DNA of 64,000 nt from Candidatus Endomicrobium macrotermitis (GTDB taxonomy: Bacteria; Elusimicrobiota; Endomicrobiia; Endomicrobiales; Endomicrobiaceae): the NCBI GenBank assembly GCA_031271405.1, contig JAISVT010000023.1, positions 1 through 64,000 of the forward strand. The letters are read 5' to 3'. Positions 1 through 64,000 of this stretch are shown in pieces (the first letter of the stretch is position 1; the number at the start of each line of letters is the position of its first letter). The translations under genes were made by a program, and so were the position numbers. The notes under the pieces are model-generated. The model ran no database searches. It had not been told where the DNA came from and was given only the letters and a program-made list of their open reading frames with translations.

Positions 1-1200
1 GATAATGCGCTTCCGTTATTAAAGTTCAAAGTTCCGCCGTCTATATTTGAACGGCCTCCGAACATTGTTCCGCTAGAGACATTCGTTGTTCCCGTGCTTT
101 GATTATACGCTCCCGTAAATCCCGCATTGTTTCCGGTTAAGTTCAGCGTTCCGGAAGATGTCTTGTTTACAGTTCCCGTCCCGGTTACCTGTCCGTTTAC
201 TTCAAAAGACGTGCTGCTGTGGTTTATATTCATTACCGCCGGCGTCGATAGCGCTACAGTCCCCGATGACGCAAGTTTGCTCCCGTCATTGAAGTTCAGG
301 GTTCCGTCATTTATATTTGACCTGCCGCCGAAGAACGTTCCGCTCGAAATGTTTGTCGTTCCCGTGCTTTGATTATATGTTCCCGTAAATCCCGCATTGT
401 TTCCGGTTAAGTTCAGCGTTCCGGAAGATGTCTTGTTTACTGTTCCCGTTCCGCTTACCTGGCCGTTTACTTCAAAAGACGTGCTGCTGTGATTTATATT
501 CATTACAGCTGGCGTACTTAACGCTACGGTTCCCGATGACGCAAGTTTGCTGCCGTCATTGAAGTTCAGGGTTCCGTCATTTATATTTGACCTGCCGCCG
601 AAGAACGTTCCGCTCGAAACGTTTGTCGTTCCCGTACTTTGGTTGAACGTTCCCGTAAAACGCGAATTATCTCCCGTCAAGTTAAGCGTTCCGTCGGTTG
701 CTTTGTTTAATGTTCCGCTGCCGGCTACTTGGCCGTTAATGCTGAAAGTGCTTTGATTTATGTTCATTACCGCGGGCGTTGAAAGCGTTACCGTACTTCC
801 GTTTACAAGCGCGCTTCCGTTATTCATATTCAGCACGCCGCCGTTTATATTTGACTGACCGCCGAACATTGTTCCGCTTGAAACGTTTGTCGTTCCCGTG
901 CTTTGATTATATGCTCCCGTAAATCCTGCATTATTTCCCGTTAAGTTCAGCGTTCCGTCAGCCGTCTTATTCATTGTGCCGCTGCCGCTTACCTGGCCGT
1001 TGACATTAAGACTGTTGCCGGCGGTTTCATTAACATTCATAACCGCAGGCGAGCTGAGCCTTACGCTGCTCGAGGATGCCAATGAACTGCCGTTATTAAA
1101 ATTAAGCGTACCGCTTGATATGTTTGAGACGCCTCCGAAAAAACCCGAACCGATGTTTGTCGTTCCGGCTGTTTGGTTAAATGTACCGGTGAACCGTGAA
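1..1200 (-). repeat. In-frame tandem repeats of ~270 bp (90 aa; one unit 264 bp) inside the adhesin
   Basis: 'cccgtgctttgattat..' motif recurs at ~91, 361, 631, 895 and a degenerate copy at ~1165. Translated unit approx. NLTGNNAGFTGTYNQSTGTTNISSGTFFGGRSNINDGTLNFNDGSKLASSGTVALSTPAVMNINHSSTSFEVNGQVSGTGTVNKTSSGTL. Bases ~241-420 and ~511-690 are nearly identical. Confidence 0.9.
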
Positions 1201-3953
1201 GAATCGCCGTCAAGCTGCAATGTTCCGCCGTTTATTTTGTTGACCGTACCGGAAGAGCCGGCTATACCGTCGGCTATCCTTACGGTACCCGTAGAACCGC
1301 TGATATTGACCACTGCCGCCGTACTTGCAAGCGTAATGTTTGGTCCTGAGGCATTGGTTAAAGCTATGTTGGAAAGGTTAAGAGTCGTAGGGCCGGTCAA
1401 GTTGAACATCGTATTGCCGTTGCCGTCTATAATGTCGTTTCTGTCGGCGCGCCCGGCAACGGTAAAATAACCCGCTCCGGCAGGCGACAGGTTCGACGTA
1501 AGCGTAGTTGTCGTAGAAGGGTTTGTACCGTAAGCGTTATAGTCAAACGTGCGCGTTCCCGTGGAAGCATTTATTCTGTTTAAGGAGTTGCCGTCGTTAA
1601 ACCCGTCCGCGGTAAGCGTTATTGCCGAGCCGCTTACAGTCACTCTGTATGTATAAACCGGCGTTGTAAGAGTTCTATCCGGGTTTAATATTCCGCTAAA
1701 TGTCAGACCGTCTAAAAGGGTCGCGGTATAAGTTAAGTGCAAGCCGGTGTCCAGAGCTATGTTGTACAATATGACGTCGGCAAGGCCGATTGTGTTTGCG
1801 CCGGCTGTGGGGTTAACAACTCTCAGCATGTCTCCGTTTAAAACCAAATCGTTGCCGACCCTCTCAAAAATTAAGTCAAACGACGCATAAGAATTGTTGA
1901 CCGATGTCAAATTATTAAATGTTGTGGTTCTGCGCAGGCCGTCGCGCATGTCGATTATGGAGCGATCCAGCCCGTAATTGTTGTTGTATGTGAACTGGCT
2001 TGGCCTGACGTAAGAATCCCTGAAAATTATGCGGCCGAGATTGGCTTTTGAAAAATCAGAGTCGTTATTTAATATGTAATTGGCGCGGCCTATGTTGGTG
2101 CCGTCGAGCAAATTATAATTGGCGCCGAAAATAACGTTTGTGGCGTTTGCAAAAGTAACGTTTGACGGATCGCGAAAAGACGCCGTTACCGTATTTGTAG
2201 AACTTGCCAGATATGCAAGCGCCGCGGTGCCTGAAAATTGGCCTTTGGCTTTGCCGATAAGGTCGTCCGAACCGTTGTTAAGAACTATTTGCTCTTCACC
2301 GCCCTGAATTCTCATATTATCCCTGGACGTGCCGAACATGCTTGACGTATTGTTAAATTTTATAATGCCGCCGGTCTGCACATAGTTTCCGTTAAAACCC
2401 GAATTATCTCCGTTTCCGCCGAAAGCCAAGGTATTCTCGCCGTTTTTTGTAAGCGTTATATTGGTACGCCCGTATTGGGTGAATATGCCGCCCGTAAAGC
2501 CAACATACCCGCCGGTACCGGTAACGAGCATATTTCCGTTGTACAGGGTAATATCGCGGAACCCCCCGCCGCCGATAGGGCTTGCGGGGTTAAAAATTAT
2601 GGAACTTCCGGCGCCGTTAGTTGTAAAAACAAGCCCGTTGCCTCCGGGGTTGTCGCCGGTGCCGGGGTATTGGTCAAGGAAAATGCCGCCGGCGGAATTA
2701 TCCACCGCGTTGCTCCTGTTGGAATCAAACGTTACGTTGCCGCCGTTTGACGCCGTTATGTTTAAACCTCCGCCCACAATGCCGATAGCGCCGGCGCCGA
2801 CATAGTTTTGATAACCGCCGTCGGAATTTGCCCTGAATAATATGCTGCCTCCGTCCGCGATTATATTCGCGGTGTTTCTGCCGTAAGTTCCCCTGAAGTA
2901 TACCCCGCCGGTGCGCGCGGTCGGCGCGGTGTTATTTAAAATTTCTATCCGCGAGCCCGCACCTCTTGCGATCATCATAAAAAACGAGTCTTCGACATAA
3001 ATGGCGCCGGCGCCGTTTACGCCGGTATTTTGTGTTGCCGTATTGCCGATAAACCTTACAAGCCCGCCGTTAAACGCGCTGATGTTCAGCCCTGTGCCCG
3101 CGGCAGCGCGTATGGCGCCGCCGGAAAAACCCGTATTATTTTGAAATATTACCTGGCTTGCGGCGCCGTCGGCAAGAATGTTTACCGTAAAAGCCGGCGC
3201 CGATAATGAAGCCGAAGGCCCTTGCGTGTTTATGGCTCCTCCGCCGAGACTCCCTCTTGCGCGGTTATTGGCAAAAACCGTATTGTTGCCTGCCAAAAAA
3301 TTAATAGTGCCGCCTGTTATATGAATGGCGCCGCCCGCATTGCCGGCTATCAACCCTTCAAAAGAGTTGGTTCCCGAAATGTTTAAAACAGTACCGCCTG
3401 TCGTCATTGCAACTAACCCGCCCCAAACGGCGCTGTCGTTACCCTGAGTGTTTCGCACGGTAACGCCGTCGAGGTTTAATGCCGCGCCCGAAGCCGACAG
3501 ATAACCTACGCCGCCGCTGTCGTTTACGCGGGGATTGATAATAGTCATACTGCGAAGGGTTGCCGCAGCCGGATTGTTAAGCGCAAAAACGCCTCCGTTT
3601 CCGCCGAGGACATTGAAACCGTTGTCTATTATAAAGCCGTTGAGCGTCAACGGTCCGGCCTGCCCGGCAGACGTGCCGAAACGCAAACCGTTGACGGTAA
3701 AAGCGCTCGACAATGAGGTTATAACCGTGGGGTAGCCCAGACCGTATCGCATGTCGGAGTTCGGTTCATTGCTGAAACTTGAGGTTATGGTGATATTTTT
3801 GGGGGTTTGGCTGTCGCTTAAGGCGTTTAAAAGAGATTCTCTGCTTGAGACATTATAATCGGCAGCCCGTACAGGCGGCGCTGCATACATAATAGTTAAG
3901 ACTACGGCGAAAAAAACAAATGGCTTTGCTTTCTTGGTAAAAATGGTATTCAT
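1..3953 (-). CDS. Large repetitive secreted/surface adhesin (autotransporter-like, beta-helix style), C-terminus beyond window start
   Basis: ATG at 3953 (minus): MNTIFTKKAKPFVFFAVVLTIMYAAPPVRAADYNVSSRESLLNAL..., signal-peptide-like N-terminus. The frame stayed open wherever I spot-checked it and matches the frame of the ~90-aa repeats at 1-1200. Not in the ORF track because there is no stop inside the window. Confidence 0.85.
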   Translation of the reverse strand, partial: MNTIFTKKAKPFVFFAVVLTIMYAAPPVRAADYNVSSRESLLNALSDSQTPKNITITSSFSNEPNSDMRYGLGYPTVITSLSSAFTVNGLRFGTSAGQAGPLTLNGFIIDNGFNVLGGNGGVFALNNPAAATLRSMTIINPRVNDSGGVGYLSASGAALNLDGVTVRNTQGNDSAVWGGLVAMTTGGTVLNISGTNSFEGLIAGNAGGAIHITGGTINFLAGNNTVFANNRARGSLGGGAINTQGPSASLSAPAFTVNILADGAASQVIFQNNTGFSGGAIRAAAGTGLNISAFNGGLVRFIGNTATQNTGVNGAGAIYVEDSFFMMIARGAGSRIEILNNTAPTARTGGVYFRGTYGRNTANIIADGGSILFRANSDGGYQNYVGAGAIGIVGGGLNITASNGGNVTFDSNRSNAVDNSAGGIFLDQYPGTGDNPGGNGLVFTTNGAGSSIIFNPASPIGGGGFRDITLYNGNMLVTGTGGYVGFTGGIFTQYGRTNITLTKNGENTLAFGGNGDNSGFNGNYVQTGGIIKFNNTSSMFGTSRDNMRIQGGEEQIVLNNGSDDLIGKAKGQFSGTAALAYLASSTNTVTASFRDPSNVTFANATNVIFGANYNLLDGTNIGRANYILNNDSDFSKANLGRIIFRDSYVRPSQFTYNNNYGLDRSIIDMRDGLRRTTTFNNLTSVNNSYASFDLIFERVGNDLVLNGDMLRVVNPTAGANTIGLADVILYNIALDTGLHLTYTATLLDGLTFSGILNPDRTLTTPVYTYRVTVSGSAITLTADGFNDGNSLNRINASTGTRTFDYNAYGTNPSTTTTLTSNLSPAGAGYFTVAGRADRNDIIDGNGNTMFNLTGPTTLNLSNIALTNASGPNITLASTAAVVNISGSTGTVRIADGIAGSSGTVNKINGGTLQLDGDSSRFTGTFNQTAGTTNIGSGFFGGVSNISSGTLNFNNGSSLASSSSVRLSSPAVMNVNETAGNSLNVNGQVSGSGTMNKTADGTLNLTGNNAGFTGAYNQSTGTTNVSSGTMFGGQSNINGGVLNMNNGSALVNGSTVTLSTPAVMNINQSTFSINGQVAGSGTLNKATDGTLNLTGDNSRFTGTFNQSTGTTNVSSGTFFGGRSNINDGTLNFNDGSKLASSGTVALSTPAVMNINHSSTSFEVNGQVSGTGTVNKTSSGTLNLTGNNAGFTGTYNQSTGTTNISSGTFFGGRSNINDGTLNFNDGSKLASSGTVALSTPAVMNINHSSTSFEVNGQVTGTGTVNKTSSGTLNLTGNNAGFTGAYNQSTGTTNVSSGTMFGGRSNIDGGTLNFNNGSAL

Positions 3954-4213
3954 TTTGCCCCTTTTGCCGGCAATTATAAAATCTTACAAACTTTGTTGTA
4001 TGAATATACTTGATAAACAAAAGATTAATTAAACAAAAGAATACTTATTTTCAGTAAAGTAATGAGCAAAAAGAGACAATAGTTAACTATAGCATAAACC
4101 ATATAATTTATGCAATAGCTTTTTTGCATGCAAAACAGGGGTTAAAAAAGACAGAAAAATAAGTTTCCAGGGAATTTTGCTATAATGAGCGGATTGAGGG
4201 TTTCCATTAATTT

Positions 4214-4552
4214 ATGAAAAAATTACTCTTTGTACTTATAACGCCGGTCTTTATTTTAAATGCCTGCGTGCCGGTGAATATGCAGACAAGCGCCGTATAT
4301 CCGCCCACAGACCCCGAATTTATAGAAGTATTCGAAACTCCGTCTTTAAACGCGATGAAAACTCTAGGGACGTTTGCGCAGTCTCTGCCTCAGAAAAGAT
4401 ATTCCAAAATCGCCGATATTCCTTTACGGGGAACTGTCAGTATCGATACGGTAAAGAAAAAGGCGGCAAAACTCGGAGCGGACGCCGTAATAATAATAAA
4501 CGACAGTCTGACCGGACTTAAAGCCGCAGCGATAAAATATTATGCCGAATGA
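4214..4552 (+). CDS. Small putative lipoprotein
   Basis: MKKLLFVLITPVFILNACVPVNM: signal peptide with LNAC lipobox; 112 aa. Confidence 0.7.
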   Translation: MKKLLFVLITPVFILNACVPVNMQTSAVYPPTDPEFIEVFETPSLNAMKTLGTFAQSLPQKRYSKIADIPLRGTVSIDTVKKKAAKLGADAVIIINDSLTGLKAAAIKYYAE

Positions 4553-4630
4553 ATCTCTGCATAACAATCCGCGCGGTATCAGTTGCCTGCGCGAAGCCGC
4601 AGAATCTATCAATACAGGAGAGTATTTACA

Positions 4631-5311
4631 ATGAAACTCGTTTACGAAGGCAAGACCAAAACCGTTTTTTCGCCGGGCAACGGCAATTATCTTTTAAAGT
4701 TTAAAGACGACGTTACCGGTACGGACGGCGTTTTTGACCCCGGTGCAAACACGGTAGGACTTTCGATCGAAGGAATGGGCAAAGGGGGGCTCAGGCTCAC
4801 TACGCACTTTTTCGAACTGCTTAAGGCAAACGGCATAAAAACGCATTATATAAAATCCGATATCGAAAACAATACGATGGAAGTTTTGCCCGCTACGGCT
4901 TTCGGAAACGGGATAGAAATAATATGCCGTTTTAAAGCCGTGGGAAGTTTTATCCGCCGCTACGGCCAATACGCCAAAGAAGGCCAGGACTTGGACGCGT
5001 TTGTGGAAGTAACGCTAAAAGACGACAAACGCGAAGATCCGCCCATTACGAAAGACGCGCTTGCCGTATTGAATATTCTAAATAACGACGAATACGAATC
5101 TTTAAAAACACAGACCCGGGAAATCTGTAAAATGGTAAAGGACGATCTTGCAAAATACGGATGCGAACTTTACGATATAAAGCTGGAATTCGGAAGAAAT
5201 AACGGGCAGGTCATATTGATAGACGAAATCTCCGGCGGAAATATGCGCGTTTACAAAAACGGAAAAATCGTAGAACCCCTTGAACTCGTTAAAATCGTTT
5301 TAGGCAAATAA
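4631..5311 (+). CDS. purC: Phosphoribosylaminoimidazole-succinocarboxamide synthase
   Basis: MKLVYEGKTKTVF...DDVTGTDGVFDPGANTVGLSIEGMGKGGLRLTTHFFELLK is a SAICAR synthetase signature. Start moved to 4631, with aggag upstream. Confidence 0.93.
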   Translation: MKLVYEGKTKTVFSPGNGNYLLKFKDDVTGTDGVFDPGANTVGLSIEGMGKGGLRLTTHFFELLKANGIKTHYIKSDIENNTMEVLPATAFGNGIEIICRFKAVGSFIRRYGQYAKEGQDLDAFVEVTLKDDKREDPPITKDALAVLNILNNDEYESLKTQTREICKMVKDDLAKYGCELYDIKLEFGRNNGQVILIDEISGGNMRVYKNGKIVEPLELVKIVLGK

Positions 5312-5356
5312 TTCCGGTTTCAAATAAGGGATTATTATGCAAAAGAGGAATTCAAA

Positions 5357-7441
5357 ATGAGCGGCAAAAATACGGCTGATGAAAAAATAGCTAAACCGGA
5401 GAAAACGGAAAAAGATTTGAGGCGCGAAATTCTTCATTTGCAGCGCCTTCTGGAGCAGGAAAAGCTTAAAAACGGCCGGTTCACGGCACAGGCCACGGTA
5501 CGGCACGAACGCGAAAAATATTTGCAGTTTATGCTTGCCAAAAGCACGGATATAATTCTTTTTCTGGACAAACAAAAACGCATCGTTTTCAGCACCGATA
5601 ACTTTTTGACCCTTGGCGGCTTTACCAAAATGACTGAAATAGGCGGGCATCTGCTTGAAGAACTGTTCAAAGACGCCGAATGGACAGCCGGATTTTCTTC
5701 GGCCATAGACGAAACTGCCGCGTCCAAACAAAGCCGCACGAGTTCTTTCGCGATAGATTTCGCGGGCAAAGGGAACCGCGCCAAGTACAGCGTTTCTTTT
5801 AACCCGATGATTACCGAAGACGGAAGCGCCGAAGGGACGATTATCTCATTAGACGATATAACGGATCTGGAACTGGCAAGAGAGCAGGCCGAGACGGCTT
5901 CGCGCGCTAAGTCCGATTTTTTGGCCTCGATGAGCCACGAAATACGCACGCCGATGAACGCTATCATAGGAATGACCGCAATCGGCGAGTCCGAAACTGA
6001 CATTGAAAAAAAAGATTACGCTTTTGAAAAAATCAAAGACGCTTCGACGTACCTGCTCGGAATCATAAACGATATTCTGGATTTGTCAAAGATAGAAGCA
6101 AATAAATTCGAGCTCCATAACGACGACTTCGATTTTGAAAAAATGCTGCAAAATACGGTAAATATCATCAATTTCCGCGTGGACGAAAAAAAACAGACTC
6201 TTCGCGTTTATATAGATATGAATATTCCCCGGCTGCTTTTCGGCGACGATCAGAGATTAAAACAGGTCGTGACGAATCTTCTTTCGAACGCCGTAAAGTT
6301 TACTCCGGAAAACGGAGAAATAAAATTAACCGCTCGGTATCTCGGGGAAGAAAACGGGCTCAACGGCATACGCATCGAAGTATCGGACAACGGCATAGGC
6401 ATCAGCAAAGAACAGCAGGAACGGCTCTTTAAGTCTTTCGGGCAGGCGGAACGCGAAACGTCGCGCAAGTTCGGCGGCACGGGGCTGGGGCTTGCTATTT
6501 CCAAACGCATAGTCGAAATGATGAACGGCAAGATCTGGGTCGAATCGGAACTCGGCAAAGGCGCGTCTTTTATTTTTAACGTATGCCTCAAACCAAGCCT
6601 TAAAGAGGAAAGGCCGCTTGCGGATCTCGGAATAAACTGGCACAGCGTAAGAGTACTGGCCGTCGATGACGAAGCGGAAGTAAGGGATTATCTTGCGGTT
6701 CTGATGAAAAAAATCGGGCTGAATTTCGACATAGCCGAAAGCGGAAAAGCGGCTCTCGGCATGATCAAGAAAAACGGCGCGTACGACATTTATTTTATAG
6801 ACTGGAAAATGCCGGAAATGGACGGCATAGAACTTGCAAAAAACATAAAAGCCGATTACGATTCCCCGTCAGTCATAGTTATGGTGTCTTCCGTGGAGTG
6901 GAGCATTATAGAAAAAAACGCAAGAGCGGTCGGAGTGAACAAATACCTGCAAAAACCGATTTTTCCTTCGATGATTGTAGATCTTATAAACCGGTGCCTG
7001 TTCCGCAGGGAAGACATTGAGCGGCAGTCCGACAAAGTTTCGGATTACAAAGACGGTTTTTCCGGACGGCACATACTGCTTGCCGAGGATGTGGCCGTCA
7101 ACAGCGAAATAGTATGCACTTTGCTCAAACCCACGGGAGTTCAAATGGACATTGCAGTCAACGGAAAAGAGGCGCTGGATAAGTTCATCAGCGAACCGGA
7201 CAAATACGATATGATATTTATGGACATTCAAATGCCCGTGATGGACGGATATGAAGCGGCGGTACGCATCCGCGCCCTTGAAAGCCGGAAAGCAAAAACC
7301 GTGCCTATCATAGCAATGACGGCCAACGTGTTTAAAGAAGACATCGAGAAAAGTTTAAAGTCGGGAATGAACGGACATGTCGGAAAACCCATAAATATCG
7401 CCGAAGTGCTTTCAATAATGAACAGGTTTTTGAAAAAATAA
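5357..7441 (+). CDS. Hybrid sensor histidine kinase (PAS-HisKA-HATPase-REC-REC)
   Basis: [15 protein letters not shown]-box; [33 protein letters not shown]; two receiver domains ([19 protein letters not shown]). Confidence 0.92.
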
Positions 7442-7460
7442 AACGGGAACTTTCCCGTTT
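7441..7460. terminator. Short inverted repeat between convergent genes, possible bidirectional terminator
   Basis: aaacgggaa ct ttcccgttt; only weak T-tracts. Confidence 0.4.
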
Positions 7461-8238
7461 ACGCCGTAAGTTCGGCTATCATCTGCATGGTCTTATCGGA
7501 AACTTCTTTTATTCTTGCGGTAAAATCCGACAGACCGGCGTTTAATTTGGCCTGCCCTTCCACTTCTTTGCTCAATTCACAAAGCGCTTTCAGCCCGAGA
7601 TTTGCCGAAATCCCCTTTATCGTATGGGCCATAATGGAAGACGCCTTTTGATCCGCGGCGTTTATGCTGTTGATAAGGTCTTCCGCGAATTTTTTTCCGT
7701 CAAAACTTTTTAGAAGATGAAAATAAAGTTTTTCGTCGTTCATAAGCCTTGACACGCCGTCCTTGACGTCGATATAAGGCATGTACTTTAAGTATTTGTT
7801 TTCTTTGGTTTCCGCGCCTGCCCCCATTTTTGCCTCCGGTATATATTTTTTAAGAGTTTCAAACATGGTGTTTATTTCGATCGGTTTTCCTATATGGTCG
7901 TTCATTCCGGAATCAAAAGATTTGCGTATATCTTCGGGAGAAGTGTTTACGGTCAAAGCTACTATGGGCACGGTTTTGGCTTTCGGCACGTTTAAAGAGC
8001 GGATTTTTCTGGTAGCTTCCAAGCCGTCCATTTTAGGCATAAGCACGTCCATTAAAATCAAATCGTATCTTTCGGAGTCGGCCTCAAACGCGGCAAGCAC
8101 TTCGGTTCCGTCCGAAGTAAAATACAATTTCGCTTTCGTAGTCTGCAGAAAAACCCTTATTATTTCCTTGTTGATTTCCGTATCTTCCGCGATGAGTATG
8201 CTTCTGCCTTCAAAATTCGGCTTGATAGTTTCCACCAT
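7459..8238 (-). CDS. Response regulator with C-terminal Hpt domain
   Basis: REC motif MDVLMPKMDGLEATRKIRS; C-terminal AHTIKGISANLGLKALCELSKEVE Hpt motif. Confidence 0.85.
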   Translation of the reverse strand: MVETIKPNFEGRSILIAEDTEINKEIIRVFLQTTKAKLYFTSDGTEVLAAFEADSERYDLILMDVLMPKMDGLEATRKIRSLNVPKAKTVPIVALTVNTSPEDIRKSFDSGMNDHIGKPIEINTMFETLKKYIPEAKMGAGAETKENKYLKYMPYIDVKDGVSRLMNDEKLYFHLLKSFDGKKFAEDLINSINAADQKASSIMAHTIKGISANLGLKALCELSKEVEGQAKLNAGLSDFTARIKEVSDKTMQMIAELTA

Positions 8239-8338
8239 AGATTTCCCCGTTAATATATATTTTCGTATATTCTTTCATTTTTTGATAATTTTTTCAATCT
8301 TTGCGTTAATTTGCGCCGACAGAGAAATACAAACGCAG

Positions 8339-11300
8339 TTAAACGCGCACATATTTGAGGAGCGCTTTTAAAAGCCTCTTGAGTTCAACGGGTTTTGCTA
8401 TATGGTCGTTCATGCCGTGCATTTTGGCCTCGTTCATATCGTCTTTAAACGCATTCGCGGTAAGCGCCACTATCGGTACGGTCTTTGCGTCGGGGCGCCC
8501 GAGAGAACGTATCTTGTCCGCCGATTCCAAACCGCCCATTACCGGCATTTGTATATCCATAAAAATAATGTCGTAATATCCCTCGGAAGAAGCCTTAAAC
8601 TTTTCAAGCGCGTCGACGCCGTTTTCCGCTTCCGTTATTTCGATGCCGGTAGAATCAAGCATGGATTTTACTATTACGCGGTTTATTTCCACGTCGTCGA
8701 CCAAAAGCGCTTTTTTGCCTTTGAACTTGCCGGTAACGTCCGAAATTCTCTCGCCGGAATCATGCGCGGCTTCCTTAAACCATATTTCAAAAGAAAACTC
8801 GCTGCCTTTTCCGGGTTCGCTCGCCACTTTTATATCGCTGCCGAAAAGCTGCACTATACGCCTGCTTATCGAAAGCCCGAGCCCGGTGCCGCCTATGCCT
8901 TTGCCAAGTCCCTGTTCAAACGGATTAAAAATCCTACCCATCACTTCCTCGGATATTCCTACGCCGTTGTCTCTGACCGAGAAACCTATAAGCGTTTTGC
9001 CGGCTTTTTTCTCTACGTTTTTAATTACAAAATCTATTTTGCCGAGTTCGGGCGTGAATTTAACGGCATTCCCCAAAAGATTGATAAGCACCTGCCTTAA
9101 ACGCAGCGAATCGGACAGGAAAACGCGGGGAGAAAATTCATCCGAGTGCACGGAAAACTTTATGTTCTTTTCTTCGCAGCGGGGCCTTATTATGTCGGAA
9201 ACCGTGTCCACAAGTTCCGGCATATCGACGTTTTCCTCGGAAAGTTCAATTTTCCCGGCTTCGATTTTGGAAATATCCAAGATGTCGTTAAGCAGTCCCA
9301 AAAGATGGCGGGAAGAAGATTCTATCCGGTTTATGTGTCCTTTGACTTCGTTTACTTCCGAATCGATGCCCTGAGTCTCAACCGCGTCGATATCTTCTAT
9401 CCTTTTCTGAACTATGGAAGTAAGGCCTATAATCGCATTCATGGGAGTTCTTATCTCGTGGCTCATACGCGCAAGAAACTCGCTTTTATGCTCGTTTGCC
9501 TTGTTCGCGTCGCTTACCGCTTTTTCAAGATTGCGCTGGGTTTCCCTCAATTCGTACTCTATCGCGACGCGCTCGGAAACGTTGCGCGCAAAACCCAAAA
9601 GCCCTACCAAAGCGCCAGAAGCGTCGCGGATAAGAGTGCGCACGCTGTCAAGTATTTCTTCGTGATTGTCCGAAAAAGAAATTCTTTCTTCCGAATATAA
9701 GGGCTTTTTGGACTCGCGCGCCAAAGTGTCGTTTTTATCAAACATTTCCGATATGTCCGCCGGAAGCATCTCTTTTGCCGTTTTGCCTGTAAATTCCGAA
9801 GGGGAACGTCCCGCAATAGCAGCAAAACGCGGATTTACCGCCAAATATTTGCCGTCCGTATCGCAATACCATATAAGGTCCGGCGAAGATGAGAAAATCG
9901 TGGCAAGCAGGGCTTTTTGTTCTTCAATGGTATTTCTTTCCAACACCATATTGGTTACGTCGTCGGTTTCAATAATATATCCGTTTTCACCGCCGCCCGG
10001 ATTTTTGAAAAGGCCCGCTCTTCCCCTCACGTACCGGCCGCTCTCTTTAATGTGCAGGATTTCGGCTTCCCTGCCTTCGTTGAGCGCGGTTATGGGGTCG
10101 TATTTTGAGCCCCGGACATAAATGCTGAAATCGTAGTAAGAATGCCCTACGACATCTTCCAGCTTCCTGCCGATAATGTCAAGAGCGTAGCCGTTCATAT
10201 AAATAACTTTAAAATTTTCGTCCGTAATGCTCAGCGGGTTTTTGGCGCTGTTTACAATACCGTCGGCCATTTCGTCGAAAGAATCCATAAGCATTCCGAA
10301 CTCGTCTTTGCCGGAAGTGTTAAACCGGAACTGCCTTTCGCCTCTTCTGAAACGCGACATACCGCGGATAAGAATTGTGATATTGTCGGTGATCCCCCAC
10401 GCCAGCCAAATGGCTATAAATATCACTATGATTATCAAAGCCACCGTGGCGGAGGTAAGATGCAGAAACGTATCGTTTATGTTCAGGTTAACCGTTTTTG
10501 TAAGTTTAATTTCGGTTTCTTTGACGGGGCGCGTAAAATCGTCCAGACCCGCGCCTATCGTCACAAGAGCGAAACCGCGCTTGGAGTATCCGTTTTTTTC
10601 GGACGGCGCGTACTGTCCGGTATAGTAAGGGATAGCGGCTGCGGTGGTAAGTTTGTAAAGTCCGCTCCACAGAATGTAAAAGGAGCCGGAACCGCCTTTT
10701 TCGGTAAGATCCATCCAGCCCGTGCATTGCGGCGCATTATTCAAATAACGGCCGTCAAGCCCGACAAACCCCGCTTTTGTAAGAGCGGGCGCCGGAATTT
10801 TTTTGCGGGACTGTCCGTCGAATACGGCAATGTCTTTGACAAAGTCCGTCCATTTTTTTACGCCTGACGCCTGCCACGAATCATAAATCGAACTTTCAAG
10901 CCAGGGTATTTGCGGATCGCCTGTAGAAGGGTCGTAACCCACTATGGAATGATGCCTGGGGTGAGCGATGCTTCTGCATTTATAATCCCAGATAAAAGCG
11001 TAATTGCCCTCGTAAGCGCTCGGCAGTTCCACATAGCGCTCGTTCATGGGAGTAATATGGTCTACAAATTCCATAATATGGTCGTGATTAAGGGCAAACG
11101 TCGCATATCCTATTTTTTTACCGTCGGGCCCGGCAACGGGCGTAGCCCATCTTACTATGCCTTCAAAACGCTGCCCGTTGGGATTTTCTTTTCCCGAATA
11201 CGCCTGTTTCTCTGGTTCGTACGGGATGCCGTATCCGCGTTCTTTCTCGGCCGCTTCAAGCACGGACGGAACATACATTCCTATATAGTTTGTGCCTACG

Positions 11301-12064
11301 TATGCGCCGATGACATCCGACACGTAAATCTCGCCGGGCTTGAGTTTTTTAAGTTCTTCAAAATAGTTCTCGGCTTTTACGTAAGTATTTTCCTTTTTGG
11401 CAATATTCTTCTTTTCTTTGGAAAGCGGATAATTTTTTTTGGGAGAGTCCGGGGCGGTGTACTTAAAAATCTCGTTGCCTTTAAGGTCTATAAAAGCCGC
11501 CTGATCGTAGAGAGGAATTTCGGCATAGTTAAAAAAAGCGTCCGGCTTTCTGTAATGAAAGCCGTTCATATCGTTGTTTTCCGGATTGGAAGATTCCGCT
11601 AAAGCATCCTGCTCGGGCTGAGTCGTTACGTCGATCCATTTGTCTTTATCCGGAGAAAGTTCCCATTTCCCGGGTTTAATCACCCTTGACCGTCTGCGCT
11701 CTACAAAATTTTTATAGGCTTCGGGCGAAGGTTCGACTTTGGAAAGAAATAAAATATCGATATCTCTTTCGTAAAGAAAGCCGGCGATATCTCCTGCAGT
11801 ATCGGTGGTAAGGCGCTCGATGCTTTCCACCGCGTTTTTATTGAGCGCCGCCGTGGCGTCTTCCACGGATATTTTTTTAAGAGTATTGCCCAGATAAAGA
11901 ATCTGGTACCATGCGATTGCTACAAGAATTATAAGCGGTATTACCTTTACTATAATAAAAATTATTATGAGTTTTGCCTGCATGCTCAAAACAAAACGGT
12001 TTAATATGCCGTTCATCAATATATTGAAATATTTCTGCGCTTTGTTCGTTTTTCTCATGAGCAT
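8339..12064 (-). CDS. Large hybrid sensor histidine kinase (extracytoplasmic Cache-like sensor, HAMP, PAS, HisKA, HATPase, REC)
   Basis: N-terminal TM helix, ~450-aa extracytoplasmic region, second TM plus [49 protein letters not shown]. Confidence 0.92.
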   Translation of the reverse strand: MLMRKTNKAQKYFNILMNGILNRFVLSMQAKLIIIFIIVKVIPLIILVAIAWYQILYLGNTLKKISVEDATAALNKNAVESIERLTTDTAGDIAGFLYERDIDILFLSKVEPSPEAYKNFVERRRSRVIKPGKWELSPDKDKWIDVTTQPEQDALAESSNPENNDMNGFHYRKPDAFFNYAEIPLYDQAAFIDLKGNEIFKYTAPDSPKKNYPLSKEKKNIAKKENTYVKAENYFEELKKLKPGEIYVSDVIGAYVGTNYIGMYVPSVLEAAEKERGYGIPYEPEKQAYSGKENPNGQRFEGIVRWATPVAGPDGKKIGYATFALNHDHIMEFVDHITPMNERYVELPSAYEGNYAFIWDYKCRSIAHPRHHSIVGYDPSTGDPQIPWLESSIYDSWQASGVKKWTDFVKDIAVFDGQSRKKIPAPALTKAGFVGLDGRYLNNAPQCTGWMDLTEKGGSGSFYILWSGLYKLTTAAAIPYYTGQYAPSEKNGYSKRGFALVTIGAGLDDFTRPVKETEIKLTKTVNLNINDTFLHLTSATVALIIIVIFIAIWLAWGITDNITILIRGMSRFRRGERQFRFNTSGKDEFGMLMDSFDEMADGIVNSAKNPLSITDENFKVIYMNGYALDIIGRKLEDVVGHSYYDFSIYVRGSKYDPITALNEGREAEILHIKESGRYVRGRAGLFKNPGGGENGYIIETDDVTNMVLERNTIEEQKALLATIFSSSPDLIWYCDTDGKYLAVNPRFAAIAGRSPSEFTGKTAKEMLPADISEMFDKNDTLARESKKPLYSEERISFSDNHEEILDSVRTLIRDASGALVGLLGFARNVSERVAIEYELRETQRNLEKAVSDANKANEHKSEFLARMSHEIRTPMNAIIGLTSIVQKRIEDIDAVETQGIDSEVNEVKGHINRIESSSRHLLGLLNDILDISKIEAGKIELSEENVDMPELVDTVSDIIRPRCEEKNIKFSVHSDEFSPRVFLSDSLRLRQVLINLLGNAVKFTPELGKIDFVIKNVEKKAGKTLIGFSVRDNGVGISEEVMGRIFNPFEQGLGKGIGGTGLGLSISRRIVQLFGSDIKVASEPGKGSEFSFEIWFKEAAHDSGERISDVTGKFKGKKALLVDDVEINRVIVKSMLDSTGIEITEAENGVDALEKFKASSEGYYDIIFMDIQMPVMGGLESADKIRSLGRPDAKTVPIVALTANAFKDDMNEAKMHGMNDHIAKPVELKRLLKALLKYVRV

Positions 12065-12168
12065 CCCCCAAATACAAATATTCAGTATTATAATAAATTC
12101 TCCCGGGTATTGCCATAAAAAGCTTAATTTAGTTTAATAATGCAATTATTTTCTTACAAGGAGAATTT

Positions 12169-13341
12169 ATGCTGAAAAAACTTTTGTGCGCGGCCTTCCT
12201 GTGCGCCTTGTCCGCGAACGCTTTTGCCGTTACCGACATTTGGAAAGACAAGTTGTTTATCGACGGAGAAATAAGGAGTTTCGCCATTTCCGACAGGAAT
12301 ATGATACAAAGGCTCGGTTCTTCCGCAGATTACGACACGGTTCCTACGCGCGTTCTTTTCGGCGCCGGATACAGAATTACGCCGGACATAAGCGTTTTTG
12401 CGCGCGGCGCGTTTTTTACGGTATGGGGACAAAAAGACGGGCAGTACGCGGTGCTGGGAAACTACGACAACAAACTGAGTTTCGCGGAAGGATACGCGGA
12501 AATTAAAAATATTTTTAACGCGCTCGACATTAAAGCCGGAAGACAGTTTTATCTTTCGGACGAAGTTTTTTACAAGCCGCTTTTGTACTCGGTAGAAAGG
12601 CTTATTTACGCGTCGGTGGACGGCGTAAGCGGCAACTTTAAATTCAAAAATACCGACGTGAAATTTTTGCTCGGTAAAGAAGCCGAAGTCACTTATTCCG
12701 GAATGGAAGGCGAACGTTACGTTTACGGCTTGCAGTCAAAAACCAAAGTTTCGGATTTATTCAGTTTTGACTTAAGCGCATATAACATCAACACTAAAAA
12801 TACGCGTTACGATACGGCTGCCGACTATACGCTTTTCGGAGCGACTCCGCGTTTGAACGCCGGGAACCTTGCTTTATTTTTACGCTATTTGGCAAATAAC
12901 GACGAACAAAACCGGTACGGGCAGTATTTTCATCTGGACGCAAAATATAAAATAGCGGAAGATTCTTTTTCACTGACGCCTAAAGCGAGTTTTATCACCA
13001 CGGCCGGAGACACCGGCTGGGGCACCATAACTTATTTGAGAAGCATAATAGTGGAACAGTCGCTCGGAGATTTGGCCATAAGAAACGGAGAAGTTTACGG
13101 CGCGGGCATTGATTTTCAGGCCGAAGCGCTGCCGAAAACGCTGTTTTCTCTGGATTCTTATTATTATAAAAGCAGCATATCCTCCATGTCCGACAAAGGC
13201 ACGGAAGTTGACCTGAAAGCCGTATATCAAATGTATAAAAACCTTGAACTCGGAATTGCCGGCGGTTATTTTGCCGCAAACGGCTCATTTCAGGAAAAAG
13301 ATTCGCAAAAATTGCAGGTGTGGTTTGTGTTTAAATTTTAA
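12169..13341 (+). CDS. Predicted outer-membrane beta-barrel protein
   Basis: Signal peptide MLKKLLCAAFLCALSANAFA; alternating aromatic/amphipathic strands; C-terminal ..QKLQVWFVFKF ending in Phe. Confidence 0.75.
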   Translation: MLKKLLCAAFLCALSANAFAVTDIWKDKLFIDGEIRSFAISDRNMIQRLGSSADYDTVPTRVLFGAGYRITPDISVFARGAFFTVWGQKDGQYAVLGNYDNKLSFAEGYAEIKNIFNALDIKAGRQFYLSDEVFYKPLLYSVERLIYASVDGVSGNFKFKNTDVKFLLGKEAEVTYSGMEGERYVYGLQSKTKVSDLFSFDLSAYNINTKNTRYDTAADYTLFGATPRLNAGNLALFLRYLANNDEQNRYGQYFHLDAKYKIAEDSFSLTPKASFITTAGDTGWGTITYLRSIIVEQSLGDLAIRNGEVYGAGIDFQAEALPKTLFSLDSYYYKSSISSMSDKGTEVDLKAVYQMYKNLELGIAGGYFAANGSFQEKDSQKLQVWFVFKF

Positions 13342-13360
13342 TTTCGGTTTATATAAAAAA

Positions 13361-13395
13361 AGCGGTCAGGGCATTTACCCTTACCGCTTTTTTTG
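13361..13395 (+). terminator. Intrinsic terminator
   Basis: agcggtcaggg catt taccct-taccgct followed by TTTTTTT, after the OMP gene. Confidence 0.75.
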
Positions 13396-13467
13396 TTTTT
13401 TGTCTTTGTCCTTCGCCCATTGCGGGAAAAGAAAAGGCTGCCCCGCAAGGGGCGAAAGCGTCAGTTT

Positions 13468-14730
13468 TTAAATCTTTATCCGTATAACCGTATTTTCGGG
13501 GAACATATCCGCGCAATTATTTTCTATAGGAATTTTTACCGATTGGTTTGCTTTTCCCGGAGCGATTTCCTCCGTAAGTCTGTTATCTTCGGCGTCAAAC
13601 ATTTTATCGAGCTTTATTTTTACAGGTTCAAAACGCAAAGGCGGCAAAATTTCGATTTCGTCTCCTTTTTTCAGTTTGTGCCGCAGTTCTACGGTCAAAA
13701 AACCGCCTTTATTTTCTTTTACTGCTCCCGCGTTTCTCCATCCGCTCCTGCTTGAAGTATCCGCATAATCCTGCGCTTCCCCGCCGGGAATGCCGTCAAA
13801 AAATCCCAAAGTGTACCCCCTGTTTTGCAGGGTCAGAAGTTCTTTCATATATGTATCGGAATTCCAGCTTTCCGGGCTGTCAAAATAATCGTCAACCGCT
13901 TTTCTGTACGCTCTTGCGGCTTGGGCAACGTAATATTCGCTTTTGTTTCTGCCTTCGATTTTTAAAGAGTCGAAACCCGCGGACAAAATCTTATCCAGTT
14001 TCGGCATAAGGCACAGATCTTTGGAATTAAAAACATACGAGCCGCGTTCGTCTTCTTCAAGTTCCAGATATTCTCCGGGACGGAGCTCTTCTTCCAAGAG
14101 CAGTTTGCTTTTATATTTCCACCTGCACGAATGCGCGCACGCGCCGCGGTTTGCGCTGCGCGAAGCCATAAAAGCCGACATCAGACATCTGCCCGAATAG
14201 CTTACGCACATTGCGCCGTGCACAAAAATTTCAAGTTTTATGTTTTTGCATTTTTCCCTGATTTCCAAAGCCTCGGCAAAACTTACTTCCCTGCCCAAAA
14301 CGCATAGATCCGCGCCCAGACTTTTCCAAAAACCCGCGGTAAGCGCGGAACATACGTTTGCCTGAGTGGAAATATGAACGGGCATTTCGGGGATTTCTTT
14401 TTTCACATATTGAAAAACCCCGGGATCCGCAACGATAACGCCGTCAGGCCTTAAATTCTTTATGGTTTTAACAAAACTTTCAATGCGGGCGATATCGGAG
14501 TTATGAGAAAACAAATTCAGCGTAAAATAAATCTTTTTGCCCGCTTTGCGGACAAAAGAAACGCCTTCTTCTATTTCTTCCAACGGAAATTTTGATTTCG
14601 CGCGCAGGGATATTTCGGGAATTCCCGCATAAACGGCATCCGCGCCGTACAAAAGCGCCGTTTTAAGGCCCGAAAACGAACCCGCCGGCAAAAGAAGTTC
14701 CGGTTTGTTTAAGCCTATTTTGCTGTTCAT
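13468..14730 (-). CDS. Peptidase U32 family protein (collagenase-like / tRNA-23S rRNA hydroxylation type)
   Basis: PELLLPAGSFSGLKTALLYGADAVYAG..., ...EIFVHGAMCVSYSGRCLMSAFMASRSANRGACAHSCRWKY is the U32 signature. Confidence 0.92.
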   Translation of the reverse strand: MNSKIGLNKPELLLPAGSFSGLKTALLYGADAVYAGIPEISLRAKSKFPLEEIEEGVSFVRKAGKKIYFTLNLFSHNSDIARIESFVKTIKNLRPDGVIVADPGVFQYVKKEIPEMPVHISTQANVCSALTAGFWKSLGADLCVLGREVSFAEALEIREKCKNIKLEIFVHGAMCVSYSGRCLMSAFMASRSANRGACAHSCRWKYKSKLLLEEELRPGEYLELEEDERGSYVFNSKDLCLMPKLDKILSAGFDSLKIEGRNKSEYYVAQAARAYRKAVDDYFDSPESWNSDTYMKELLTLQNRGYTLGFFDGIPGGEAQDYADTSSRSGWRNAGAVKENKGGFLTVELRHKLKKGDEIEILPPLRFEPVKIKLDKMFDAEDNRLTEEIAPGKANQSVKIPIENNCADMFPENTVIRIKI

Positions 14731-14973
14731 ATATTTATTTAAGCATTTTTAGTATAATTTGGAAAATACCAATTTGAAGAGTGAAAAGCGAAAAGGCGCT
14801 ATGAACAGCGGCAGAATAAATGCAATAAATCCCAAGCCTTTTCCGTTATTTGTATTTAACAGAAAATTAACATTAAATATATATAATGTATGAAATTATC
14901 ATTAATACGCCATACCTTGCGAAAACGCGGCATACCGGTCTTTTTGTAATCAAATTTACCTTCAGGGGATTAT

Positions 14974-17900
14974 ATGAATTTAGCAAGTTTATCTATTAAG
15001 CGTCCGACTTTTGTCTTTTCAATTCTTGCGGCCATGATAATAATAGGCCTTATTTTTATGTCCAGAATGCCCGTAAGAATGATGCCTGACGTTGAAGTCC
15101 CGTATGTTGTCGTTTTGATAACTTATCCGGGAGCGGGCCCCGAAGAAATAGAAAACAGGGTTTCTAACAGGGTTGAAAACGCCGTCAGCGCAATTTCCGG
15201 CTTAAAACATATAACCTCTATGAGCCAGGACGCAATTTCATCGACATACGCAGAATTCGAACTGACAAAAGACCCCGAAATAGCCCTTCAGGAAGTAAAA
15301 GACAAAATAGCCGAAATCCGCAGGGGTTTTCCGGACGATATAGACGAACCGGTAATATTAAAACTCGATCCCGAATCCGCGCCGGTTATGACGATAAGCC
15401 TTAAAGCCGAACTCGACCCGAAAGAACTGTTCGATTTCGGCGACGAATATTTCAGAAAAGAACTGCTGCGCGTTGACGGCGTATCAAGAATCTGGATGGC
15501 GGGCGGAACAAGAAGGGAAGTGCAGGTGGCGGTTGACCGCGAAAAACTGGACAAATACGACACTACCCTGACCGCCGTTTCAAACAGCATAGAAAACAAC
15601 AGCATGAACGTTCCCGTGGGCAGGCTTTCCGTTGGAAACGACGACATTTCTTTCCGTTCAATAGGCGAATACAGGACAGTAGAATCCATTGAAGACGTCG
15701 TGGTAAATTTCCACGGCAACGAAGTTCCCGTGGCGGTAGGCGACCTTGCCTCAGTCAAAGACACGATAACCGAACGCTTTACAATGGGCAGGATAGACAT
15801 CAAAGAAGACGGGAAATTCATAAGGGAACAGACTCTCCTTTTCAGAATTTTCAAGCAGTCAAAAGCCAACGAAGTAAACATTTCAAACGGCATTTTAAAA
15901 AAAGTGGAAGAACTCAACGAAAGATATAAAGGCACGGAAGGAAATCCGCGCCTTACCGTCGTTACGGATAACGCAAAAGTCATAAGAGACAATATTAACG
16001 ACGTAAGAAATACCATTTTCGAAGGCATTTTCCTTGCCACAGTCGTAGTGTATTTCTTTCTTGCAAGCTGGCGCTCCACGTTTATTACGGCGCTGGCGCT
16101 GCCCAACAGCCTTATCGGCGCGTTTATTTTTATGTACTTTTTCGATTTCAGCGTGAATATAATTTCGCTTATGTCCCTGTCGCTTGCAGTCGGGCTTTTG
16201 ATAGACGACGCCATAGTCGTGCGCGAAAACATTTACAGGCATTACGAAGAAGGCGAAGAACCCGACGAAGCCGCGCAGAAAGGAACCGACGAAGTTTCGC
16301 TCGCGGTCATAGCCACTACCGCTTCGGTCATAGCGGTGTTTTTGCCGGTAGGGTTTTTAAGCGGAATTATCGGGCAGTTCTTTAAAGAGTTCGGCCTTAC
16401 GGTCGTTTTTGCGATGTTCATATCCGTTTTGGACGCTTTGACCATAGCGCCTATGCTTTCGGCTTACATAATCCCGTCGCACAAGCAGGCAAAAAAACAC
16501 AAACCAGGAAAATTTGTCCGGATTTCAAGCAAAATCATAAGAACTCTGACGGTAGTGTGGTTTGACAAACTTTACGAGTTTTTTCTCGCCTTGTACGTAA
16601 AATCCATAAAAATAATCCTTTCAAATAAAATAAAAGTCCTGTTTTTAACGTTTCTGATTTTTGCCGCGTCTCTGCTTTTGATAAAAAAGATCCCGGCAAA
16701 TTTTATGCCCACTTCCGAATCCGGCGAGTTCAGGATAGCCGTCGAAACCGCTCCCGACGCCTCGCTTGCGAGGACAAATTCGGTATGTATGCACATAGAA
16801 GATATTCTGACTACGATACCCGAAGTCGAATTTGCCGTGGTGTCCATAGGAAACAACAACAGAGAATTAAATATCGCGGACATTTACGTGCGCCTGGTGA
16901 ATTATAAAAACAGAAGCATGTCCACGGAAGAAGTTAAAACCGTAATAAGACAAAAACTTGCCGGAGAACTCGACCCGTCGGTGATAGTCTCGTTAAACGA
17001 TTCCGGCGGCGGGATGGTCGGAGGAAACAGAAAACCTTTTTCGCTTATGATATTTGCAAGAGACACAAACCTGCTTTCCAAACTTGCCGGCCAGCTTATA
17101 GCGCAGTTTAAAGATATCCCCGGTCTTGTGGATTTAAGCACAAATTTCCGCTCGGGAAAACCCGAATACCAAATAGACATAGACCCCGCGAAAGCCAAAC
17201 TTTTCGGCATAAATTCGGTCATAGCGGGCGCCGAATTAAGGGCGATGGTGGAAGGCAACCTTCCCGCGGTTTTCAGGGCTAACGGTCTTGAGTACGACGT
17301 AAGAGTACAGTTTAAAGAAGGGCAAAGAGACATCATGAACTCTTTCAACAATCTTTACGTTTTCAATATGAACAATAAAAGGATAAAACTTTCGCGCGTA
17401 GCCTCGTTAAAACAGGCGGAAGGCCCGACAAAAATTTTCAGGCGCGACAGAATGAGATTTATCGAAATCACCGGAAATTTAAGCAAAGGCGCGGCGCTCG
17501 GGCCCATACAGTCCGAAGTGCAAAGAATAATCAACAATCACAGAAACAATCCGAAAAATAAAGATCTCTGGAAAAACACTACTTACCAGTACGGCGGGAA
17601 CATAGAAGAAATGCAAAACCTGGTCAAAAGCATATCGGTAGCCGCGGTTCTTTCGATAGTGTTTATTTATATGGTGCTGGCAAGCCTTTACGAATCCATA
17701 GTAACGCCTTTTACCATAATGGTCGCCCTGCCGCTTGCGGCGATCGGCGGTCTCGGAGCGCTTTGGATAACGAAAGGCTCTTTGGATATGTTTACAATGA
17801 TAGGGTTTATAATGCTGTTGGGGATAGTTGCCAAAAATTCGATTATTCTTGTGGACTATATTCAACAGCTTATGATACGCGGAAAAAGCGTGGAAGCCGC

Positions 17901-18171
17901 GGTAATCGAAGCCGGAACGGTCAGGCTGCGCCCCATACTTATGACGTCTTTTGCGCTTGCGGCAGGCATGCTTCCTACGGCTTTGGCGTTAAGCGAAGTA
18001 GGAAAATTCAGGCAGAGCATGGGCATAGTTATTATCGGCGGAGTCATAAGTTCCACGATACTTACGCTGCTTATAATACCGGCGATTTTCGAGTATATGC
18101 ACTCTTTCAGAACATGGTCAAGAAAGAAGTTCGGAAGGCCCGAAAAAAGAAAAATAGATTTGGAAGCATAA
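14974..18171 (+). CDS. RND-family efflux transporter permease (AcrB/MexB-like)
   Basis: 1065 aa; MNLASLSIKRPTFVFSILAAMIIIGLIFMSRMPVRMMPDVEVPYVVVLITYPGAGPEEIENRV; internal duplication of TM regions; GIVAKNSIILVDY motif. Confidence 0.95.
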   Translation: MNLASLSIKRPTFVFSILAAMIIIGLIFMSRMPVRMMPDVEVPYVVVLITYPGAGPEEIENRVSNRVENAVSAISGLKHITSMSQDAISSTYAEFELTKDPEIALQEVKDKIAEIRRGFPDDIDEPVILKLDPESAPVMTISLKAELDPKELFDFGDEYFRKELLRVDGVSRIWMAGGTRREVQVAVDREKLDKYDTTLTAVSNSIENNSMNVPVGRLSVGNDDISFRSIGEYRTVESIEDVVVNFHGNEVPVAVGDLASVKDTITERFTMGRIDIKEDGKFIREQTLLFRIFKQSKANEVNISNGILKKVEELNERYKGTEGNPRLTVVTDNAKVIRDNINDVRNTIFEGIFLATVVVYFFLASWRSTFITALALPNSLIGAFIFMYFFDFSVNIISLMSLSLAVGLLIDDAIVVRENIYRHYEEGEEPDEAAQKGTDEVSLAVIATTASVIAVFLPVGFLSGIIGQFFKEFGLTVVFAMFISVLDALTIAPMLSAYIIPSHKQAKKHKPGKFVRISSKIIRTLTVVWFDKLYEFFLALYVKSIKIILSNKIKVLFLTFLIFAASLLLIKKIPANFMPTSESGEFRIAVETAPDASLARTNSVCMHIEDILTTIPEVEFAVVSIGNNNRELNIADIYVRLVNYKNRSMSTEEVKTVIRQKLAGELDPSVIVSLNDSGGGMVGGNRKPFSLMIFARDTNLLSKLAGQLIAQFKDIPGLVDLSTNFRSGKPEYQIDIDPAKAKLFGINSVIAGAELRAMVEGNLPAVFRANGLEYDVRVQFKEGQRDIMNSFNNLYVFNMNNKRIKLSRVASLKQAEGPTKIFRRDRMRFIEITGNLSKGAALGPIQSEVQRIINNHRNNPKNKDLWKNTTYQYGGNIEEMQNLVKSISVAAVLSIVFIYMVLASLYESIVTPFTIMVALPLAAIGGLGALWITKGSLDMFTMIGFIMLLGIVAKNSIILVDYIQQLMIRGKSVEAAVIEAGTVRLRPILMTSFALAAGMLPTALALSEVGKFRQSMGIVIIGGVISSTILTLLIIPAIFEYMHSFRTWSRKKFGRPEKRKIDLEA

Positions 18172-18184
18172 AAAAGAGTCAATA

Positions 18185-18913
18185 ATGTTAACGGAAAATT
18201 TTAAAGTGCGCTACGGCGAAGTCATGCAAAACAATATAGCCCCGGTGTGGACTCTGCAAAATTACGCGCAGCAGACAGCGGCAATTGACGCTCAAAATCT
18301 TTCATCGGGCTGGGAAGACCTTTCAAAAAGCGGCACCGCGTGGATTTTAATGAAAATAAGTTTTAAAATTTCCGGAGAAATCAAATCTTCGCAAAATATA
18401 AAAATAAAGACCTGGCACGTTTTCAGCGATAAATTAAAAAGCCGCAGGGATTTCATAGTATTTGACGAAAACGGCAATGAAGCGGCGAAAGCCGTAAGCT
18501 GGTGGCTTGTTTTCGACACGGAAAAACGCAAAATAGCCAGAACTCCGGAAAACCTGCTTGTAAAAAAAGATGTCATAGAAACTGCGATGGAAGATATTGA
18601 AGTTGCGCGGCCGTCTTTTGAAGGGCAGGCTCCCGTAAACGAATACGAAATAATTTCAAGGCTTGAAGATACCGATTTAAACGGCCATGTAAACAACGTT
18701 CATTTTACCGCTTGGGCCGTAGAGGGCGTCCCGGAAGGAATCCGCAAAAATTTAAAACTCACCGATATAACCGTTAATTTTAAAAACGAAGTCAAACCGG
18801 GCGAAATAATCAAAGTAACCACCTATAAAACCTCAGACAGCCGCTTTTGGCACATACTCGTAAGAGAAACCGACAAAAAAGAAATATCTTCCGCTTATTC
18901 CGTTTGGGGATGA
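18185..18913 (+). CDS. Acyl-ACP thioesterase
   Basis: Double hot-dog protein of 242 aa; DLNGHVNNVHFTAWAVEGVP motif. Confidence 0.85.
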   Translation: MLTENFKVRYGEVMQNNIAPVWTLQNYAQQTAAIDAQNLSSGWEDLSKSGTAWILMKISFKISGEIKSSQNIKIKTWHVFSDKLKSRRDFIVFDENGNEAAKAVSWWLVFDTEKRKIARTPENLLVKKDVIETAMEDIEVARPSFEGQAPVNEYEIISRLEDTDLNGHVNNVHFTAWAVEGVPEGIRKNLKLTDITVNFKNEVKPGEIIKVTTYKTSDSRFWHILVRETDKKEISSAYSVWG

Positions 18914-18974
18914 CAGAAAGAGGCGGTGCGCAAAGGCAAATAACTTTTTCTAACGCAGCCGGGGTTTTTATATA

Positions 18975-19018
18975 AAAAAAGCAGGCCGGACAAAATTTGT
19001 CCGGCCTGCTTTTTTGTT
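18975..19018. terminator. Strong bidirectional intrinsic terminator
   Basis: aaaaaaagcaggccggacaaaatttgtccggcctgctttttt between convergent genes. Confidence 0.92.
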
Positions 19019-19029
19019 TTATATCTTTA

Positions 19030-19965
19030 TTAAGCCTGGCAGCCTGCCGCGGCTTTACGCTGCAAAAGTTCCCATTTCGCGTCAACTTCTTTCTGTATCT
19101 CTTCAAGAATAGGGGCATTTTCGGGTTTAAACAAATGTTTGAAGCGTCCCTGGGGTTTTAAAAATTCGGTTACGGGTTTCTTTTCTTTGGGGGTAACCGT
19201 GATTTTGTAAACTCCGTTTTCAACTTCGTAAGAAGGCCATATGCAGGTTTCGACGGCAAGTCTTGCAAGAGGCATCGTGTCTTCGGGTTTATAGTTCCAG
19301 CCGAGTCTGCAGGGGGTAAGGATATTTATAAAAGAAGGCCCGTCAACCGACAAAGCTTTCTGGACTTTCGTTATATAATCGTTCCAGTTTCCCACATAGG
19401 CTTGCGCTACGTAAGGAATATTATGCGCGGCCATTATGGCGGTCAAATCTTTTCTGTTCTGCTCTTTTCCCTGACGGGCTTTTCCGGCCGGAGCCGTGGT
19501 CGTATGAGCGCCGAGAGGCGTCGCGCCCGAACGCTGTATGCCGGTGTTCATATACGCTTCGTTGTTGTAGCATATGTAGAGCATTTTATGCCCTCTTTCC
19601 ATCGCGCCGGATAAAGACTGAATCCCGATATCGTAAGTTCCGCCGTCGCCGCCGAAAGCTATAAATCTTATATCGTCCGATATCTTGCCCTGCTTTTTCA
19701 AGCTTCTGTAAGCGGTTTCTATTCCGCTGCACGTTGCTGCGGAATTTTCAAACGCGCTGTGAAAAAACGAATTTTTCCACGCAGTATAAGGGAAAATCGT
19801 AGTTGAAACTTCAAGGCAGCCTGTCGCGCTTGTGACTACTACGGGAGTGCTTCCCGCGGCTATCAAAGTTTGTCTTGCCACTATGCCTGCTCCGCAGCCG
19901 GCGCAAAGGCGGTGCCCGCCCGTTACGCGTTCCGGATTTTTACTCAGTTCTTTTAAATTTGCCAT
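19030..19965 (-). CDS. porB: Pyruvate:ferredoxin oxidoreductase beta subunit (TPP-binding)
   Basis: MANLKELSKNPERVTGGHRLCAGCGAGIVARQTL...FAFGGDGGTYDIGIQSLSGAMERGH. Start placed at 19965 rather than the longer ORF. Confidence 0.9.
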   Translation of the reverse strand: MANLKELSKNPERVTGGHRLCAGCGAGIVARQTLIAAGSTPVVVTSATGCLEVSTTIFPYTAWKNSFFHSAFENSAATCSGIETAYRSLKKQGKISDDIRFIAFGGDGGTYDIGIQSLSGAMERGHKMLYICYNNEAYMNTGIQRSGATPLGAHTTTAPAGKARQGKEQNRKDLTAIMAAHNIPYVAQAYVGNWNDYITKVQKALSVDGPSFINILTPCRLGWNYKPEDTMPLARLAVETCIWPSYEVENGVYKITVTPKEKKPVTEFLKPQGRFKHLFKPENAPILEEIQKEVDAKWELLQRKAAAGCQA

Positions 19966-19983
19966 TTTATCCTCTTTAAAGAA

Positions 19984-20061
19984 AGAGTGGAAAGTTAAGA
20001 GTGGAGAGTGGAGACTGCGAAAACACTTAAACTTCACTCTTCACTTTTCAGTCTTCACTCT
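19984..20061. repeat. Heptamer-phased inverted-repeat element A (porA 3' end / porB 5' side)
   Basis: agagtggaaagttaagagtggagagtggagactg ... cttcactcttcacttttcagtcttcactct; arms are imperfect reverse complements with ~7-bp internal periodicity. Confidence 0.75.
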
Positions 20062-20063
20062 AT

Positions 20064-21269
20064 TTATTTTATACGAACGTTAATATATTCTACTTTCGCT
20101 GAAGGCTTTTCGGCTCCCGAAGCGATTTTGCCGAGGGTTTCATACACTTCGGCAATATGTTCGGTGTTTATTTCCCTTCCGCCCAATCCGTAAACGTAAT
20201 TTACGACTTTGGGAGACGTGATGCCTGCCGCGTACAAAGCGGCTGCTACGTCGGAATAAACCGGTGCGAAAGTTCCGGAGCAGGAATCCGCCCTGTCCAT
20301 AACGGCAACAGCTTTAACTTTAGCCAAATCTTTCGCAATCATTTCAGCCGGGAAAGGCCTGTAAACCCTGATTTTCAAAAGGCCCGCCTTAACGCCTTTT
20401 TCTCTCAAATCGTCGACAACGGTTTTCGCCGTGCCGGCTGTGGAACCTATAACGACTATCGCAATTTCGGCGTCGTCCATTTTGTATTTTTCATACATAT
20501 CGTATTTTCTTCCGAAAGTTTTTTCGAAATCTTTCGCGACGTCAAGAATTATTTGCTGCGAATCTCTCATTGCCTGCGCAAGCTGGTATCTGTGTTCAAA
20601 ATAATAGTCCTGCAAATCTATCGAACCCAAAGTATAAGGTTTTTTTACGTCAAGAAGGTATCTCTCGGGTTTGTATTCGCCTATAAAAGCTTTTACGTCG
20701 GCATCGGGATAAGTTTCTACGACTTCCATGCAATGTGAAATGATAAATCCGTCGGTGGTAACAAGCGCGGGGAGTTTCGCTTTTTCCGCGATTTTTGTGG
20801 CCTGTATCATATTATCGTAAGCTTCCTGGGAGTTTTCCGAATAAATCTGGATCCAGCCGGCGTCTCTTGCGCCCATCGTGTCGGACTGGTCGCCGTGAAT
20901 ATTGATAGGAGCGGAAATCGCCCTGTTTACTTCGGCCATAACTATCGGAAGCCTTAATCCCGAAGCTATGTAAAGCATTTCCCACATAAGAGATAAACCC
21001 TGGGATGAAGTTCCGGTCATCGCTCTTGCGCCGGCTGCCGAAGCCGCTATGGTCGCAGACATTGCGGAATGTTCGCTTTCGACGGCGACATATTCGCTTT
21101 TTACGATCCCGTCCGCGACAAACTGCGAAAAAATCTGGACTATTTCGGTCGCGGGAGTTATAGGATAAGCCGCTACTACGTCCGGTTCTATCTGGCGCAT
21201 CGCTTCGGCCATAACCTCGTTGCCCGTCTTTGCGACTATTTTGCCTTTTGAATATACTGTCTTTATCAT
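20064..21269 (-). CDS. porA: Pyruvate:ferredoxin oxidoreductase alpha subunit
   Basis: AYPITPATEIVQ...ESEHSAMSATIAASAAGARAMTGTSSQGLSLMWEML; neighbours are the beta, delta and gamma subunits. Confidence 0.92.
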   Translation of the reverse strand: MIKTVYSKGKIVAKTGNEVMAEAMRQIEPDVVAAYPITPATEIVQIFSQFVADGIVKSEYVAVESEHSAMSATIAASAAGARAMTGTSSQGLSLMWEMLYIASGLRLPIVMAEVNRAISAPINIHGDQSDTMGARDAGWIQIYSENSQEAYDNMIQATKIAEKAKLPALVTTDGFIISHCMEVVETYPDADVKAFIGEYKPERYLLDVKKPYTLGSIDLQDYYFEHRYQLAQAMRDSQQIILDVAKDFEKTFGRKYDMYEKYKMDDAEIAIVVIGSTAGTAKTVVDDLREKGVKAGLLKIRVYRPFPAEMIAKDLAKVKAVAVMDRADSCSGTFAPVYSDVAAALYAAGITSPKVVNYVYGLGGREINTEHIAEVYETLGKIASGAEKPSAKVEYINVRIK

Positions 21270-21283
21270 TTTAACCTCTTGAA

Positions 21284-21365
21284 TTGGAAGTTTGGAGGGC
21301 TTGGAAGTTTGGCAGAGCCAACAACGGCTGCCGGACTTCTAAACTTCCGAGCTTCTAAACTTCAT
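21284..21365. repeat. Heptamer-phased inverted-repeat element B (porD 3' end)
   Basis: ggaagtttggagggcttggaagtttggcagagcc ... ggctgccggacttctaaacttccgagcttctaaacttc. Confidence 0.75.
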
Positions 21366-21371
21366 CTTTTA

Positions 21372-21680
21372 TTATTTCTTCTCAACTTCCATAGTTATGG
21401 CCTGAATTTTAACGGGGCATTCTTTCGCGCAGATTCCGCAGCCTTTGCAGAAATCGTAATCTATTCCCGTAACGACCGTAGTCTTTTTTTCGTCCGGCGC
21501 TATTTTAATTGAAGAATCCGGGCATGAAATCCAGCAGGCCAGGCAATGAATGCATTTATCTTTGTTCCATACCGGTTTATTAGAACGCCAACTGCCCGTA
21601 TGAAAATCCTGAGCCGTACCGGCTTCGACAATGTCCCCTGCCGGAAGTTCGGCGGCTGATAGTTTTTTGTTTTCTGACAT
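21372..21680 (-). CDS. porD: Pyruvate:ferredoxin oxidoreductase delta subunit (2x 4Fe-4S ferredoxin)
   Basis: CIHCLACWISCPDSSIKI ... CKGCGICAKECPVK. Confidence 0.92.
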   Translation of the reverse strand: MSENKKLSAAELPAGDIVEAGTAQDFHTGSWRSNKPVWNKDKCIHCLACWISCPDSSIKIAPDEKKTTVVTGIDYDFCKGCGICAKECPVKIQAITMEVEKK

Positions 21681-21736
21681 ATTTTCTCTCCTTAACTTCT
21701 TATAACGGCAAAAAAATTTGAGGCTTGTTTTATTTA

Positions 21737-22321
21737 TTAGCCGTGGCTTTTTACTTCGTCATACGCGCGTTTAATCGACGACAGATTTCCTTCGATAACT
21801 TCCGGTTTGTGGCGGAATTTTACGGCAAGTTTCCCCTTCGTGTCTTCCAAAACGCCGTTAATGTCCAAATTGCCGATAACTTTTACCAAAGCGCCGAGCA
21901 AAGGCGTATTGGGATAATCTTTACCGATGGTCTCTTTTGCAATCTGCGAAGCGTTTACGACATAAACCTGGCTTGCGTCAATGCCGAGCTGATTTGAAAT
22001 TTCCTGCGCTGAAAAAGAGGTGTTCACTATGATTTTTCCGTCTTTGCCGACGCCTTCGGTTACGGCAACCGACTCGATAAGGGTGGGGTCTAAAATAACT
22101 ACGAAATCGGGATTTGTGACTCCGGAATGAACGGTTATCGGATCTTCGCTCACTCTGTTGAAAGACTGAACCGGCGCGCCCATTCTTTCCGGGCCGTATT
22201 CGGGAAACGCCTGAATATACTTTCCCGTAGCCAAAACGGCTTCGGCAAACAAAAGCGCGGCCGTTTTTGCGCCCTGGCCGCCGCGTCCGTGCCAACGAAC
22301 TTCAATCATTTTTGCTGACAT
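21737..22321 (-). CDS. porC: Pyruvate:ferredoxin oxidoreductase gamma subunit
   Basis: MIEVRWHGRGGQGAKTAALLFAEAVLATGKYIQAFPEYGPERMGAPV. Confidence 0.93.
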   Translation of the reverse strand: MSAKMIEVRWHGRGGQGAKTAALLFAEAVLATGKYIQAFPEYGPERMGAPVQSFNRVSEDPITVHSGVTNPDFVVILDPTLIESVAVTEGVGKDGKIIVNTSFSAQEISNQLGIDASQVYVVNASQIAKETIGKDYPNTPLLGALVKVIGNLDINGVLEDTKGKLAVKFRHKPEVIEGNLSSIKRAYDEVKSHG

Positions 22322-22346
22322 CGTTTTACTCCTTTATTTAACAACA

Positions 22347-22457
22347 GTGTGAAGTTTGGAGTGAGCAATTAATGCGTTTCGGCACAGCCGAAACACGATT
22401 AACGGGTTTTCGCATAAAGCGAAAACGCATTAACTTCACTCTCAACTTTTCACTCTG
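22347..22457. repeat. Inverted-repeat element C with two internal hairpins (recR 3' end)
   Basis: gtgtgaagtttggagtgagcaattaatgcgt ... acgcattaacttcactctcaacttttcactctg; internal gtttcggcacagccgaaac and gttttcgcataaagcgaaaac. Confidence 0.8.
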
Positions 22458-22464
22458 TCTTTAT

Positions 22465-23061
22465 TTACATTTCTTTACGTCCGGAAATTGCACGGGAAAT
22501 AGTAAGCTCGTCGGCATATTCTATGTCCCCGCCGACCGGCAAACCGTACCCAAGCCTTGTCGCTTTGATTCCGAGTGTTTTTATTATCTCTGCAAGATAA
22601 ACGGCAGTGGTTTCGCCTTTGGAGTCCGTATCCGTCGCAAGTATAACCTCGGCAATTCTATCACTTTTTAACCTTTTTATCAACTTGTCAACCCTTATGT
22701 CGTCCGGCCCCACGGCGTCTAAAGGCGAAAGCGCGCCGCCAAGCACGAAATAAAGCCCTTTATAGTCTTTTGCCTTGCTTACGGCTATCAAATCCTGCGG
22801 GGTTTCGACAACGCAGATCACATCGCGTTCCCTTGACATATCCGAACAAACGGGGCAGGGGTTGGTTTCGCTCAAATTGCAGCAGACATCGCAGTATTTC
22901 ATTGTCCGCCTTGCTTTTTGTATCGAATCTATAAGCCTGTCAACCTCGCCCTGCTGCATTTTCAGTATATGATAGCTTAAGCGTTCCGCCATTTTCGGGC
23001 CGACGCCGGGCAGTTTCTTTATTATTTCAACCATTTTTTCTACGGATTGGGGCCTATTCAT
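22465..23061 (-). CDS. recR: Recombination mediator RecR
   Basis: LPGVGPKMAERLSYHIL; CDVCCNLSETNPCPVC zinc finger; Toprim VVETPQDL. Confidence 0.96.
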   Translation of the reverse strand: MNRPQSVEKMVEIIKKLPGVGPKMAERLSYHILKMQQGEVDRLIDSIQKARRTMKYCDVCCNLSETNPCPVCSDMSRERDVICVVETPQDLIAVSKAKDYKGLYFVLGGALSPLDAVGPDDIRVDKLIKRLKSDRIAEVILATDTDSKGETTAVYLAEIIKTLGIKATRLGYGLPVGGDIEYADELTISRAISGRKEM

Positions 23062-23062
23062 A

Positions 23063-24238
23063 TCAAAGTCCGCCCAGCCCCTTGAAAGCGCCTTTTATGC
23101 CTTTTTTAAGCATATTTTTGCCTTCCTCTTTAACGGTTTCCTTTATTGATTCTTTCAAAGCTTTTATAATCTCTTTTTTCATCCGCTCCGTCATTACGCC
23201 GTAAATATCGGGTTTGTTTGTAAACTCTTTAGGAACCTTCCCTTTGCCTTTTTTGATATTTGCAGGAACAAAAGTTGAAGGGGCTGCTTCGCCGGGCTTT
23301 AAAACTTTAAAAGATTTTGTTCTTATTATGCAGAAAATTCCGTCAGGAAAAATTTCTTTAAACACCGGAGATTTCATAATCGTTTCGGAAGGATAGAATA
23401 ATGTTGTTCCTTCTATCTGTTTATACCCGGAAAAAATCATTTCCGAAAAATTCTCGGTATTATTCGAAATTTCCCCGGCTATTTTGCGTTTTTCTTCCTC
23501 GCTTTTATCGCTATGTTCTTTAGATTCGGCGACCTTATTATAGACTGCTTCTTCCGTAATTTTAACTTTACCCGCATTTAATAATAAAGTTTTCTTATCT
23601 ATAAATGACTTAATCTCAAACGGGGACATTATGCTAAGCGCAAATTCTTCAGCCGTTATTTCTTCTCCGGTCGCCGCCATATTTTCAATTCTTTCTCTGC
23701 TTTTTTTAGCTTCTTTATCTTTTACCGACATATTGATTACGTATTCTTTTCCGTCTTTGGCCTGACTTGAATCAAAAGAAATATCAAGCGAATCATATAT
23801 TTTGCTTTCTCCCGCAACTGCATTATAAGTACTTATACTTCCCGTATCCCTTACTACCATATAATCGCTAAAAGTGATTACTCCGCCGGAATATACGTAT
23901 TTAGTGCTTGAATAAGCGGTTTGTCCGGCGGCTATCAACGAAGCGTATATATATCCGTCCATTTCGGGACTTGTAGATTTGGCGTCCATTCTTCTATTTT
24001 CGCCGTCAACCGTTTCCTTTATGGTTACGGTAACATCTTTGCCGGCGCCGGACACGCTTTTAGATTCGTATTCATACTCGACTTCATAAGACTTAATCTT
24101 ATGCAAATTACCATGCAATATTTTGCCGTCAGATTTTTTCAACACGTCTTCAGCCGTCAAGGCAAAAACGTTTGACGCGGCAAAACACAGCAACACGGAC
24201 AAAACAATGTTTTTCATTTTCATGCCTTTAAATTTCAA
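23063..24238 (-). CDS. Hypothetical secreted protein (outer-membrane-lipoprotein-sorting-like)
   Basis: Signal peptide MKNIVLSVLLCFAASNVFALTAEDVLKKSDGK; no family recognised with confidence. Confidence 0.6.
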   Translation of the reverse strand: MKFKGMKMKNIVLSVLLCFAASNVFALTAEDVLKKSDGKILHGNLHKIKSYEVEYEYESKSVSGAGKDVTVTIKETVDGENRRMDAKSTSPEMDGYIYASLIAAGQTAYSSTKYVYSGGVITFSDYMVVRDTGSISTYNAVAGESKIYDSLDISFDSSQAKDGKEYVINMSVKDKEAKKSRERIENMAATGEEITAEEFALSIMSPFEIKSFIDKKTLLLNAGKVKITEEAVYNKVAESKEHSDKSEEEKRKIAGEISNNTENFSEMIFSGYKQIEGTTLFYPSETIMKSPVFKEIFPDGIFCIIRTKSFKVLKPGEAAPSTFVPANIKKGKGKVPKEFTNKPDIYGVMTERMKKEIIKALKESIKETVKEEGKNMLKKGIKGAFKGLGGL

Positions 24239-24245
24239 TACCGTA

Positions 24246-25889
24246 TCAGATTTTTTTAGCGGCGCCTGCGCCGAATTTTTTGGCTATTTCTTCTATGTGT
24301 CCCGGAACGGCGGTTTTGGCGCTTTCTTTCAGATCTTCGACCACTTTATATTCAACCGTTGATTGCGGCCGTTCTTCTTTGGATACTATTTCGGTTTCTT
24401 TGTTTTCAGCGGCTATGTCTTCAACCGTTACTTTTACCGCTATGTCCAAACCCGTTTTTCTTTTGTAAAGTTTTGAAATTTGCTCGTGAAACTCCATAAC
24501 GCCGTCATAATCGAACTTATTTGAAACCGATATCTGTATCGAAACGGGCGATATTATTTTTACAAGCGTTTTGGAAAGCGACTGCGAAGTAAGCGGATGT
24601 TTTTTTGTTATTTCCGAAACTATTTCGTTCCACGCGCCTATCAAATCCGCGGCGTCTGCCGCCGCGTCAACGACAACGGGCGCATCGCTTTGCAAAACCG
24701 CGCTCTTTTCAACGGCGGAATAAGAAGACGGCGTTTCGGACGCGTAATCTCCGGAAAACTTGACGCTTTTTTCAAGTTCGGAAATTTTATTTATGAGCTC
24801 GCCGACATTATAATAAGGCTCGGACATTTTCAAAAGGTACATTTCAAGCAGAATTCTGGGTTGGTCGTGCCAGCGCATCTCTTCCAAAGCCTTGGAAAGA
24901 AGATTATTCATCCTGACATGCCTTGAAACCGTAAACAGCGTTTTCTGCGTTTCGTAAAGTTTCTTTTCTTCGGACGAAATTTCTGCGATTTCCGGGTTTA
25001 TCGAATATATCATTACCCTGCGCAGATGGTCTCTTAAATCTCTCGCAAACTGCAAAACGTTATAGCCCTGCTCCGATATTTCTTTAACGGTTTTCAAAAT
25101 GGTCTGCATATCGCCTTTTGCAAGATTTTCGGTGACCGAAGCTATTATTTCTTTCGGCAAAAGCCCCAAAAGGCCTCTTATGTATTCGCCCGTAATTTTG
25201 CCCGAATTTGACGAAACGGCCTGATCGAGCAGGCTTAAAGCGTCTCTCATAGAACCGCCCGAAGCGCTTACCACTATGTTTAACGCTTCGTCGTCTATTT
25301 CAAAACCTTCTTTAACGCCGATATTTTTTATGGCCGAGGCGATTTCTTTTGAAGAAATAAGTTTGAATCTGTGCCTTTGGCATCTTGAAAGTATCGTGAC
25401 GGGGATTTTGTGCTGTTCGGTGGTGGCAAGTATAAAAACCACGTGTTCAGGCGGTTCTTCAAGGGTTTTAAGAAGCGCGTTAAAAGCGCCCGAACTTAAC
25501 ATATGGACTTCGTCTATTATGTAAATTTTGTATTTTGAGCTTGCCGGCGAAAACTTTACGTTTTCGCGCAGTTCCCTTACGTTTTCAACGCCGTTATTCG
25601 ACGCGCCGTCTATTTCAAAAACGTCAACGCTCGAACTTTTGCCTATTTCTATGCAGTTTTCGCATACGCCGCAAGGCTGTGTGGCAGGTCCTTCTTTGCA
25701 GTTTAAAGCTTTGGCAAGAATTCTTGCCATTGTGGTTTTTCCGCAGCCTCTGGGCCCTGAAAAAAGATAGGCGTGGGCAATGCGTTTTTCCGAAATGGCG
25801 TTTTTAAGGGTTTGGGATATGTGTTCCTGACCGATTACTTCGTCAAAATTTTGGGGTCTGAACTTTCTGGCTAAAACAAGATATGACAT
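24246..25889 (-). CDS. dnaX: DNA polymerase III subunit gamma/tau
   Basis: MSYLVLARKFRPQNFDEVIGQEHISQTLKNAI...LFSGPRGCGKTTMARILAKALNC. Confidence 0.96.
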   Translation of the reverse strand: MSYLVLARKFRPQNFDEVIGQEHISQTLKNAISEKRIAHAYLFSGPRGCGKTTMARILAKALNCKEGPATQPCGVCENCIEIGKSSSVDVFEIDGASNNGVENVRELRENVKFSPASSKYKIYIIDEVHMLSSGAFNALLKTLEEPPEHVVFILATTEQHKIPVTILSRCQRHRFKLISSKEIASAIKNIGVKEGFEIDDEALNIVVSASGGSMRDALSLLDQAVSSNSGKITGEYIRGLLGLLPKEIIASVTENLAKGDMQTILKTVKEISEQGYNVLQFARDLRDHLRRVMIYSINPEIAEISSEEKKLYETQKTLFTVSRHVRMNNLLSKALEEMRWHDQPRILLEMYLLKMSEPYYNVGELINKISELEKSVKFSGDYASETPSSYSAVEKSAVLQSDAPVVVDAAADAADLIGAWNEIVSEITKKHPLTSQSLSKTLVKIISPVSIQISVSNKFDYDGVMEFHEQISKLYKRKTGLDIAVKVTVEDIAAENKETEIVSKEERPQSTVEYKVVEDLKESAKTAVPGHIEEIAKKFGAGAAKKI

Positions 25890-26032
25890 AATAGCACCGT
25901 TTGACAGTTAAAGTTAACAAAAATAATGCGTCTATTATACATAAACGGGAACGATATTGAAAGGCTGAAATTTGACAGTTATGATTATTATTGGTTAAAT
26001 GAAACTGATTTTTAAAGTAAAGGAAGGCTTAA

Positions 26033-26266
26033 ATGATACGGCTTTTGATGGCGTTGGTCATAGTTTCGCTGCTTACGCTTTTGATATTTTCAATCAACGA
26101 AAAAAGCATAGACGGCATATTTAAGTCTATGGAAAAAGAGGGCGTAATAACCGAAAACCAAAGTTCTTCCCGAGACATAAACGCGATAACGTCAAAATTC
26201 AAGAAAGCCGCGGATGAGTACTCGAAATCAACGGAAAAAACTTTGTCCGAACTTGAAAACATGTAA
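26033..26266 (+). CDS. Small hypothetical protein with one N-terminal TM helix
   Basis: 77 aa, MIRLLMALVIVSLLTLLIFSI...; followed directly by a strong terminator. Confidence 0.5.
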   Translation: MIRLLMALVIVSLLTLLIFSINEKSIDGIFKSMEKEGVITENQSSSRDINAITSKFKKAADEYSKSTEKTLSELENM

Positions 26267-26289
26267 AACGGCTGTTATACCCGAATAGG

Positions 26290-26329
26290 AAAAGGCGTTT
26301 AGAGCAGAATAGCTCTAAACGCCTTTTTT
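26290..26329 (+). terminator. Intrinsic terminator
   Basis: aaaggcgtttagagc agaata gctctaaacgccttttttt. Confidence 0.9.
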
Positions 26330-26354
26330 GCAGGTAAAACCTGATTTTATTTCT

Positions 26355-26427
26355 GAATTATCCCCCGACAGGCAGTTATCTCCCCGCTGCTGCGCGCAGG
26401 ATGACAATGCGCATAATGGGATAATTC
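26355..26427. repeat. Short TIR-bounded (MITE/REP-like) element, copy 1
   Basis: GAATTATCCC...GGGATAATTC termini; interior matches the reverse complement of 32181-32264. Confidence 0.75.
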
Positions 26428-26431
26428 CGAT

Positions 26432-26998
26432 TTATTTTATGAAATTAACAAAATCCTCTTTACGGGGAGCAGCCATAGGAATAGGCTTGGACGTATATCC
26501 CACAACAAGAGTGTACATCGGCGTATAGCCTTCCGGAATCTCCAAATCTTTCATGAAACCCGGGCCGGACTCGGTCGAGAGCGCCGAAAGGGCGGTAACG
26601 ACAACGCACGCTTGAAGCCCCAAACTCTGCGCCGCATAATACATGTTCATAAGAGCAACGGCGCAATCTCCGGAAGCGTTTTCCACGCTATTCTGCCCGG
26701 AAATAAAAATTACAGTGGGAGCATTAAAAAAATAATGAAAGTTCGGCGCGATGAGCCACGGCATCGATTTGATTTGCTCGGACGGATTTTTTTGCAATGC
26801 GCCTTTTGCCGAATCTACCATTTTGTCGAGCAGAGATTTCTTCTGCACCACGGTAAAATACCACGGCTGGCGGTTCCAGGCGCTCGGCGCCTGCCTGCCG
26901 GCTTCAAGGATCGCTTTCAAATCGTCTTCCTTTATCTGGTCGGGCTTAAAATCCCTAACGGATCTTCTTTCATGGATGATTTTCAGCACTTCATTCAT
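26432..26998 (-). CDS. Nitroreductase family protein
   Basis: IHERRSVRDFKPDQIKEDDLKAILEAGRQAPSAWNRQPWYFTVV. Confidence 0.9.
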   Translation of the reverse strand: MNEVLKIIHERRSVRDFKPDQIKEDDLKAILEAGRQAPSAWNRQPWYFTVVQKKSLLDKMVDSAKGALQKNPSEQIKSMPWLIAPNFHYFFNAPTVIFISGQNSVENASGDCAVALMNMYYAAQSLGLQACVVVTALSALSTESGPGFMKDLEIPEGYTPMYTLVVGYTSKPIPMAAPRKEDFVNFIK

Positions 26999-27365
26999 AA
27001 CCGCTCTCCTTATTTTAATTTTTATTTTAAAAACATATTGTATTAATTGATTAAATGACCGTCAATACCTAAAAGAGCAAGAGTATTCGGCAAACTTTCA
27101 AGAACAATCCCGCGATACTGCCGATCCCTTTCCAGTATTGCTGCATTTTCCGAACTTTTTATGTTTCGCTGTATTGCTCATAAAAAATAAGCCCGGATCA
27201 TACAGAGGCTCAAAGTTTAATTATTCCCGCGCGGATTCATTTATAAAAACGAAAACTCGGAACTCCCGAACGCCGGACATTACAAGTCTTTTTTATGCTG
27301 TATACATTAAGCTTTTCGAAGGGTTTTTGTGTTTTGCGGAGCGGAAAAGAAACTGCAAAGACGAA

Positions 27366-27438
27366 TGGAGCTGATCGGGATTGAACCGACGGCCTCTTCG
27401 TTGCGAACGAAGCGCTCTCCCAGCTGAGCTACAGCCCC
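27366..27438 (-). tRNA. tRNA-Ala (anticodon CGC)
   Basis: GGGGCTGTAGCTCAGCTGGGAGAGCGCTTCGTTCGCAACGAAGAGGCCGTCGGTTCAATCCCGATCAGCTCCA; anticodon loop TTCGCAA. Confidence 0.95.
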
Positions 27439-27591
27439 ATTTTAAACTGCAATTACAAATTTCAAATTACGAATTACTTTTTGCGGCTTTGGGTTAGGTA
27501 TTATAGCAAATTTTTTAAAAACAGCAAATTTAGAAAAGTTCGGATGTCATATCCAAACAACAATCGGACAGTTGCATGCATGAAATCCAAA

Positions 27592-27680
27592 TTTTCCTCT
27601 ATCCCTTGCGGGAGATGATGGGATGAAACCCCTCACTCTCTTGCTTTGCAAGTCCCTCTCCCGCAAGCGGCGAGGGAAAA
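27592..27680. repeat. Palindromic intergenic repeat
   Basis: ttttcctctatcccttgcgggaga ... tctcccgcaagcggcgagggaaaa (arms nearly reverse complementary), with internal cttgctttgcaag. Confidence 0.6.
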
Positions 27681-27686
27681 ACATTT

Positions 27687-27717
27687 GAAAACCACCGGCG
27701 CATTGCCGGTGGTTTTC
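27687..27717. terminator. Hairpin terminator (downstream of porin gene)
   Basis: gaaaaccaccggc gcatt gccggtggttttc, perfect stem. Confidence 0.75.
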
Positions 27718-27736
27718 ACGTATAAAGAAGTTCGGT

Positions 27737-28900
27737 TTAGAAATTAATTTGCGTTCTTATGCCGAAAGCAAACAAATCGCCGCCGGCTGCGGCATTGCCG
27801 CCCATAGGTTTTACGGCATATTGGAATACCGGAGTGAGTTCCATATTTTCGCTTATGCTTAACTTATAGTATATTTCCGCCTGGGTTTCGGCGTCTTTTT
27901 TCAGGCCGTTCGCTTCAGCCCAATCTTTAGAAACTATATTCTGTCCGAACGCCAATCCGGCAATATCATTTTCCCTGTTCAACAGGGCTCCTTTAAACTG
28001 CGCTCCGAAACTCCACGAATTTGCTACGGGATTTTCGTCATCGGCAATTTTAGGGTTTTTGTAACCGTATCTTGCAAAAAGCGAAACGGTTTCGTTTAAC
28101 GGACGGTCGAAACTTATAGAAAACCCGTAACTATTTTCACTGCCCGCGTCTTCATTGCTTGACCAATACATCAAACGGTAATTGCCTTTGCCGGAATATT
28201 TAAACGCTGCCTGCACCGCGTTAAAACCGTTGCCGTCTATTTGTCCCAAGTCTTCATTTTGGTTAAAATAAGCGTACGTTATGTCCAAAAACCCGGCAGG
28301 GGAATAAGTCATTCTTAAACCCGGATTATTGTCCGGCAGGGAAACGGCCGGATTGTTTACAAACATAGAAGCCAAAAATTGCCCGGTTTCGTCGTTTGCT
28401 ATTTCGTTTTCGTCAAAGTATCCCGCGGGGTTCAGTTTTCCGAAAGTCAAAGTAATTTTATCGCCGAACAAATTTTGTTGATACCACAATTCGCTGACGC
28501 TCAAGAAGCTTTCCGTTGTTCCGGCATCGGTATTTAAAGAACTGTAAAGCCGAAGATTATCGTTTAAACCTTCACCCTGCAAACCCTCAATATGAAGAAA
28601 AACCTTTGCTCCGTCAGAAAATTCTTTGCCGAACCCCAAATCCAGCGAATATGACCCGTCGGTTCTGCCTTTATTTGATCCGTCATTGGATTTATTTACG
28701 CCCTGCAAGACAAATGTTGCGCCGATTTCGGCAGCAAGTCCTAAATATTCGGAAATACTGCCTTTTTCTTTTGACGCTTTCATTTCCGCGATTTCTTTTT
28801 TAAGCTGTTCTATTTCATACTCAACTGCCGCAGCCGCGCAAAAGCTGCTTCCGATAAATACCGCCGACATACTAAGTATCGCAATCACACCTTTTTTCAT
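27737..28900 (-). CDS. Outer-membrane porin (OprB/OprO-like)
   Basis: Signal peptide, short coiled-coil (EYEIEQLKKEIAEMKASKEKG), beta-barrel strands, terminal Phe (GIRTQINF). Confidence 0.8.
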   Translation of the reverse strand: MKKGVIAILSMSAVFIGSSFCAAAAVEYEIEQLKKEIAEMKASKEKGSISEYLGLAAEIGATFVLQGVNKSNDGSNKGRTDGSYSLDLGFGKEFSDGAKVFLHIEGLQGEGLNDNLRLYSSLNTDAGTTESFLSVSELWYQQNLFGDKITLTFGKLNPAGYFDENEIANDETGQFLASMFVNNPAVSLPDNNPGLRMTYSPAGFLDITYAYFNQNEDLGQIDGNGFNAVQAAFKYSGKGNYRLMYWSSNEDAGSENSYGFSISFDRPLNETVSLFARYGYKNPKIADDENPVANSWSFGAQFKGALLNRENDIAGLAFGQNIVSKDWAEANGLKKDAETQAEIYYKLSISENMELTPVFQYAVKPMGGNAAAGGDLFAFGIRTQINF

Positions 28901-28937
28901 TTAAAAACTCGCTCCTTTTTTCATTAATAATACTTTG

Positions 28938-28951
28938 TTAGTTTAGACTAA
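28938..28951. promoter_or_regulatory. DtxR-family-like operator TTAG-N6-CTAA upstream of porin
   Basis: ttagtttagactaa; same pattern upstream of feoA and of the DtxR-like regulator. Confidence 0.6.
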
Positions 28952-28978
28952 CTTGAAAGACAAAAAAAAATTACCTCC

Positions 28979-29110
28979 TTATTTTTTATATCTGCAAATT
29001 TTAGAACAGTCTTTATTATCGCAGCAGCCGCATTTATTTTTCATAAAATGCCGTATTAAAAGAACAATCGCTAAAATTACAGCCGTAAATACTATTATCG
29101 TTTGTGCCAT
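28979..29110 (-). CDS. FeoB-associated small Cys-rich membrane protein
   Basis: 43 aa: MAQTIIVFTAVILAIVLLIRHFMKNKCGCCDNKDCSKICRYKK; immediately downstream of feoB; below the ORF-track size cutoff. Confidence 0.8.
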   Translation of the reverse strand: MAQTIIVFTAVILAIVLLIRHFMKNKCGCCDNKDCSKICRYKK

Positions 29111-29111
29111 A

Positions 29112-31202
29112 TCAAACTCCTATTTTTAACAGCGTGCCGATCTGGAAAACTAAAAATGCCGCTATCCAGGCAAAAGCCGTATTTCCTATTACCATAAGGG
29201 CAAGCCATTTCAAGTTTGAGCCGGTTTCCCTGAAAAACACGGTAGCCGCTGCAAAACAAGGCATATAAATCATGCAAAAAATCAAAAATGTCATAGCTTT
29301 AAGCGGCGACCACTTCGGATCGGCGGCTATTTTTTCTTTTAACGGCTCCGCGTCTTCCGAATCGACTATTTCCAGAGAGTAAATGGTGCCGAGCGTGCTT
29401 ACGACAATTTCTTTTGCCGCAAGACCCGATACTAAAGCTATGGCAATGCTGCCGTCCATTCCTATCGGCTTTACGGCAGGAGCAAGAAATTTGCTCAATT
29501 GCCCGAATATGCTCGTTTCTATTTGGACCGCGGCATATTCCTGTTCGGATAAATCCGGGTTTTCGGCGGCTTTCGGATATGCAAAACCCGCCCACATTAT
29601 TACGGATGCCAGCATTATTATTGTGCCGGCTTTTCTTATGTACAGCCAGCCTCTTTCCCACATTTTTAAAAGCAGGCCTTTAATTGTAGGCAAATGATAG
29701 GGCGGAAGTTCTATTACAAAATGCGCGGGTTCGCCTTTAAAAACCGTTTTGCTTAAAAGTTTGGAAGCCCCCAGCGCAATGCATATGCTTAACAAATACA
29801 TTAAAAACATAATGTTTGCGCCGCGGCGTTCCGGGAAAAAAGCGCCTATAAACAAAGCGAAAATAGGAAGTTTCGCGCCGCATATCATAAAAGACAAGGC
29901 AAACATGGTTATAAATCTGTCCCTTTTCGAGTCAAGCGTTCTTGTAGCCATAAAACCCGGAACCGCGCAGCCGTTTGTGCTTATCATCAAAGGCAAAAAA
30001 GATTTTCCGTGAAGTCCGAACTTGTTCATTACTTTATCCATAACAAAAGCGGCTCTTGCCATATATCCCGAATCTTCAAAAAAAGCAATCGCGAAAAACA
30101 TAAAAAGCACCAGCGGGAAAAAACCTAAAACGCCGCCTACTCCGCCGATAATTCCGTCGACTACCAGCGACTGCACCGAGCCTTCCGGAAAGAGCGATCT
30201 TGCGAAGGAACCGAGTTTGTCGAAAAACATTCCGAACAAATTTACTACCGGCTCCGAAGCCGCGAAAGTAAACTTAAAAATAGCGTACATAACGGCGGCA
30301 AAAACGGGAATACCGGCATATTTGTTAAGCACAAACCTGTCTATGATTTCCGTCACGTCTATTTTTTTTGCCGAAGCGTCTTTTATAACCGTTTTAACCA
30401 CCGACTTGGCAAAACCGTACCGGCGTTCGGCGATTATGACGTCCGCGCGCTTGGAAAAATGCTCTTCCAAATGCTTTCCGCTTTTTTGCGCCTGCTCCAA
30501 AATCGCGTCTTTATTTTTAAATCCGGAAACGGTTTCAACGGCAAAAGGGTCGTTATTGAGCAGTTGTACGGGGATCCATTTTTTCGACAAATCCACAATG
30601 CTTTTATCGCCGAACATCAGGGTTTCTATTTTATCGGTTTCTTCTTTTATATCGTCGCCGTAATCCACTTTCGCCCTTTCTTTCCCGTGAAACTGCGGGT
30701 CGGAAGCGCAGGAAATTACCGCGTCCAAAATATTACCGACGCCTATTTCTTTATTGCCTACGGTAGAAAAAACCGGCACGCCCAAAAGGGATGACAGCGC
30801 TTTCTCATCCGCGATTTTCCCCTGCGCCTGCAAAATGTCGACCATATTTAAAGCGATGATAACCGGAACGTCAAGCTCGGAAAGCTGCGTAAACAAATAG
30901 AGATTCCTTTCCATATTGGACGCGTCTATAACGTTAACAGCCATATCGGGCTTTTCTTTAATCAAAAAGTCTCTCGCCACCCTTTCGTCTTCAGAATAAG
31001 AAGAAAGGCTGTACGTTCCCGGCAAATCTATAAAAGTTATTTCATAACCTTTATATTTTCTCGTTCCCTCTTTTTTTTCTACGGTAACTCCGGGGTAATT
31101 GCCGACATGCTGGTTTGCGCCGGTAAAAGCATTGAAAAGCGTTGACTTTCCGCTGTTGGGGTTGCCGGCTATTGCGACGGTTATTTTCTTATTTTCATTC
31201 AT
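29112..31202 (-). CDS. feoB: Ferrous iron transport protein B
   Basis: GNPNSGKSTLFNAFTGANQHVGNYPGVTVEKKEG G-domain; Nucleoside-recognition/Gate TM region. Confidence 0.97.
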   Translation of the reverse strand: MNENKKITVAIAGNPNSGKSTLFNAFTGANQHVGNYPGVTVEKKEGTRKYKGYEITFIDLPGTYSLSSYSEDERVARDFLIKEKPDMAVNVIDASNMERNLYLFTQLSELDVPVIIALNMVDILQAQGKIADEKALSSLLGVPVFSTVGNKEIGVGNILDAVISCASDPQFHGKERAKVDYGDDIKEETDKIETLMFGDKSIVDLSKKWIPVQLLNNDPFAVETVSGFKNKDAILEQAQKSGKHLEEHFSKRADVIIAERRYGFAKSVVKTVIKDASAKKIDVTEIIDRFVLNKYAGIPVFAAVMYAIFKFTFAASEPVVNLFGMFFDKLGSFARSLFPEGSVQSLVVDGIIGGVGGVLGFFPLVLFMFFAIAFFEDSGYMARAAFVMDKVMNKFGLHGKSFLPLMISTNGCAVPGFMATRTLDSKRDRFITMFALSFMICGAKLPIFALFIGAFFPERRGANIMFLMYLLSICIALGASKLLSKTVFKGEPAHFVIELPPYHLPTIKGLLLKMWERGWLYIRKAGTIIMLASVIMWAGFAYPKAAENPDLSEQEYAAVQIETSIFGQLSKFLAPAVKPIGMDGSIAIALVSGLAAKEIVVSTLGTIYSLEIVDSEDAEPLKEKIAADPKWSPLKAMTFLIFCMIYMPCFAAATVFFRETGSNLKWLALMVIGNTAFAWIAAFLVFQIGTLLKIGV

Positions 31203-31543
31203 TGCAGATTCTTCCCTTTCAATAATATGTTTTTTGCTATTTTATTGCTCAAAGCTATCTTTGCGCCTTTGACTTTGACTATTACGCTTCCGCTGCGGCC
31301 CGAATTTGCCAAAACCGCTATTTTTTCTTCAGGTACAAAACCCATTTCAAGAAGCCTGTGCGCTAACTTTTCATCGCATAAAGTGCCTACAAAAATATGA
31401 GTTCCGACTTTTGCCTCATTGAGATTGGACAAGCCGTTGTATATAAGGCATTTGTTAAATGCCTTTTTACTGCGTATGCTGCGCAAAGTCAAACTTCTTT
31501 TCCAATTATTCAAAAAACCTTTGATACTGCCTAAAACACTCAT
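31199..31543 (-). CDS. feoA: Ferrous iron transport protein A (FeoA, SH3-like)
   Basis: HRLLEMGFVPEEKIAVLANSGRSGSVIVKVKGAKIALSNKIAKNILL; overlaps feoB. Confidence 0.9.
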   Translation of the reverse strand: MSVLGSIKGFLNNWKRSLTLRSIRSKKAFNKCLIYNGLSNLNEAKVGTHIFVGTLCDEKLAHRLLEMGFVPEEKIAVLANSGRSGSVIVKVKGAKIALSNKIAKNILLKGKNLQ

Positions 31544-31586
31544 AAAAAACTCCTGATTACCATATATTTAGATTTGGTTAATTATT

Positions 31587-31600
31587 TTAGTTTGAGCTAA
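31587..31600. promoter_or_regulatory. DtxR-family-like operator TTAG-N6-CTAA upstream of feoA
   Basis: ttagtttgagctaa. Confidence 0.65.
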
Positions 31601-31659
31601 AATAAAGCTGTTAAAAAAATAGTCTTTTCTATTGACAGCAAATCAATAAAAAGACTATG

Positions 31660-32109
31660 CTACTGTTTTCCTTCAAGGTACTCCCGCAAATTATGCATAT
31701 CTTCCGGTTTTGTAAGAAAATGCTTTTTCAATAACGTATATAACCTTTCAAGCCTGTAAATTGTTTCCGAACTGACCGAATGTTCGACTTCGCATGCTTC
31801 TTCAGCCGCGACTCCGGAATCCACAAACAATAACTCGTTTAAAAATTTATACAATATATCATGTTTTCTTTGAACTTCCGCGGCTATCTCTTCGCCTTTT
31901 TCGGTCAAATCCACATATCCGTATTTTTCGTGTATCACAAGCCCGCTTTCAGCCAAAAAATTTATAGCTACGTTTACGCTTGAACTTTTAACGTTTAAAA
32001 CCTTGGCAATATCTCCGATTCTGGCATATTTTTTTTCTTTTTTTAAACCTGCTATGGTTTCAAGATAATTTTCCAAAGCCGCGCTTAAATTACCGATATT
32101 TTCCGCCAT
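31660..32109 (-). CDS. DtxR/MntR-family metal-dependent transcriptional regulator
   Basis: LENYLETIAGLKKEKKYARIGDIAKVLNVKSSSVNVAINFLAESGLVIHEKYGYVDLTEKGEEIA ... EEACEVEHSVSSETIYRL. Confidence 0.93.
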   Translation of the reverse strand: MAENIGNLSAALENYLETIAGLKKEKKYARIGDIAKVLNVKSSSVNVAINFLAESGLVIHEKYGYVDLTEKGEEIAAEVQRKHDILYKFLNELLFVDSGVAAEEACEVEHSVSSETIYRLERLYTLLKKHFLTKPEDMHNLREYLEGKQ

Positions 32110-32133
32110 AAAAACCCCTTGCTTTAATTAAGT

Positions 32134-32147
32134 TTAGATTAAACTAA
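32134..32147. promoter_or_regulatory. DtxR-family-like operator TTAG-N6-CTAA upstream of the regulator (autoregulation)
   Basis: ttagattaaactaa. Confidence 0.6.
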
Positions 32148-32180
32148 CATATTTTTTATTATTTGTCAAGTATTATTTCG

Positions 32181-32264
32181 GAATTATCCCATTATGCGCA
32201 TTAAGTAAAGTCCGTCATCCTGCGCGTAGCCGCAGGGTGACAACTGCCTGTCAGGGGATAATTC
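32181..32264. repeat. Short TIR-bounded (MITE/REP-like) element, copy 2 (inverted relative to copy 1)
   Basis: GAATTATCCCattatgcgcatt...gtcatcctgcgcgtagccgcagggtgacaactgcctgtcaGGGGATAATTC. Confidence 0.75.
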
Positions 32265-32288
32265 ATTATTATTTTTATGTATCAACAA

Positions 32289-32330
32289 AAAAGCGATACA
32301 TTATTATTAAATGTATCGCTTGCTTTTTTT
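32289..32330. terminator. Intrinsic terminator (downstream of glycoside hydrolase-like gene)
   Basis: aaaagcgatacatttattattaaatgtatcgcttgctttttt-type hairpin. Confidence 0.75.
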
Positions 32331-32347
32331 ATTTTTTAAACTATTTT

Positions 32348-33646
32348 TTACTTCTCTAAAATTTCAACTTTTCCGGCTGCTTGCGGCTGTTCGGACTCTG
32401 TTTTTTCTTTTTCAGCCGAATTTAAATCTTCCTGAGTCTTTATCATTTCGGGGGTGGGAGGATTGCTTTTTTCAAAACCGGCTTCGGCATAGTTTCCTTC
32501 CAAAGAATCTCTTGTGTACACGCTCCTGGAATTCCAAAGCATCCAATCGCCTACGCCGTTATCGTAACATGCCTGAATTTGGGCGCGGATCTCTTTTTTG
32601 CCGTATTTGACTCCCGCGTAAGTAAAATCCTGAAGCCACGGGCGGAGTTTTTCCAAAGGAATTCTTTTCAGGGCGCCTTCCATACTTTTATAAACTATTT
32701 CATACGGAGCTTTGTTGGGGTCCGGGATACCGTATTGGTTTTTAGAGTAATGCGACGGATAAACCATAGGGCTTACATAATCTACCCATTCGGTCATCTC
32801 GATAATTCTCTGGCCTATGCCCATATCGTCCGTTGCCGTAGTAGTATAGCCGAAAACGTCTATCGATATTTTTGCGTTTTTCGGTTTAAGCAGTTCATTT
32901 GCTCTTTTCAGAAACCCCACAACGGCTTTCGAGGCTTCGTCCGCCGAATGGTTTTTATTGGAGTATCTGCAGTTTTTCGTGTTGCCGTCGGAGGGAAAAC
33001 GTATATAGTCGAACTGTATTTCGTCAAACCCCAAATCCACGGCTCTTTCGGCTATGCTTAAAATATAATCGCAGGCGTCTTTGCTGTACGGATCGAGCCA
33101 TGTAATGCCTTTTCTGTCCGTCCAAACGGTGCCGTTGGGATTTTTTACCGCCATGGAAGGCTTTTTTCTGGGCATGATATCATCCCTGAAAACAACTATT
33201 CTGGCAACGGTATAAATCCCGTTTTCTTTAAGTTTATCGAGATATTGCTTTATATTTGGTATTGCTCTGGAATACGCGCCGGCTTCGTGGGCGGCTTTTA
33301 CGCCGTCTATATAAACCTCGCCTTCCATCTCTTTTATATCGATGACGGCAGTATTGAGCTCGGTTTCGTTAAAAAGTTCTATGGCGGCGTCTCTGAGTTT
33401 ACCGGGTCCGCTCACCCACTGGGAAAGGTGAATACCCCTTAAATATTTTCTCGGCTTTTCATGAGCCGCGCCTTCGATAACTCCCGAAATGACCGAATCG
33501 CCGATACTTGCCGCAGTACCGGGCTGTTCAAGAACCGTTGTTGCGGAGTTTTGCTCTACGGTCGTGCAGGATGCGGTAAAGAAAAATAAAAAAAACAGAG
33601 GGGCAACAGCCAAATTGTTATGGATTTTCATTTTCATATCGTTATA
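32348..33646 (-). CDS. Putative glycoside hydrolase (DUF4015-like) lipoprotein
   Basis: Lipobox FFTASC; GIHLSQWVSGPGKL...DLGFDEIQFDYIRFPSDG...VDYVSPMVYPSHY. Start at internal ATG 33646. Confidence 0.82.
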   Translation of the reverse strand, partial: YNDMKMKIHNNLAVAPLFFLFFFTASCTTVEQNSATTVLEQPGTAASIGDSVISGVIEGAAHEKPRKYLRGIHLSQWVSGPGKLRDAAIELFNETELNTAVIDIKEMEGEVYIDGVKAAHEAGAYSRAIPNIKQYLDKLKENGIYTVARIVVFRDDIMPRKKPSMAVKNPNGTVWTDRKGITWLDPYSKDACDYILSIAERAVDLGFDEIQFDYIRFPSDGNTKNCRYSNKNHSADEASKAVVGFLKRANELLKPKNAKISIDVFGYTTTATDDMGIGQRIIEMTEWVDYVSPMVYPSHYSKNQYGIPDPNKAPYEIVYKSMEGALKRIPLEKLRPWLQDFTYAGVKYGKKEIRAQIQACYDNGVGDWMLWNSRSVYTRDSLEGNYAEAGFEKSNPPTPEMIKTQEDLNSAEKEKTESEQPQAAGKVEILEK

Positions 33647-33701
33647 GATTTTAATGAAAATTATCTTGTTTGTCAATTAAATTTATGATAGAATCCAAAA
33701 T

Positions 33702-34148
33702 ATGATACTGTTTATATACCTTCTATCACTGCTGTCGCTTCTTCTCGGCTGGTTTTACTATGCCAAGCCGGGTACGGTGCAGAAAATCAATGAATTTTTC
33801 AGGGCGAAAATTTTCAACGACAAATATATTCTCATAAAAAGAAAAAAAATAGCCGTCGTGTTTTTTTTGGCGGCTTTTGTTTTATGCCTGGCCGCTTTCG
33901 TGCAGTCGCATGAAAAAAGAATGCCCGAAACAAACAAAAATTTTATGTCTAAAGAAATAATAATAGACGCTCTGGCGTTTTACAAAAAAACTTTAACGTC
34001 CGACCCGCGGAATGTAACCGTTCTTACGAAACGCGCGCATGCTTATGAGTCTCTGGGCGAAAAAAGTATGGCGTCTTCCGCATGGAAAACTATTCTTGCC
34101 ATAGACCCGGAGAATGAAACAGCAAAGCAGAGGCTGAATGTTAAATAA
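33702..34148 (+). CDS. Hypothetical membrane protein with TPR-like C-terminus
   Basis: N-terminal TM helices; KETIILDPRN/AWKTILAIDPENETAKQRL-type TPR; overlaps aroE start. Confidence 0.6.
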   Translation: MILFIYLLSLLSLLLGWFYYAKPGTVQKINEFFRAKIFNDKYILIKRKKIAVVFFLAAFVLCLAAFVQSHEKRMPETNKNFMSKEIIIDALAFYKKTLTSDPRNVTVLTKRAHAYESLGEKSMASSAWKTILAIDPENETAKQRLNVK

Positions 34149-34971
34149 CGAAACCGCCCTGTTTGCAATTTTGGGTTATCCGGTAAAACATTCTTTTTCG
34201 CCGCAGATGCAAAACGCGTGGTTTAAAGACAAAAATCTCAACTGCGCATACGTTTCTTTTGAAACCTCTCCGGAAAAATTAAAACAAACCGTAAACTCTC
34301 TGAAACTTTTGGGATTTTGCGGGATAAACGTAACGATACCGCATAAAACCGAAATAATGAAATACCTTGATTTTGCCGGCATTGCGGCGAAATCGATAGG
34401 AAGCGTCAACACCATAGCGGTAAAGAACGGAAAACTTTACGGATACAATACCGACCATTCGGGACTTGCGTCGGACCTTGCGTCGAAAGGCGTAAAAATA
34501 AAAGAAAAAAAAGTTTTCGTTTTCGGCGCGGGCGGCGCGGCGCGGGCGGCTTTGTACGCGGCAAAAGGCGCGAAAGAAGTTTATATATCAAACAGGACTT
34601 TCAAAACGGCGAAGAAACTTGCAAAAGAATTTAAAGCCAAAGCGGTTTCTCCGGATGAAATCTCCGAAATTTTAAAAAGAGCCGATTTGATCATAAACGC
34701 TTCGGCATGCGGAATGTCCGCAAATGACGTTCTGCCGTTTAAAGCGGACAAATTAAACAAAAATGCCGTCATATACGATTTTATCTACGGCAAAATTACG
34801 CCTTTTGTCAAACTTGCGCGTAAAAAAGGCTTGAAATTTTTTACCGGCGAAGGAATGCTTATACGCCAGGGCGCGGACGGGTTTAAAATTTGGACGGGTA
34901 TGTATCCGGACGTAAAAAAAGCCCTTGACCGGTTTAAAAAGTTTTCGTCAAAACAAAAAAATAAGATTTAA
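34138..34971 (+). CDS. aroE: Shikimate dehydrogenase
   Basis: FAILGYPVKHSFSPQMQNAWFKDKNLNCAYVSFE...GINVTIPHK...FGAGGAARAALYAAK. Confidence 0.95.
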   Translation: MLNNETALFAILGYPVKHSFSPQMQNAWFKDKNLNCAYVSFETSPEKLKQTVNSLKLLGFCGINVTIPHKTEIMKYLDFAGIAAKSIGSVNTIAVKNGKLYGYNTDHSGLASDLASKGVKIKEKKVFVFGAGGAARAALYAAKGAKEVYISNRTFKTAKKLAKEFKAKAVSPDEISEILKRADLIINASACGMSANDVLPFKADKLNKNAVIYDFIYGKITPFVKLARKKGLKFFTGEGMLIRQGADGFKIWTGMYPDVKKALDRFKKFSSKQKNKI

Positions 34972-35025
34972 ATTTTATTTTTGCCCGTTCGGGCATTTTT
35001 ATTATTATATTTTTGCGAGGTTATC

Positions 35026-36078
35026 ATGCTTATTTGGATTGTACGTATCCTTGTTATTTTGGCAGGTCCGCTGATCGCTTATTTTCAGGTGGAACAGTCG
35101 TTGTCGAGCATTCTTATAGGATTCTCGATCTCGGCGGCAATAGTCTGTTTTGAGTATTTGTTTCAAATAACGCCTCTGGACACTTTGATAGTCGCAATCG
35201 TCGGCATAGTTTTGGGGCTTATCACGGCAAGGGTCATAAGTTTCGGCGCGGTGCTTCTGGACAATCCGGATATAGACAAATTCTTTGAAAAATACTCTCT
35301 TCTCCTGCAAATACTTTTTGCCTACTTCGGAATGACCGTGGCCGTAAAGAAAAAAGACGAAGTGGATTTGCTGGACAAAGATATTTTCAAAATGGCAAAA
35401 AAACGCAAAATACACGAAGTGATTCTTTTGGACACAAGCGCGGTAATCGACGGCAGGATTTCGGATATTTCGGAAACGAAATTTCTGCTTGCCACGCTTA
35501 TAATACCCAAATTCGTTTTGGACGAACTGCAGGCTCTTGCCGATTCCAACGACGCCATAAAACGCAACCGCGCCAAAAGGGGACTGGACATAGTCGCAAA
35601 ACTTAAAAAATCCGAAAATATAAGCGTGAAAATATACGACAAAGATTATGCTTCTTTGAACGGCGCGGACGCGAAAATAACGGAGCTCGCCAAAGATTTG
35701 GGCGCGAAAATAATAACCACCGATTTCAATTTGAACAAAGTGGCTTCCATACAGGGAATAACCGTTTTAAACATAAACGATCTGGCAAATTCCCTTATAC
35801 CGATATTTTTGCCGGGCGAAAGCATAATGATATTTCTTGTCAAAGAAGGCTCGCAGCAGAATCAGGCCGTCGGCTACCTTGAAGACGGGACCATGGTTGT
35901 AGCCGAAGACGGCAGAAAATATATCGGAAAAAGGGTAGAGCTTAACATTACTTCCATAATACAAAGTTCTTCGGGCAAGATAGTTTTCGGAAGAGTGGAA
36001 ACGCTTGACCAAAACCAAAATAAAGCCGGCAGCTCCAACAATAACAATCATCCCCGCAGAAACGGAAGGAATTCGTGA
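35026..36078 (+). CDS. PIN/TRAM domain membrane protein (YacL-like)
   Basis: 4 TM helices then VILLDTSAVIDGRISDISE...PKFVLDELQALADS and C-terminal TRAM. Start at 35026 ATG rather than TTG 34981. Confidence 0.9.
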   Translation: MLIWIVRILVILAGPLIAYFQVEQSLSSILIGFSISAAIVCFEYLFQITPLDTLIVAIVGIVLGLITARVISFGAVLLDNPDIDKFFEKYSLLLQILFAYFGMTVAVKKKDEVDLLDKDIFKMAKKRKIHEVILLDTSAVIDGRISDISETKFLLATLIIPKFVLDELQALADSNDAIKRNRAKRGLDIVAKLKKSENISVKIYDKDYASLNGADAKITELAKDLGAKIITTDFNLNKVASIQGITVLNINDLANSLIPIFLPGESIMIFLVKEGSQQNQAVGYLEDGTMVVAEDGRKYIGKRVELNITSIIQSSSGKIVFGRVETLDQNQNKAGSSNNNNHPRRNGRNS

Positions 36079-36743
36079 AAGCCGCGGCGATAATCGTTGC
36101 GGGCGGCTCCGGAAAACGTTTCGGTTCGCAGATCCCGAAACAGTTTTTAAATCTCAAAGGCAAGCCCGTATTTTTACACAGCGTTGAAGCATTTGCCTCT
36201 TTGAAAGTTTTTAAGCAAATAATAATTGTCGTTCCGGAAAAATTTGTGCCTATGACAAAGTCCGTCATTGCGGGGAATGCGGTGACGAGGCAGTCCGAGG
36301 CAGTTTCCGGAGGCAAAGAAAGATTCGATTCGGTAAAAAACGGTTTGGCATTGGTACAAAAAGATACAGACTATATAGCCGTTCACGACGCGGCAAGGCC
36401 TTTGATAAACAAAAAAGACATACTTGCCGTTCTTAAAAAAGCGGTTGAAAACCGAGCGGCTATAGCGGCTGAAAAAACAAAAGACACTATAAAAACCGTC
36501 AAAAACGGTTTTGTAACGCAAACTTTAGACAGAAGCGTTTTGTGGAATGTCCAAACGCCGCAAATCTTCGAAGCAAACCTTCTTTTTAAAGCATACGGAA
36601 AAAAAATTGCCGCGAATACGACCGACGATTCGATGCTTATAGAAAAATCGGGCATAAAAGTAGCGGTTGTAGAAACAAAGTTCCCTAATTTTAAAATAAC
36701 GGCAAAACAAGATTTAGAATCGGCGAAGCAGCTGTTGAAATAA
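36075..36743 (+). CDS. ispD: 2-C-methyl-D-erythritol 4-phosphate cytidylyltransferase
   Basis: [37 protein letters not shown] ... VHDAARPL. Confidence 0.95.
36264..36286. repeat. Palindromic repeat within the ispD coding sequence
   Basis: GTCATTGC ggggaat GCGGTGAC: fully pairable RNA hairpin (with G-U), resembling the widespread bacterial 'GTCATTGCGAGGA..GTGACGAAGCAATC' repeat. Confidence 0.6.
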
Positions 36744-36754
36744 AGGACAAACCC

Positions 36755-37225
36755 ATGTTTACCGGTTTCGGATATGACGTTCACAAATTTAAAAAAGGCA
36801 GAAAATTAATACTCGGCGGCGTTGAAATCGCAAGCCCGAAAGGCCTTGACGGGCACAGCGACGCCGACGTTTTGATACATGCTTTAATGGACGCAATGCT
36901 TGGAGCCGCCGGACTCAACGACATAGGCCATTTTTTTCCTAACACCGATCCGGCGTATAAAGGAATATCAAGTATAAAGCTTTTGGGAATAGTTTATACG
37001 GAATTAAAAAAACGCGGCTTCAAAATCAACAATATAGATATGACGGTAATCGCGGAAAACCCTAAAATTTACCCGCATATTGACGCAATGAAAGAAAATA
37101 TTTCGAAGGCAATTAAACTAAAAACGGAAAGAATTGCAATAAAAGCCACGACAAACGAAAAAATGGGTTTTTTAGGCCGCGGCGAAGGCATGGCGGCAAT
37201 GGCTGTCGCGGCGATACGGAAATAA
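36755..37225 (+). CDS. ispF: 2-C-methyl-D-erythritol 2,4-cyclodiphosphate synthase
   Basis: [53 protein letters not shown]. Confidence 0.97.
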
Positions 37226-37272
37226 AGTTTGCCTCCCTGCGAGCAGAACGACTAATCGGATAAAGAGAAAAT

Positions 37273-38667
37273 ATGACTATAAAAGTTTACAATACGCTTT
37301 CGCATAAAGAAGAAGAGTTTACGCCTCAAAACAAAAATGAAGTTTCAATGTACGTTTGCGGCGTTACGCCTTATGACGAAGTTCATTTGGGGCACGCAAG
37401 GGCTTATGTCGTTTTCGACATAATAAAGAGGCATCTGCAAAACAGGGGTTATTGCGTAAAACACATCCAAAATTTTACCGATGTTGACGACAAAATAATC
37501 AAAAAAGCCGCCGAAAACGGAGTTGCTCCTTCCGAAATATCCCAAAAATACATAGACGATTATTTCGCGCAGATGGAAAAATTAAACATTTCAAAAGCTG
37601 CCGAATATCCGCGCGTTACGAAAATGATACCCGAAATAACCGGTTTCGTTAAAACTCTTATAGACAAAGGTTTTGCCTACGAAATTGACGGAGACGTGTA
37701 TTTTTCCGTAGAAAAATTCAAAGATTACGGAAAACTCTCGAAAAGAAATTTAGCCGATATGCGTTCCGGCGCAAGAGTCGAAGTCAACGAAGAAAAGGCG
37801 AATGCCTTTGATTTTGCTTTGTGGAAAAAGACAAAAGAGAACGAACCCGAAGAATCGTCCTGGGACAGCCCGTGGGGAAAAGGCAGGCCGGGCTGGCATA
37901 TAGAATGCTCCGTAATGTCGTCAAAACTGCTCGGGGACACCATAGACATACACGGGGGCGGGCAGGACTTGATTTTCCCCCACCACGAAAACGAAATTGC
38001 CCAAAGCGAAGCCGCGACCGGAAAACAGTTTGTAAAATACTGGATCCACAACGGTTTTGTCACAATAAATAAAGAAAAAATGTCAAAATCGCTTAACAAT
38101 TTTTTTACGTTAAGGGAAATTTTTGAGAAATACGACCCGAGAGTCGTGCGGTACTATCTTTTAACGCAGCATTATAAAAGCCCTTTGGACTTTTCGGACG
38201 AAGGCTTAAACGCCGCAAAAAACGCTTTACAGGGTTTGGACGATGCGTATTTAAGGCTTGCCGCCGCAGTCAAAGAAAGCTCCGATAATATTTCGGACGC
38301 GGATTTAAAAGATCTCAAAGAAAAATTTCTTAAAGCGCTGGATGACGATTTTAATTCGGAAAAAGCGCTGGCGCGCCTGCATGAAATTAAACACCTTATA
38401 TTAAACGAACTTTTTAAATCGGATGCCGAAAGGCTGGCTCAATTAAAAAAACTGTTTGAAGAAACGGCCGAAAAATCGCTCGGAATAATTTTGCCGAAAG
38501 AAAACGTTTCGGACAAAGAACTGCAAGATATGCTTACTCAAAGAAACGCCGCCAGAGCGGCGAAAAACTGGCCGGAAGCCGACAGATTGAGAAAAACTAT
38601 AGATGAGAAAGGCTATAAAATAGCAGATAATAAAGACGGAAGTTCAGTCCTTGTGAAAAAAATATAG
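37273..38667 (+). CDS. cysS: Cysteinyl-tRNA synthetase
   Basis: YVCGVTPYDEVHLGHARAYVVFD ... KMSKSLNNFFTLRE. Confidence 0.97.
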   Translation: MTIKVYNTLSHKEEEFTPQNKNEVSMYVCGVTPYDEVHLGHARAYVVFDIIKRHLQNRGYCVKHIQNFTDVDDKIIKKAAENGVAPSEISQKYIDDYFAQMEKLNISKAAEYPRVTKMIPEITGFVKTLIDKGFAYEIDGDVYFSVEKFKDYGKLSKRNLADMRSGARVEVNEEKANAFDFALWKKTKENEPEESSWDSPWGKGRPGWHIECSVMSSKLLGDTIDIHGGGQDLIFPHHENEIAQSEAATGKQFVKYWIHNGFVTINKEKMSKSLNNFFTLREIFEKYDPRVVRYYLLTQHYKSPLDFSDEGLNAAKNALQGLDDAYLRLAAAVKESSDNISDADLKDLKEKFLKALDDDFNSEKALARLHEIKHLILNELFKSDAERLAQLKKLFEETAEKSLGIILPKENVSDKELQDMLTQRNAARAAKNWPEADRLRKTIDEKGYKIADNKDGSSVLVKKI

Positions 38668-38799
38668 CGGTGAACGGCGATGCAGGGATGCATTGAGGCA
38701 TAGATGCATGGCAAAGACAAGACAGGCACTATACATCTTAAGGAAGCTATGGCATACGCGCATAACAAAAACCATAAAAAAACAATCAGCGAGCCTTTA

Positions 38800-39516
38800 A
38801 TGAATATAGTTTACGGCCGCAATCCCGTTTTGGAACTGCTTAAAGCCGGAAAAAGAACCGTAAACAAAATAATGATAGCCCAAACCGCGCGCGGAACCGC
38901 CGTTTCGGAAATAATTGACCTTGCAAGAAGCAAAGGCATTGCCGTTCACAATGTCCCGCCCGAAAAGCTTGATAAATATTCCGAAAACTCGCAAGGCGTT
39001 GCCGCTGAAGTTTCACCTATGGAATATATCGAAGTTGAAGATTTGATCGCCTCGGCCAAAAAAGAAGCAAACCCTCTTTTGGTTATTTTGGACGGAATCG
39101 AAGACCCGCATAATCTCGGGGCAATCATACGCAACTGCGTAGCATTCGGCGCTCACGGCGTGATAATACCCAAATGGCGCGCCGCAGGCGTAACCGAAAC
39201 CGCGGCAAAAGCTTCCGCGGGCGCGATAGAACATATACCCGTTTCAAGGGTAGTCAATACAAATCAAACGATAGAATTATTGAAAAAACACGGTTTCTGG
39301 ATTGCGGGAGCGGAAAACGGCGGAGAACTTCTTGATAATGCAAAACTTCCTTTTCCTTTGGCGGTTATAATCGGAAGCGAGGGCGCCGGGATCCATAACC
39401 TTACGAAGAAAAACTGCGACTTTTTAATATCCATACCCCAAAAAAACACAATATCTTCCCTTAACGCTTCGTGCGCTTCCGCAGTAATCCTGTACGAAAT
39501 ATCAAAAAACAAATAA
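38800..39516 (+). CDS. rlmB: 23S rRNA 2'-O-methyltransferase, TrmH/SpoU family (RlmB-like)
   Basis: MNIVYGRNPVLELLKAGKRTVNKIMIAQ ... DGIEDPHNLGAIIRNCVAFGAHGVIIP ... IGSEGAGIHNLTKKNCDFLISIP. Confidence 0.9.
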   Translation: MNIVYGRNPVLELLKAGKRTVNKIMIAQTARGTAVSEIIDLARSKGIAVHNVPPEKLDKYSENSQGVAAEVSPMEYIEVEDLIASAKKEANPLLVILDGIEDPHNLGAIIRNCVAFGAHGVIIPKWRAAGVTETAAKASAGAIEHIPVSRVVNTNQTIELLKKHGFWIAGAENGGELLDNAKLPFPLAVIIGSEGAGIHNLTKKNCDFLISIPQKNTISSLNASCASAVILYEISKNK

Positions 39517-39582
39517 CAATTTCGGAGTTTCGGCAAAGCCGAAACGGATATTTTGTTTTTCCGTTAATTGTTATTTGTTATT
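39511..39582. repeat. Inverted-repeat element E spanning both stop codons of the convergent genes
   Basis: aaataacaatttcggagtttcggcaaagccgaaacggatattttgtttttccgttaattgttatttgttatt; internal gtttcggcaaagccgaaac. Confidence 0.7.
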
Positions 39583-41955
39583 CAGGCCTAACGCGATTTG
39601 TTTTATTTTTTTCAGGTCTATTTTCCCGTTGCCGAGCATAGGAAAATCATCGACTTTGTAAAAATTTTCTTTTTTGGGGATCCACAGGTTAGGAAGGCTG
39701 CTTTCTTTTAATTTTACCGTAATCGAAGAAACGTCTCTGTCTCCTTTATACAATACCACAAGTTTTTCGCCTTTTTTATCGTCCGGCACCGCAGTAACAA
39801 CCGCAAAATGTTCCCGGGCGTCCGAAACGTTGTGAATTTCTTCCTCTATTCTTATCTGGGGAACCATCTCCCCACCGATTTTGCTGAACCTGCTCAGCCT
39901 GTCGGTTATCGCTATGAATCCGTCTTCGTCTATTATCGCTATGTCGCCCGTTATGTACCATCCGTCTTTTATTACTTCCGCCGTCTTTTCAGGGTCGTTC
40001 AAATAACCTTTCATTACGTTCGGCCCTTTTATCATAAGCATGCCTTCCTGACCGAAAGGCAAAAGCCCGTAAGTTTCGGGGTTGACTATTTTTGCGGCAA
40101 TCCCGGGCAAAGGGTGCCCGACCGTTCCGGCTTTGTTTCCGGTCTGAACCTTTTTAGTTTTGGCATCGACAAAGCACGGGATTCCCACGGATACTATAGG
40201 CGAAAGTTCAGTCGCGCCGTAACCTTCGTATATCGGTTTTTGAAATTTCTCGTAAAATGCGGCCGACACCGCCTGCTTTAATTTTTCCGCTCCCGCTATG
40301 ATAAGCCTTAAAGAATCGAACTGTTCCTTGGAACATTTTCTGGTATAAGAATTTAAAAAAGTGGGCGTTCCCACCATAAGCGTGCATTTGAATTTCTGCG
40401 TCATTTCGCCTATTTTCTGCGCTTCCGTAGGGCTTGGATGAAGAGCCGCGCCTATGCCGTAATAAGCGCAAAGCCATACCGTTATGGTATAGCCGAAAGC
40501 ATGAAACAGCGGAAGCATTCCGGCCACTATATCGTCGTCTTTGAGATCTATAATCTGCGCCGCGGCTTCTATGTTCGATACTATATTTTGATGCGTAAGC
40601 ATTATGCCTTTGGGTTCGCCGGTAGTGCCGCTTGAAAAAATTACCGTAGCCAAGTCGTCTATATTTTTAATATCGCCTTTGACGTATCTTTTTATAAGCA
40701 ATTTCGCCGGCAATATTAAAGCGGCCGCGAGTATTTTCAGTTTTTCCGCAGCGGTTATTCCCGCGCTTATGTCTTCGGCAAAATCCGCGACGGAGTCAAA
40801 GTGATGTAAATTTATTTTTTCGGTAAAAACGCGCGAAGTAATTATCTGTTTGATGCCGCATTGGCGCACGCAGGATTCAAGCGTTTCGGCCGTAGAAGTA
40901 AAATTAAGATTTACGGGGATTTTTCCGGCAAAAGCGGCGGCAATATTGATTATCGCGCCCGCTATGGTGGTGGGCAGCAAAACGCCTATCATCTCGCCTT
41001 CCTCGCCGGTTTTGCCGATTCTGCGCGACATTGCCGCGGCGGCCACAAACACTTTCAAAAAATTCAGTTTTGTGTTCAAATCCCCGAAACAAAATCTGAA
41101 CGGATGTTTTCTCATTTCATATATAAAACCTATATGAAGCTTTCTCTGGCTGTCGCCTCTCAGCTTAAAAGCGTCCGCGGACAGTTCCTGCACCGCAAGG
41201 CGCACCTGAAACGCCTGCGAAGACGAAAGCATAGGTTTGCCCACGCTTACCGTAACGGGATAAGGGATGACTTTCGGCAAAGTCCATTTGAGTTTTCCGC
41301 CTTCAAAAGAAAATGTCGAACCCCACATTCTGTCCAAATGCAAAGGTATTACCGGAACGTCAAGATTTCTTACAATAAATTCAAACCCTCTTTTGAAAGG
41401 CAGCATATTGCCGGTATGGGTCAAATCTCCTTCCGCGAATATACAGACGATTTCTCCGTTTTTTATTGAATTGCGCGCTTCTTCCAAAGCGCGCCCTATT
41501 GCTTTGGGGTTGTCGTTCGAATCTATGGGAATGCTGTTTGAAGGGGTCAAAAAAGGTTTGAGAAAAGGGTGTTCTTTAAATTCTTTTCCCACGAAAAATT
41601 TCACCGGGCGTTTAATCGCCGAAAATATCACGGCATGATCTATGTAAGAAACCGAGTTTGACACCAAAAGCGCGCCGCCGGTCAAAGGAATATTTTCGTG
41701 TCCGACCGTTTTTATCTTATAAATCGTGTGGTTAAGAATCCAGATGACGGCGTAAAGAGTCTGCACCGGTTTGTATATTATCATCAAAAGGGAAAACACA
41801 AGGAACCCGAGCAGAACAACGGTAAGAGCGGAACCGAATATTACGGGGATAAATTCAAGAATAGTAAGCGTTATAAGTACGGCAAAAACGGCAAATACCA
41901 ATACTATAGCTTTCGGAAACACCAAAGTTACGATCAGCCTCTTTATCTTATTCAT
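39571..41955 (-). CDS. Fused 1-acylglycerol-phosphate acyltransferase / acyl-ACP (AMP-binding) synthetase (Aas-like)
   Basis: PlsC-like SNSVSYIDHAVI..CIFAEGDLTHTG; AMP-binding VIFSSGTTGEPKGIMLTHQNIVSN; ..YGATELSPIVSVG. Confidence 0.92.
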   Translation of the reverse strand: MNKIKRLIVTLVFPKAIVLVFAVFAVLITLTILEFIPVIFGSALTVVLLGFLVFSLLMIIYKPVQTLYAVIWILNHTIYKIKTVGHENIPLTGGALLVSNSVSYIDHAVIFSAIKRPVKFFVGKEFKEHPFLKPFLTPSNSIPIDSNDNPKAIGRALEEARNSIKNGEIVCIFAEGDLTHTGNMLPFKRGFEFIVRNLDVPVIPLHLDRMWGSTFSFEGGKLKWTLPKVIPYPVTVSVGKPMLSSSQAFQVRLAVQELSADAFKLRGDSQRKLHIGFIYEMRKHPFRFCFGDLNTKLNFLKVFVAAAAMSRRIGKTGEEGEMIGVLLPTTIAGAIINIAAAFAGKIPVNLNFTSTAETLESCVRQCGIKQIITSRVFTEKINLHHFDSVADFAEDISAGITAAEKLKILAAALILPAKLLIKRYVKGDIKNIDDLATVIFSSGTTGEPKGIMLTHQNIVSNIEAAAQIIDLKDDDIVAGMLPLFHAFGYTITVWLCAYYGIGAALHPSPTEAQKIGEMTQKFKCTLMVGTPTFLNSYTRKCSKEQFDSLRLIIAGAEKLKQAVSAAFYEKFQKPIYEGYGATELSPIVSVGIPCFVDAKTKKVQTGNKAGTVGHPLPGIAAKIVNPETYGLLPFGQEGMLMIKGPNVMKGYLNDPEKTAEVIKDGWYITGDIAIIDEDGFIAITDRLSRFSKIGGEMVPQIRIEEEIHNVSDAREHFAVVTAVPDDKKGEKLVVLYKGDRDVSSITVKLKESSLPNLWIPKKENFYKVDDFPMLGNGKIDLKKIKQIALGLNNK

Positions 41956-42080
41956 TAGACAATAATTATACTATTTTTTTCAAACATTTGAATTTTTTAA
42001 AAAAATATGTATAATTATTGAATTGTTGCTTGTGAAAGCCGGAAATATTATATATCCGCATAATACACCAATAAATTAGT

Positions 42081-42152
42081 TCCGACGTAGCTCAATGGTG
42101 GAGCAATCGGCTGTTAACCGATCGGTTACTGGTTCGAGTCCAGTCGTCGGAG
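42081..42152 (+). tRNA. tRNA-Asn (anticodon GTT)
   Basis: TCCGACGTAGCTCAATGGTGGAGCAATCGGCTGTTAACCGATCGGTTACTGGTTCGAGTCCAGTCGTCGGAG. Confidence 0.96.
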
Positions 42153-42175
42153 CTCTCTTTTTTAGCGATGTTTGA

Positions 42176-42214
42176 CAAAAAGCCGTCCGGCAATATTGCC
42201 GGACGGCTTTTTGC
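42176..42214 (+). terminator. Intrinsic terminator after tRNA-Asn
   Basis: aaaaagccgtccggcaatattgccggacggctttttgc. Confidence 0.95.
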
Positions 42215-42370
42215 ATGTAAAATCAATATGTTTTTTGTTCCTCTGCGAGGGCGTACATTTAACCGCATTGACTTTACCGCCGAAAAGGCTGCAGTATGCG
42301 TTCAATTTATTAAAAGAGGCGTTTTATAAAAAAACATAAGCCGTATCTGCCGTCAAACAGCGGCAACTGG

Positions 42371-43057
42371 ATGTTTTCTATTTTTTTATTTGCCGGATTG
42401 CTTATAATGCTTTTCGGTTTTGGGCTTGTACGTAATAACTACGAGTTTTTCAGGACAAGTTTAAAAGCCGCCGGCACCATTACGGACATAACAATTGAAA
42501 GACGCGGACATGATGACAAAAGTTACCGCGTAGTTGCCGCCTACAATGTAGACGGACAGGACTATAAAAGTATCGTCAAATTCTATCATTCCGGCATGCG
42601 CGTCGGCGATGATATTACTATGTACTATAATCCGTATAATCCGGCAGACGCGCGAACGATGAGCGGCGATATTATAGGAAGCGGTCTTGTATCGCTTTTC
42701 GGACTGATATTCTCTCTGGTCGGTTTTGTGCCTCTTGTCAGAAATATACGGCGCAGAAGAGAACTTATAACTCTTTTTAAAACCGGCATAAAACGCGAAG
42801 TTGCGATTAGCCATATTTATCAATATGACGGCTATAAAGTTAACCGTAAATCGCCATACATAATACGGGCCGATCTTTCCGATTCCGGACGGACAATCTC
42901 CTTTTCATCCGAATATTTATGGTTTAATCCCGAGTTCTACGCAAAACCCGGAGATATTATATATGTATACATCTCCGCGGAAAATCCGGACAAATATTTT
43001 CTGGACGTAACCCCGATATATCTGAAAAGCAAACAAAAACTTCCCCCGCGGCTTTAA
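42371..43057 (+). CDS. DUF3592-type membrane protein
   Basis: Two TM segments flanking a beta-rich DGQDYKS..GDDITMYYNPYNPADA domain. Confidence 0.7.
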   Translation: MFSIFLFAGLLIMLFGFGLVRNNYEFFRTSLKAAGTITDITIERRGHDDKSYRVVAAYNVDGQDYKSIVKFYHSGMRVGDDITMYYNPYNPADARTMSGDIIGSGLVSLFGLIFSLVGFVPLVRNIRRRRELITLFKTGIKREVAISHIYQYDGYKVNRKSPYIIRADLSDSGRTISFSSEYLWFNPEFYAKPGDIIYVYISAENPDKYFLDVTPIYLKSKQKLPPRL

Positions 43058-43078
43058 AATACGCGGGGGAAGTTTTAT
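43036..43078 (+). terminator. Intrinsic terminator overlapping the 3' end of the DUF3592 gene
   Basis: aaacttcccccgcg gctttaaaata cgcgggggaagtttt. Confidence 0.85.
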
Positions 43079-43311
43079 TTGTTTTGATACCGCATCACAT
43101 AAATTCATAGCCTCTCATCAAAGTAAAGGACGATCCGTTATTTTATCGTACAAACAGGTGTCTTATTTGGAAATACGGAACTTTATTTAATACAATGTCT
43201 TTAGCAAGGAGGTATTAACCTTTATAAATTCTGTTTAACCTAAACGCGCGATTGAAAGAGTTTATGAAGCTAAAGGCGCTTTTTGCAGAAAACTACAAAA
43301 AGGAATACCTT

Positions 43312-44112
43312 ATGAAAAAATTACTATTCATTTGCGCATTGGTATTTTTAGCAGTAAATTCGTACGCAAGGGACAATATAGCCGTAATTCCGTTCGAAAG
43401 CGATAAAAACGACGCGTCCACCCTTTCTCTGACAAAATTTGCCGAACAAGAGGTCATTTCGGTTTTGAACAATTCCGGCCGTTTTATTGTGACCGAACAC
43501 TATGACCCGGCCGCGGCAGCTGCGGCAGCCGAAACCGGCGATACCGAAAACGCAAACGTAATAAAATTTATTGTCTCCGGAAAAATATCCAATGTCAGTT
43601 ATAACAGCGTATGGAAAGCCGATCTTCAGGGCAAAGCCCGCCAGGTAGCAAACGCATTTATAGAATTTCAGATAAAAATAACGCAGGTTTCAAACGGAAC
43701 CATACTTCTTTTAAAAACTTACGATATTAAAAACGGCGCCTGGTTTAACCCTTTATCGCCCGATCTCGGTCGCGACACTCTTTTGCTGACTTTGCTGGCA
43801 AAAAACTTTGAGAAAACGATTTCGGAGGATATTTTATCCGCTTTTTCCATAGAAGGCACTCTTCTTTCCATAGACAGCAAAAAATCGGTCGTTATAGACA
43901 TAGGCAGCGAACAAGGCGTTAAAAAAGGAATGAAATTTAACGTTGTTGTGACCGAAGAGAAAACCAATACCGCGGGAAAAGCGGTAAAAATGGTCAGGCG
44001 TATTGCAGAATTGAAAGCCTCGGAAGTTTCGGAAGAATCGACTGTGTGCAGAGTATCCGGAGCAAAAAGGCCGCTTGAAGAAGGAATGAGGGTCGTTTTG
44101 CTTACCGATTAA
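43312..44112 (+). CDS. Secreted CsgG/FlgT-like protein
   Basis: Signal peptide MKKLLFICALVFLAVNSYA; NIAVIPFES...LTKFAEQEVISVLNNSGRFIVTEH; C-terminal SH3-like GSEQGVKKGMKFNVV. Confidence 0.65.
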   Translation: MKKLLFICALVFLAVNSYARDNIAVIPFESDKNDASTLSLTKFAEQEVISVLNNSGRFIVTEHYDPAAAAAAAETGDTENANVIKFIVSGKISNVSYNSVWKADLQGKARQVANAFIEFQIKITQVSNGTILLLKTYDIKNGAWFNPLSPDLGRDTLLLTLLAKNFEKTISEDILSAFSIEGTLLSIDSKKSVVIDIGSEQGVKKGMKFNVVVTEEKTNTAGKAVKMVRRIAELKASEVSEESTVCRVSGAKRPLEEGMRVVLLTD

Positions 44113-44148
44113 AGATTTTATAAATTAACCGTAGGGCATATTAACAAG

Positions 44149-44195
44149 AATAAACGCAGGTTCGGATGAATACCGGATTGCGTTTATTTCTTTTT
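44149..44195 (+). terminator. Probable intrinsic terminator
   Basis: aataaacgcaggttcgg atgaata ccggattgcgtttatttcttttt. Confidence 0.65.
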
Positions 44196-44582
44196 GCCGG
44201 ATTTTTCTTTTGCTTTGACTTCTTTCCACATTATCTCTATGTCTTTTGTGGTTTTTACCTTATAATTTCCGAAAACGTGCGGGTGCCTGCGTATAAGTTT
44301 TTTATTTAACGTGCTTATGACGGCAGCTATGTCGAAATTTTTGTTTTCTTTGGCGATTTGAGCGTGGAATACGACCTGCAAAAGCACGTCGCCGAGCTCT
44401 TCCTCAATATTTTTTACGTCTTTTTTACGAACGGCTTTTTGCAGTTCTTTCGATTCTTCGATCAAATATTTGACCAAAGATTCGTGCGTCTGCTCTTTAT
44501 CCCACAAACATCCGCCGTTTTCGGCGCGCAGCTTTGCCATAATATCCACAAGCTTCTCAAATTCCCTCAAGTACTTTTTCAT
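44184..44582 (-). CDS. MazG-family nucleotide pyrophosphohydrolase
   Basis: GGCLWDKEQTHESLVKYLIEESKELQKAV...EEELGDVLLQVVFHAQIA. Confidence 0.93.
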   Translation of the reverse strand: MKKYLREFEKLVDIMAKLRAENGGCLWDKEQTHESLVKYLIEESKELQKAVRKKDVKNIEEELGDVLLQVVFHAQIAKENKNFDIAAVISTLNKKLIRRHPHVFGNYKVKTTKDIEIMWKEVKAKEKSGKKK

Positions 44583-44600
44583 TTTAAATCCTTTTTTAAA

Positions 44601-44714
44601 GGCAGAGTTAAGAGTTAAGAGCGGAGAGTTAAAATAACGTGTTTTTGCTTTTGCAAAAACCTAAAACAGGTTTCGGCTTTGCCTAAACACAATATTTTCA
44701 CTCTTCACTCTGCC
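44601..44714. repeat. Inverted-repeat element D with internal hairpins (comM 3' end)
   Basis: ggcagagttaagagttaagagcggagagttaaaata ... tattttcactcttcactctgcc; internal gtttttgcttttgcaaaaac and gtttcggctttgcctaaac. Confidence 0.8.
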
Positions 44715-44715
44715 T

Positions 44716-46233
44716 CTATCTGTCCAAAGAGCGGTACTGCACGGCTTCGGCAATATGCCCGCTTTTTATGATTTCACTGTTTTCCAAATCCGCTATGGTC
44801 CTTGCGACTTTTAATATTCTGTCATAAGCGCGCGCGGAAAAATTAAGTTTTTCTATAGCGTTTTTCAAAGTTTCTTCCGCTTTGGCGTCCAAAATGCAAA
44901 ACTTTTTTATGTCTTTTGCGCCCATTTGGGCATTTGCGTGTATTTTAGACTTTTCAAACCGCCCGGTTTGTTTCTCTCTGGCTTTTACGACCCGTTTTCT
45001 TATTTCCGCGGAACTTTCTCCCGAAGAATTCATTTGCGAAAGCTCGGAAACTTTAAGCGCCGGAACTTCTATGTGTATGTCTATCCTGTCAAGCAAAGGC
45101 CCCGATATTTTATTTCTGTATTTTTGCACCTGATACGGGCTGCACACGCATTCTTTTTCCCTGTGCCCCAAATTTCCGCACGGACAGGGGTTCATCGCCG
45201 CGACAAGCATAAACGATGCGGGAAAAGTTATGCTGTTTTTAGCGCGCGATACGGAGATATGCTTATCTTCCAAAGGCTGCCTTAATATTTCCAAAGCGTC
45301 CCTGCGGAATTCCGCAAATTCGTCAAGAAACAAAACTCCGTTATGGGCTAAACTCACCTCTCCCGGTTTGGGGTAAGCACCGCCGCCCGCCAATGCCGCG
45401 GCGGAAGCGGTATGATGAGGGTTTCTGAAAGCTCTTTGTTTTATGAGACCGCCGGAAAAACCGTGACCCGAAGCAGACCAGATTTTTGTAGTTTCTACGG
45501 ACTCTTCGAAAGACATAGGGGGCAAAATCGCGGAAATTCTTTTAGCTATCATGGTTTTACCGGAACCCGGAGGCCCGGACATTATTATGTTATGGCTTCC
45601 CGCGGCGGCTATTTCAACGGCTCTTCTTGCCGCAAGCTGTCCTTTGATATCGGAAAAATCGTATTCGTTTTCAAAAAATCCGTCAAAACCGCCCGCATCG
45701 TATGAAAACGGTTCAGATGCGGTTTCGCCGTTGATAAATTTTACGGCATCCGAAAGGTTTTTAAAAGGATAAACGTTTATGTCTTTGGCTACCGCGGCTT
45801 CTTCCCTGTTTGAATAAGGAACTATAAAATTTTCAAGCCCGTTTTTCTTAAGCCCTAAAGCTATCGGAAGAACGCCTTTGACTTTTCTTACCGAACCGTC
45901 CAGAGCCAATTCCCCCGCCGCGCAAAAACGTTTCAATTTTTCTTTTTTTATTTTTCCGCACGCGGATAAAATCCCCAAAGCTATGGGCAAATCAAAAGCC
46001 CCGCCTTCTTTTTTAACGTCCGCGGGGGCAAGGTTTACGGTAATTTTTTTGGAAGGAAAATCGAAACCGGAATTTTTTAAAGCGGCTATTACCCTGTCGC
46101 GGGATTCTTTTACGGCTGCGTCCGGCAGGCCGACTATTGAAAAAACCGGCATTCCCGAAGATATGTAAGTTTCAATTTCAATTAAACTCGCGTCTATGCC
46201 GTTAATCGCGGCGGAATAAACAAGGGATATCAT
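44716..46233 (-). CDS. comM: ComM/YifB family Mg-chelatase-like AAA ATPase
   Basis: MISLVYSAAINGIDASLIEIETYISSGMPVFSIVGLPDAAVKESRDRV ... MSGPPGSGKTMIAKRI. Confidence 0.95.
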   Translation of the reverse strand: MISLVYSAAINGIDASLIEIETYISSGMPVFSIVGLPDAAVKESRDRVIAALKNSGFDFPSKKITVNLAPADVKKEGGAFDLPIALGILSACGKIKKEKLKRFCAAGELALDGSVRKVKGVLPIALGLKKNGLENFIVPYSNREEAAVAKDINVYPFKNLSDAVKFINGETASEPFSYDAGGFDGFFENEYDFSDIKGQLAARRAVEIAAAGSHNIIMSGPPGSGKTMIAKRISAILPPMSFEESVETTKIWSASGHGFSGGLIKQRAFRNPHHTASAAALAGGGAYPKPGEVSLAHNGVLFLDEFAEFRRDALEILRQPLEDKHISVSRAKNSITFPASFMLVAAMNPCPCGNLGHREKECVCSPYQVQKYRNKISGPLLDRIDIHIEVPALKVSELSQMNSSGESSAEIRKRVVKAREKQTGRFEKSKIHANAQMGAKDIKKFCILDAKAEETLKNAIEKLNFSARAYDRILKVARTIADLENSEIIKSGHIAEAVQYRSLDR

Positions 46234-46241
46234 ACAAGCTT

Positions 46242-46664
46242 CTATTCTTCCTGTTTTAACAATTTGACGGATTGTATGTGAGCGGCCATTTTAAAATCAT
46301 CGCCCTTTATGTGATTGACAAGCCAGTCCGCCACAGACTGTATTATAATTTCCAAAAGAGAGTCGCTGTATCCTTCTTTTTCAAGGCGCGATACAAAATC
46401 GCTCACGGTATTTTTAAAATCGCGGTGATACATTTTATGGTTTAAGATATCGTAATAATCATATTCTTCCTGAAGTTTTTCTTCATCCGCGAAATGCTTA
46501 ACGACATAAGCTCTCAAAAATTCTATCGCTTTGTCAAGTTCGGCGAGGTTTTTGCCGTTTTGGTAAACGCCGATCAGATTATTGAGCATTGCAAATAATT
46601 CTTTATGCTGCTTATCTATTATCTCGTTGCCGGTTTCCAAATCGCTGTTCCATTGGTATTTCAT
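46242..46664 (-). CDS. Bacteriohemerythrin
   Basis: YQWNSDLETGNEIIDKQHKELFAMLNNL ... HFADEEKLQEEY...NHKMYHRDF. Confidence 0.93.
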   Translation of the reverse strand: MKYQWNSDLETGNEIIDKQHKELFAMLNNLIGVYQNGKNLAELDKAIEFLRAYVVKHFADEEKLQEEYDYYDILNHKMYHRDFKNTVSDFVSRLEKEGYSDSLLEIIIQSVADWLVNHIKGDDFKMAAHIQSVKLLKQEE

Positions 46665-46693
46665 ATTTGTCTCCTTTACCCAAGTAAATATGC

Positions 46694-47020
46694 TCAGTAT
46701 TCTATCATCTTAAAAAATATGAAAAAAACCGCCGCGTAGCTTAAAACCGTGAAAACGATCCAAAATATTTCTGCAAGTTTTCTTTTGGCCGGCTTTTTAA
46801 AAATACCGCAGCTTGCCGCGTACGTAATTTTAATCAAAAAGGAAATTATGACGGCGGCAAGAAAACAAACCGCCGCTATTAACGCGAAAATTACGAGCGA
46901 CCCGGTAAAAAAACCGGACATAATTCCGGTAAGTACAAGCTGCTTGGCTACAAAATAATGCAAAGCCGCGCTCATCAGGTATAAAACCGCGATAAAAACC
47001 AACTTTTTGTTATAAAACAT
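46694..47020 (-). CDS. Hypothetical multi-pass membrane protein
   Basis: 108 aa, three to four hydrophobic segments. Confidence 0.55.
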   Translation of the reverse strand: MFYNKKLVFIAVLYLMSAALHYFVAKQLVLTGIMSGFFTGSLVIFALIAAVCFLAAVIISFLIKITYAASCGIFKKPAKRKLAEIFWIVFTVLSYAAVFFIFFKMIEY

Positions 47021-47022
47021 TT

Positions 47023-48057
47023 TTACATTAACTCCGTTAAATCTATTCCCATATTTTTCAATTCATAAACGGCATCGTCGCTGCCGCGGTAAGCCGCTCT
47101 TTTGAAATGTTCCGCGGCTTCGTTTTTCTTTCCGGCGTCTTTATAGGCCATACCCAGAAGAAAATTGGCTTTATCGCTGTCGGGGTCGATTTCCAAAGCC
47201 TTAAAAGCCCAAAAAACCGCGTTGTCAAAATCCGCGCCGTCATAATAAAGCTGCCCTATTTTTATATAGGGAACTATGTAATCGGGTTCTATGTCCATGA
47301 CTTTTTTATATTCAAGCAAAGCGGCGTCTTTATTGTTCATTTTTAAATACATATCGCCCAGATTGCAATATGCCGCGGAAAAAGAACCGTTATGGTCTAT
47401 AGCCCTTTTATAATAGTCCGCGGCCTCTTTATATCTCTCCTCTTCCCTGAAAGTATGCCCTATCAGATTATAAAAACCCGCCTGATTGAATTTGCCGGTA
47501 AGCAGCGCCATCCTGTACCAGGCGCGCGCGTTTTCCTGCATGCCGCAGTTGCGGTAACTTAAACCTATAAGAAGATAAGCGTTTTCCGTGTCCGGAGACA
47601 AATCGACTGATTTTTCAAGATATTTTACAGCCTGAAAAAATTTGTCGGAACTGTTCGATCCGGCCGCTTTTTGATAATAGGCATTGCCTATGGAATAATA
47701 AGTTTCGGCGTTAAAAGGATCAATTTCCGAGGAAAGCTGTAAAATTTTTACTGCGGAATCGTAATTGCCGAGTTTTAAAAGGGAGGAACCGTAATTTCTG
47801 AAAACTTCCGAACCGCTTGCGCCTAACTCCACGGCTTTATCGTAATATTTTGCCGCCATAAAATACTGTTCTTTTATGTAGTAGTCGTTGGCTCTTTGCA
47901 AAATAACGTCTTGGGAGTAACTTTTATTTTTGACAGCATAAACGATACAACAGGCCAAAATGAAACACAACGTCAAAATAACGCTGATTTTGAAGTTTTT
48001 ATCGGGTTTCTTTTTAGGTAATGCCGCTTTCGCGTGCGCCGACGATTTCACAGGCAT
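47023..48057 (-). CDS. TPR-repeat protein, membrane anchored
   Basis: N-terminal TM, then multiple 34-residue TPR units. Confidence 0.88.
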   Translation of the reverse strand: MPVKSSAHAKAALPKKKPDKNFKISVILTLCFILACCIVYAVKNKSYSQDVILQRANDYYIKEQYFMAAKYYDKAVELGASGSEVFRNYGSSLLKLGNYDSAVKILQLSSEIDPFNAETYYSIGNAYYQKAAGSNSSDKFFQAVKYLEKSVDLSPDTENAYLLIGLSYRNCGMQENARAWYRMALLTGKFNQAGFYNLIGHTFREEERYKEAADYYKRAIDHNGSFSAAYCNLGDMYLKMNNKDAALLEYKKVMDIEPDYIVPYIKIGQLYYDGADFDNAVFWAFKALEIDPDSDKANFLLGMAYKDAGKKNEAAEHFKRAAYRGSDDAVYELKNMGIDLTELM

Positions 48058-48065
48058 CGCTTTTA

Positions 48066-49643
48066 TTATAGGGCACCGTTCAAAATTTCACAATCTATTT
48101 TTTCTTCAGCCTGCGGCCTGAAGACGTTTTTATATCCGCTTCGTTTAAAAGACTTCAGAGCGGCCGAAGAGCTTTTTTCATCGGAATGCGTCAAAAATAT
48201 TTTCGCGGTTTTATCTTGGTTCGCAAACCATTTTTTAAGCATGTCAAAATCCGGATGGTCTGAAAATATCTCGTACTTTTTTATCTTAGCGTGCGTTTTT
48301 AAGCCGTCTATGTTTTTACCGGAAAGAAGTTTCCCCGCATTGCTTGACGGACTCACGTAATTTACCGACATAATAAAAACGCCGTCTTCGGGAACCAGCT
48401 TCGAAACAAGCCCTGCCGACATCCCTTTGTCCATATCGCCGCTTGAAGAGAACAGTATCATCTGCGTGTCGTAGCGCCTTACCGGCTGGAGCTTCGCGTT
48501 TTCAGGCATAATGGTTCCGTTTTTATAAACGTCTTCTACAAACCAATTTCCGCTTTTTTTATCCAGTTCTTTCTGATACGCGATTGTTACCGCGTTGGCG
48601 CTCGGGGAAACGGAATATATCGGTATTTCTTTTGAAAGTTCTTTCGAGTCCTGCATAAGTTTAAGTTCGTACAGCACTTTCTGCGTTCTGTTAAGCGACA
48701 GCGCCGGGATCCAGACTATTTTGCCTTTTGACAAGGCGTCAGACAAATCTTTATGAAAAACCTTAAAGCCTTTTTTAGAAAATTTTTCTTTTTTTTCGGC
48801 GTAAGTCGATTCCGTAAAAATAATGTCCGCTTTTTCCGGAACGTCAAACATTCCCGTAAGTTTGGAATAACCGCTGCCCAAATCTCCAGAAAACAGTATT
48901 TTTCTGTCATTTATTTCAAACAATACGCTGGCGGAGCCGGGAATATGCGCGGCGTTTATAAATTTAAACTTTACCGTGTCCGAAGACGAAGTTTCCGGAA
49001 ACGGCGTTTCTTCGCCGTACTCTTTCGTTATAAAAAACTTTTCTATGCCCTCCGCCTCTTTCGCGCTGCATTCTTTGCAAAGCCTGAAAGACGCACCTTC
49101 TTTTTTTTCGATTTCGGACAGCGGCATAATTTTTGCCGATTCGCCGGCGCTTTTTATATTCCTTCTGCAATTATCGGTCCAGTGTATTACCGCGCTTTTG
49201 CCGGAATCAACGGATTTATTTCTTTGGCTCTGCGACCAAAACCATTTTCTTTCTATAAGGTCAAGGCCGTTTCTTTCCCTGAAAAGAAGAAGCGCAAGCT
49301 CTTTTGTAGCCTGCGTGGAGTAAATATTTCCTTTAAAACCTTTGTTTATCAAAAGAGGAATCCTGCCGGAATGGTCTAAATGCGCGTGGGTCAAAATCAA
49401 AGCGTCCGCGTTTATAAGTTCTTCGGGCATATAAAAATTTTGGGAATCGTGATTTCCCTCTCCGGCTCCGGTTTCCATAAAAATCCCGCAGTCGATTATT
49501 ATCTTTTTTCCGTCCGCTTCAAGCAAAAAACAACTGCCAGAAACAATGCCCGCACCGCCGTAAGGCGTTACGGTTGTTTCCGCAGACGAAAAAGATACGC
49601 AAAATATGGCAAATAATACCGCAAACGCCGCTGCTTTTTTCAT
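48066..49643 (-). CDS. MBL-fold/beta-CASP-type metallohydrolase with N-terminal signal peptide
   Basis: MKKAAAFAVLFAIFCVSFSSAETTVTPYGGAGIVSGSCFLLEADGKKIIIDCG ... ALILTHAHLDHSGRIPLL ... HIPGSASVLFEI..ILFSGDLG. Confidence 0.85.
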   Translation of the reverse strand: MKKAAAFAVLFAIFCVSFSSAETTVTPYGGAGIVSGSCFLLEADGKKIIIDCGIFMETGAGEGNHDSQNFYMPEELINADALILTHAHLDHSGRIPLLINKGFKGNIYSTQATKELALLLFRERNGLDLIERKWFWSQSQRNKSVDSGKSAVIHWTDNCRRNIKSAGESAKIMPLSEIEKKEGASFRLCKECSAKEAEGIEKFFITKEYGEETPFPETSSSDTVKFKFINAAHIPGSASVLFEINDRKILFSGDLGSGYSKLTGMFDVPEKADIIFTESTYAEKKEKFSKKGFKVFHKDLSDALSKGKIVWIPALSLNRTQKVLYELKLMQDSKELSKEIPIYSVSPSANAVTIAYQKELDKKSGNWFVEDVYKNGTIMPENAKLQPVRRYDTQMILFSSSGDMDKGMSAGLVSKLVPEDGVFIMSVNYVSPSSNAGKLLSGKNIDGLKTHAKIKKYEIFSDHPDFDMLKKWFANQDKTAKIFLTHSDEKSSSAALKSFKRSGYKNVFRPQAEEKIDCEILNGAL

Positions 49644-49733
49644 AAACCCCAAAATAATTTACAAAGTACAATCGACAAATTTAACGGCTGATATAAAATT
49701 TTTATTTCATATCCCCGTTGTTCTTTGCCGTTA

Positions 49734-51380
49734 TCACATTTTCTCGGGAGCCGAAACGCCGAGCAGGCCTAAGCCGTTTTTAATTATTACGCAAACCGCT
49801 TCTATGAGTTTTAATCTTGCCGAAGTCAAAGCGGAATCGTCGCTTAAAACGCGGCATTTTTCGTAAAATTTATGATAGGTATCGGCAAGTTCGATTAAAT
49901 ACGCGGTAAAGTGATGCGGGCTCATTGTTTTTTCGCATAATGCCAAAGTGTCGCAGAAAGCGGCAAGCTGTTTTATCAAAACTCTCTCTTCTTTTGTGCC
50001 GAGCAAAGACAAGTCCGGGTTTTCGTTTATGTCGGTTCTGTTTTTGCTTTCCCTGAAAATGGAATTGCAGCGGGCATTCACGTACTGCACGTAAAACACG
50101 GGATTTTCGCTTGACTGCTTTTTTGCAAGCTCCAAATCGAAATCCAGTTGGGAGTCCGGGGCGCGAAGCAGAAAGAAAAAACGGCACGCGTCTTTGCCGA
50201 CTTCGTCAATAACCTCTTTTAACGTTATGAATTCCCCGCTACGCGTGGACATCGCGGCGGGCTGCCCGTTTCTCACCAGAGAAACAAGCTGGTACAAAAT
50301 AATTTTCAAAGCCTCTTTCGGAAAGCCCAGCATCTGCACGCAGGCGTTGATTCTCGCCACATAGCCGTGATGGTCGGCTCCCCAAAGGTTCACGAGTTTT
50401 GTAAAACCTCTTTCAAACTTGTTTTTGTGATAAGCTACGTCCGAAGCCAGATAAGTGTACCTGCCGTCCGAACGCTTAAGCACCCTGTCTTTGTCATCGC
50501 CGAATTTTGCCGAAGCAAGCCAAAGCGCGCCGTCCTTTAAATAAGCGTCGCCTTTGGACAAAAGATATTCGCAAGCCCTGTCAACGGCCGTCTTTCCTTC
50601 GGAGTCTTTATCGAAAGCGATAGTCCCTTCGGAAAACCAGTTGTCGAATTCTACTGCAAAATCTTTCAAATCGCTTTCTATCGTTGCAAGAATGTCTTTT
50701 ACCGCTTCTTTTTTAAAATCTGTTTCTTCGATGCTCTTGCCTTCGCTTATAAGCCTTTTTGCAATGTCTTTTATATAATCGCCCTGATAGTGATCCGGCG
50801 GAAAGGGGACTTCGTTACCCTTTAATTGCAAGTACCTTACTTTAACGGACTCGGCTAAAACGAGCATTTGGTTTCCGACGTCGTTTAAATAATACTCTTT
50901 TGAAACGTCATAACCCAGATGTTTCAAAACTCTCGAAAGCGAATCGCCTATCGCAGCCCCGCGGCCGTGGCCTATATGCAAAGGGCCCGTCGGGTTTGCC
51001 GATACGAATTCCGCCATAATTTTTTCTTTGCCGTTCGTTTCTTTTGCGCCGTATTTGTCTTTTTCGGAAATAATCTTTCGCAGTTCTTCAAAAAGAACTT
51101 CGTTTTTTATATGAAGGTTTATAAAGCCGGCTCCGGCGATTTCGGCTTTGTTTACAAAGGCGCTTAAATCTTTCAAAATTAAATCTATGATTTCCGCGGC
51201 GGCGGTTCTCGGGTTGGATTTTATTTTTTTAGCCAAAAGCATAGCCGCGTTTACGGCAAAGTCGGCGTCTATGTTTTTCGGCGGCTCTTCCACCGAGAAA
51301 ACAAAGTTTTCAACGCCTTTTTCTTTTGCGTATTTTCCGATAATTTCTTCAAGTTTTTCCGTAAGCTGTTGTTTGATCAT
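49734..51380 (-). CDS. argS: Arginyl-tRNA synthetase
   Basis: MAEFVSANPTGPLHIGHGRGAAIGDSLSRVLKHLGYDVSKEYYLNDVG. Confidence 0.97.
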   Translation of the reverse strand: MIKQQLTEKLEEIIGKYAKEKGVENFVFSVEEPPKNIDADFAVNAAMLLAKKIKSNPRTAAAEIIDLILKDLSAFVNKAEIAGAGFINLHIKNEVLFEELRKIISEKDKYGAKETNGKEKIMAEFVSANPTGPLHIGHGRGAAIGDSLSRVLKHLGYDVSKEYYLNDVGNQMLVLAESVKVRYLQLKGNEVPFPPDHYQGDYIKDIAKRLISEGKSIEETDFKKEAVKDILATIESDLKDFAVEFDNWFSEGTIAFDKDSEGKTAVDRACEYLLSKGDAYLKDGALWLASAKFGDDKDRVLKRSDGRYTYLASDVAYHKNKFERGFTKLVNLWGADHHGYVARINACVQMLGFPKEALKIILYQLVSLVRNGQPAAMSTRSGEFITLKEVIDEVGKDACRFFFLLRAPDSQLDFDLELAKKQSSENPVFYVQYVNARCNSIFRESKNRTDINENPDLSLLGTKEERVLIKQLAAFCDTLALCEKTMSPHHFTAYLIELADTYHKFYEKCRVLSDDSALTSARLKLIEAVCVIIKNGLGLLGVSAPEKM

Positions 51381-51523
51381 TTTTGTTTTCCGTTATTATT
51401 TTCTCTTATTACTAACCGCGTTTGTCATTAACCTATCCTCATATGTCTTAAATATGGATACCGTTTTTCAACGGTATGACGGCAAAAAGCCGTACACTTC
51501 ACGCTGCCGGCTCCTGACTGCCG

Positions 51524-52021
51524 TTATCCCCACTTCTCGTACTTTATCTTTTCCGGCTGCCATCCGTTTTTGGGCGGATTATTGTCCGCGGATTTCCCTA
51601 TTACCACAAGCGCAAACGGCTTTATGTTTTCCGGCAGTTCAAACAGCTTTGAAAACTCCGACATACGCCCTTCGTTTCCGTAAATTCCGCACCATACCGA
51701 ACCGTACCCTTTAGCCGTTGCGGCAAGAAGCATATTCTGCGCTGCGGCGCCGCAATCCTGCGGAAGGTAATTTTCAAAAACGATGTCCGCGTCTCCTACA
51801 ATCAAAACCGCCGCCGGAGCTTCGAGAACCATCTGCGCCGCCCTGTGAATTTGGGCGATTTTTTTGTGCGTTTCTTTATCTTTCACCACTATAAACGAAA
51901 AACACCTCGTATTTCTTGCCGTAGGGGCGGACATCGCGGCTTTTAAAATATAATTTAAATCTTCTTCTTTGACTTCGTCTTTCGTATATTTTCTTACGCT
52001 TTTTCTCTCAAGCAAAATATC
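51524..52021 (-). CDS. Nitroreductase family protein
   Basis: MDILLERKSVRKYTKDEVKEEDLNYILKAAMSAPTARNTRCFSFIVVKD; start at internal ATG 52021. Confidence 0.88.
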   Translation of the reverse strand, partial: DILLERKSVRKYTKDEVKEEDLNYILKAAMSAPTARNTRCFSFIVVKDKETHKKIAQIHRAAQMVLEAPAAVLIVGDADIVFENYLPQDCGAAAQNMLLAATAKGYGSVWCGIYGNEGRMSEFSKLFELPENIKPFALVVIGKSADNNPPKNGWQPEKIKYEKWG

Positions 52022-52053
52022 CATTTTGACCTCCGTTTGAAGTTTTTTGCCTG

Positions 52054-52638
52054 TCAATCGAATAATTCCGGCTCTATCGAATCGATGCCTTTTCTGTACA
52101 TATTCTTAAATATGTATTTCGCTACGGAAACCATTGTCAGCACGTCTGCCATCGCCCTGTGTTTTATATCCGCTTCAACGCCTATGGCCGCGGCAATGTT
52201 TCCCAAAACGTTGGAATCGAAAGAAAAATACTGCCTTGCAAGTTTTAAAGTGTCTATATAACGCGCGCCTTTTAAAATAATTCCGCTTTCTTTGAGTTCT
52301 TTGGATACAAAAGTCAAATCGAATTTGGCGTTATGGCAAACAAGCGTTCCCGTTCCTATAAAATCCGATATGTCTTTTGCTATGTCTTTAAACCGCGGAG
52401 AATTTAAAACCATATTATCGTATATCGAATGGATTTTTGAGCATTCCGAAGGAATGGGCTGCCCGGGGTTTACAAGGCTCTCATATCTTTCTTCAACGCC
52501 GCTTTTGAGTTTAAGCATTGCAATTTCAACTATTTTCGCGCCTTTCGAACAGTCAAGCCCGGTAGTTTCGATATCTAAAAACACCAAATCGTCCGGAGAT
52601 TTGGTATGTAAAATTTTGGAATCCGTATAATCTGTCAT
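52054..52638 (-). CDS. DEDDh 3'-5' exonuclease (DnaQ/PolC epsilon-like)
   Basis: LVFLDIETTGLDCSKGAKIVEIAMLKL ... LVCHNAKFDLTFV ... HRAMADVLTM. Confidence 0.92.
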   Translation of the reverse strand: MTDYTDSKILHTKSPDDLVFLDIETTGLDCSKGAKIVEIAMLKLKSGVEERYESLVNPGQPIPSECSKIHSIYDNMVLNSPRFKDIAKDISDFIGTGTLVCHNAKFDLTFVSKELKESGIILKGARYIDTLKLARQYFSFDSNVLGNIAAAIGVEADIKHRAMADVLTMVSVAKYIFKNMYRKGIDSIEPELFD

Positions 52639-52717
52639 AGTCCGCGCCCGTATTGTTTTTTTATAATCTATAATTATATAATAAATATGCAGTTTTATAA
52701 AATAACCGGGGGTTAAA

Positions 52718-53284
52718 ATGAAAAAGTTTTTAGCGGTTTTGGCTTTGATCTGCCTTTCTTCAACAGCGGTTTTTGCGGCAATGGATACGGATCAGGAATT
52801 TATAGTTAAAGCGGGAATACAGCCGCAGAGTTCTATGTCCGTAAACGGCAAGACCGAAGATGCCAATATAGGAATTACCGCGGGATTCGAATATTTCAAA
52901 TACTTAAATAACATTGTGGCTGTCGGCGCAGGCGCTTCTTACGATTTGCCCAGAAAATTCAAAAGCAATACCTCCGGCGGTTCCGTTTCTTTTCTTCCTA
53001 TGTCTGTAGCAATAAAAGCCCGCACGCCGCTTCACGGGCTTGAAAACAATTACCCTTTTATAGTAGGCAGGCTGGGGTTTTCGGCATTTATGAATAACGC
53101 GAACTGGATTAAATCTTCAAGCGGCGGGCTTTATTACTCCATAGGAGTAGGCGTAAGCATAAGCAATCTTGTAATAGAAGCCGCTTACGGCGCAAGCAAA
53201 TTTTCTTATAATGACCCGTCTGAACAAAGCTTTGACGGAACATATTCTACAATCTCCCTTACCGCAGGGTTTAAGTTCGAATAA
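52718..53284 (+). CDS. Small outer-membrane beta-barrel protein
   Basis: Signal peptide MKKFLAVLALICLSSTAVFA, ~8 amphipathic strands. Confidence 0.7.
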   Translation: MKKFLAVLALICLSSTAVFAAMDTDQEFIVKAGIQPQSSMSVNGKTEDANIGITAGFEYFKYLNNIVAVGAGASYDLPRKFKSNTSGGSVSFLPMSVAIKARTPLHGLENNYPFIVGRLGFSAFMNNANWIKSSSGGLYYSIGVGVSISNLVIEAAYGASKFSYNDPSEQSFDGTYSTISLTAGFKFE

Positions 53285-53381
53285 AGTAATTATACAAGTG
53301 CAAATAAAACAGGGCATAAGACTTTTGTTACGCCCTGTTTTGTTTTTTCTAAAAAACACAAAAAACTTTAGGCCTGTTCGC

Positions 53382-53795
53382 TTAATAGGTTATAAAGGGC
53401 TTTAGTTTTTTTAACAACTTTAGCCTATTTTTATTCTTTAAATAGCATTCCCAAACCCGAATTACTTGCCATCCCTTACTTTTAAGATTTTCAGATACTT
53501 CTTTATCTCTTTTCTTGTTGCGAAGTCTTTTAGATGTCCAGTATTGGTTGTTATCTTTGGGAGTGATATTTCTGCATTTATGTCCGTGCCAAAAACATCC
53601 GTCTACAAACATTGCGATTTTTCTTTCTATGAATACAAAATCTGGCTTTCCCTCTATCTTACAACCTCTACGCCAACCGGTAATATCGTTTTCTTTAAAT
53701 ATCTCTATTAGTTTTAACTCCGTAGATTTATTTTTTTCAGATTTTACTCTTCGCATTATATCAGAACGCTTTACTTTATCAAAAATATCGCTCAT
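53382..53795 (-). CDS. vsr: Very short patch repair (Vsr) endonuclease
   Basis: RSDIMRRVKSEKNKSTELKLIEIFKENDITGWRRGCKIEGKPDFVFIERKIAMFVDGCFWHGHKC. Confidence 0.95.
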   Translation of the reverse strand: MSDIFDKVKRSDIMRRVKSEKNKSTELKLIEIFKENDITGWRRGCKIEGKPDFVFIERKIAMFVDGCFWHGHKCRNITPKDNNQYWTSKRLRNKKRDKEVSENLKSKGWQVIRVWECYLKNKNRLKLLKKLKPFITY

Positions 53796-54526
53796 ATAGC
53801 GTATTCCGCCAATTTTACTGGTTCCAATAAATCTATAATACGATGGACTTTTAATTTTAGTTGAATATTATTACCTGGATGCCGAATATTAGTTTTGGGA
53901 ATATCTTTGCTTAAAGAACCATTACCGCCTTTTCTTTGAAATGCCACACAACATCCAATATTAAAACCGCCCTTCGTAAAAACTATATTAGTCGGCAAAC
54001 TATTTAAAACATCTTTCATTGCGTATATTTTAACTACGGAAGTATCTCTATTATAAAGGACCAGAATTTCACGACTAGGATTGTTTGCAAATCCATACTT
54101 CAATATTCCTTTTGCATTTTTAGCGAAAAATACACCCCATTTTTCTTGTTGTTCTTGTGAAAATAAAACATTCCTAGTATTTTTAGACTTGGCAACGATA
54201 ATATTTTCCAACTCTACTTTCTCCCGTTGCCCAAGTGCAAAATCGTCACAAAATTTAGATACGCTTGTTCTCGTTAATTGATTAAACCCTACGTTATCCC
54301 TAAATCCTTTCACATTAGCATCTATATAGTGCCCACAAGTGAAATTTATTCTAACATCTGATTTATCTCCGTAAATACCGCCGCCGGCCGTATTAGATAA
54401 TGAACCTTGAATATTAAACTTATTTTTCATTTTTTCAATAACAGCGGGATGGTCAATAATACTATTCTTAATTAAAATTTCTATATTCATTCCTGCAAAA
54501 GCGTTTTTATTATTTTTGTTTTTCAT
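53792..54526 (-). CDS. Putative type II restriction endonuclease
   Basis: Sits between the cytosine methyltransferase and vsr with operon-like overlaps; no family recognised directly; GGIYGDKSDVRI and HPGNNIQLKLK are nuclease-like motifs. Confidence 0.6.
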   Translation of the reverse strand: MKNKNNKNAFAGMNIEILIKNSIIDHPAVIEKMKNKFNIQGSLSNTAGGGIYGDKSDVRINFTCGHYIDANVKGFRDNVGFNQLTRTSVSKFCDDFALGQREKVELENIIVAKSKNTRNVLFSQEQQEKWGVFFAKNAKGILKYGFANNPSREILVLYNRDTSVVKIYAMKDVLNSLPTNIVFTKGGFNIGCCVAFQRKGGNGSLSKDIPKTNIRHPGNNIQLKLKVHRIIDLLEPVKLAEYAI

Positions 54527-54527
54527 T

Positions 54528-55475
54528 TTATTTTACCTTTATACTGTCATATACATAACCAATCATTTCAGGAACAACGGCATTTCCAAGTTGCTGATAA
54601 CCTTGCATTCCATCGCTAACAAAATGCCTTGTGGGAAAGCCCATAACTTTTTTGCATTCATTTACAGTTAAACGCCTTATCCCCTGCTTTGTATTATATA
54701 ATCCTGTTCTTGCTCCAACGCCCCCGCCATATGCAGATTGAGTTATCGCATGTCCTTTAGGACTATAAATTCTTTCCCCTTGCCCTCCTTTGTTTACAAT
54801 GCCAACACGAATAGGTTCTAATTTATTTTTAATTTCTTTCTCATTTTTTAATATCTGTATATCATTACGATTAATTATAAAATCTTTATCAACTTCTTTT
54901 TCTAAAACATCCTCTAAAAATACTTTTTTTCTACTTTCTTTTGGCGGTGCGTAATCTAAAGTCTGCTTACAGCATTTTTTCATATCCTTTCTTAAAGCTA
55001 CAAAATAAACGCGTTCTCTTGCCTGCGGGATGCCGAAATACGATGCGTTTAACACATGTTTATGCAGATTGTAACCGCTTTCGTCTAATTTTGTTTCTAT
55101 CGTATTTATAACATTGCCGTTATCAATAGTCAGTATGTTTTTAACGTTTTCCAGAAGTAATATGTATGGTTTATGAAATTCTGCTATTCTTTGTATTTCA
55201 TAAAACAGTCTCCCTCTCGGATCAGAAGTTCCACCCTGTTTACCCGATATGCTAAAAGGCTGACAGGGAAAACCTGCGCATAAAATATCGTGTTTAGGAA
55301 TTTTATTTGCCGGAATTTCCGTTATATCGCCGGCAGGTTTTTCGCCAAAATTCTTTTTATATATATCTTGAGCATACGGGTCTATGTCGCTTGAAAAAAC
55401 ACATTCTAAACCCCTCTTTTCCAATGCAATCCTAAACCCTCCAATACCACAAAACAAATCAACAAATTTATGCAT
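54528..55475 (-). CDS. DNA (cytosine-5-)-methyltransferase
   Basis: MHKFVDLFCGIGGFRIALEKRGL ... CAGFPCQPFSISGKQGG ... LLENVKNI ... RRLTVNECKKVMGFP ... QQLGNAVVP. Confidence 0.96.
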   Translation of the reverse strand: MHKFVDLFCGIGGFRIALEKRGLECVFSSDIDPYAQDIYKKNFGEKPAGDITEIPANKIPKHDILCAGFPCQPFSISGKQGGTSDPRGRLFYEIQRIAEFHKPYILLLENVKNILTIDNGNVINTIETKLDESGYNLHKHVLNASYFGIPQARERVYFVALRKDMKKCCKQTLDYAPPKESRKKVFLEDVLEKEVDKDFIINRNDIQILKNEKEIKNKLEPIRVGIVNKGGQGERIYSPKGHAITQSAYGGGVGARTGLYNTKQGIRRLTVNECKKVMGFPTRHFVSDGMQGYQQLGNAVVPEMIGYVYDSIKVK

Positions 55476-55508
55476 TTAGCACCCTCCCTACTATTATTTC
55501 CTACAAAT

Positions 55509-55561
55509 AAAAAAGACGACCTTTTGATTTATGCGAGACCAATCCCATAAACAAAAGGTCG
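55509..55561 (-). terminator. Intrinsic terminator within the R-M leader
   Basis: CGACCTTTTG TTTATG [GGATTGGTCTCG] CATAAA T CAAAAGGTCG TCTTTTTT: 16 bp with one bulge, 12-nt loop, U-tract. Confidence 0.8.
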
Positions 55562-55638
55562 CCATCGGTTTCATATGCCGTCCGAAAACGGCATACTACT
55601 CCCTTTATAACTGGCGACACTTTTTTGGGTTGGTCTCG
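55509..55638 (-). ncRNA. Structured RNA leader / attenuator candidate upstream of the R-M operon
   Basis: Minus strand: CGAGACCAACCC...GTCGCCA...ATGCCGT TTTCGG ACGGCAT...TGGCGACC...GGGATTGGTCTCG...CAAAAGGTCGTCTTTTTT; nested stems plus alternative terminator. Confidence 0.65.
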
Positions 55639-55840
55639 TGCTCATATTACTTCAAGCCGGAGAAATGCTCTATTTTAGAAATAGCCATTTCCACCAAAAA
55701 TGTGTCTATTAAATTTTATTAAGCGTCTTTCAACGCTTCACTTTATTCACAGCTCCTAATTTTTCAACAGATTCAAATTTACAGAATTTTCTTTCATTTT
55801 TCAACTAGAACCATTTATTTCCAAATGCCTTTACTTAACG

Positions 55841-57181
55841 TCATAAAAACTCTTCTTCCTTATCTTCCTTATTGCCGTTGGGCACCGCGGTTTCAAGTAC
55901 TGCGGCGGACTGGTCTTCCGGCAGAGCGTCTATGTTTTTGAGTTTATTCATCATTACGTTGGCTCTTGTTCCTACCGCGTCGTCTATATTTCTTATTCCG
56001 CTTTCGAGGTTTTTCTTGACCTTTTCCAAAACGTCGTTAAATTTGCCGAACTCGGTTTTTACGGCTCCCAAAATTTTCCAAACTTCGCTTGAGCGTTTTT
56101 GAATGGACAAAGTCTTGAAACCCATCTGCAAGCTGTTTAAAAACGCGACTAAATTGGTCGGGCCTACTACGATCACCCTGTACTTATTCTGTAAATTTTC
56201 AAATAATCCGACATGGCGCAGTATTTCCGCGTAAAGCCCTTCGGTAGGCACGAAAAGAATAGCGAAATCTGTCGTTTTGGGAGGTTTGATGTATTTGTCG
56301 CTTATATCTTTTGCGCTTTTCTCTATAGCCGTTCTCAATTGTTTGGAAATAGTTTCAACGGAATCGGGATCTTTATCATAAGCTTCGACAAGGCGCTGGT
56401 AATCTTCAAGAGGAAATTTGGAATCTATCGGCAAAAAGACGGGTTCGTTGGCGTCTTTACCGGGAAGCTTGATAGAATACTCCACCACTCTTTTGTCATT
56501 ATCCGCGTCCGGATGATCGTTTTTGACATACTGTTCGGGGGATAAAAACTGCTCCAATATCGCCCCAAGATGCACTTCGCCGAAAATACCGCGGGTTTTC
56601 ACGTTTGTCAGCACTTTTTTCAGGTCGCCGACTCCGCTTGCCAGATTCGACATTTCGCCGAGCCCTTTATGAACGGCGTCAAGGCGCTCGCTTATCAATT
56701 TAAACGATTCGTTGAAGCGTTTTTCAACGCTTTCCTGTAATTTTTCATCGACAATTTTTCTCATATCCTCAAGTTTTTTGTTATTGTCGGTTTGAATGTC
56801 GGTAAGCTTTTTTTCAACGGTCTCTCTTATTTCTTTTAATTTGTCTTCCGTTTCTTTTTTAATGTTATTATGCCTGTTTATAAGATCGTCGAATTTTTGT
56901 TTGTGCAGTTCGTTAAAGTCTTTTATCGTATTCGCGAGAATTTCACCCAAACCCTTAAAAGTATTGCTAAGTTCCTCTCTGCTGATTTTGAAAGCTTCCT
57001 GGTTTTCGTTTCTGTTCCTGCTGAACTCATTCCTGATCAAAGAATCCATGCGCTCAACGGCTATTGAAAACTTTGCCAATTCGTTCTCATCCACTTTAGC
57101 TTTCTTAAAAATCGTGATAAGAAGCACGGTAATAACAAGAACAGCCACGGAACTCAGCAAAATCATCTCAAGTACGCTCAT
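55841..57181 (-). CDS. rmuC: DNA recombination protein RmuC
   Basis: MSVLEMILLSSVAVLVITVLLITIF; coiled coil; GEVHLGAILEQFLSPEQYVKN...EYSIKLPGKD..VFLPIDSKFPLEDYQRL. Start at 57181 rather than 57346. Confidence 0.95.
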   Translation of the reverse strand: MSVLEMILLSSVAVLVITVLLITIFKKAKVDENELAKFSIAVERMDSLIRNEFSRNRNENQEAFKISREELSNTFKGLGEILANTIKDFNELHKQKFDDLINRHNNIKKETEDKLKEIRETVEKKLTDIQTDNNKKLEDMRKIVDEKLQESVEKRFNESFKLISERLDAVHKGLGEMSNLASGVGDLKKVLTNVKTRGIFGEVHLGAILEQFLSPEQYVKNDHPDADNDKRVVEYSIKLPGKDANEPVFLPIDSKFPLEDYQRLVEAYDKDPDSVETISKQLRTAIEKSAKDISDKYIKPPKTTDFAILFVPTEGLYAEILRHVGLFENLQNKYRVIVVGPTNLVAFLNSLQMGFKTLSIQKRSSEVWKILGAVKTEFGKFNDVLEKVKKNLESGIRNIDDAVGTRANVMMNKLKNIDALPEDQSAAVLETAVPNGNKEDKEEEFL

Positions 57182-57197
57182 GTACGTCCCCCCGTTT

Positions 57198-58151
57198 TTA
57201 TATATTTTCCTGCTTACTGTATTTGTTAAGGCACCCGTCCCGGCATTTCGGCGTGCAGGTATGATCGCACGGCTCCACGTGAATATTGACAAGAACGATT
57301 TCAAGTTTTTCGGCGATTTGCCCGTCAATTTTTCTTGTGATCTCATGCGACTGCAAAACCGTCATTTCGGGATCTACAAGAATATGCACTTCGACAAAGC
57401 GTTTATTTCCGGATTTTCTGGTTTTCAAATCGTGATAGCCGCAAATAATGCCTTTATGCGAACGCAGCGCGTCTTCGACAAACGCGACTTCCTCATGCGA
57501 CAGGCTCGCGTCAAACAAATCTTTAGCGGACTTTACCGTAAGCTTGTAAGCCGCTCTTATAATCATAAAAGCCACGACAAGGGCGGCCGCCGGGTCTATC
57601 CAGCTTACGTTCATATCCGGAAACGACAACTTTAAAAACATCATAACGGAAAGAGCGGCCATTACTCCGGCCGACGTATATACGTCGGCGCGCAAATGCC
57701 ACGCGTCCGCTTCCAGCGCCAAAGAATCCGCCTGCTTTGCGACTTTAAAAAGCTTCAAAGAAACGCAGTAATTGACAACCGCCGCGAAAAGCATTATCAA
57801 AACGCCGACCAGCGGAGTTTTTATGTCCCTGGGATTGAGAAGCCTTTCCAAAGATTCGTAAAAAATATATATCGCTGCGGCAAAAATCAAAAGGGCTTCT
57901 ATGGTTCCGGAAATATTTTCATACTTACCGTGCCCGTAAGGATGTTCGTCGTCAGCCGGAACAGACGATTTTTTCACCGCAAAAACAGCTATCAAAGAAG
58001 CGATTAAATCTATGCAGGAATGCACCGCTTCGGATATTATCGAAACCGAGCCTATAATAATGCCTACGGCAAATTTCAACGCCGTAAGGACGGAATTTGA
58101 AAAAACCGACAAATGCGCCGTTTTTAACGCCCGTTTTTCCAATTCTGTCAT
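57198..58151 (-). CDS. Cation diffusion facilitator family transporter
   Basis: SIISEAVHSCIDLIASLIAVFAVKKSSVPADDEHPYGHGKYENISGTIEALLIF. Confidence 0.95.
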   Translation of the reverse strand: MTELEKRALKTAHLSVFSNSVLTALKFAVGIIIGSVSIISEAVHSCIDLIASLIAVFAVKKSSVPADDEHPYGHGKYENISGTIEALLIFAAAIYIFYESLERLLNPRDIKTPLVGVLIMLFAAVVNYCVSLKLFKVAKQADSLALEADAWHLRADVYTSAGVMAALSVMMFLKLSFPDMNVSWIDPAAALVVAFMIIRAAYKLTVKSAKDLFDASLSHEEVAFVEDALRSHKGIICGYHDLKTRKSGNKRFVEVHILVDPEMTVLQSHEITRKIDGQIAEKLEIVLVNIHVEPCDHTCTPKCRDGCLNKYSKQENI

Positions 58152-58168
58152 TTTTCTCCTTCGGCTTA

Positions 58169-59047
58169 TTATTTTGTTTCGATTTTTTCCAATTCCGCAA
58201 TTGCCGCTCCGATCGGAATTTTTACCTTAAGATATACCGGGATTTTTCTTCCGTCATCCGTGACCCATACGAGCATCCGCCCTGAAGTTTTCATTATCCC
58301 CGCGTTTTCCCTGACAAACGGCTCGAGAACAAGACAATCGAACTCGCCGGCAAAAACTTTTATTTTTTCTTTTCTTACGACGTTTACCGCCAAAGGCCAT
58401 GACATATCGCCGGAATGCGCTTCCAAAGTATATCTGTCTCCGATGTTTAAATCAAGGGTTCTGATATAATACAAAGCCGTTAAAACGTCCTGAACGTAGT
58501 CGGGCGTTATGCCCATTTGCATTTTTCCGTTATCGTAAAGCCTGTACGTTTTTTCTACGGGATCAAACTCCAGCGTTTCGCGTTTTTTCCACCCGCCTTC
58601 GCTGATGTTGGAAACAAACCTCAAAGACGACATGCTTTTCTCGTCTATCCACGCTTCGTTCGTATCGCGGACTTTGAAAACTTCGTCAAAAAACGGCTTC
58701 GTTTTGGCGGAGGAATATATGTGATGCGCGCGCCGGCCGTATATACTGTTAAAACCTCTTAATTCCAAAGTCGCCTGGCCTACCGATATGACCTGCCATT
58801 TTACGTCGTAAGTAAGTTTTTCAAATTCCGGAAGGGACCTGTATTTATGTTCGCGCCACGAAAAAGAATTTTTGTTTGACTGAAGTTTCGCCCTCTCTTC
58901 TTTGAGTTTTTCCGCTACGAAAGAACGGGAAGAACCGTAAATATCGGGAGTCGAAAGAACCGCGTATAAAAAAACGGCGCAGAACAGCAGGGGAAATTTT
59001 CCGCGTACGGCAATTTTTTTATAATGCCTGTTTGTCTTTGGCGTCAT
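58169..59047 (-). CDS. DUF3108 domain protein
   Basis: FEKLTYDVKWQVISVGQATLELRG ... DVLTALYYIRTLDLNIGDRYTLEAHSGDMSWPLAVNVVRKEKIKV..FDCLVLEPFV. Confidence 0.8.
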   Translation of the reverse strand: MTPKTNRHYKKIAVRGKFPLLFCAVFLYAVLSTPDIYGSSRSFVAEKLKEERAKLQSNKNSFSWREHKYRSLPEFEKLTYDVKWQVISVGQATLELRGFNSIYGRRAHHIYSSAKTKPFFDEVFKVRDTNEAWIDEKSMSSLRFVSNISEGGWKKRETLEFDPVEKTYRLYDNGKMQMGITPDYVQDVLTALYYIRTLDLNIGDRYTLEAHSGDMSWPLAVNVVRKEKIKVFAGEFDCLVLEPFVRENAGIMKTSGRMLVWVTDDGRKIPVYLKVKIPIGAAIAELEKIETK

Positions 59048-59582
59048 TGATTATAAACCCCGCGGCCTGTTTTAAAGTCCTGAATACGCCCGAAGGCTTT
59101 ATTTTTTCATTTTTGACTTTTAAAAACTGTTTTTTTCCGTGACCGGTCAGCACCAAAACGCCTTTTCCGCCGAAATTGCTTCCCAAAACGTAATCCCTCA
59201 CGCTGTCGCCGACAGTGTAAGACTTTTTTAAATCTATATTGTGTTCTTTTGCCGCGCGCAGGGCCATTCCGGTCTTGGGTTTTCTGCAGCCGCATTTATC
59301 TTCGTCTATGTGCGGGCAGTAATACAGCCCGTCGATTTTCGCGCCGTTCTCTTTGAGAAGAAACAAAAACTTTTTATGTATTTTATCCAAATCTTTTTCA
59401 GTAAACATCCCTCTGCCTATCCCGGACTGGTTTGTGACCACGATAATTTTAAAGCCCGCTTTGCGCAGCCTGTTTATGCTGTCTGCGGCATAAGAATACA
59501 GTTTCACCTGCTGCGGCGAACTCAAATAATTTTTATCGAAAATAATCGTCCCGTCGCGGTCTAAAAAAACCGCCGGCGTCAT
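59019..59582 (-). CDS. gmhB: HAD phosphatase, D-glycero-D-manno-heptose 1,7-bisphosphate 7-phosphatase type
   Basis: TPAVFLDRDGTIIFDKNYLSSPQQVKLY ... VVTNQSGIGRGMFTEKDLDKIH ... CGCRKPKTGM. Confidence 0.85.
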   Translation of the reverse strand: MTPAVFLDRDGTIIFDKNYLSSPQQVKLYSYAADSINRLRKAGFKIIVVTNQSGIGRGMFTEKDLDKIHKKFLFLLKENGAKIDGLYYCPHIDEDKCGCRKPKTGMALRAAKEHNIDLKKSYTVGDSVRDYVLGSNFGGKGVLVLTGHGKKQFLKVKNEKIKPSGVFRTLKQAAGFIINDAKDKQAL

Positions 59583-60601
59583 TTTGGATTCAGAGCCTGA
59601 AGTATTGCTTTTTCCCATTGTTCTTTCCCCGTTTCAAAAACCGGATTCACGTTTAAAACAGCCGTTCTTTCTTTCATTTTACCGTCGGCAAGATATTCGA
59701 GCTTTACCGCGTCTTTTGCGGTGACGACAAAGCAGCCGTCCTGCGAATAAATTTCTTTCAGCATATTGAAGCCGTAATTCTGATGGTCTTTGAACGTATG
59801 AACTTTCTTTATTTTAAGCCCTGCTTTTTCCGCCGAATTCTTAAACCCGCCCGAAAAACCTATCCCGCTTAAAAGAATGACTTCCGACCTCTTTAATTTC
59901 TCTTCGTCAAATTTGGTTTTAAGGTCAAGTTTCGTATATTCATAATTCCCGTAATGCGTAACAAGAGGAGAATTGCCATTGGAATGTATTCTAATCTCGG
60001 CTTCGAGTTTTTGCAATACGTTTGTGCCGGCCGTATCGGCGTTTGTAATCATTATAAGTCCCGCTCTTTTCAAGGCTTCGGGTTTTTCCCTTAAAATTCC
60101 CGCGGGTATCAGCATACCGTTTCCGAAAGGGTTTGCGGCGTTTACGCACACGATGTCCAGATCTCTGCGGATTTTCCAATGCTGGAAACCGTCGTCTAAA
60201 ACATACACGTCCGCTTCGGATTTGCCGGCAAAACGCAAAGCGTTATCATATCTGTCCGCTCCGACAATCACGGATGCTTCCGGAACGGATTTTGAAATCA
60301 AAAGCGGTTCGTCCCCGCTTTCATCCGCGTTTATGCCGCTGCCGCCGTTTTGCAATAACAAGGGGGCTTTGCCGGCGCGGTTATAACCGCGCGTCAATAC
60401 CGCGGGTTTCAGGTTATTCTTTACCAAAAAACGCAAAAGCTCGATTACGACAGGCGTTTTTCCCGTTCCGCCCCAGGTAAGATTGCCCACGCTTATGACA
60501 GGCGCGGGAAGAGTCTTCGGAGATTTTAAAAATCTGTCCGTTTCGGATAAAATTTTATAAACAACGGATAACGGATACAGCCATTTTCCCGCCAATTTCA
60601 T
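59579..60601 (-). CDS. lpxK: Tetraacyldisaccharide 4'-kinase
   Basis: PAPVISVGNLTWGGTGKTPVVIELLRFL ... VYVLDDGFQHWKIRRDLDIVCVNA. Confidence 0.95.
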   Translation of the reverse strand: MKLAGKWLYPLSVVYKILSETDRFLKSPKTLPAPVISVGNLTWGGTGKTPVVIELLRFLVKNNLKPAVLTRGYNRAGKAPLLLQNGGSGINADESGDEPLLISKSVPEASVIVGADRYDNALRFAGKSEADVYVLDDGFQHWKIRRDLDIVCVNAANPFGNGMLIPAGILREKPEALKRAGLIMITNADTAGTNVLQKLEAEIRIHSNGNSPLVTHYGNYEYTKLDLKTKFDEEKLKRSEVILLSGIGFSGGFKNSAEKAGLKIKKVHTFKDHQNYGFNMLKEIYSQDGCFVVTAKDAVKLEYLADGKMKERTAVLNVNPVFETGKEQWEKAILQALNPK

Positions 60602-61362
60602 TCCCCGCTCTTTTTATTATAAATCTCCCACAATTTTATATACTTCATCAGAGTATAAAAAGAAGAATACAGCAGCGCAAGAATAAGCCCCGTCAAACCG
60701 TCCAAAAAACCTTTTTTTACAAAATACATTTTTATAAACATTACGGGCGGATTGATAAGAAGATTTACGACCCTGAATTTTTTACCTTTTGCAAACATTT
60801 CTTCGGCGCGCAAGTCCGTGTAAAAGTCCGACTTTGCGGTAAAATGTTTTATGCTTTCGTAAGGGTAATGGTAAATATCTCCCTTGAAATAAAATTTCCT
60901 GCCTTTATAATCTATGTCTTCGTGCACAAGCTGGTCTTTGTATTTCGCTTTCGTTTTATCGAAAAGAACCGGATGCCTGTAGTCGGGATACCAGCCGGAA
61001 TGAGCGATCCATTTATTTATAAACCTGCTTTTGCGCGGAGCTATAAAAACGCCGCATTCGGGGCTTTTTTGAAGCTGATCTTCGATCTCGGCTTTAAGTT
61101 CCGGCGAAATTCTTTCGTCGGCGTCAAGGCATATTACCCAGTCGTAAGAGCATTGCTCCAAAGCGAAATTTCTCTGTTTTCCGAAATATTCGAATTTATT
61201 TTGAACGACTTTGGCCCCGAGGGATTTTGCTATTTCCGCCGTAGCGTCCGAACTGAAAGCGTCTATAACCACTATTTCATCGGCAAATTTAACGCTTTCC
61301 ATGCAGTCTTTTATGTGTTTTTCTTCGTTCCGGGTCAAAATATAAGCCGATACTTTTCTCAT
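60598..61362 (-). CDS. Glycosyltransferase family 2 (WaaE/KdtX-like)
   Basis: VSAYILTRNEEKHIKDCMESVKFADEIVVIDAFSSDATAEIAKSLGAKV...YDWVICLDADERISPEL. Confidence 0.92.
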   Translation of the reverse strand: MRKVSAYILTRNEEKHIKDCMESVKFADEIVVIDAFSSDATAEIAKSLGAKVVQNKFEYFGKQRNFALEQCSYDWVICLDADERISPELKAEIEDQLQKSPECGVFIAPRKSRFINKWIAHSGWYPDYRHPVLFDKTKAKYKDQLVHEDIDYKGRKFYFKGDIYHYPYESIKHFTAKSDFYTDLRAEEMFAKGKKFRVVNLLINPPVMFIKMYFVKKGFLDGLTGLILALLYSSFYTLMKYIKLWEIYNKKSGE

Positions 61363-62465
61363 TTTTTTACCGCCGTGATTTTATTGTAAACGTCCAAAGT
61401 ATTCGAAACCATATTTTTCACGGTAAATTTTCCCTCGACAAACTTTCTGCCGTTTTCGCCCATGCGCCTTGCTTTATCCGGATCCCCGACAAGCTCTTTT
61501 ACGGCTTTTGCCGTCTGCAAAACGTTTGACGGCTCGATCATAATGCCGGTTTCGCCGTTTATAAAAGCTTCCGGGATTCCGCCTATATTCGTGGCTATAA
61601 CCGGCTTTTTTAAAGCCTGCGCTTCTATCAAAACGTTGGGCATCCCTTCCGTGTCCCACGACAAAAGGCAAAATACGTTCATCGCCGAAACGAATTTTTG
61701 AACCTGCTCCCTGTAACCCGTAAAATAAACTATGTCGCCTACGCCCGTACTTTGCGCATACCTTTTTAAATCTTCAAGCCCGCTGCCGGCGCCGACTATC
61801 AAATAACGGAGATTCGGGAAATCGGTTCTTAAAAATTTTGCCGCTTCTATTAAAAATATCTGGCCTTTGCCTTTCAAATCTACGATTGCGCCGACCGTGC
61901 CTACAACCGTTTTCCCCTCAAGGGAATATTCTTTGATTACGTCCGAAAAATCCGTATCCAAAGAAAACTTTTCAAGATTGGCGCCGTTATATACGACTTT
62001 GATTTTTTCGGGTTGAACTTTTTCATACCTGATAAGCCCGTCCGCGACCGCTTTGGATACGGTTATGACCGCGTCCGCAAACTTATAATGATTGGCGCTG
62101 AAAAAACTGTGGCGCGTATCCTGCCTTCTGTGAAAAACGACTTTCAAGCCACGGCAAAAAAATTTCGCGGCAAGCGCCGTCCAGTAAAGTTTCCCCTGAT
62201 GAACGTGGACAATATCCATATTGTTTTTTTTGATTATCCGTATAAGATTAAAAATCGCAAGAGGGTCGAAAGAGTTTTTTGCCTGAAAAGAAAATGCGTG
62301 CAGATTTTTTTGGACGGCGTCTTTAAAAAGGAAACTGCCTGGTGGAGCTGCGATGAAATTTTGAACTTCGCCGGATTTTTGAAGACTGTCCGCCAAAAAA
62401 AGCGTTGCTTTTTCCGCGCCGCCTATCGTGCGCGATGAAAATATGTGAAGCACTCTGTATTTCAT
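61359..62465 (-). CDS. Glycosyltransferase family 4 (group 1)
   Basis: SRTIGGAEKATLFLADSL ... CLLSWDTEGMPNVLIEAQALKKPVIATNIGGIPEAFINGETGIM. Confidence 0.93.
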   Translation of the reverse strand: MKYRVLHIFSSRTIGGAEKATLFLADSLQKSGEVQNFIAAPPGSFLFKDAVQKNLHAFSFQAKNSFDPLAIFNLIRIIKKNNMDIVHVHQGKLYWTALAAKFFCRGLKVVFHRRQDTRHSFFSANHYKFADAVITVSKAVADGLIRYEKVQPEKIKVVYNGANLEKFSLDTDFSDVIKEYSLEGKTVVGTVGAIVDLKGKGQIFLIEAAKFLRTDFPNLRYLIVGAGSGLEDLKRYAQSTGVGDIVYFTGYREQVQKFVSAMNVFCLLSWDTEGMPNVLIEAQALKKPVIATNIGGIPEAFINGETGIMIEPSNVLQTAKAVKELVGDPDKARRMGENGRKFVEGKFTVKNMVSNTLDVYNKITAVKK

Positions 62466-63175
62466 TTGAATATTTTTTTGCCGAGCGATATATATTCCTC
62501 TGAAGTAGCCTTAAAAAAAGCTTCGGCATACTGCATTCCCGGACTTTTTATTTCTCCCCAATATTCGTTAATGCTTCTTGCTATTTTAACATAATCCCTT
62601 GACGCGGTCTGCGTTCTATAGCATTCTATCGCTTTTTTCTTAATTTCCCATTCGGCGCTTATGTCAAAAATAACGTTCGGGTTAAGCGGCGCCCACACAG
62701 AATACGCGTAAACCATAAAACCGGTTTTTATTTTCTTCCGTATTTTTATAAGCGCCTTTGAAACCGCGCGGTGATCTTCGTGCTTGTCAAACCAAAACGG
62801 AAGGAAAACTATCTCGGGCTTTACCTTATAAAGAAGTTTTTGAAGCGTTTGTTCAAATTTTTTATTTCCGTCAAGGCTTCTCAGCGGAAACTGCAAAAAA
62901 TGATTTCTCTTGGAGCCTAAAAGAGAGGCGGCCGCTTCGGACTCTCTTCTTCTTTCGTACGTATCGTTCGTGCAAAAAGCTATTTCGGCATGCCCGCCGG
63001 ATTTGGTGTGTTTCAATATTGTGCCGCCGCAGCCTATGGCTTCGTCATCCTGATGAGGCGCGAGCGCCAAAACTTTCCCGCCTTTGAGAGATTCCTCAAG
63101 CGGCACGGAGTAATTTATGAAAGGCTGTATGAACTCGTACATTCTGAATAAATGCTTATACCTTAGATATTTCAT
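62462..63175 (-). CDS. PIG-L family N-acetylglucosaminyl deacetylase
   Basis: GKVLALAPHQDDEAIGCGGTILKHTKSGGHAEIAFCTND ... PFWFDKHEDHRAVSKAL. Confidence 0.93.
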   Translation of the reverse strand: MKYLRYKHLFRMYEFIQPFINYSVPLEESLKGGKVLALAPHQDDEAIGCGGTILKHTKSGGHAEIAFCTNDTYERRRESEAAASLLGSKRNHFLQFPLRSLDGNKKFEQTLQKLLYKVKPEIVFLPFWFDKHEDHRAVSKALIKIRKKIKTGFMVYAYSVWAPLNPNVIFDISAEWEIKKKAIECYRTQTASRDYVKIARSINEYWGEIKSPGMQYAEAFFKATSEEYISLGKKIFK

Positions 63176-63332
63176 ACCTCTCCCCGAAAAAAAATATATA
63201 TGTCTGTAAATTTTACAATATTTTGACCGTTATTGCATAAAAAACCTAAATACCCGAGTTCAACTTGCTAATCGGCAACTTGAATTCGCCATATCCGGAA
63301 TATATTGACACATCCGCGCCTTTTTTGTTTTA

Positions 63333-63839
63333 ATGTCGCTTATGAAAAAAGAGGCTTTAGACGGCAATAAGCGCCCTTCGTGGGACGAATATTTTATGAA
63401 ACTTGCCTGGCTTGTGGCCGAAAGGTCAACCTGCGAAAGGCATCACGTGGGCGCCGTTATAGCAAGAGACAAAAGAATTCTTACGACCGGATACAACGGC
63501 GCAGCCGCGGGCGTAAAAGACTGCATAGAACTGGGATGTTTAAGAAACGAAATGAACATTCCTTCCGGCACAAGGCATGAAATATGCAGAGCCATACATG
63601 CCGAACAAAACGCCATTATACAGGGCGGTTTTCACGGGATCAGCATTAAAGGCTCTACTTTATACTGTACGCATTCGCCGTGCATACTGTGCGCAAAAAT
63701 GATAGTAAACGCCGGAATAAAAAGAGTTGTTATGAGCATAGTGTATCCCGATGACTCGTATAAAGAACTTTTCTCCCAAGCGGGAGTTGAATATTCCTCG
63801 CTAAACATAGAAAAACTCTCCATCGCGCAAAAAATATAA
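63333..63839 (+). CDS. dCMP deaminase / ComEB-family cytidine deaminase
   Basis: RPSWDEYFMKLAWLVAERSTCERHHVGAVIARDKRILTTGYNG ... IHAEQNAIIQ ... THSPCILCAKMIVNAGI; true start may be 63342. Confidence 0.94.
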   Translation: MSLMKKEALDGNKRPSWDEYFMKLAWLVAERSTCERHHVGAVIARDKRILTTGYNGAAAGVKDCIELGCLRNEMNIPSGTRHEICRAIHAEQNAIIQGGFHGISIKGSTLYCTHSPCILCAKMIVNAGIKRVVMSIVYPDDSYKELFSQAGVEYSSLNIEKLSIAQKI

Positions 63840-63899
63840 TCCGGCATTCCAAGTATCAATTTAATGCAATAAATACGCAAAAGGATGCGTTAATCGGTT

Positions 63900-64000
63900 A
63901 TGAAACAATTAAACGACTCGGAATTGGTAAGTCTTTTTAAGACCGGCAGTAACGAAGCTTTCGAGGAAATTGTCATGAGATACCAGGCTGACGTTTATTC
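63900..64000 (+). CDS. RNA polymerase sigma factor (ECF/sigma-70 family), truncated by window end
   Basis: ATG 63900: MKQLNDSELVSLFKTGSNEAFEEIVMRYQADVYS matches sigma-70 region 2 start. Confidence 0.8.
   Translation, partial: MKQLNDSELVSLFKTGSNEAFEEIVMRYQADVY

What the first reader, a model, noticed from the sequence alone, without database searches (positions are those of the whole stretch)
55509..55638. Attenuator-like structured RNA leader directly upstream of a restriction-modification operon
Seen on the minus strand. (i) P1 CGAGACCAACCC (55638-55627) pairs with GGGATTGGTCTCG (55546-55534). (ii) P2 GTCGCCA (55618-55612) pairs with TGGCGAC (55564-55558). (iii) P3 is the hairpin ATGCCGT/ACGGCAT (55594-55575). 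(iv) A 16-bp terminator hairpin (55561-55517) is followed by TCTTTTTT. It ends ~34 nt before the methyltransferase ATG (55475) and just before its GGGAGGG Shine-Dalgarno. P2's 3' strand (GGCGACC) is reused as the terminator's 5' strand, so P2 and the terminator exclude each other. P1's 3' strand is the terminator loop, so a loop-to-5' pseudoknot of ~11 bp is also possible. This is riboswitch/attenuator architecture. R-M operons are known to be controlled by C proteins, by methyltransferase autorepression and by antisense RNA; a leader attenuator of this form on a 5mC R-M-Vsr operon is, to my knowledge, not standard. It could sense methylation state, nucleotide pools or translation, or be a stand-alone sRNA.
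Basis: partly seen in the sequence, partly recalled or inferred. Interest (0 to 1): 0.78.

Follow-up and report, generated by a model that had tools for sequence, protein, structure and literature searches.

The report
Travelling RNA switch before acquired genes
The stretch is part of a previously uncatalogued RNA switch, found in many species of one bacterial phylum, that sits just in front of horizontally acquired genes (DNA-modification and other defence genes, pili, surface-sugar enzymes) and probably decides whether their transcription continues or stops; it is not specific to the restriction system where it was noticed.

Summary
It forms a four-strand switch. A covariance model finds it in 38 of 296 genomes of the phylum (E to 1e-46), against 1 of 199 and 1 of 200 in two other phyla at chance level. 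Covariation is very strong: P1 arms differ almost entirely between copies yet match within each copy. A:B and C:D, which were not in the search model, also fit their own partners (z -12 and -18). Rfam has no match.

It is not an R-M leader as such: 81-86% identical methyltransferases elsewhere lack it, and copies precede type III, EcoRI-like and Eco57I methyltransferases, an SNF2-PLD helicase, pilins, glycosyltransferases, LicD, lipoproteins and others, typically about 40 nt before the start codon. It travels with acquired DNA. In a relative the whole rmuC-RNA-R-M block (53286-57221) is absent, and in an integrase element an orthologous copy carries a different cargo gene.

Most likely it is a cis-acting transcription attenuator of acquired genes. 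The signal is unknown.

The parts
55777..55782 (-). candidate -10 box (TGTAAA), weak
   Evidence: By position only: in many homologues a TATAAT lies about 73-80 nt upstream of strand A. The window copy has no consensus box.
55753..55757 (-). conserved AGGAG near the 5' end of the leader
   Evidence: AGGAG in 29 of 57 homologues at -70..-20 from strand A, against 0.75 of 57 in control pieces. No conserved ORF follows it.
55721..55738 (-). hairpin HP0 (AAGCGT/ACGCTT)
   Evidence: By eye, a hairpin at the same place in most homologues with changed but complementary arms (AAGCC/GGCTT, ACAGCC/GGCTGT, AGGTCC/GGACCT). Not counted statistically.
55694..55706 (-). strand A, GACACATTTTTGG: pairs with B in the terminator state, can pair with D otherwise
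   Evidence: A:B duplex fits own partner better than shuffled partners, z = -12.0; A:C control z = -0.5. A:B was not part of the search model.
55659..55692 (-). hairpin H1, inside the A:B loop
   Evidence: 5 of 5 modelled pairs show changes on both sides, 95.3% of cells paired
55640..55657 (-). hairpin H2; in homologues the loop is a GNRA tetraloop in 25 of 57 copies (not in the window copy)
   Evidence: 7 of 7 modelled pairs show changes on both sides, 96.6% of cells paired; loops
55627..55638 (-). P1 5' strand (sequence differs from copy to copy)
   Evidence: P1:P1' z = -22.1 own against shuffled partners; 10 of 12 pairs with double changes
55612..55628 (-). strand B, CCAAAAAAGTGTCGCCA (includes P2 5' strand): pairs with A or with C
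   Evidence: B:C z = -9.6, A:B z = -12.0
55575..55594 (-). hairpin P3
   Evidence: 7 of 7 modelled pairs with double changes; enlarged to two hairpins in family f13
55547..55564 (-). strand C, TGGCGACCTTTTGTTTAT (P2 3' strand = terminator 5' strand)
   Evidence: C:D z = -17.9, B:C z = -9.6
55534..55546 (-). P1 3' strand, also the terminator loop
55509..55533 (-). strand D plus T6: 3' half and U-run of the intrinsic terminator
   Evidence: Directly visible; C:D was not in the search model and gives z = -17.9
54528..55475 (-). C5 DNA methyltransferase, first gene behind the leader
   Evidence: PF00145 1.1e-83, TIGR00675 6.1e-81
53792..54526 (-). probable restriction endonuclease (no family hit; inferred from position)
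   Evidence: no Pfam, NCBIfam, PADLOC or PDB match
53382..53795 (-). Vsr mismatch endonuclease
   Evidence: TIGR00632 5.7e-30
53286..57221 (.). acquired block carrying vsr, REase?, MTase, the RNA leader and most of the rmuC reading frame
   Evidence: Absent from G059, where the flanks (79% and 77% identical) lie 95 bp apart; GC 32-36% over the R-M genes against about 44% outside

Best explanation
It is a cis-acting transcription attenuator of a new RNA family that travels with horizontally acquired genes. Shown by sequence: the RNA has four strands A, B, C, D in the order A-H1-H2-P1-B-P3-C-P1'-D-UUUUUU. A and B are complementary, B and C are complementary, C and D form an intrinsic terminator, and P1:P1' directly extends the B:C helix. 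Inferred mechanism: A pairs with B first during transcription, closing a junction with hairpins H1 and H2. When C and P1' emerge, B:C plus P1 can displace A, which leaves C unavailable and lets A cover D, so RNA polymerase reads through into the gene. If A:B is held, C is free, the C:D terminator forms and the acquired gene stays off. The most likely controlling event is a ligand or protein that holds or opens the A:B/H1/H2 junction; its identity is unknown. The P1 sequence can drift because only two strands must match, whereas A, B, C and D must match in a network, which explains why P1 is the most variable part. The confidence given is for cis attenuation as such; that a ligand or protein controls it I put at about 0.45.
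For: Covariation over 44 copies: 93.4% of cells paired, 33 of 37 pairs with double changes, score 0.651 against 0.177 shuffled and at most 0.114 when slid. Own against shuffled partners: P1 z -22, A:B -12, B:C -9.6, C:D -18, A:C control -0.5. Copies L146, L150 and L152 show a concerted change of all four strands (for example in L150 A GATTATTTGTTGGA, B TCCACAAATAATCG, C GCGACGATTATTT, D AATAATTCGTCGCC), so the network is maintained as a whole. Energies: terminator state median -70.9 and antiterminator -63.6 kcal/mol; before D is made the antiterminator beats A:B by 15.8; in the window the two end states are near-equal, -68.2 and -70.5. Placement before genes: 38 of 57 against 11% of random positions. 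Phylum-restricted: 38 of 296 against 1 of 199 and 1 of 200 marginal hits. Travels with cargo: empty site in G059; L066/L068 share promoter, RNA and gene only; L097/L144 are colinear from -3.6 kb, through an integrase, to the start codon and then carry different genes; L083/L087 RNAs are 96% identical with unrelated flanks.
Against: No transcript, read-through or ligand data. Within aptamer-like parts (H1, H2, junction) few bases are invariant across both families, less than in typical metabolite riboswitches. The regulon has no common pathway, so no ligand can be guessed from it. Strand boundaries for one search come from an alignment fitted to the model, and the shuffles ignore relatedness. 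In some genomes of genus g8 the copy lies 146-204 nt from the next gene or has none close by.
Confidence: 0.75

Rival explanations
1. The leader is a fixed, unregulated attenuator and insulator: it blocks read-in from outside and sets a partial, kinetically determined read-through for newly acquired genes, with no ligand.
For: The two end states are close in energy (window -68.2 and -70.5) and the outcome would depend on timing; the cargo has no common metabolic theme; aptamer-like parts vary in sequence.
Against: A fixed leak needs only a weak terminator, not a maintained four-strand network with H1, H2, HP0, GNRA loops and AGGAG.
Confidence: 0.3
2. Ribosome-linked attenuation: a ribosome or 30S subunit bound at the conserved AGGAG, perhaps at a start-stop or very short ORF overlapping HP0, alters folding of A, or protects the 5' end.
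For: AGGAG in 29 of 57 copies at a nearly fixed distance, against 0.75 expected; several copies have NUG-UAA start-stop codons just before HP0 (L066, L068, L083, L086, L087, L091, L093, L150), and the window has GTG-AAT-AAA-GTG-AAG-CGT-TGA.
Against: No conserved start codon, codon run or peptide; many copies have no start codon at usable spacing; genus g8 lacks the AGGAG; AGGAG lies about 50 nt from A, beyond a normal ribosome footprint.
Confidence: 0.2
3. A mobile repeat (MITE-like or insertion-sequence-derived terminator) that merely lands upstream of genes.
For: Copies with unrelated flanks and up to 96% identity; in genus g8 the 5' TTTTTTGGTGG and a 3' CCGCCAAAAT about 75 nt past the terminator are complementary, like terminal inverted repeats; mobile attenuators derived from IS terminators are known (PMC2965389).
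Against: P1 arms differ between copies but always match; orientation and distance to genes are fixed; no target-site duplications or terminal repeats seen in the other genera; boundaries fall at the promoter and near the start codon.
Confidence: 0.1
4. A methylation- or SAM-sensing leader dedicated to R-M operons.
For: DNA methyltransferases head 8 of about 57 loci; for PF01555 alone 4 loci against about 110 hits in 35 whole genomes.
Against: Most copies precede unrelated genes (pilins, glycosyltransferases, lipoproteins), and close MTase relatives lack the RNA.
Confidence: 0.03

Closest known systems
trp-type transcription attenuators (1:2 / 3:4 against 2:3 hairpins)
   Same: Four strands, two alternative pairings, terminator as the 3:4 hairpin, SD-like sequence near the 5' end
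   Different: No conserved leader peptide or regulatory codons; an extra helix P1 extends the antiterminator; shared by unrelated acquired genes
Transcription-terminating riboswitches
   Same: Structured 5' domain (junction with two hairpins, frequent GNRA loop) that competes with an antiterminator
   Different: No known ligand, no invariant binding pocket visible, no common pathway among the target genes
Mobile attenuators of Naville and Gautheret 2010 (PMC2965389)
   Same: Similar terminators upstream of unrelated genes, linked to mobile DNA
   Different: Those are simple IS terminators of recent spread; this one is a conserved, covarying switch with its own promoter region that moves with its cargo
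Regulation of R-M systems by C proteins, MTase repression and antisense RNA (reviews PMC3874152, PMC12707154)
   Same: Controls expression of an acquired R-M operon
   Different: No leader attenuator was found in those reviews ('attenuat' and 'riboswitch' occur 0 times in the 2025 review, 'attenuat' once in the 2013 one)
Contingency (phase-variable) loci, phasevarions
   Same: Target list looks alike: type III Mod, pilins, LicD, glycosyltransferases, lipoproteins
   Different: Switching here would be in RNA folding, not by repeat slippage or DNA inversion

Membership tests
Any Rfam 15 family | covariance-model match | tested here: not met
   No hit at gathering score, nor at E<=10 for the window copy; best hit for an f13 copy is E=0.67 to a microRNA; 14 further loci gave only tRNAs
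Transcription attenuator (general) | mutually exclusive terminator and antiterminator helices in a 5' leader | tested here: met
   (sequence and energy level only)
Transcription attenuator (general) | read-through that responds to a signal | not testable with these tools
   needs transcription assays
trp-type leader-peptide attenuator | translated leader ORF with regulatory codons overlapping strand 1 | tested here: not met
   AGGAG conserved, but no conserved ORF or codons after it
Riboswitch | conserved aptamer that binds a ligand | tested here: inconclusive
   Conserved junction architecture and frequent GNRA loop but few invariant bases; no ligand test possible
IS-derived mobile attenuator | derived from an insertion-sequence terminator, with IS remnants or terminal repeats | tested here: inconclusive
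   Terminal-repeat-like ends only in genus g8; elsewhere tyrosine integrase or resolvase genes are near some copies, but the module lacks repeats
Type III toxin-antitoxin RNA (ToxIN-like) | tandem-repeat RNA before a homologous toxin gene | tested here: not met
   No tandem repeats in the RNA by inspection; downstream genes mostly not homologous to each other
R-M-specific control element | associated with R-M genes of one kind across species | tested here: not met
   MTase homologues lack it; the RNA occurs without R-M

The most novel reading that the evidence does not exclude
A new signal-sensing RNA class that serves as the portable on/off control of mobile-element cargo in this phylum: one RNA architecture coordinates restriction-modification, other anti-phage genes, pili and surface sugars, and the copy-specific P1 helix keeps neighbouring copies in one cell from cross-pairing.
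Probability: 0.3. Interest if true: 0.87.

Novelty: new variant of a known kind. Interest (0 to 1): 0.72.

Why it matters
R-M systems are known to be controlled by proteins, methylation and antisense RNA; a leader attenuator is not among the modes found in the reviews consulted. Here one structured RNA, absent from Rfam, stands before a whole class of acquired genes (defence, pili, surface sugars), moves with them, and is kept base-paired while its sequence changes. If it responds to a signal, it would show how a poorly studied gut and termite-symbiont phylum keeps newly acquired, costly genes in check, and finding that signal becomes a concrete experiment.

Tried and rejected
Rfam at gathering and permissive thresholds: nothing. 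BLAST against phage and plasmid records: nothing. A 44-sequence model could not be calibrated. The constrained-fold script over-forbade pairs, so its numbers are invalid and were replaced by segment folds. A second copy in the window's genome (G000:C3, 22.9 bits) is at noise level, since unrelated loci reach 14 bits, a hit at a sigma-factor-like coding region reaches 25.3 and other phyla 23-25. Looking for rmuC in three relatives gave nothing, consistent with its being inside the acquired block. DNA inversion at the P1 repeats was considered and rejected: the enclosed segment would be nearly unchanged by inversion. A kissing contact between the f13 P3 loop and the 5' leader (AATTAGT/ACTAATT) did not covary by eye. 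A leader peptide was considered: start-stop codons in some copies, but no conserved ORF.

Full report
OBSERVATION. The 151-nt segment folds to -55.9 kcal/mol against -32.9 +- 4.0 for shuffles (z -5.8). Rfam has no match. The downstream operon is a C5 methyltransferase, an unidentified protein in the place of a restriction endonuclease, and Vsr.

HOMOLOGUES. BLASTN over 296 genomes of the phylum found the leader in genomes without this methyltransferase, while genomes with 81-84% identical methyltransferases gave none. Aligning these copies showed that conservation extends upstream to a TTTTTGG strand, two hairpins, a small hairpin and an AGGAG. A covariance model from seven copies found the RNA in 38 of 296 genomes with E-values down to 2.5e-46, in the window's family and in one other family, with about six confident copies in the richest genome. 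The same model in 199 and 200 genomes of two other phyla gave one marginal hit each (E about 0.009), the level expected by chance. Methyltransferase homologues from Elusimicrobiota, Endomicrobium, Treponema, Bacteroidota, Clostridia and Rickettsia records have no such RNA; the best scores there are 14 bits. The second family is probably Elusimicrobiaceae, which was not tested.

STRUCTURE. On 44 copies aligned to the model, 93.4% of cells are standard pairs, 33 of 37 pairs have changes on both sides, and the covariation score is 0.651 against 0.177 for shuffles and at most 0.114 for slid partners. The alignment was fitted to that structure, so a second test was made that includes helices the model did not contain. 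Cutting each copy into strands A, P1, B, C, P1', D and comparing own with shuffled partners gave mean duplex energies of -12.4 against -8.6 for A:B (z -12.0), -20.6 against -13.0 for C:D (z -17.9), -13.1 against -3.9 for P1 (z -22.1), -14.3 against -11.5 for B:C (z -9.6), and no difference for the control pair A:C (z -0.5). A:D shows a small effect (z -4.7). Copies L146, L150 and L152 have changed all four strands together. Relatedness is not removed by these shuffles.

SWITCH. Two states compete: A:B with terminator C:D, and B:C extended by P1, in which A can cover D. Segment folding gives medians of -70.9 and -63.6 kcal/mol for the two states. Before D is transcribed the antiterminator is favoured over A:B by 15.8 kcal/mol. 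In the window the terminator state and the overall minimum (antiterminator plus A:D) are -68.2 and -70.5. This is the balance expected of a co-transcriptional switch, but folding energies alone do not prove regulation. P1 needs only two-way complementarity while A-D need four-way, which accounts for the high variability of P1 and the conservation of the rest.

5' END. AGGAG occurs in 29 of 57 copies 20-70 nt upstream of A, against 0.75 expected from control pieces, mostly near -50, and a TATAAT lies near -74 in many. No ORF is conserved after AGGAG. Its role is unexplained; a ribosome-binding or 5'-protecting role is possible.

TARGET GENES. 38 of 57 copies have a same-strand SD plus ORF starting within 100 nt (median 40), against 11% for random positions. 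Identified first genes: C5 methyltransferase (window), type III Mod (L062, L092; L097 and L143 by N6_N4 domain and mutual 64% identity), Eco57I-type (L066, L068), EcoRI methylase (L069), SNF2-PLD helicase (L144), a weakly PtuB-like HNH protein (L073), pseudopilins (L080, L086, L090, L091, L096, L146, L147), glycosyltransferases GT2 and GT8, LicD, PMT_2, HAD-glycosyltransferase, sulfatase, PIF1, outer-membrane protein, and lipoproteins. For PF01555 alone, about 110 hits exist in 35 whole genomes and 4 lie directly behind the RNA, a strong enrichment. The list resembles phase-variable contingency genes (a comparison from general knowledge).

MOBILITY. In relative G059 the window's flanks (79% and 77% identical) are joined with 95 bp between them, and the block 53286-57221 (vsr, REase?, MTase, RNA, most of the rmuC frame) is missing; the R-M genes have 32-36% GC against about 44% outside. 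L066 and L068 share promoter, RNA and the Eco57I gene but no flanks. L097 and L144 are colinear at 82% from -3.6 kb, through a tyrosine integrase, to the start codon, then carry a type III Mod-Res pair and an SNF2-PLD helicase respectively. L083 and L087 share only the module from about -82 to +206 at 96% identity. So the module moves with, and sometimes between, cargo genes. Known mobile attenuators are IS terminators (PMC2965389); this one is a maintained switch.

VERDICT. Shown: a conserved, covarying four-strand RNA family absent from Rfam, in front of acquired genes of one phylum. Inferred: cis attenuation of transcription. Unknown: the signal, and whether there is one.

Noticed in passing
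L097 and L144 (G044:C29, G245:C32): Integrase-bearing element with the same RNA leader but a different defence cargo (type III Mod-Res or SNF2-PLD helicase), exchanged at the start codon.
   Followed up: partly
L061, L063, L064, L067, L071, L074, L076 (genus g8): Copies carry a further stretch about 75 nt past the terminator, in several ending in CCGCCAAAAT, complementary to the 5' ATTTTTTGGTGG; some have no close downstream gene. Possible repeat-like derivative or extra switching strand.
   Followed up: partly
L065 (5905-6489) and L077 (970-1430): Two tandem copies of the RNA before one gene, with similar P1 sequences and one partly degenerate copy.
   Followed up: no
window 55753-55757 and homologues: Strongly conserved AGGAG without a conserved ORF; in several copies a start-stop NUG-UAA precedes hairpin HP0.
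   Followed up: partly
f13 copies, e.g. L083, L092, L139: P3 is enlarged to two hairpins; the first has a conserved loop GGACUAAUUACCC or GGCCUUAUAACCC, sequence-conserved unlike the stems.
   Followed up: no
window 53792-54526: 244-aa protein between the C5 methyltransferase and Vsr with no family or structure match; probably a new type II restriction endonuclease.
   Followed up: partly
window 55841-57346: rmuC lies inside or at the edge of the acquired block and was not found in three same-genus genomes.
   Followed up: partly
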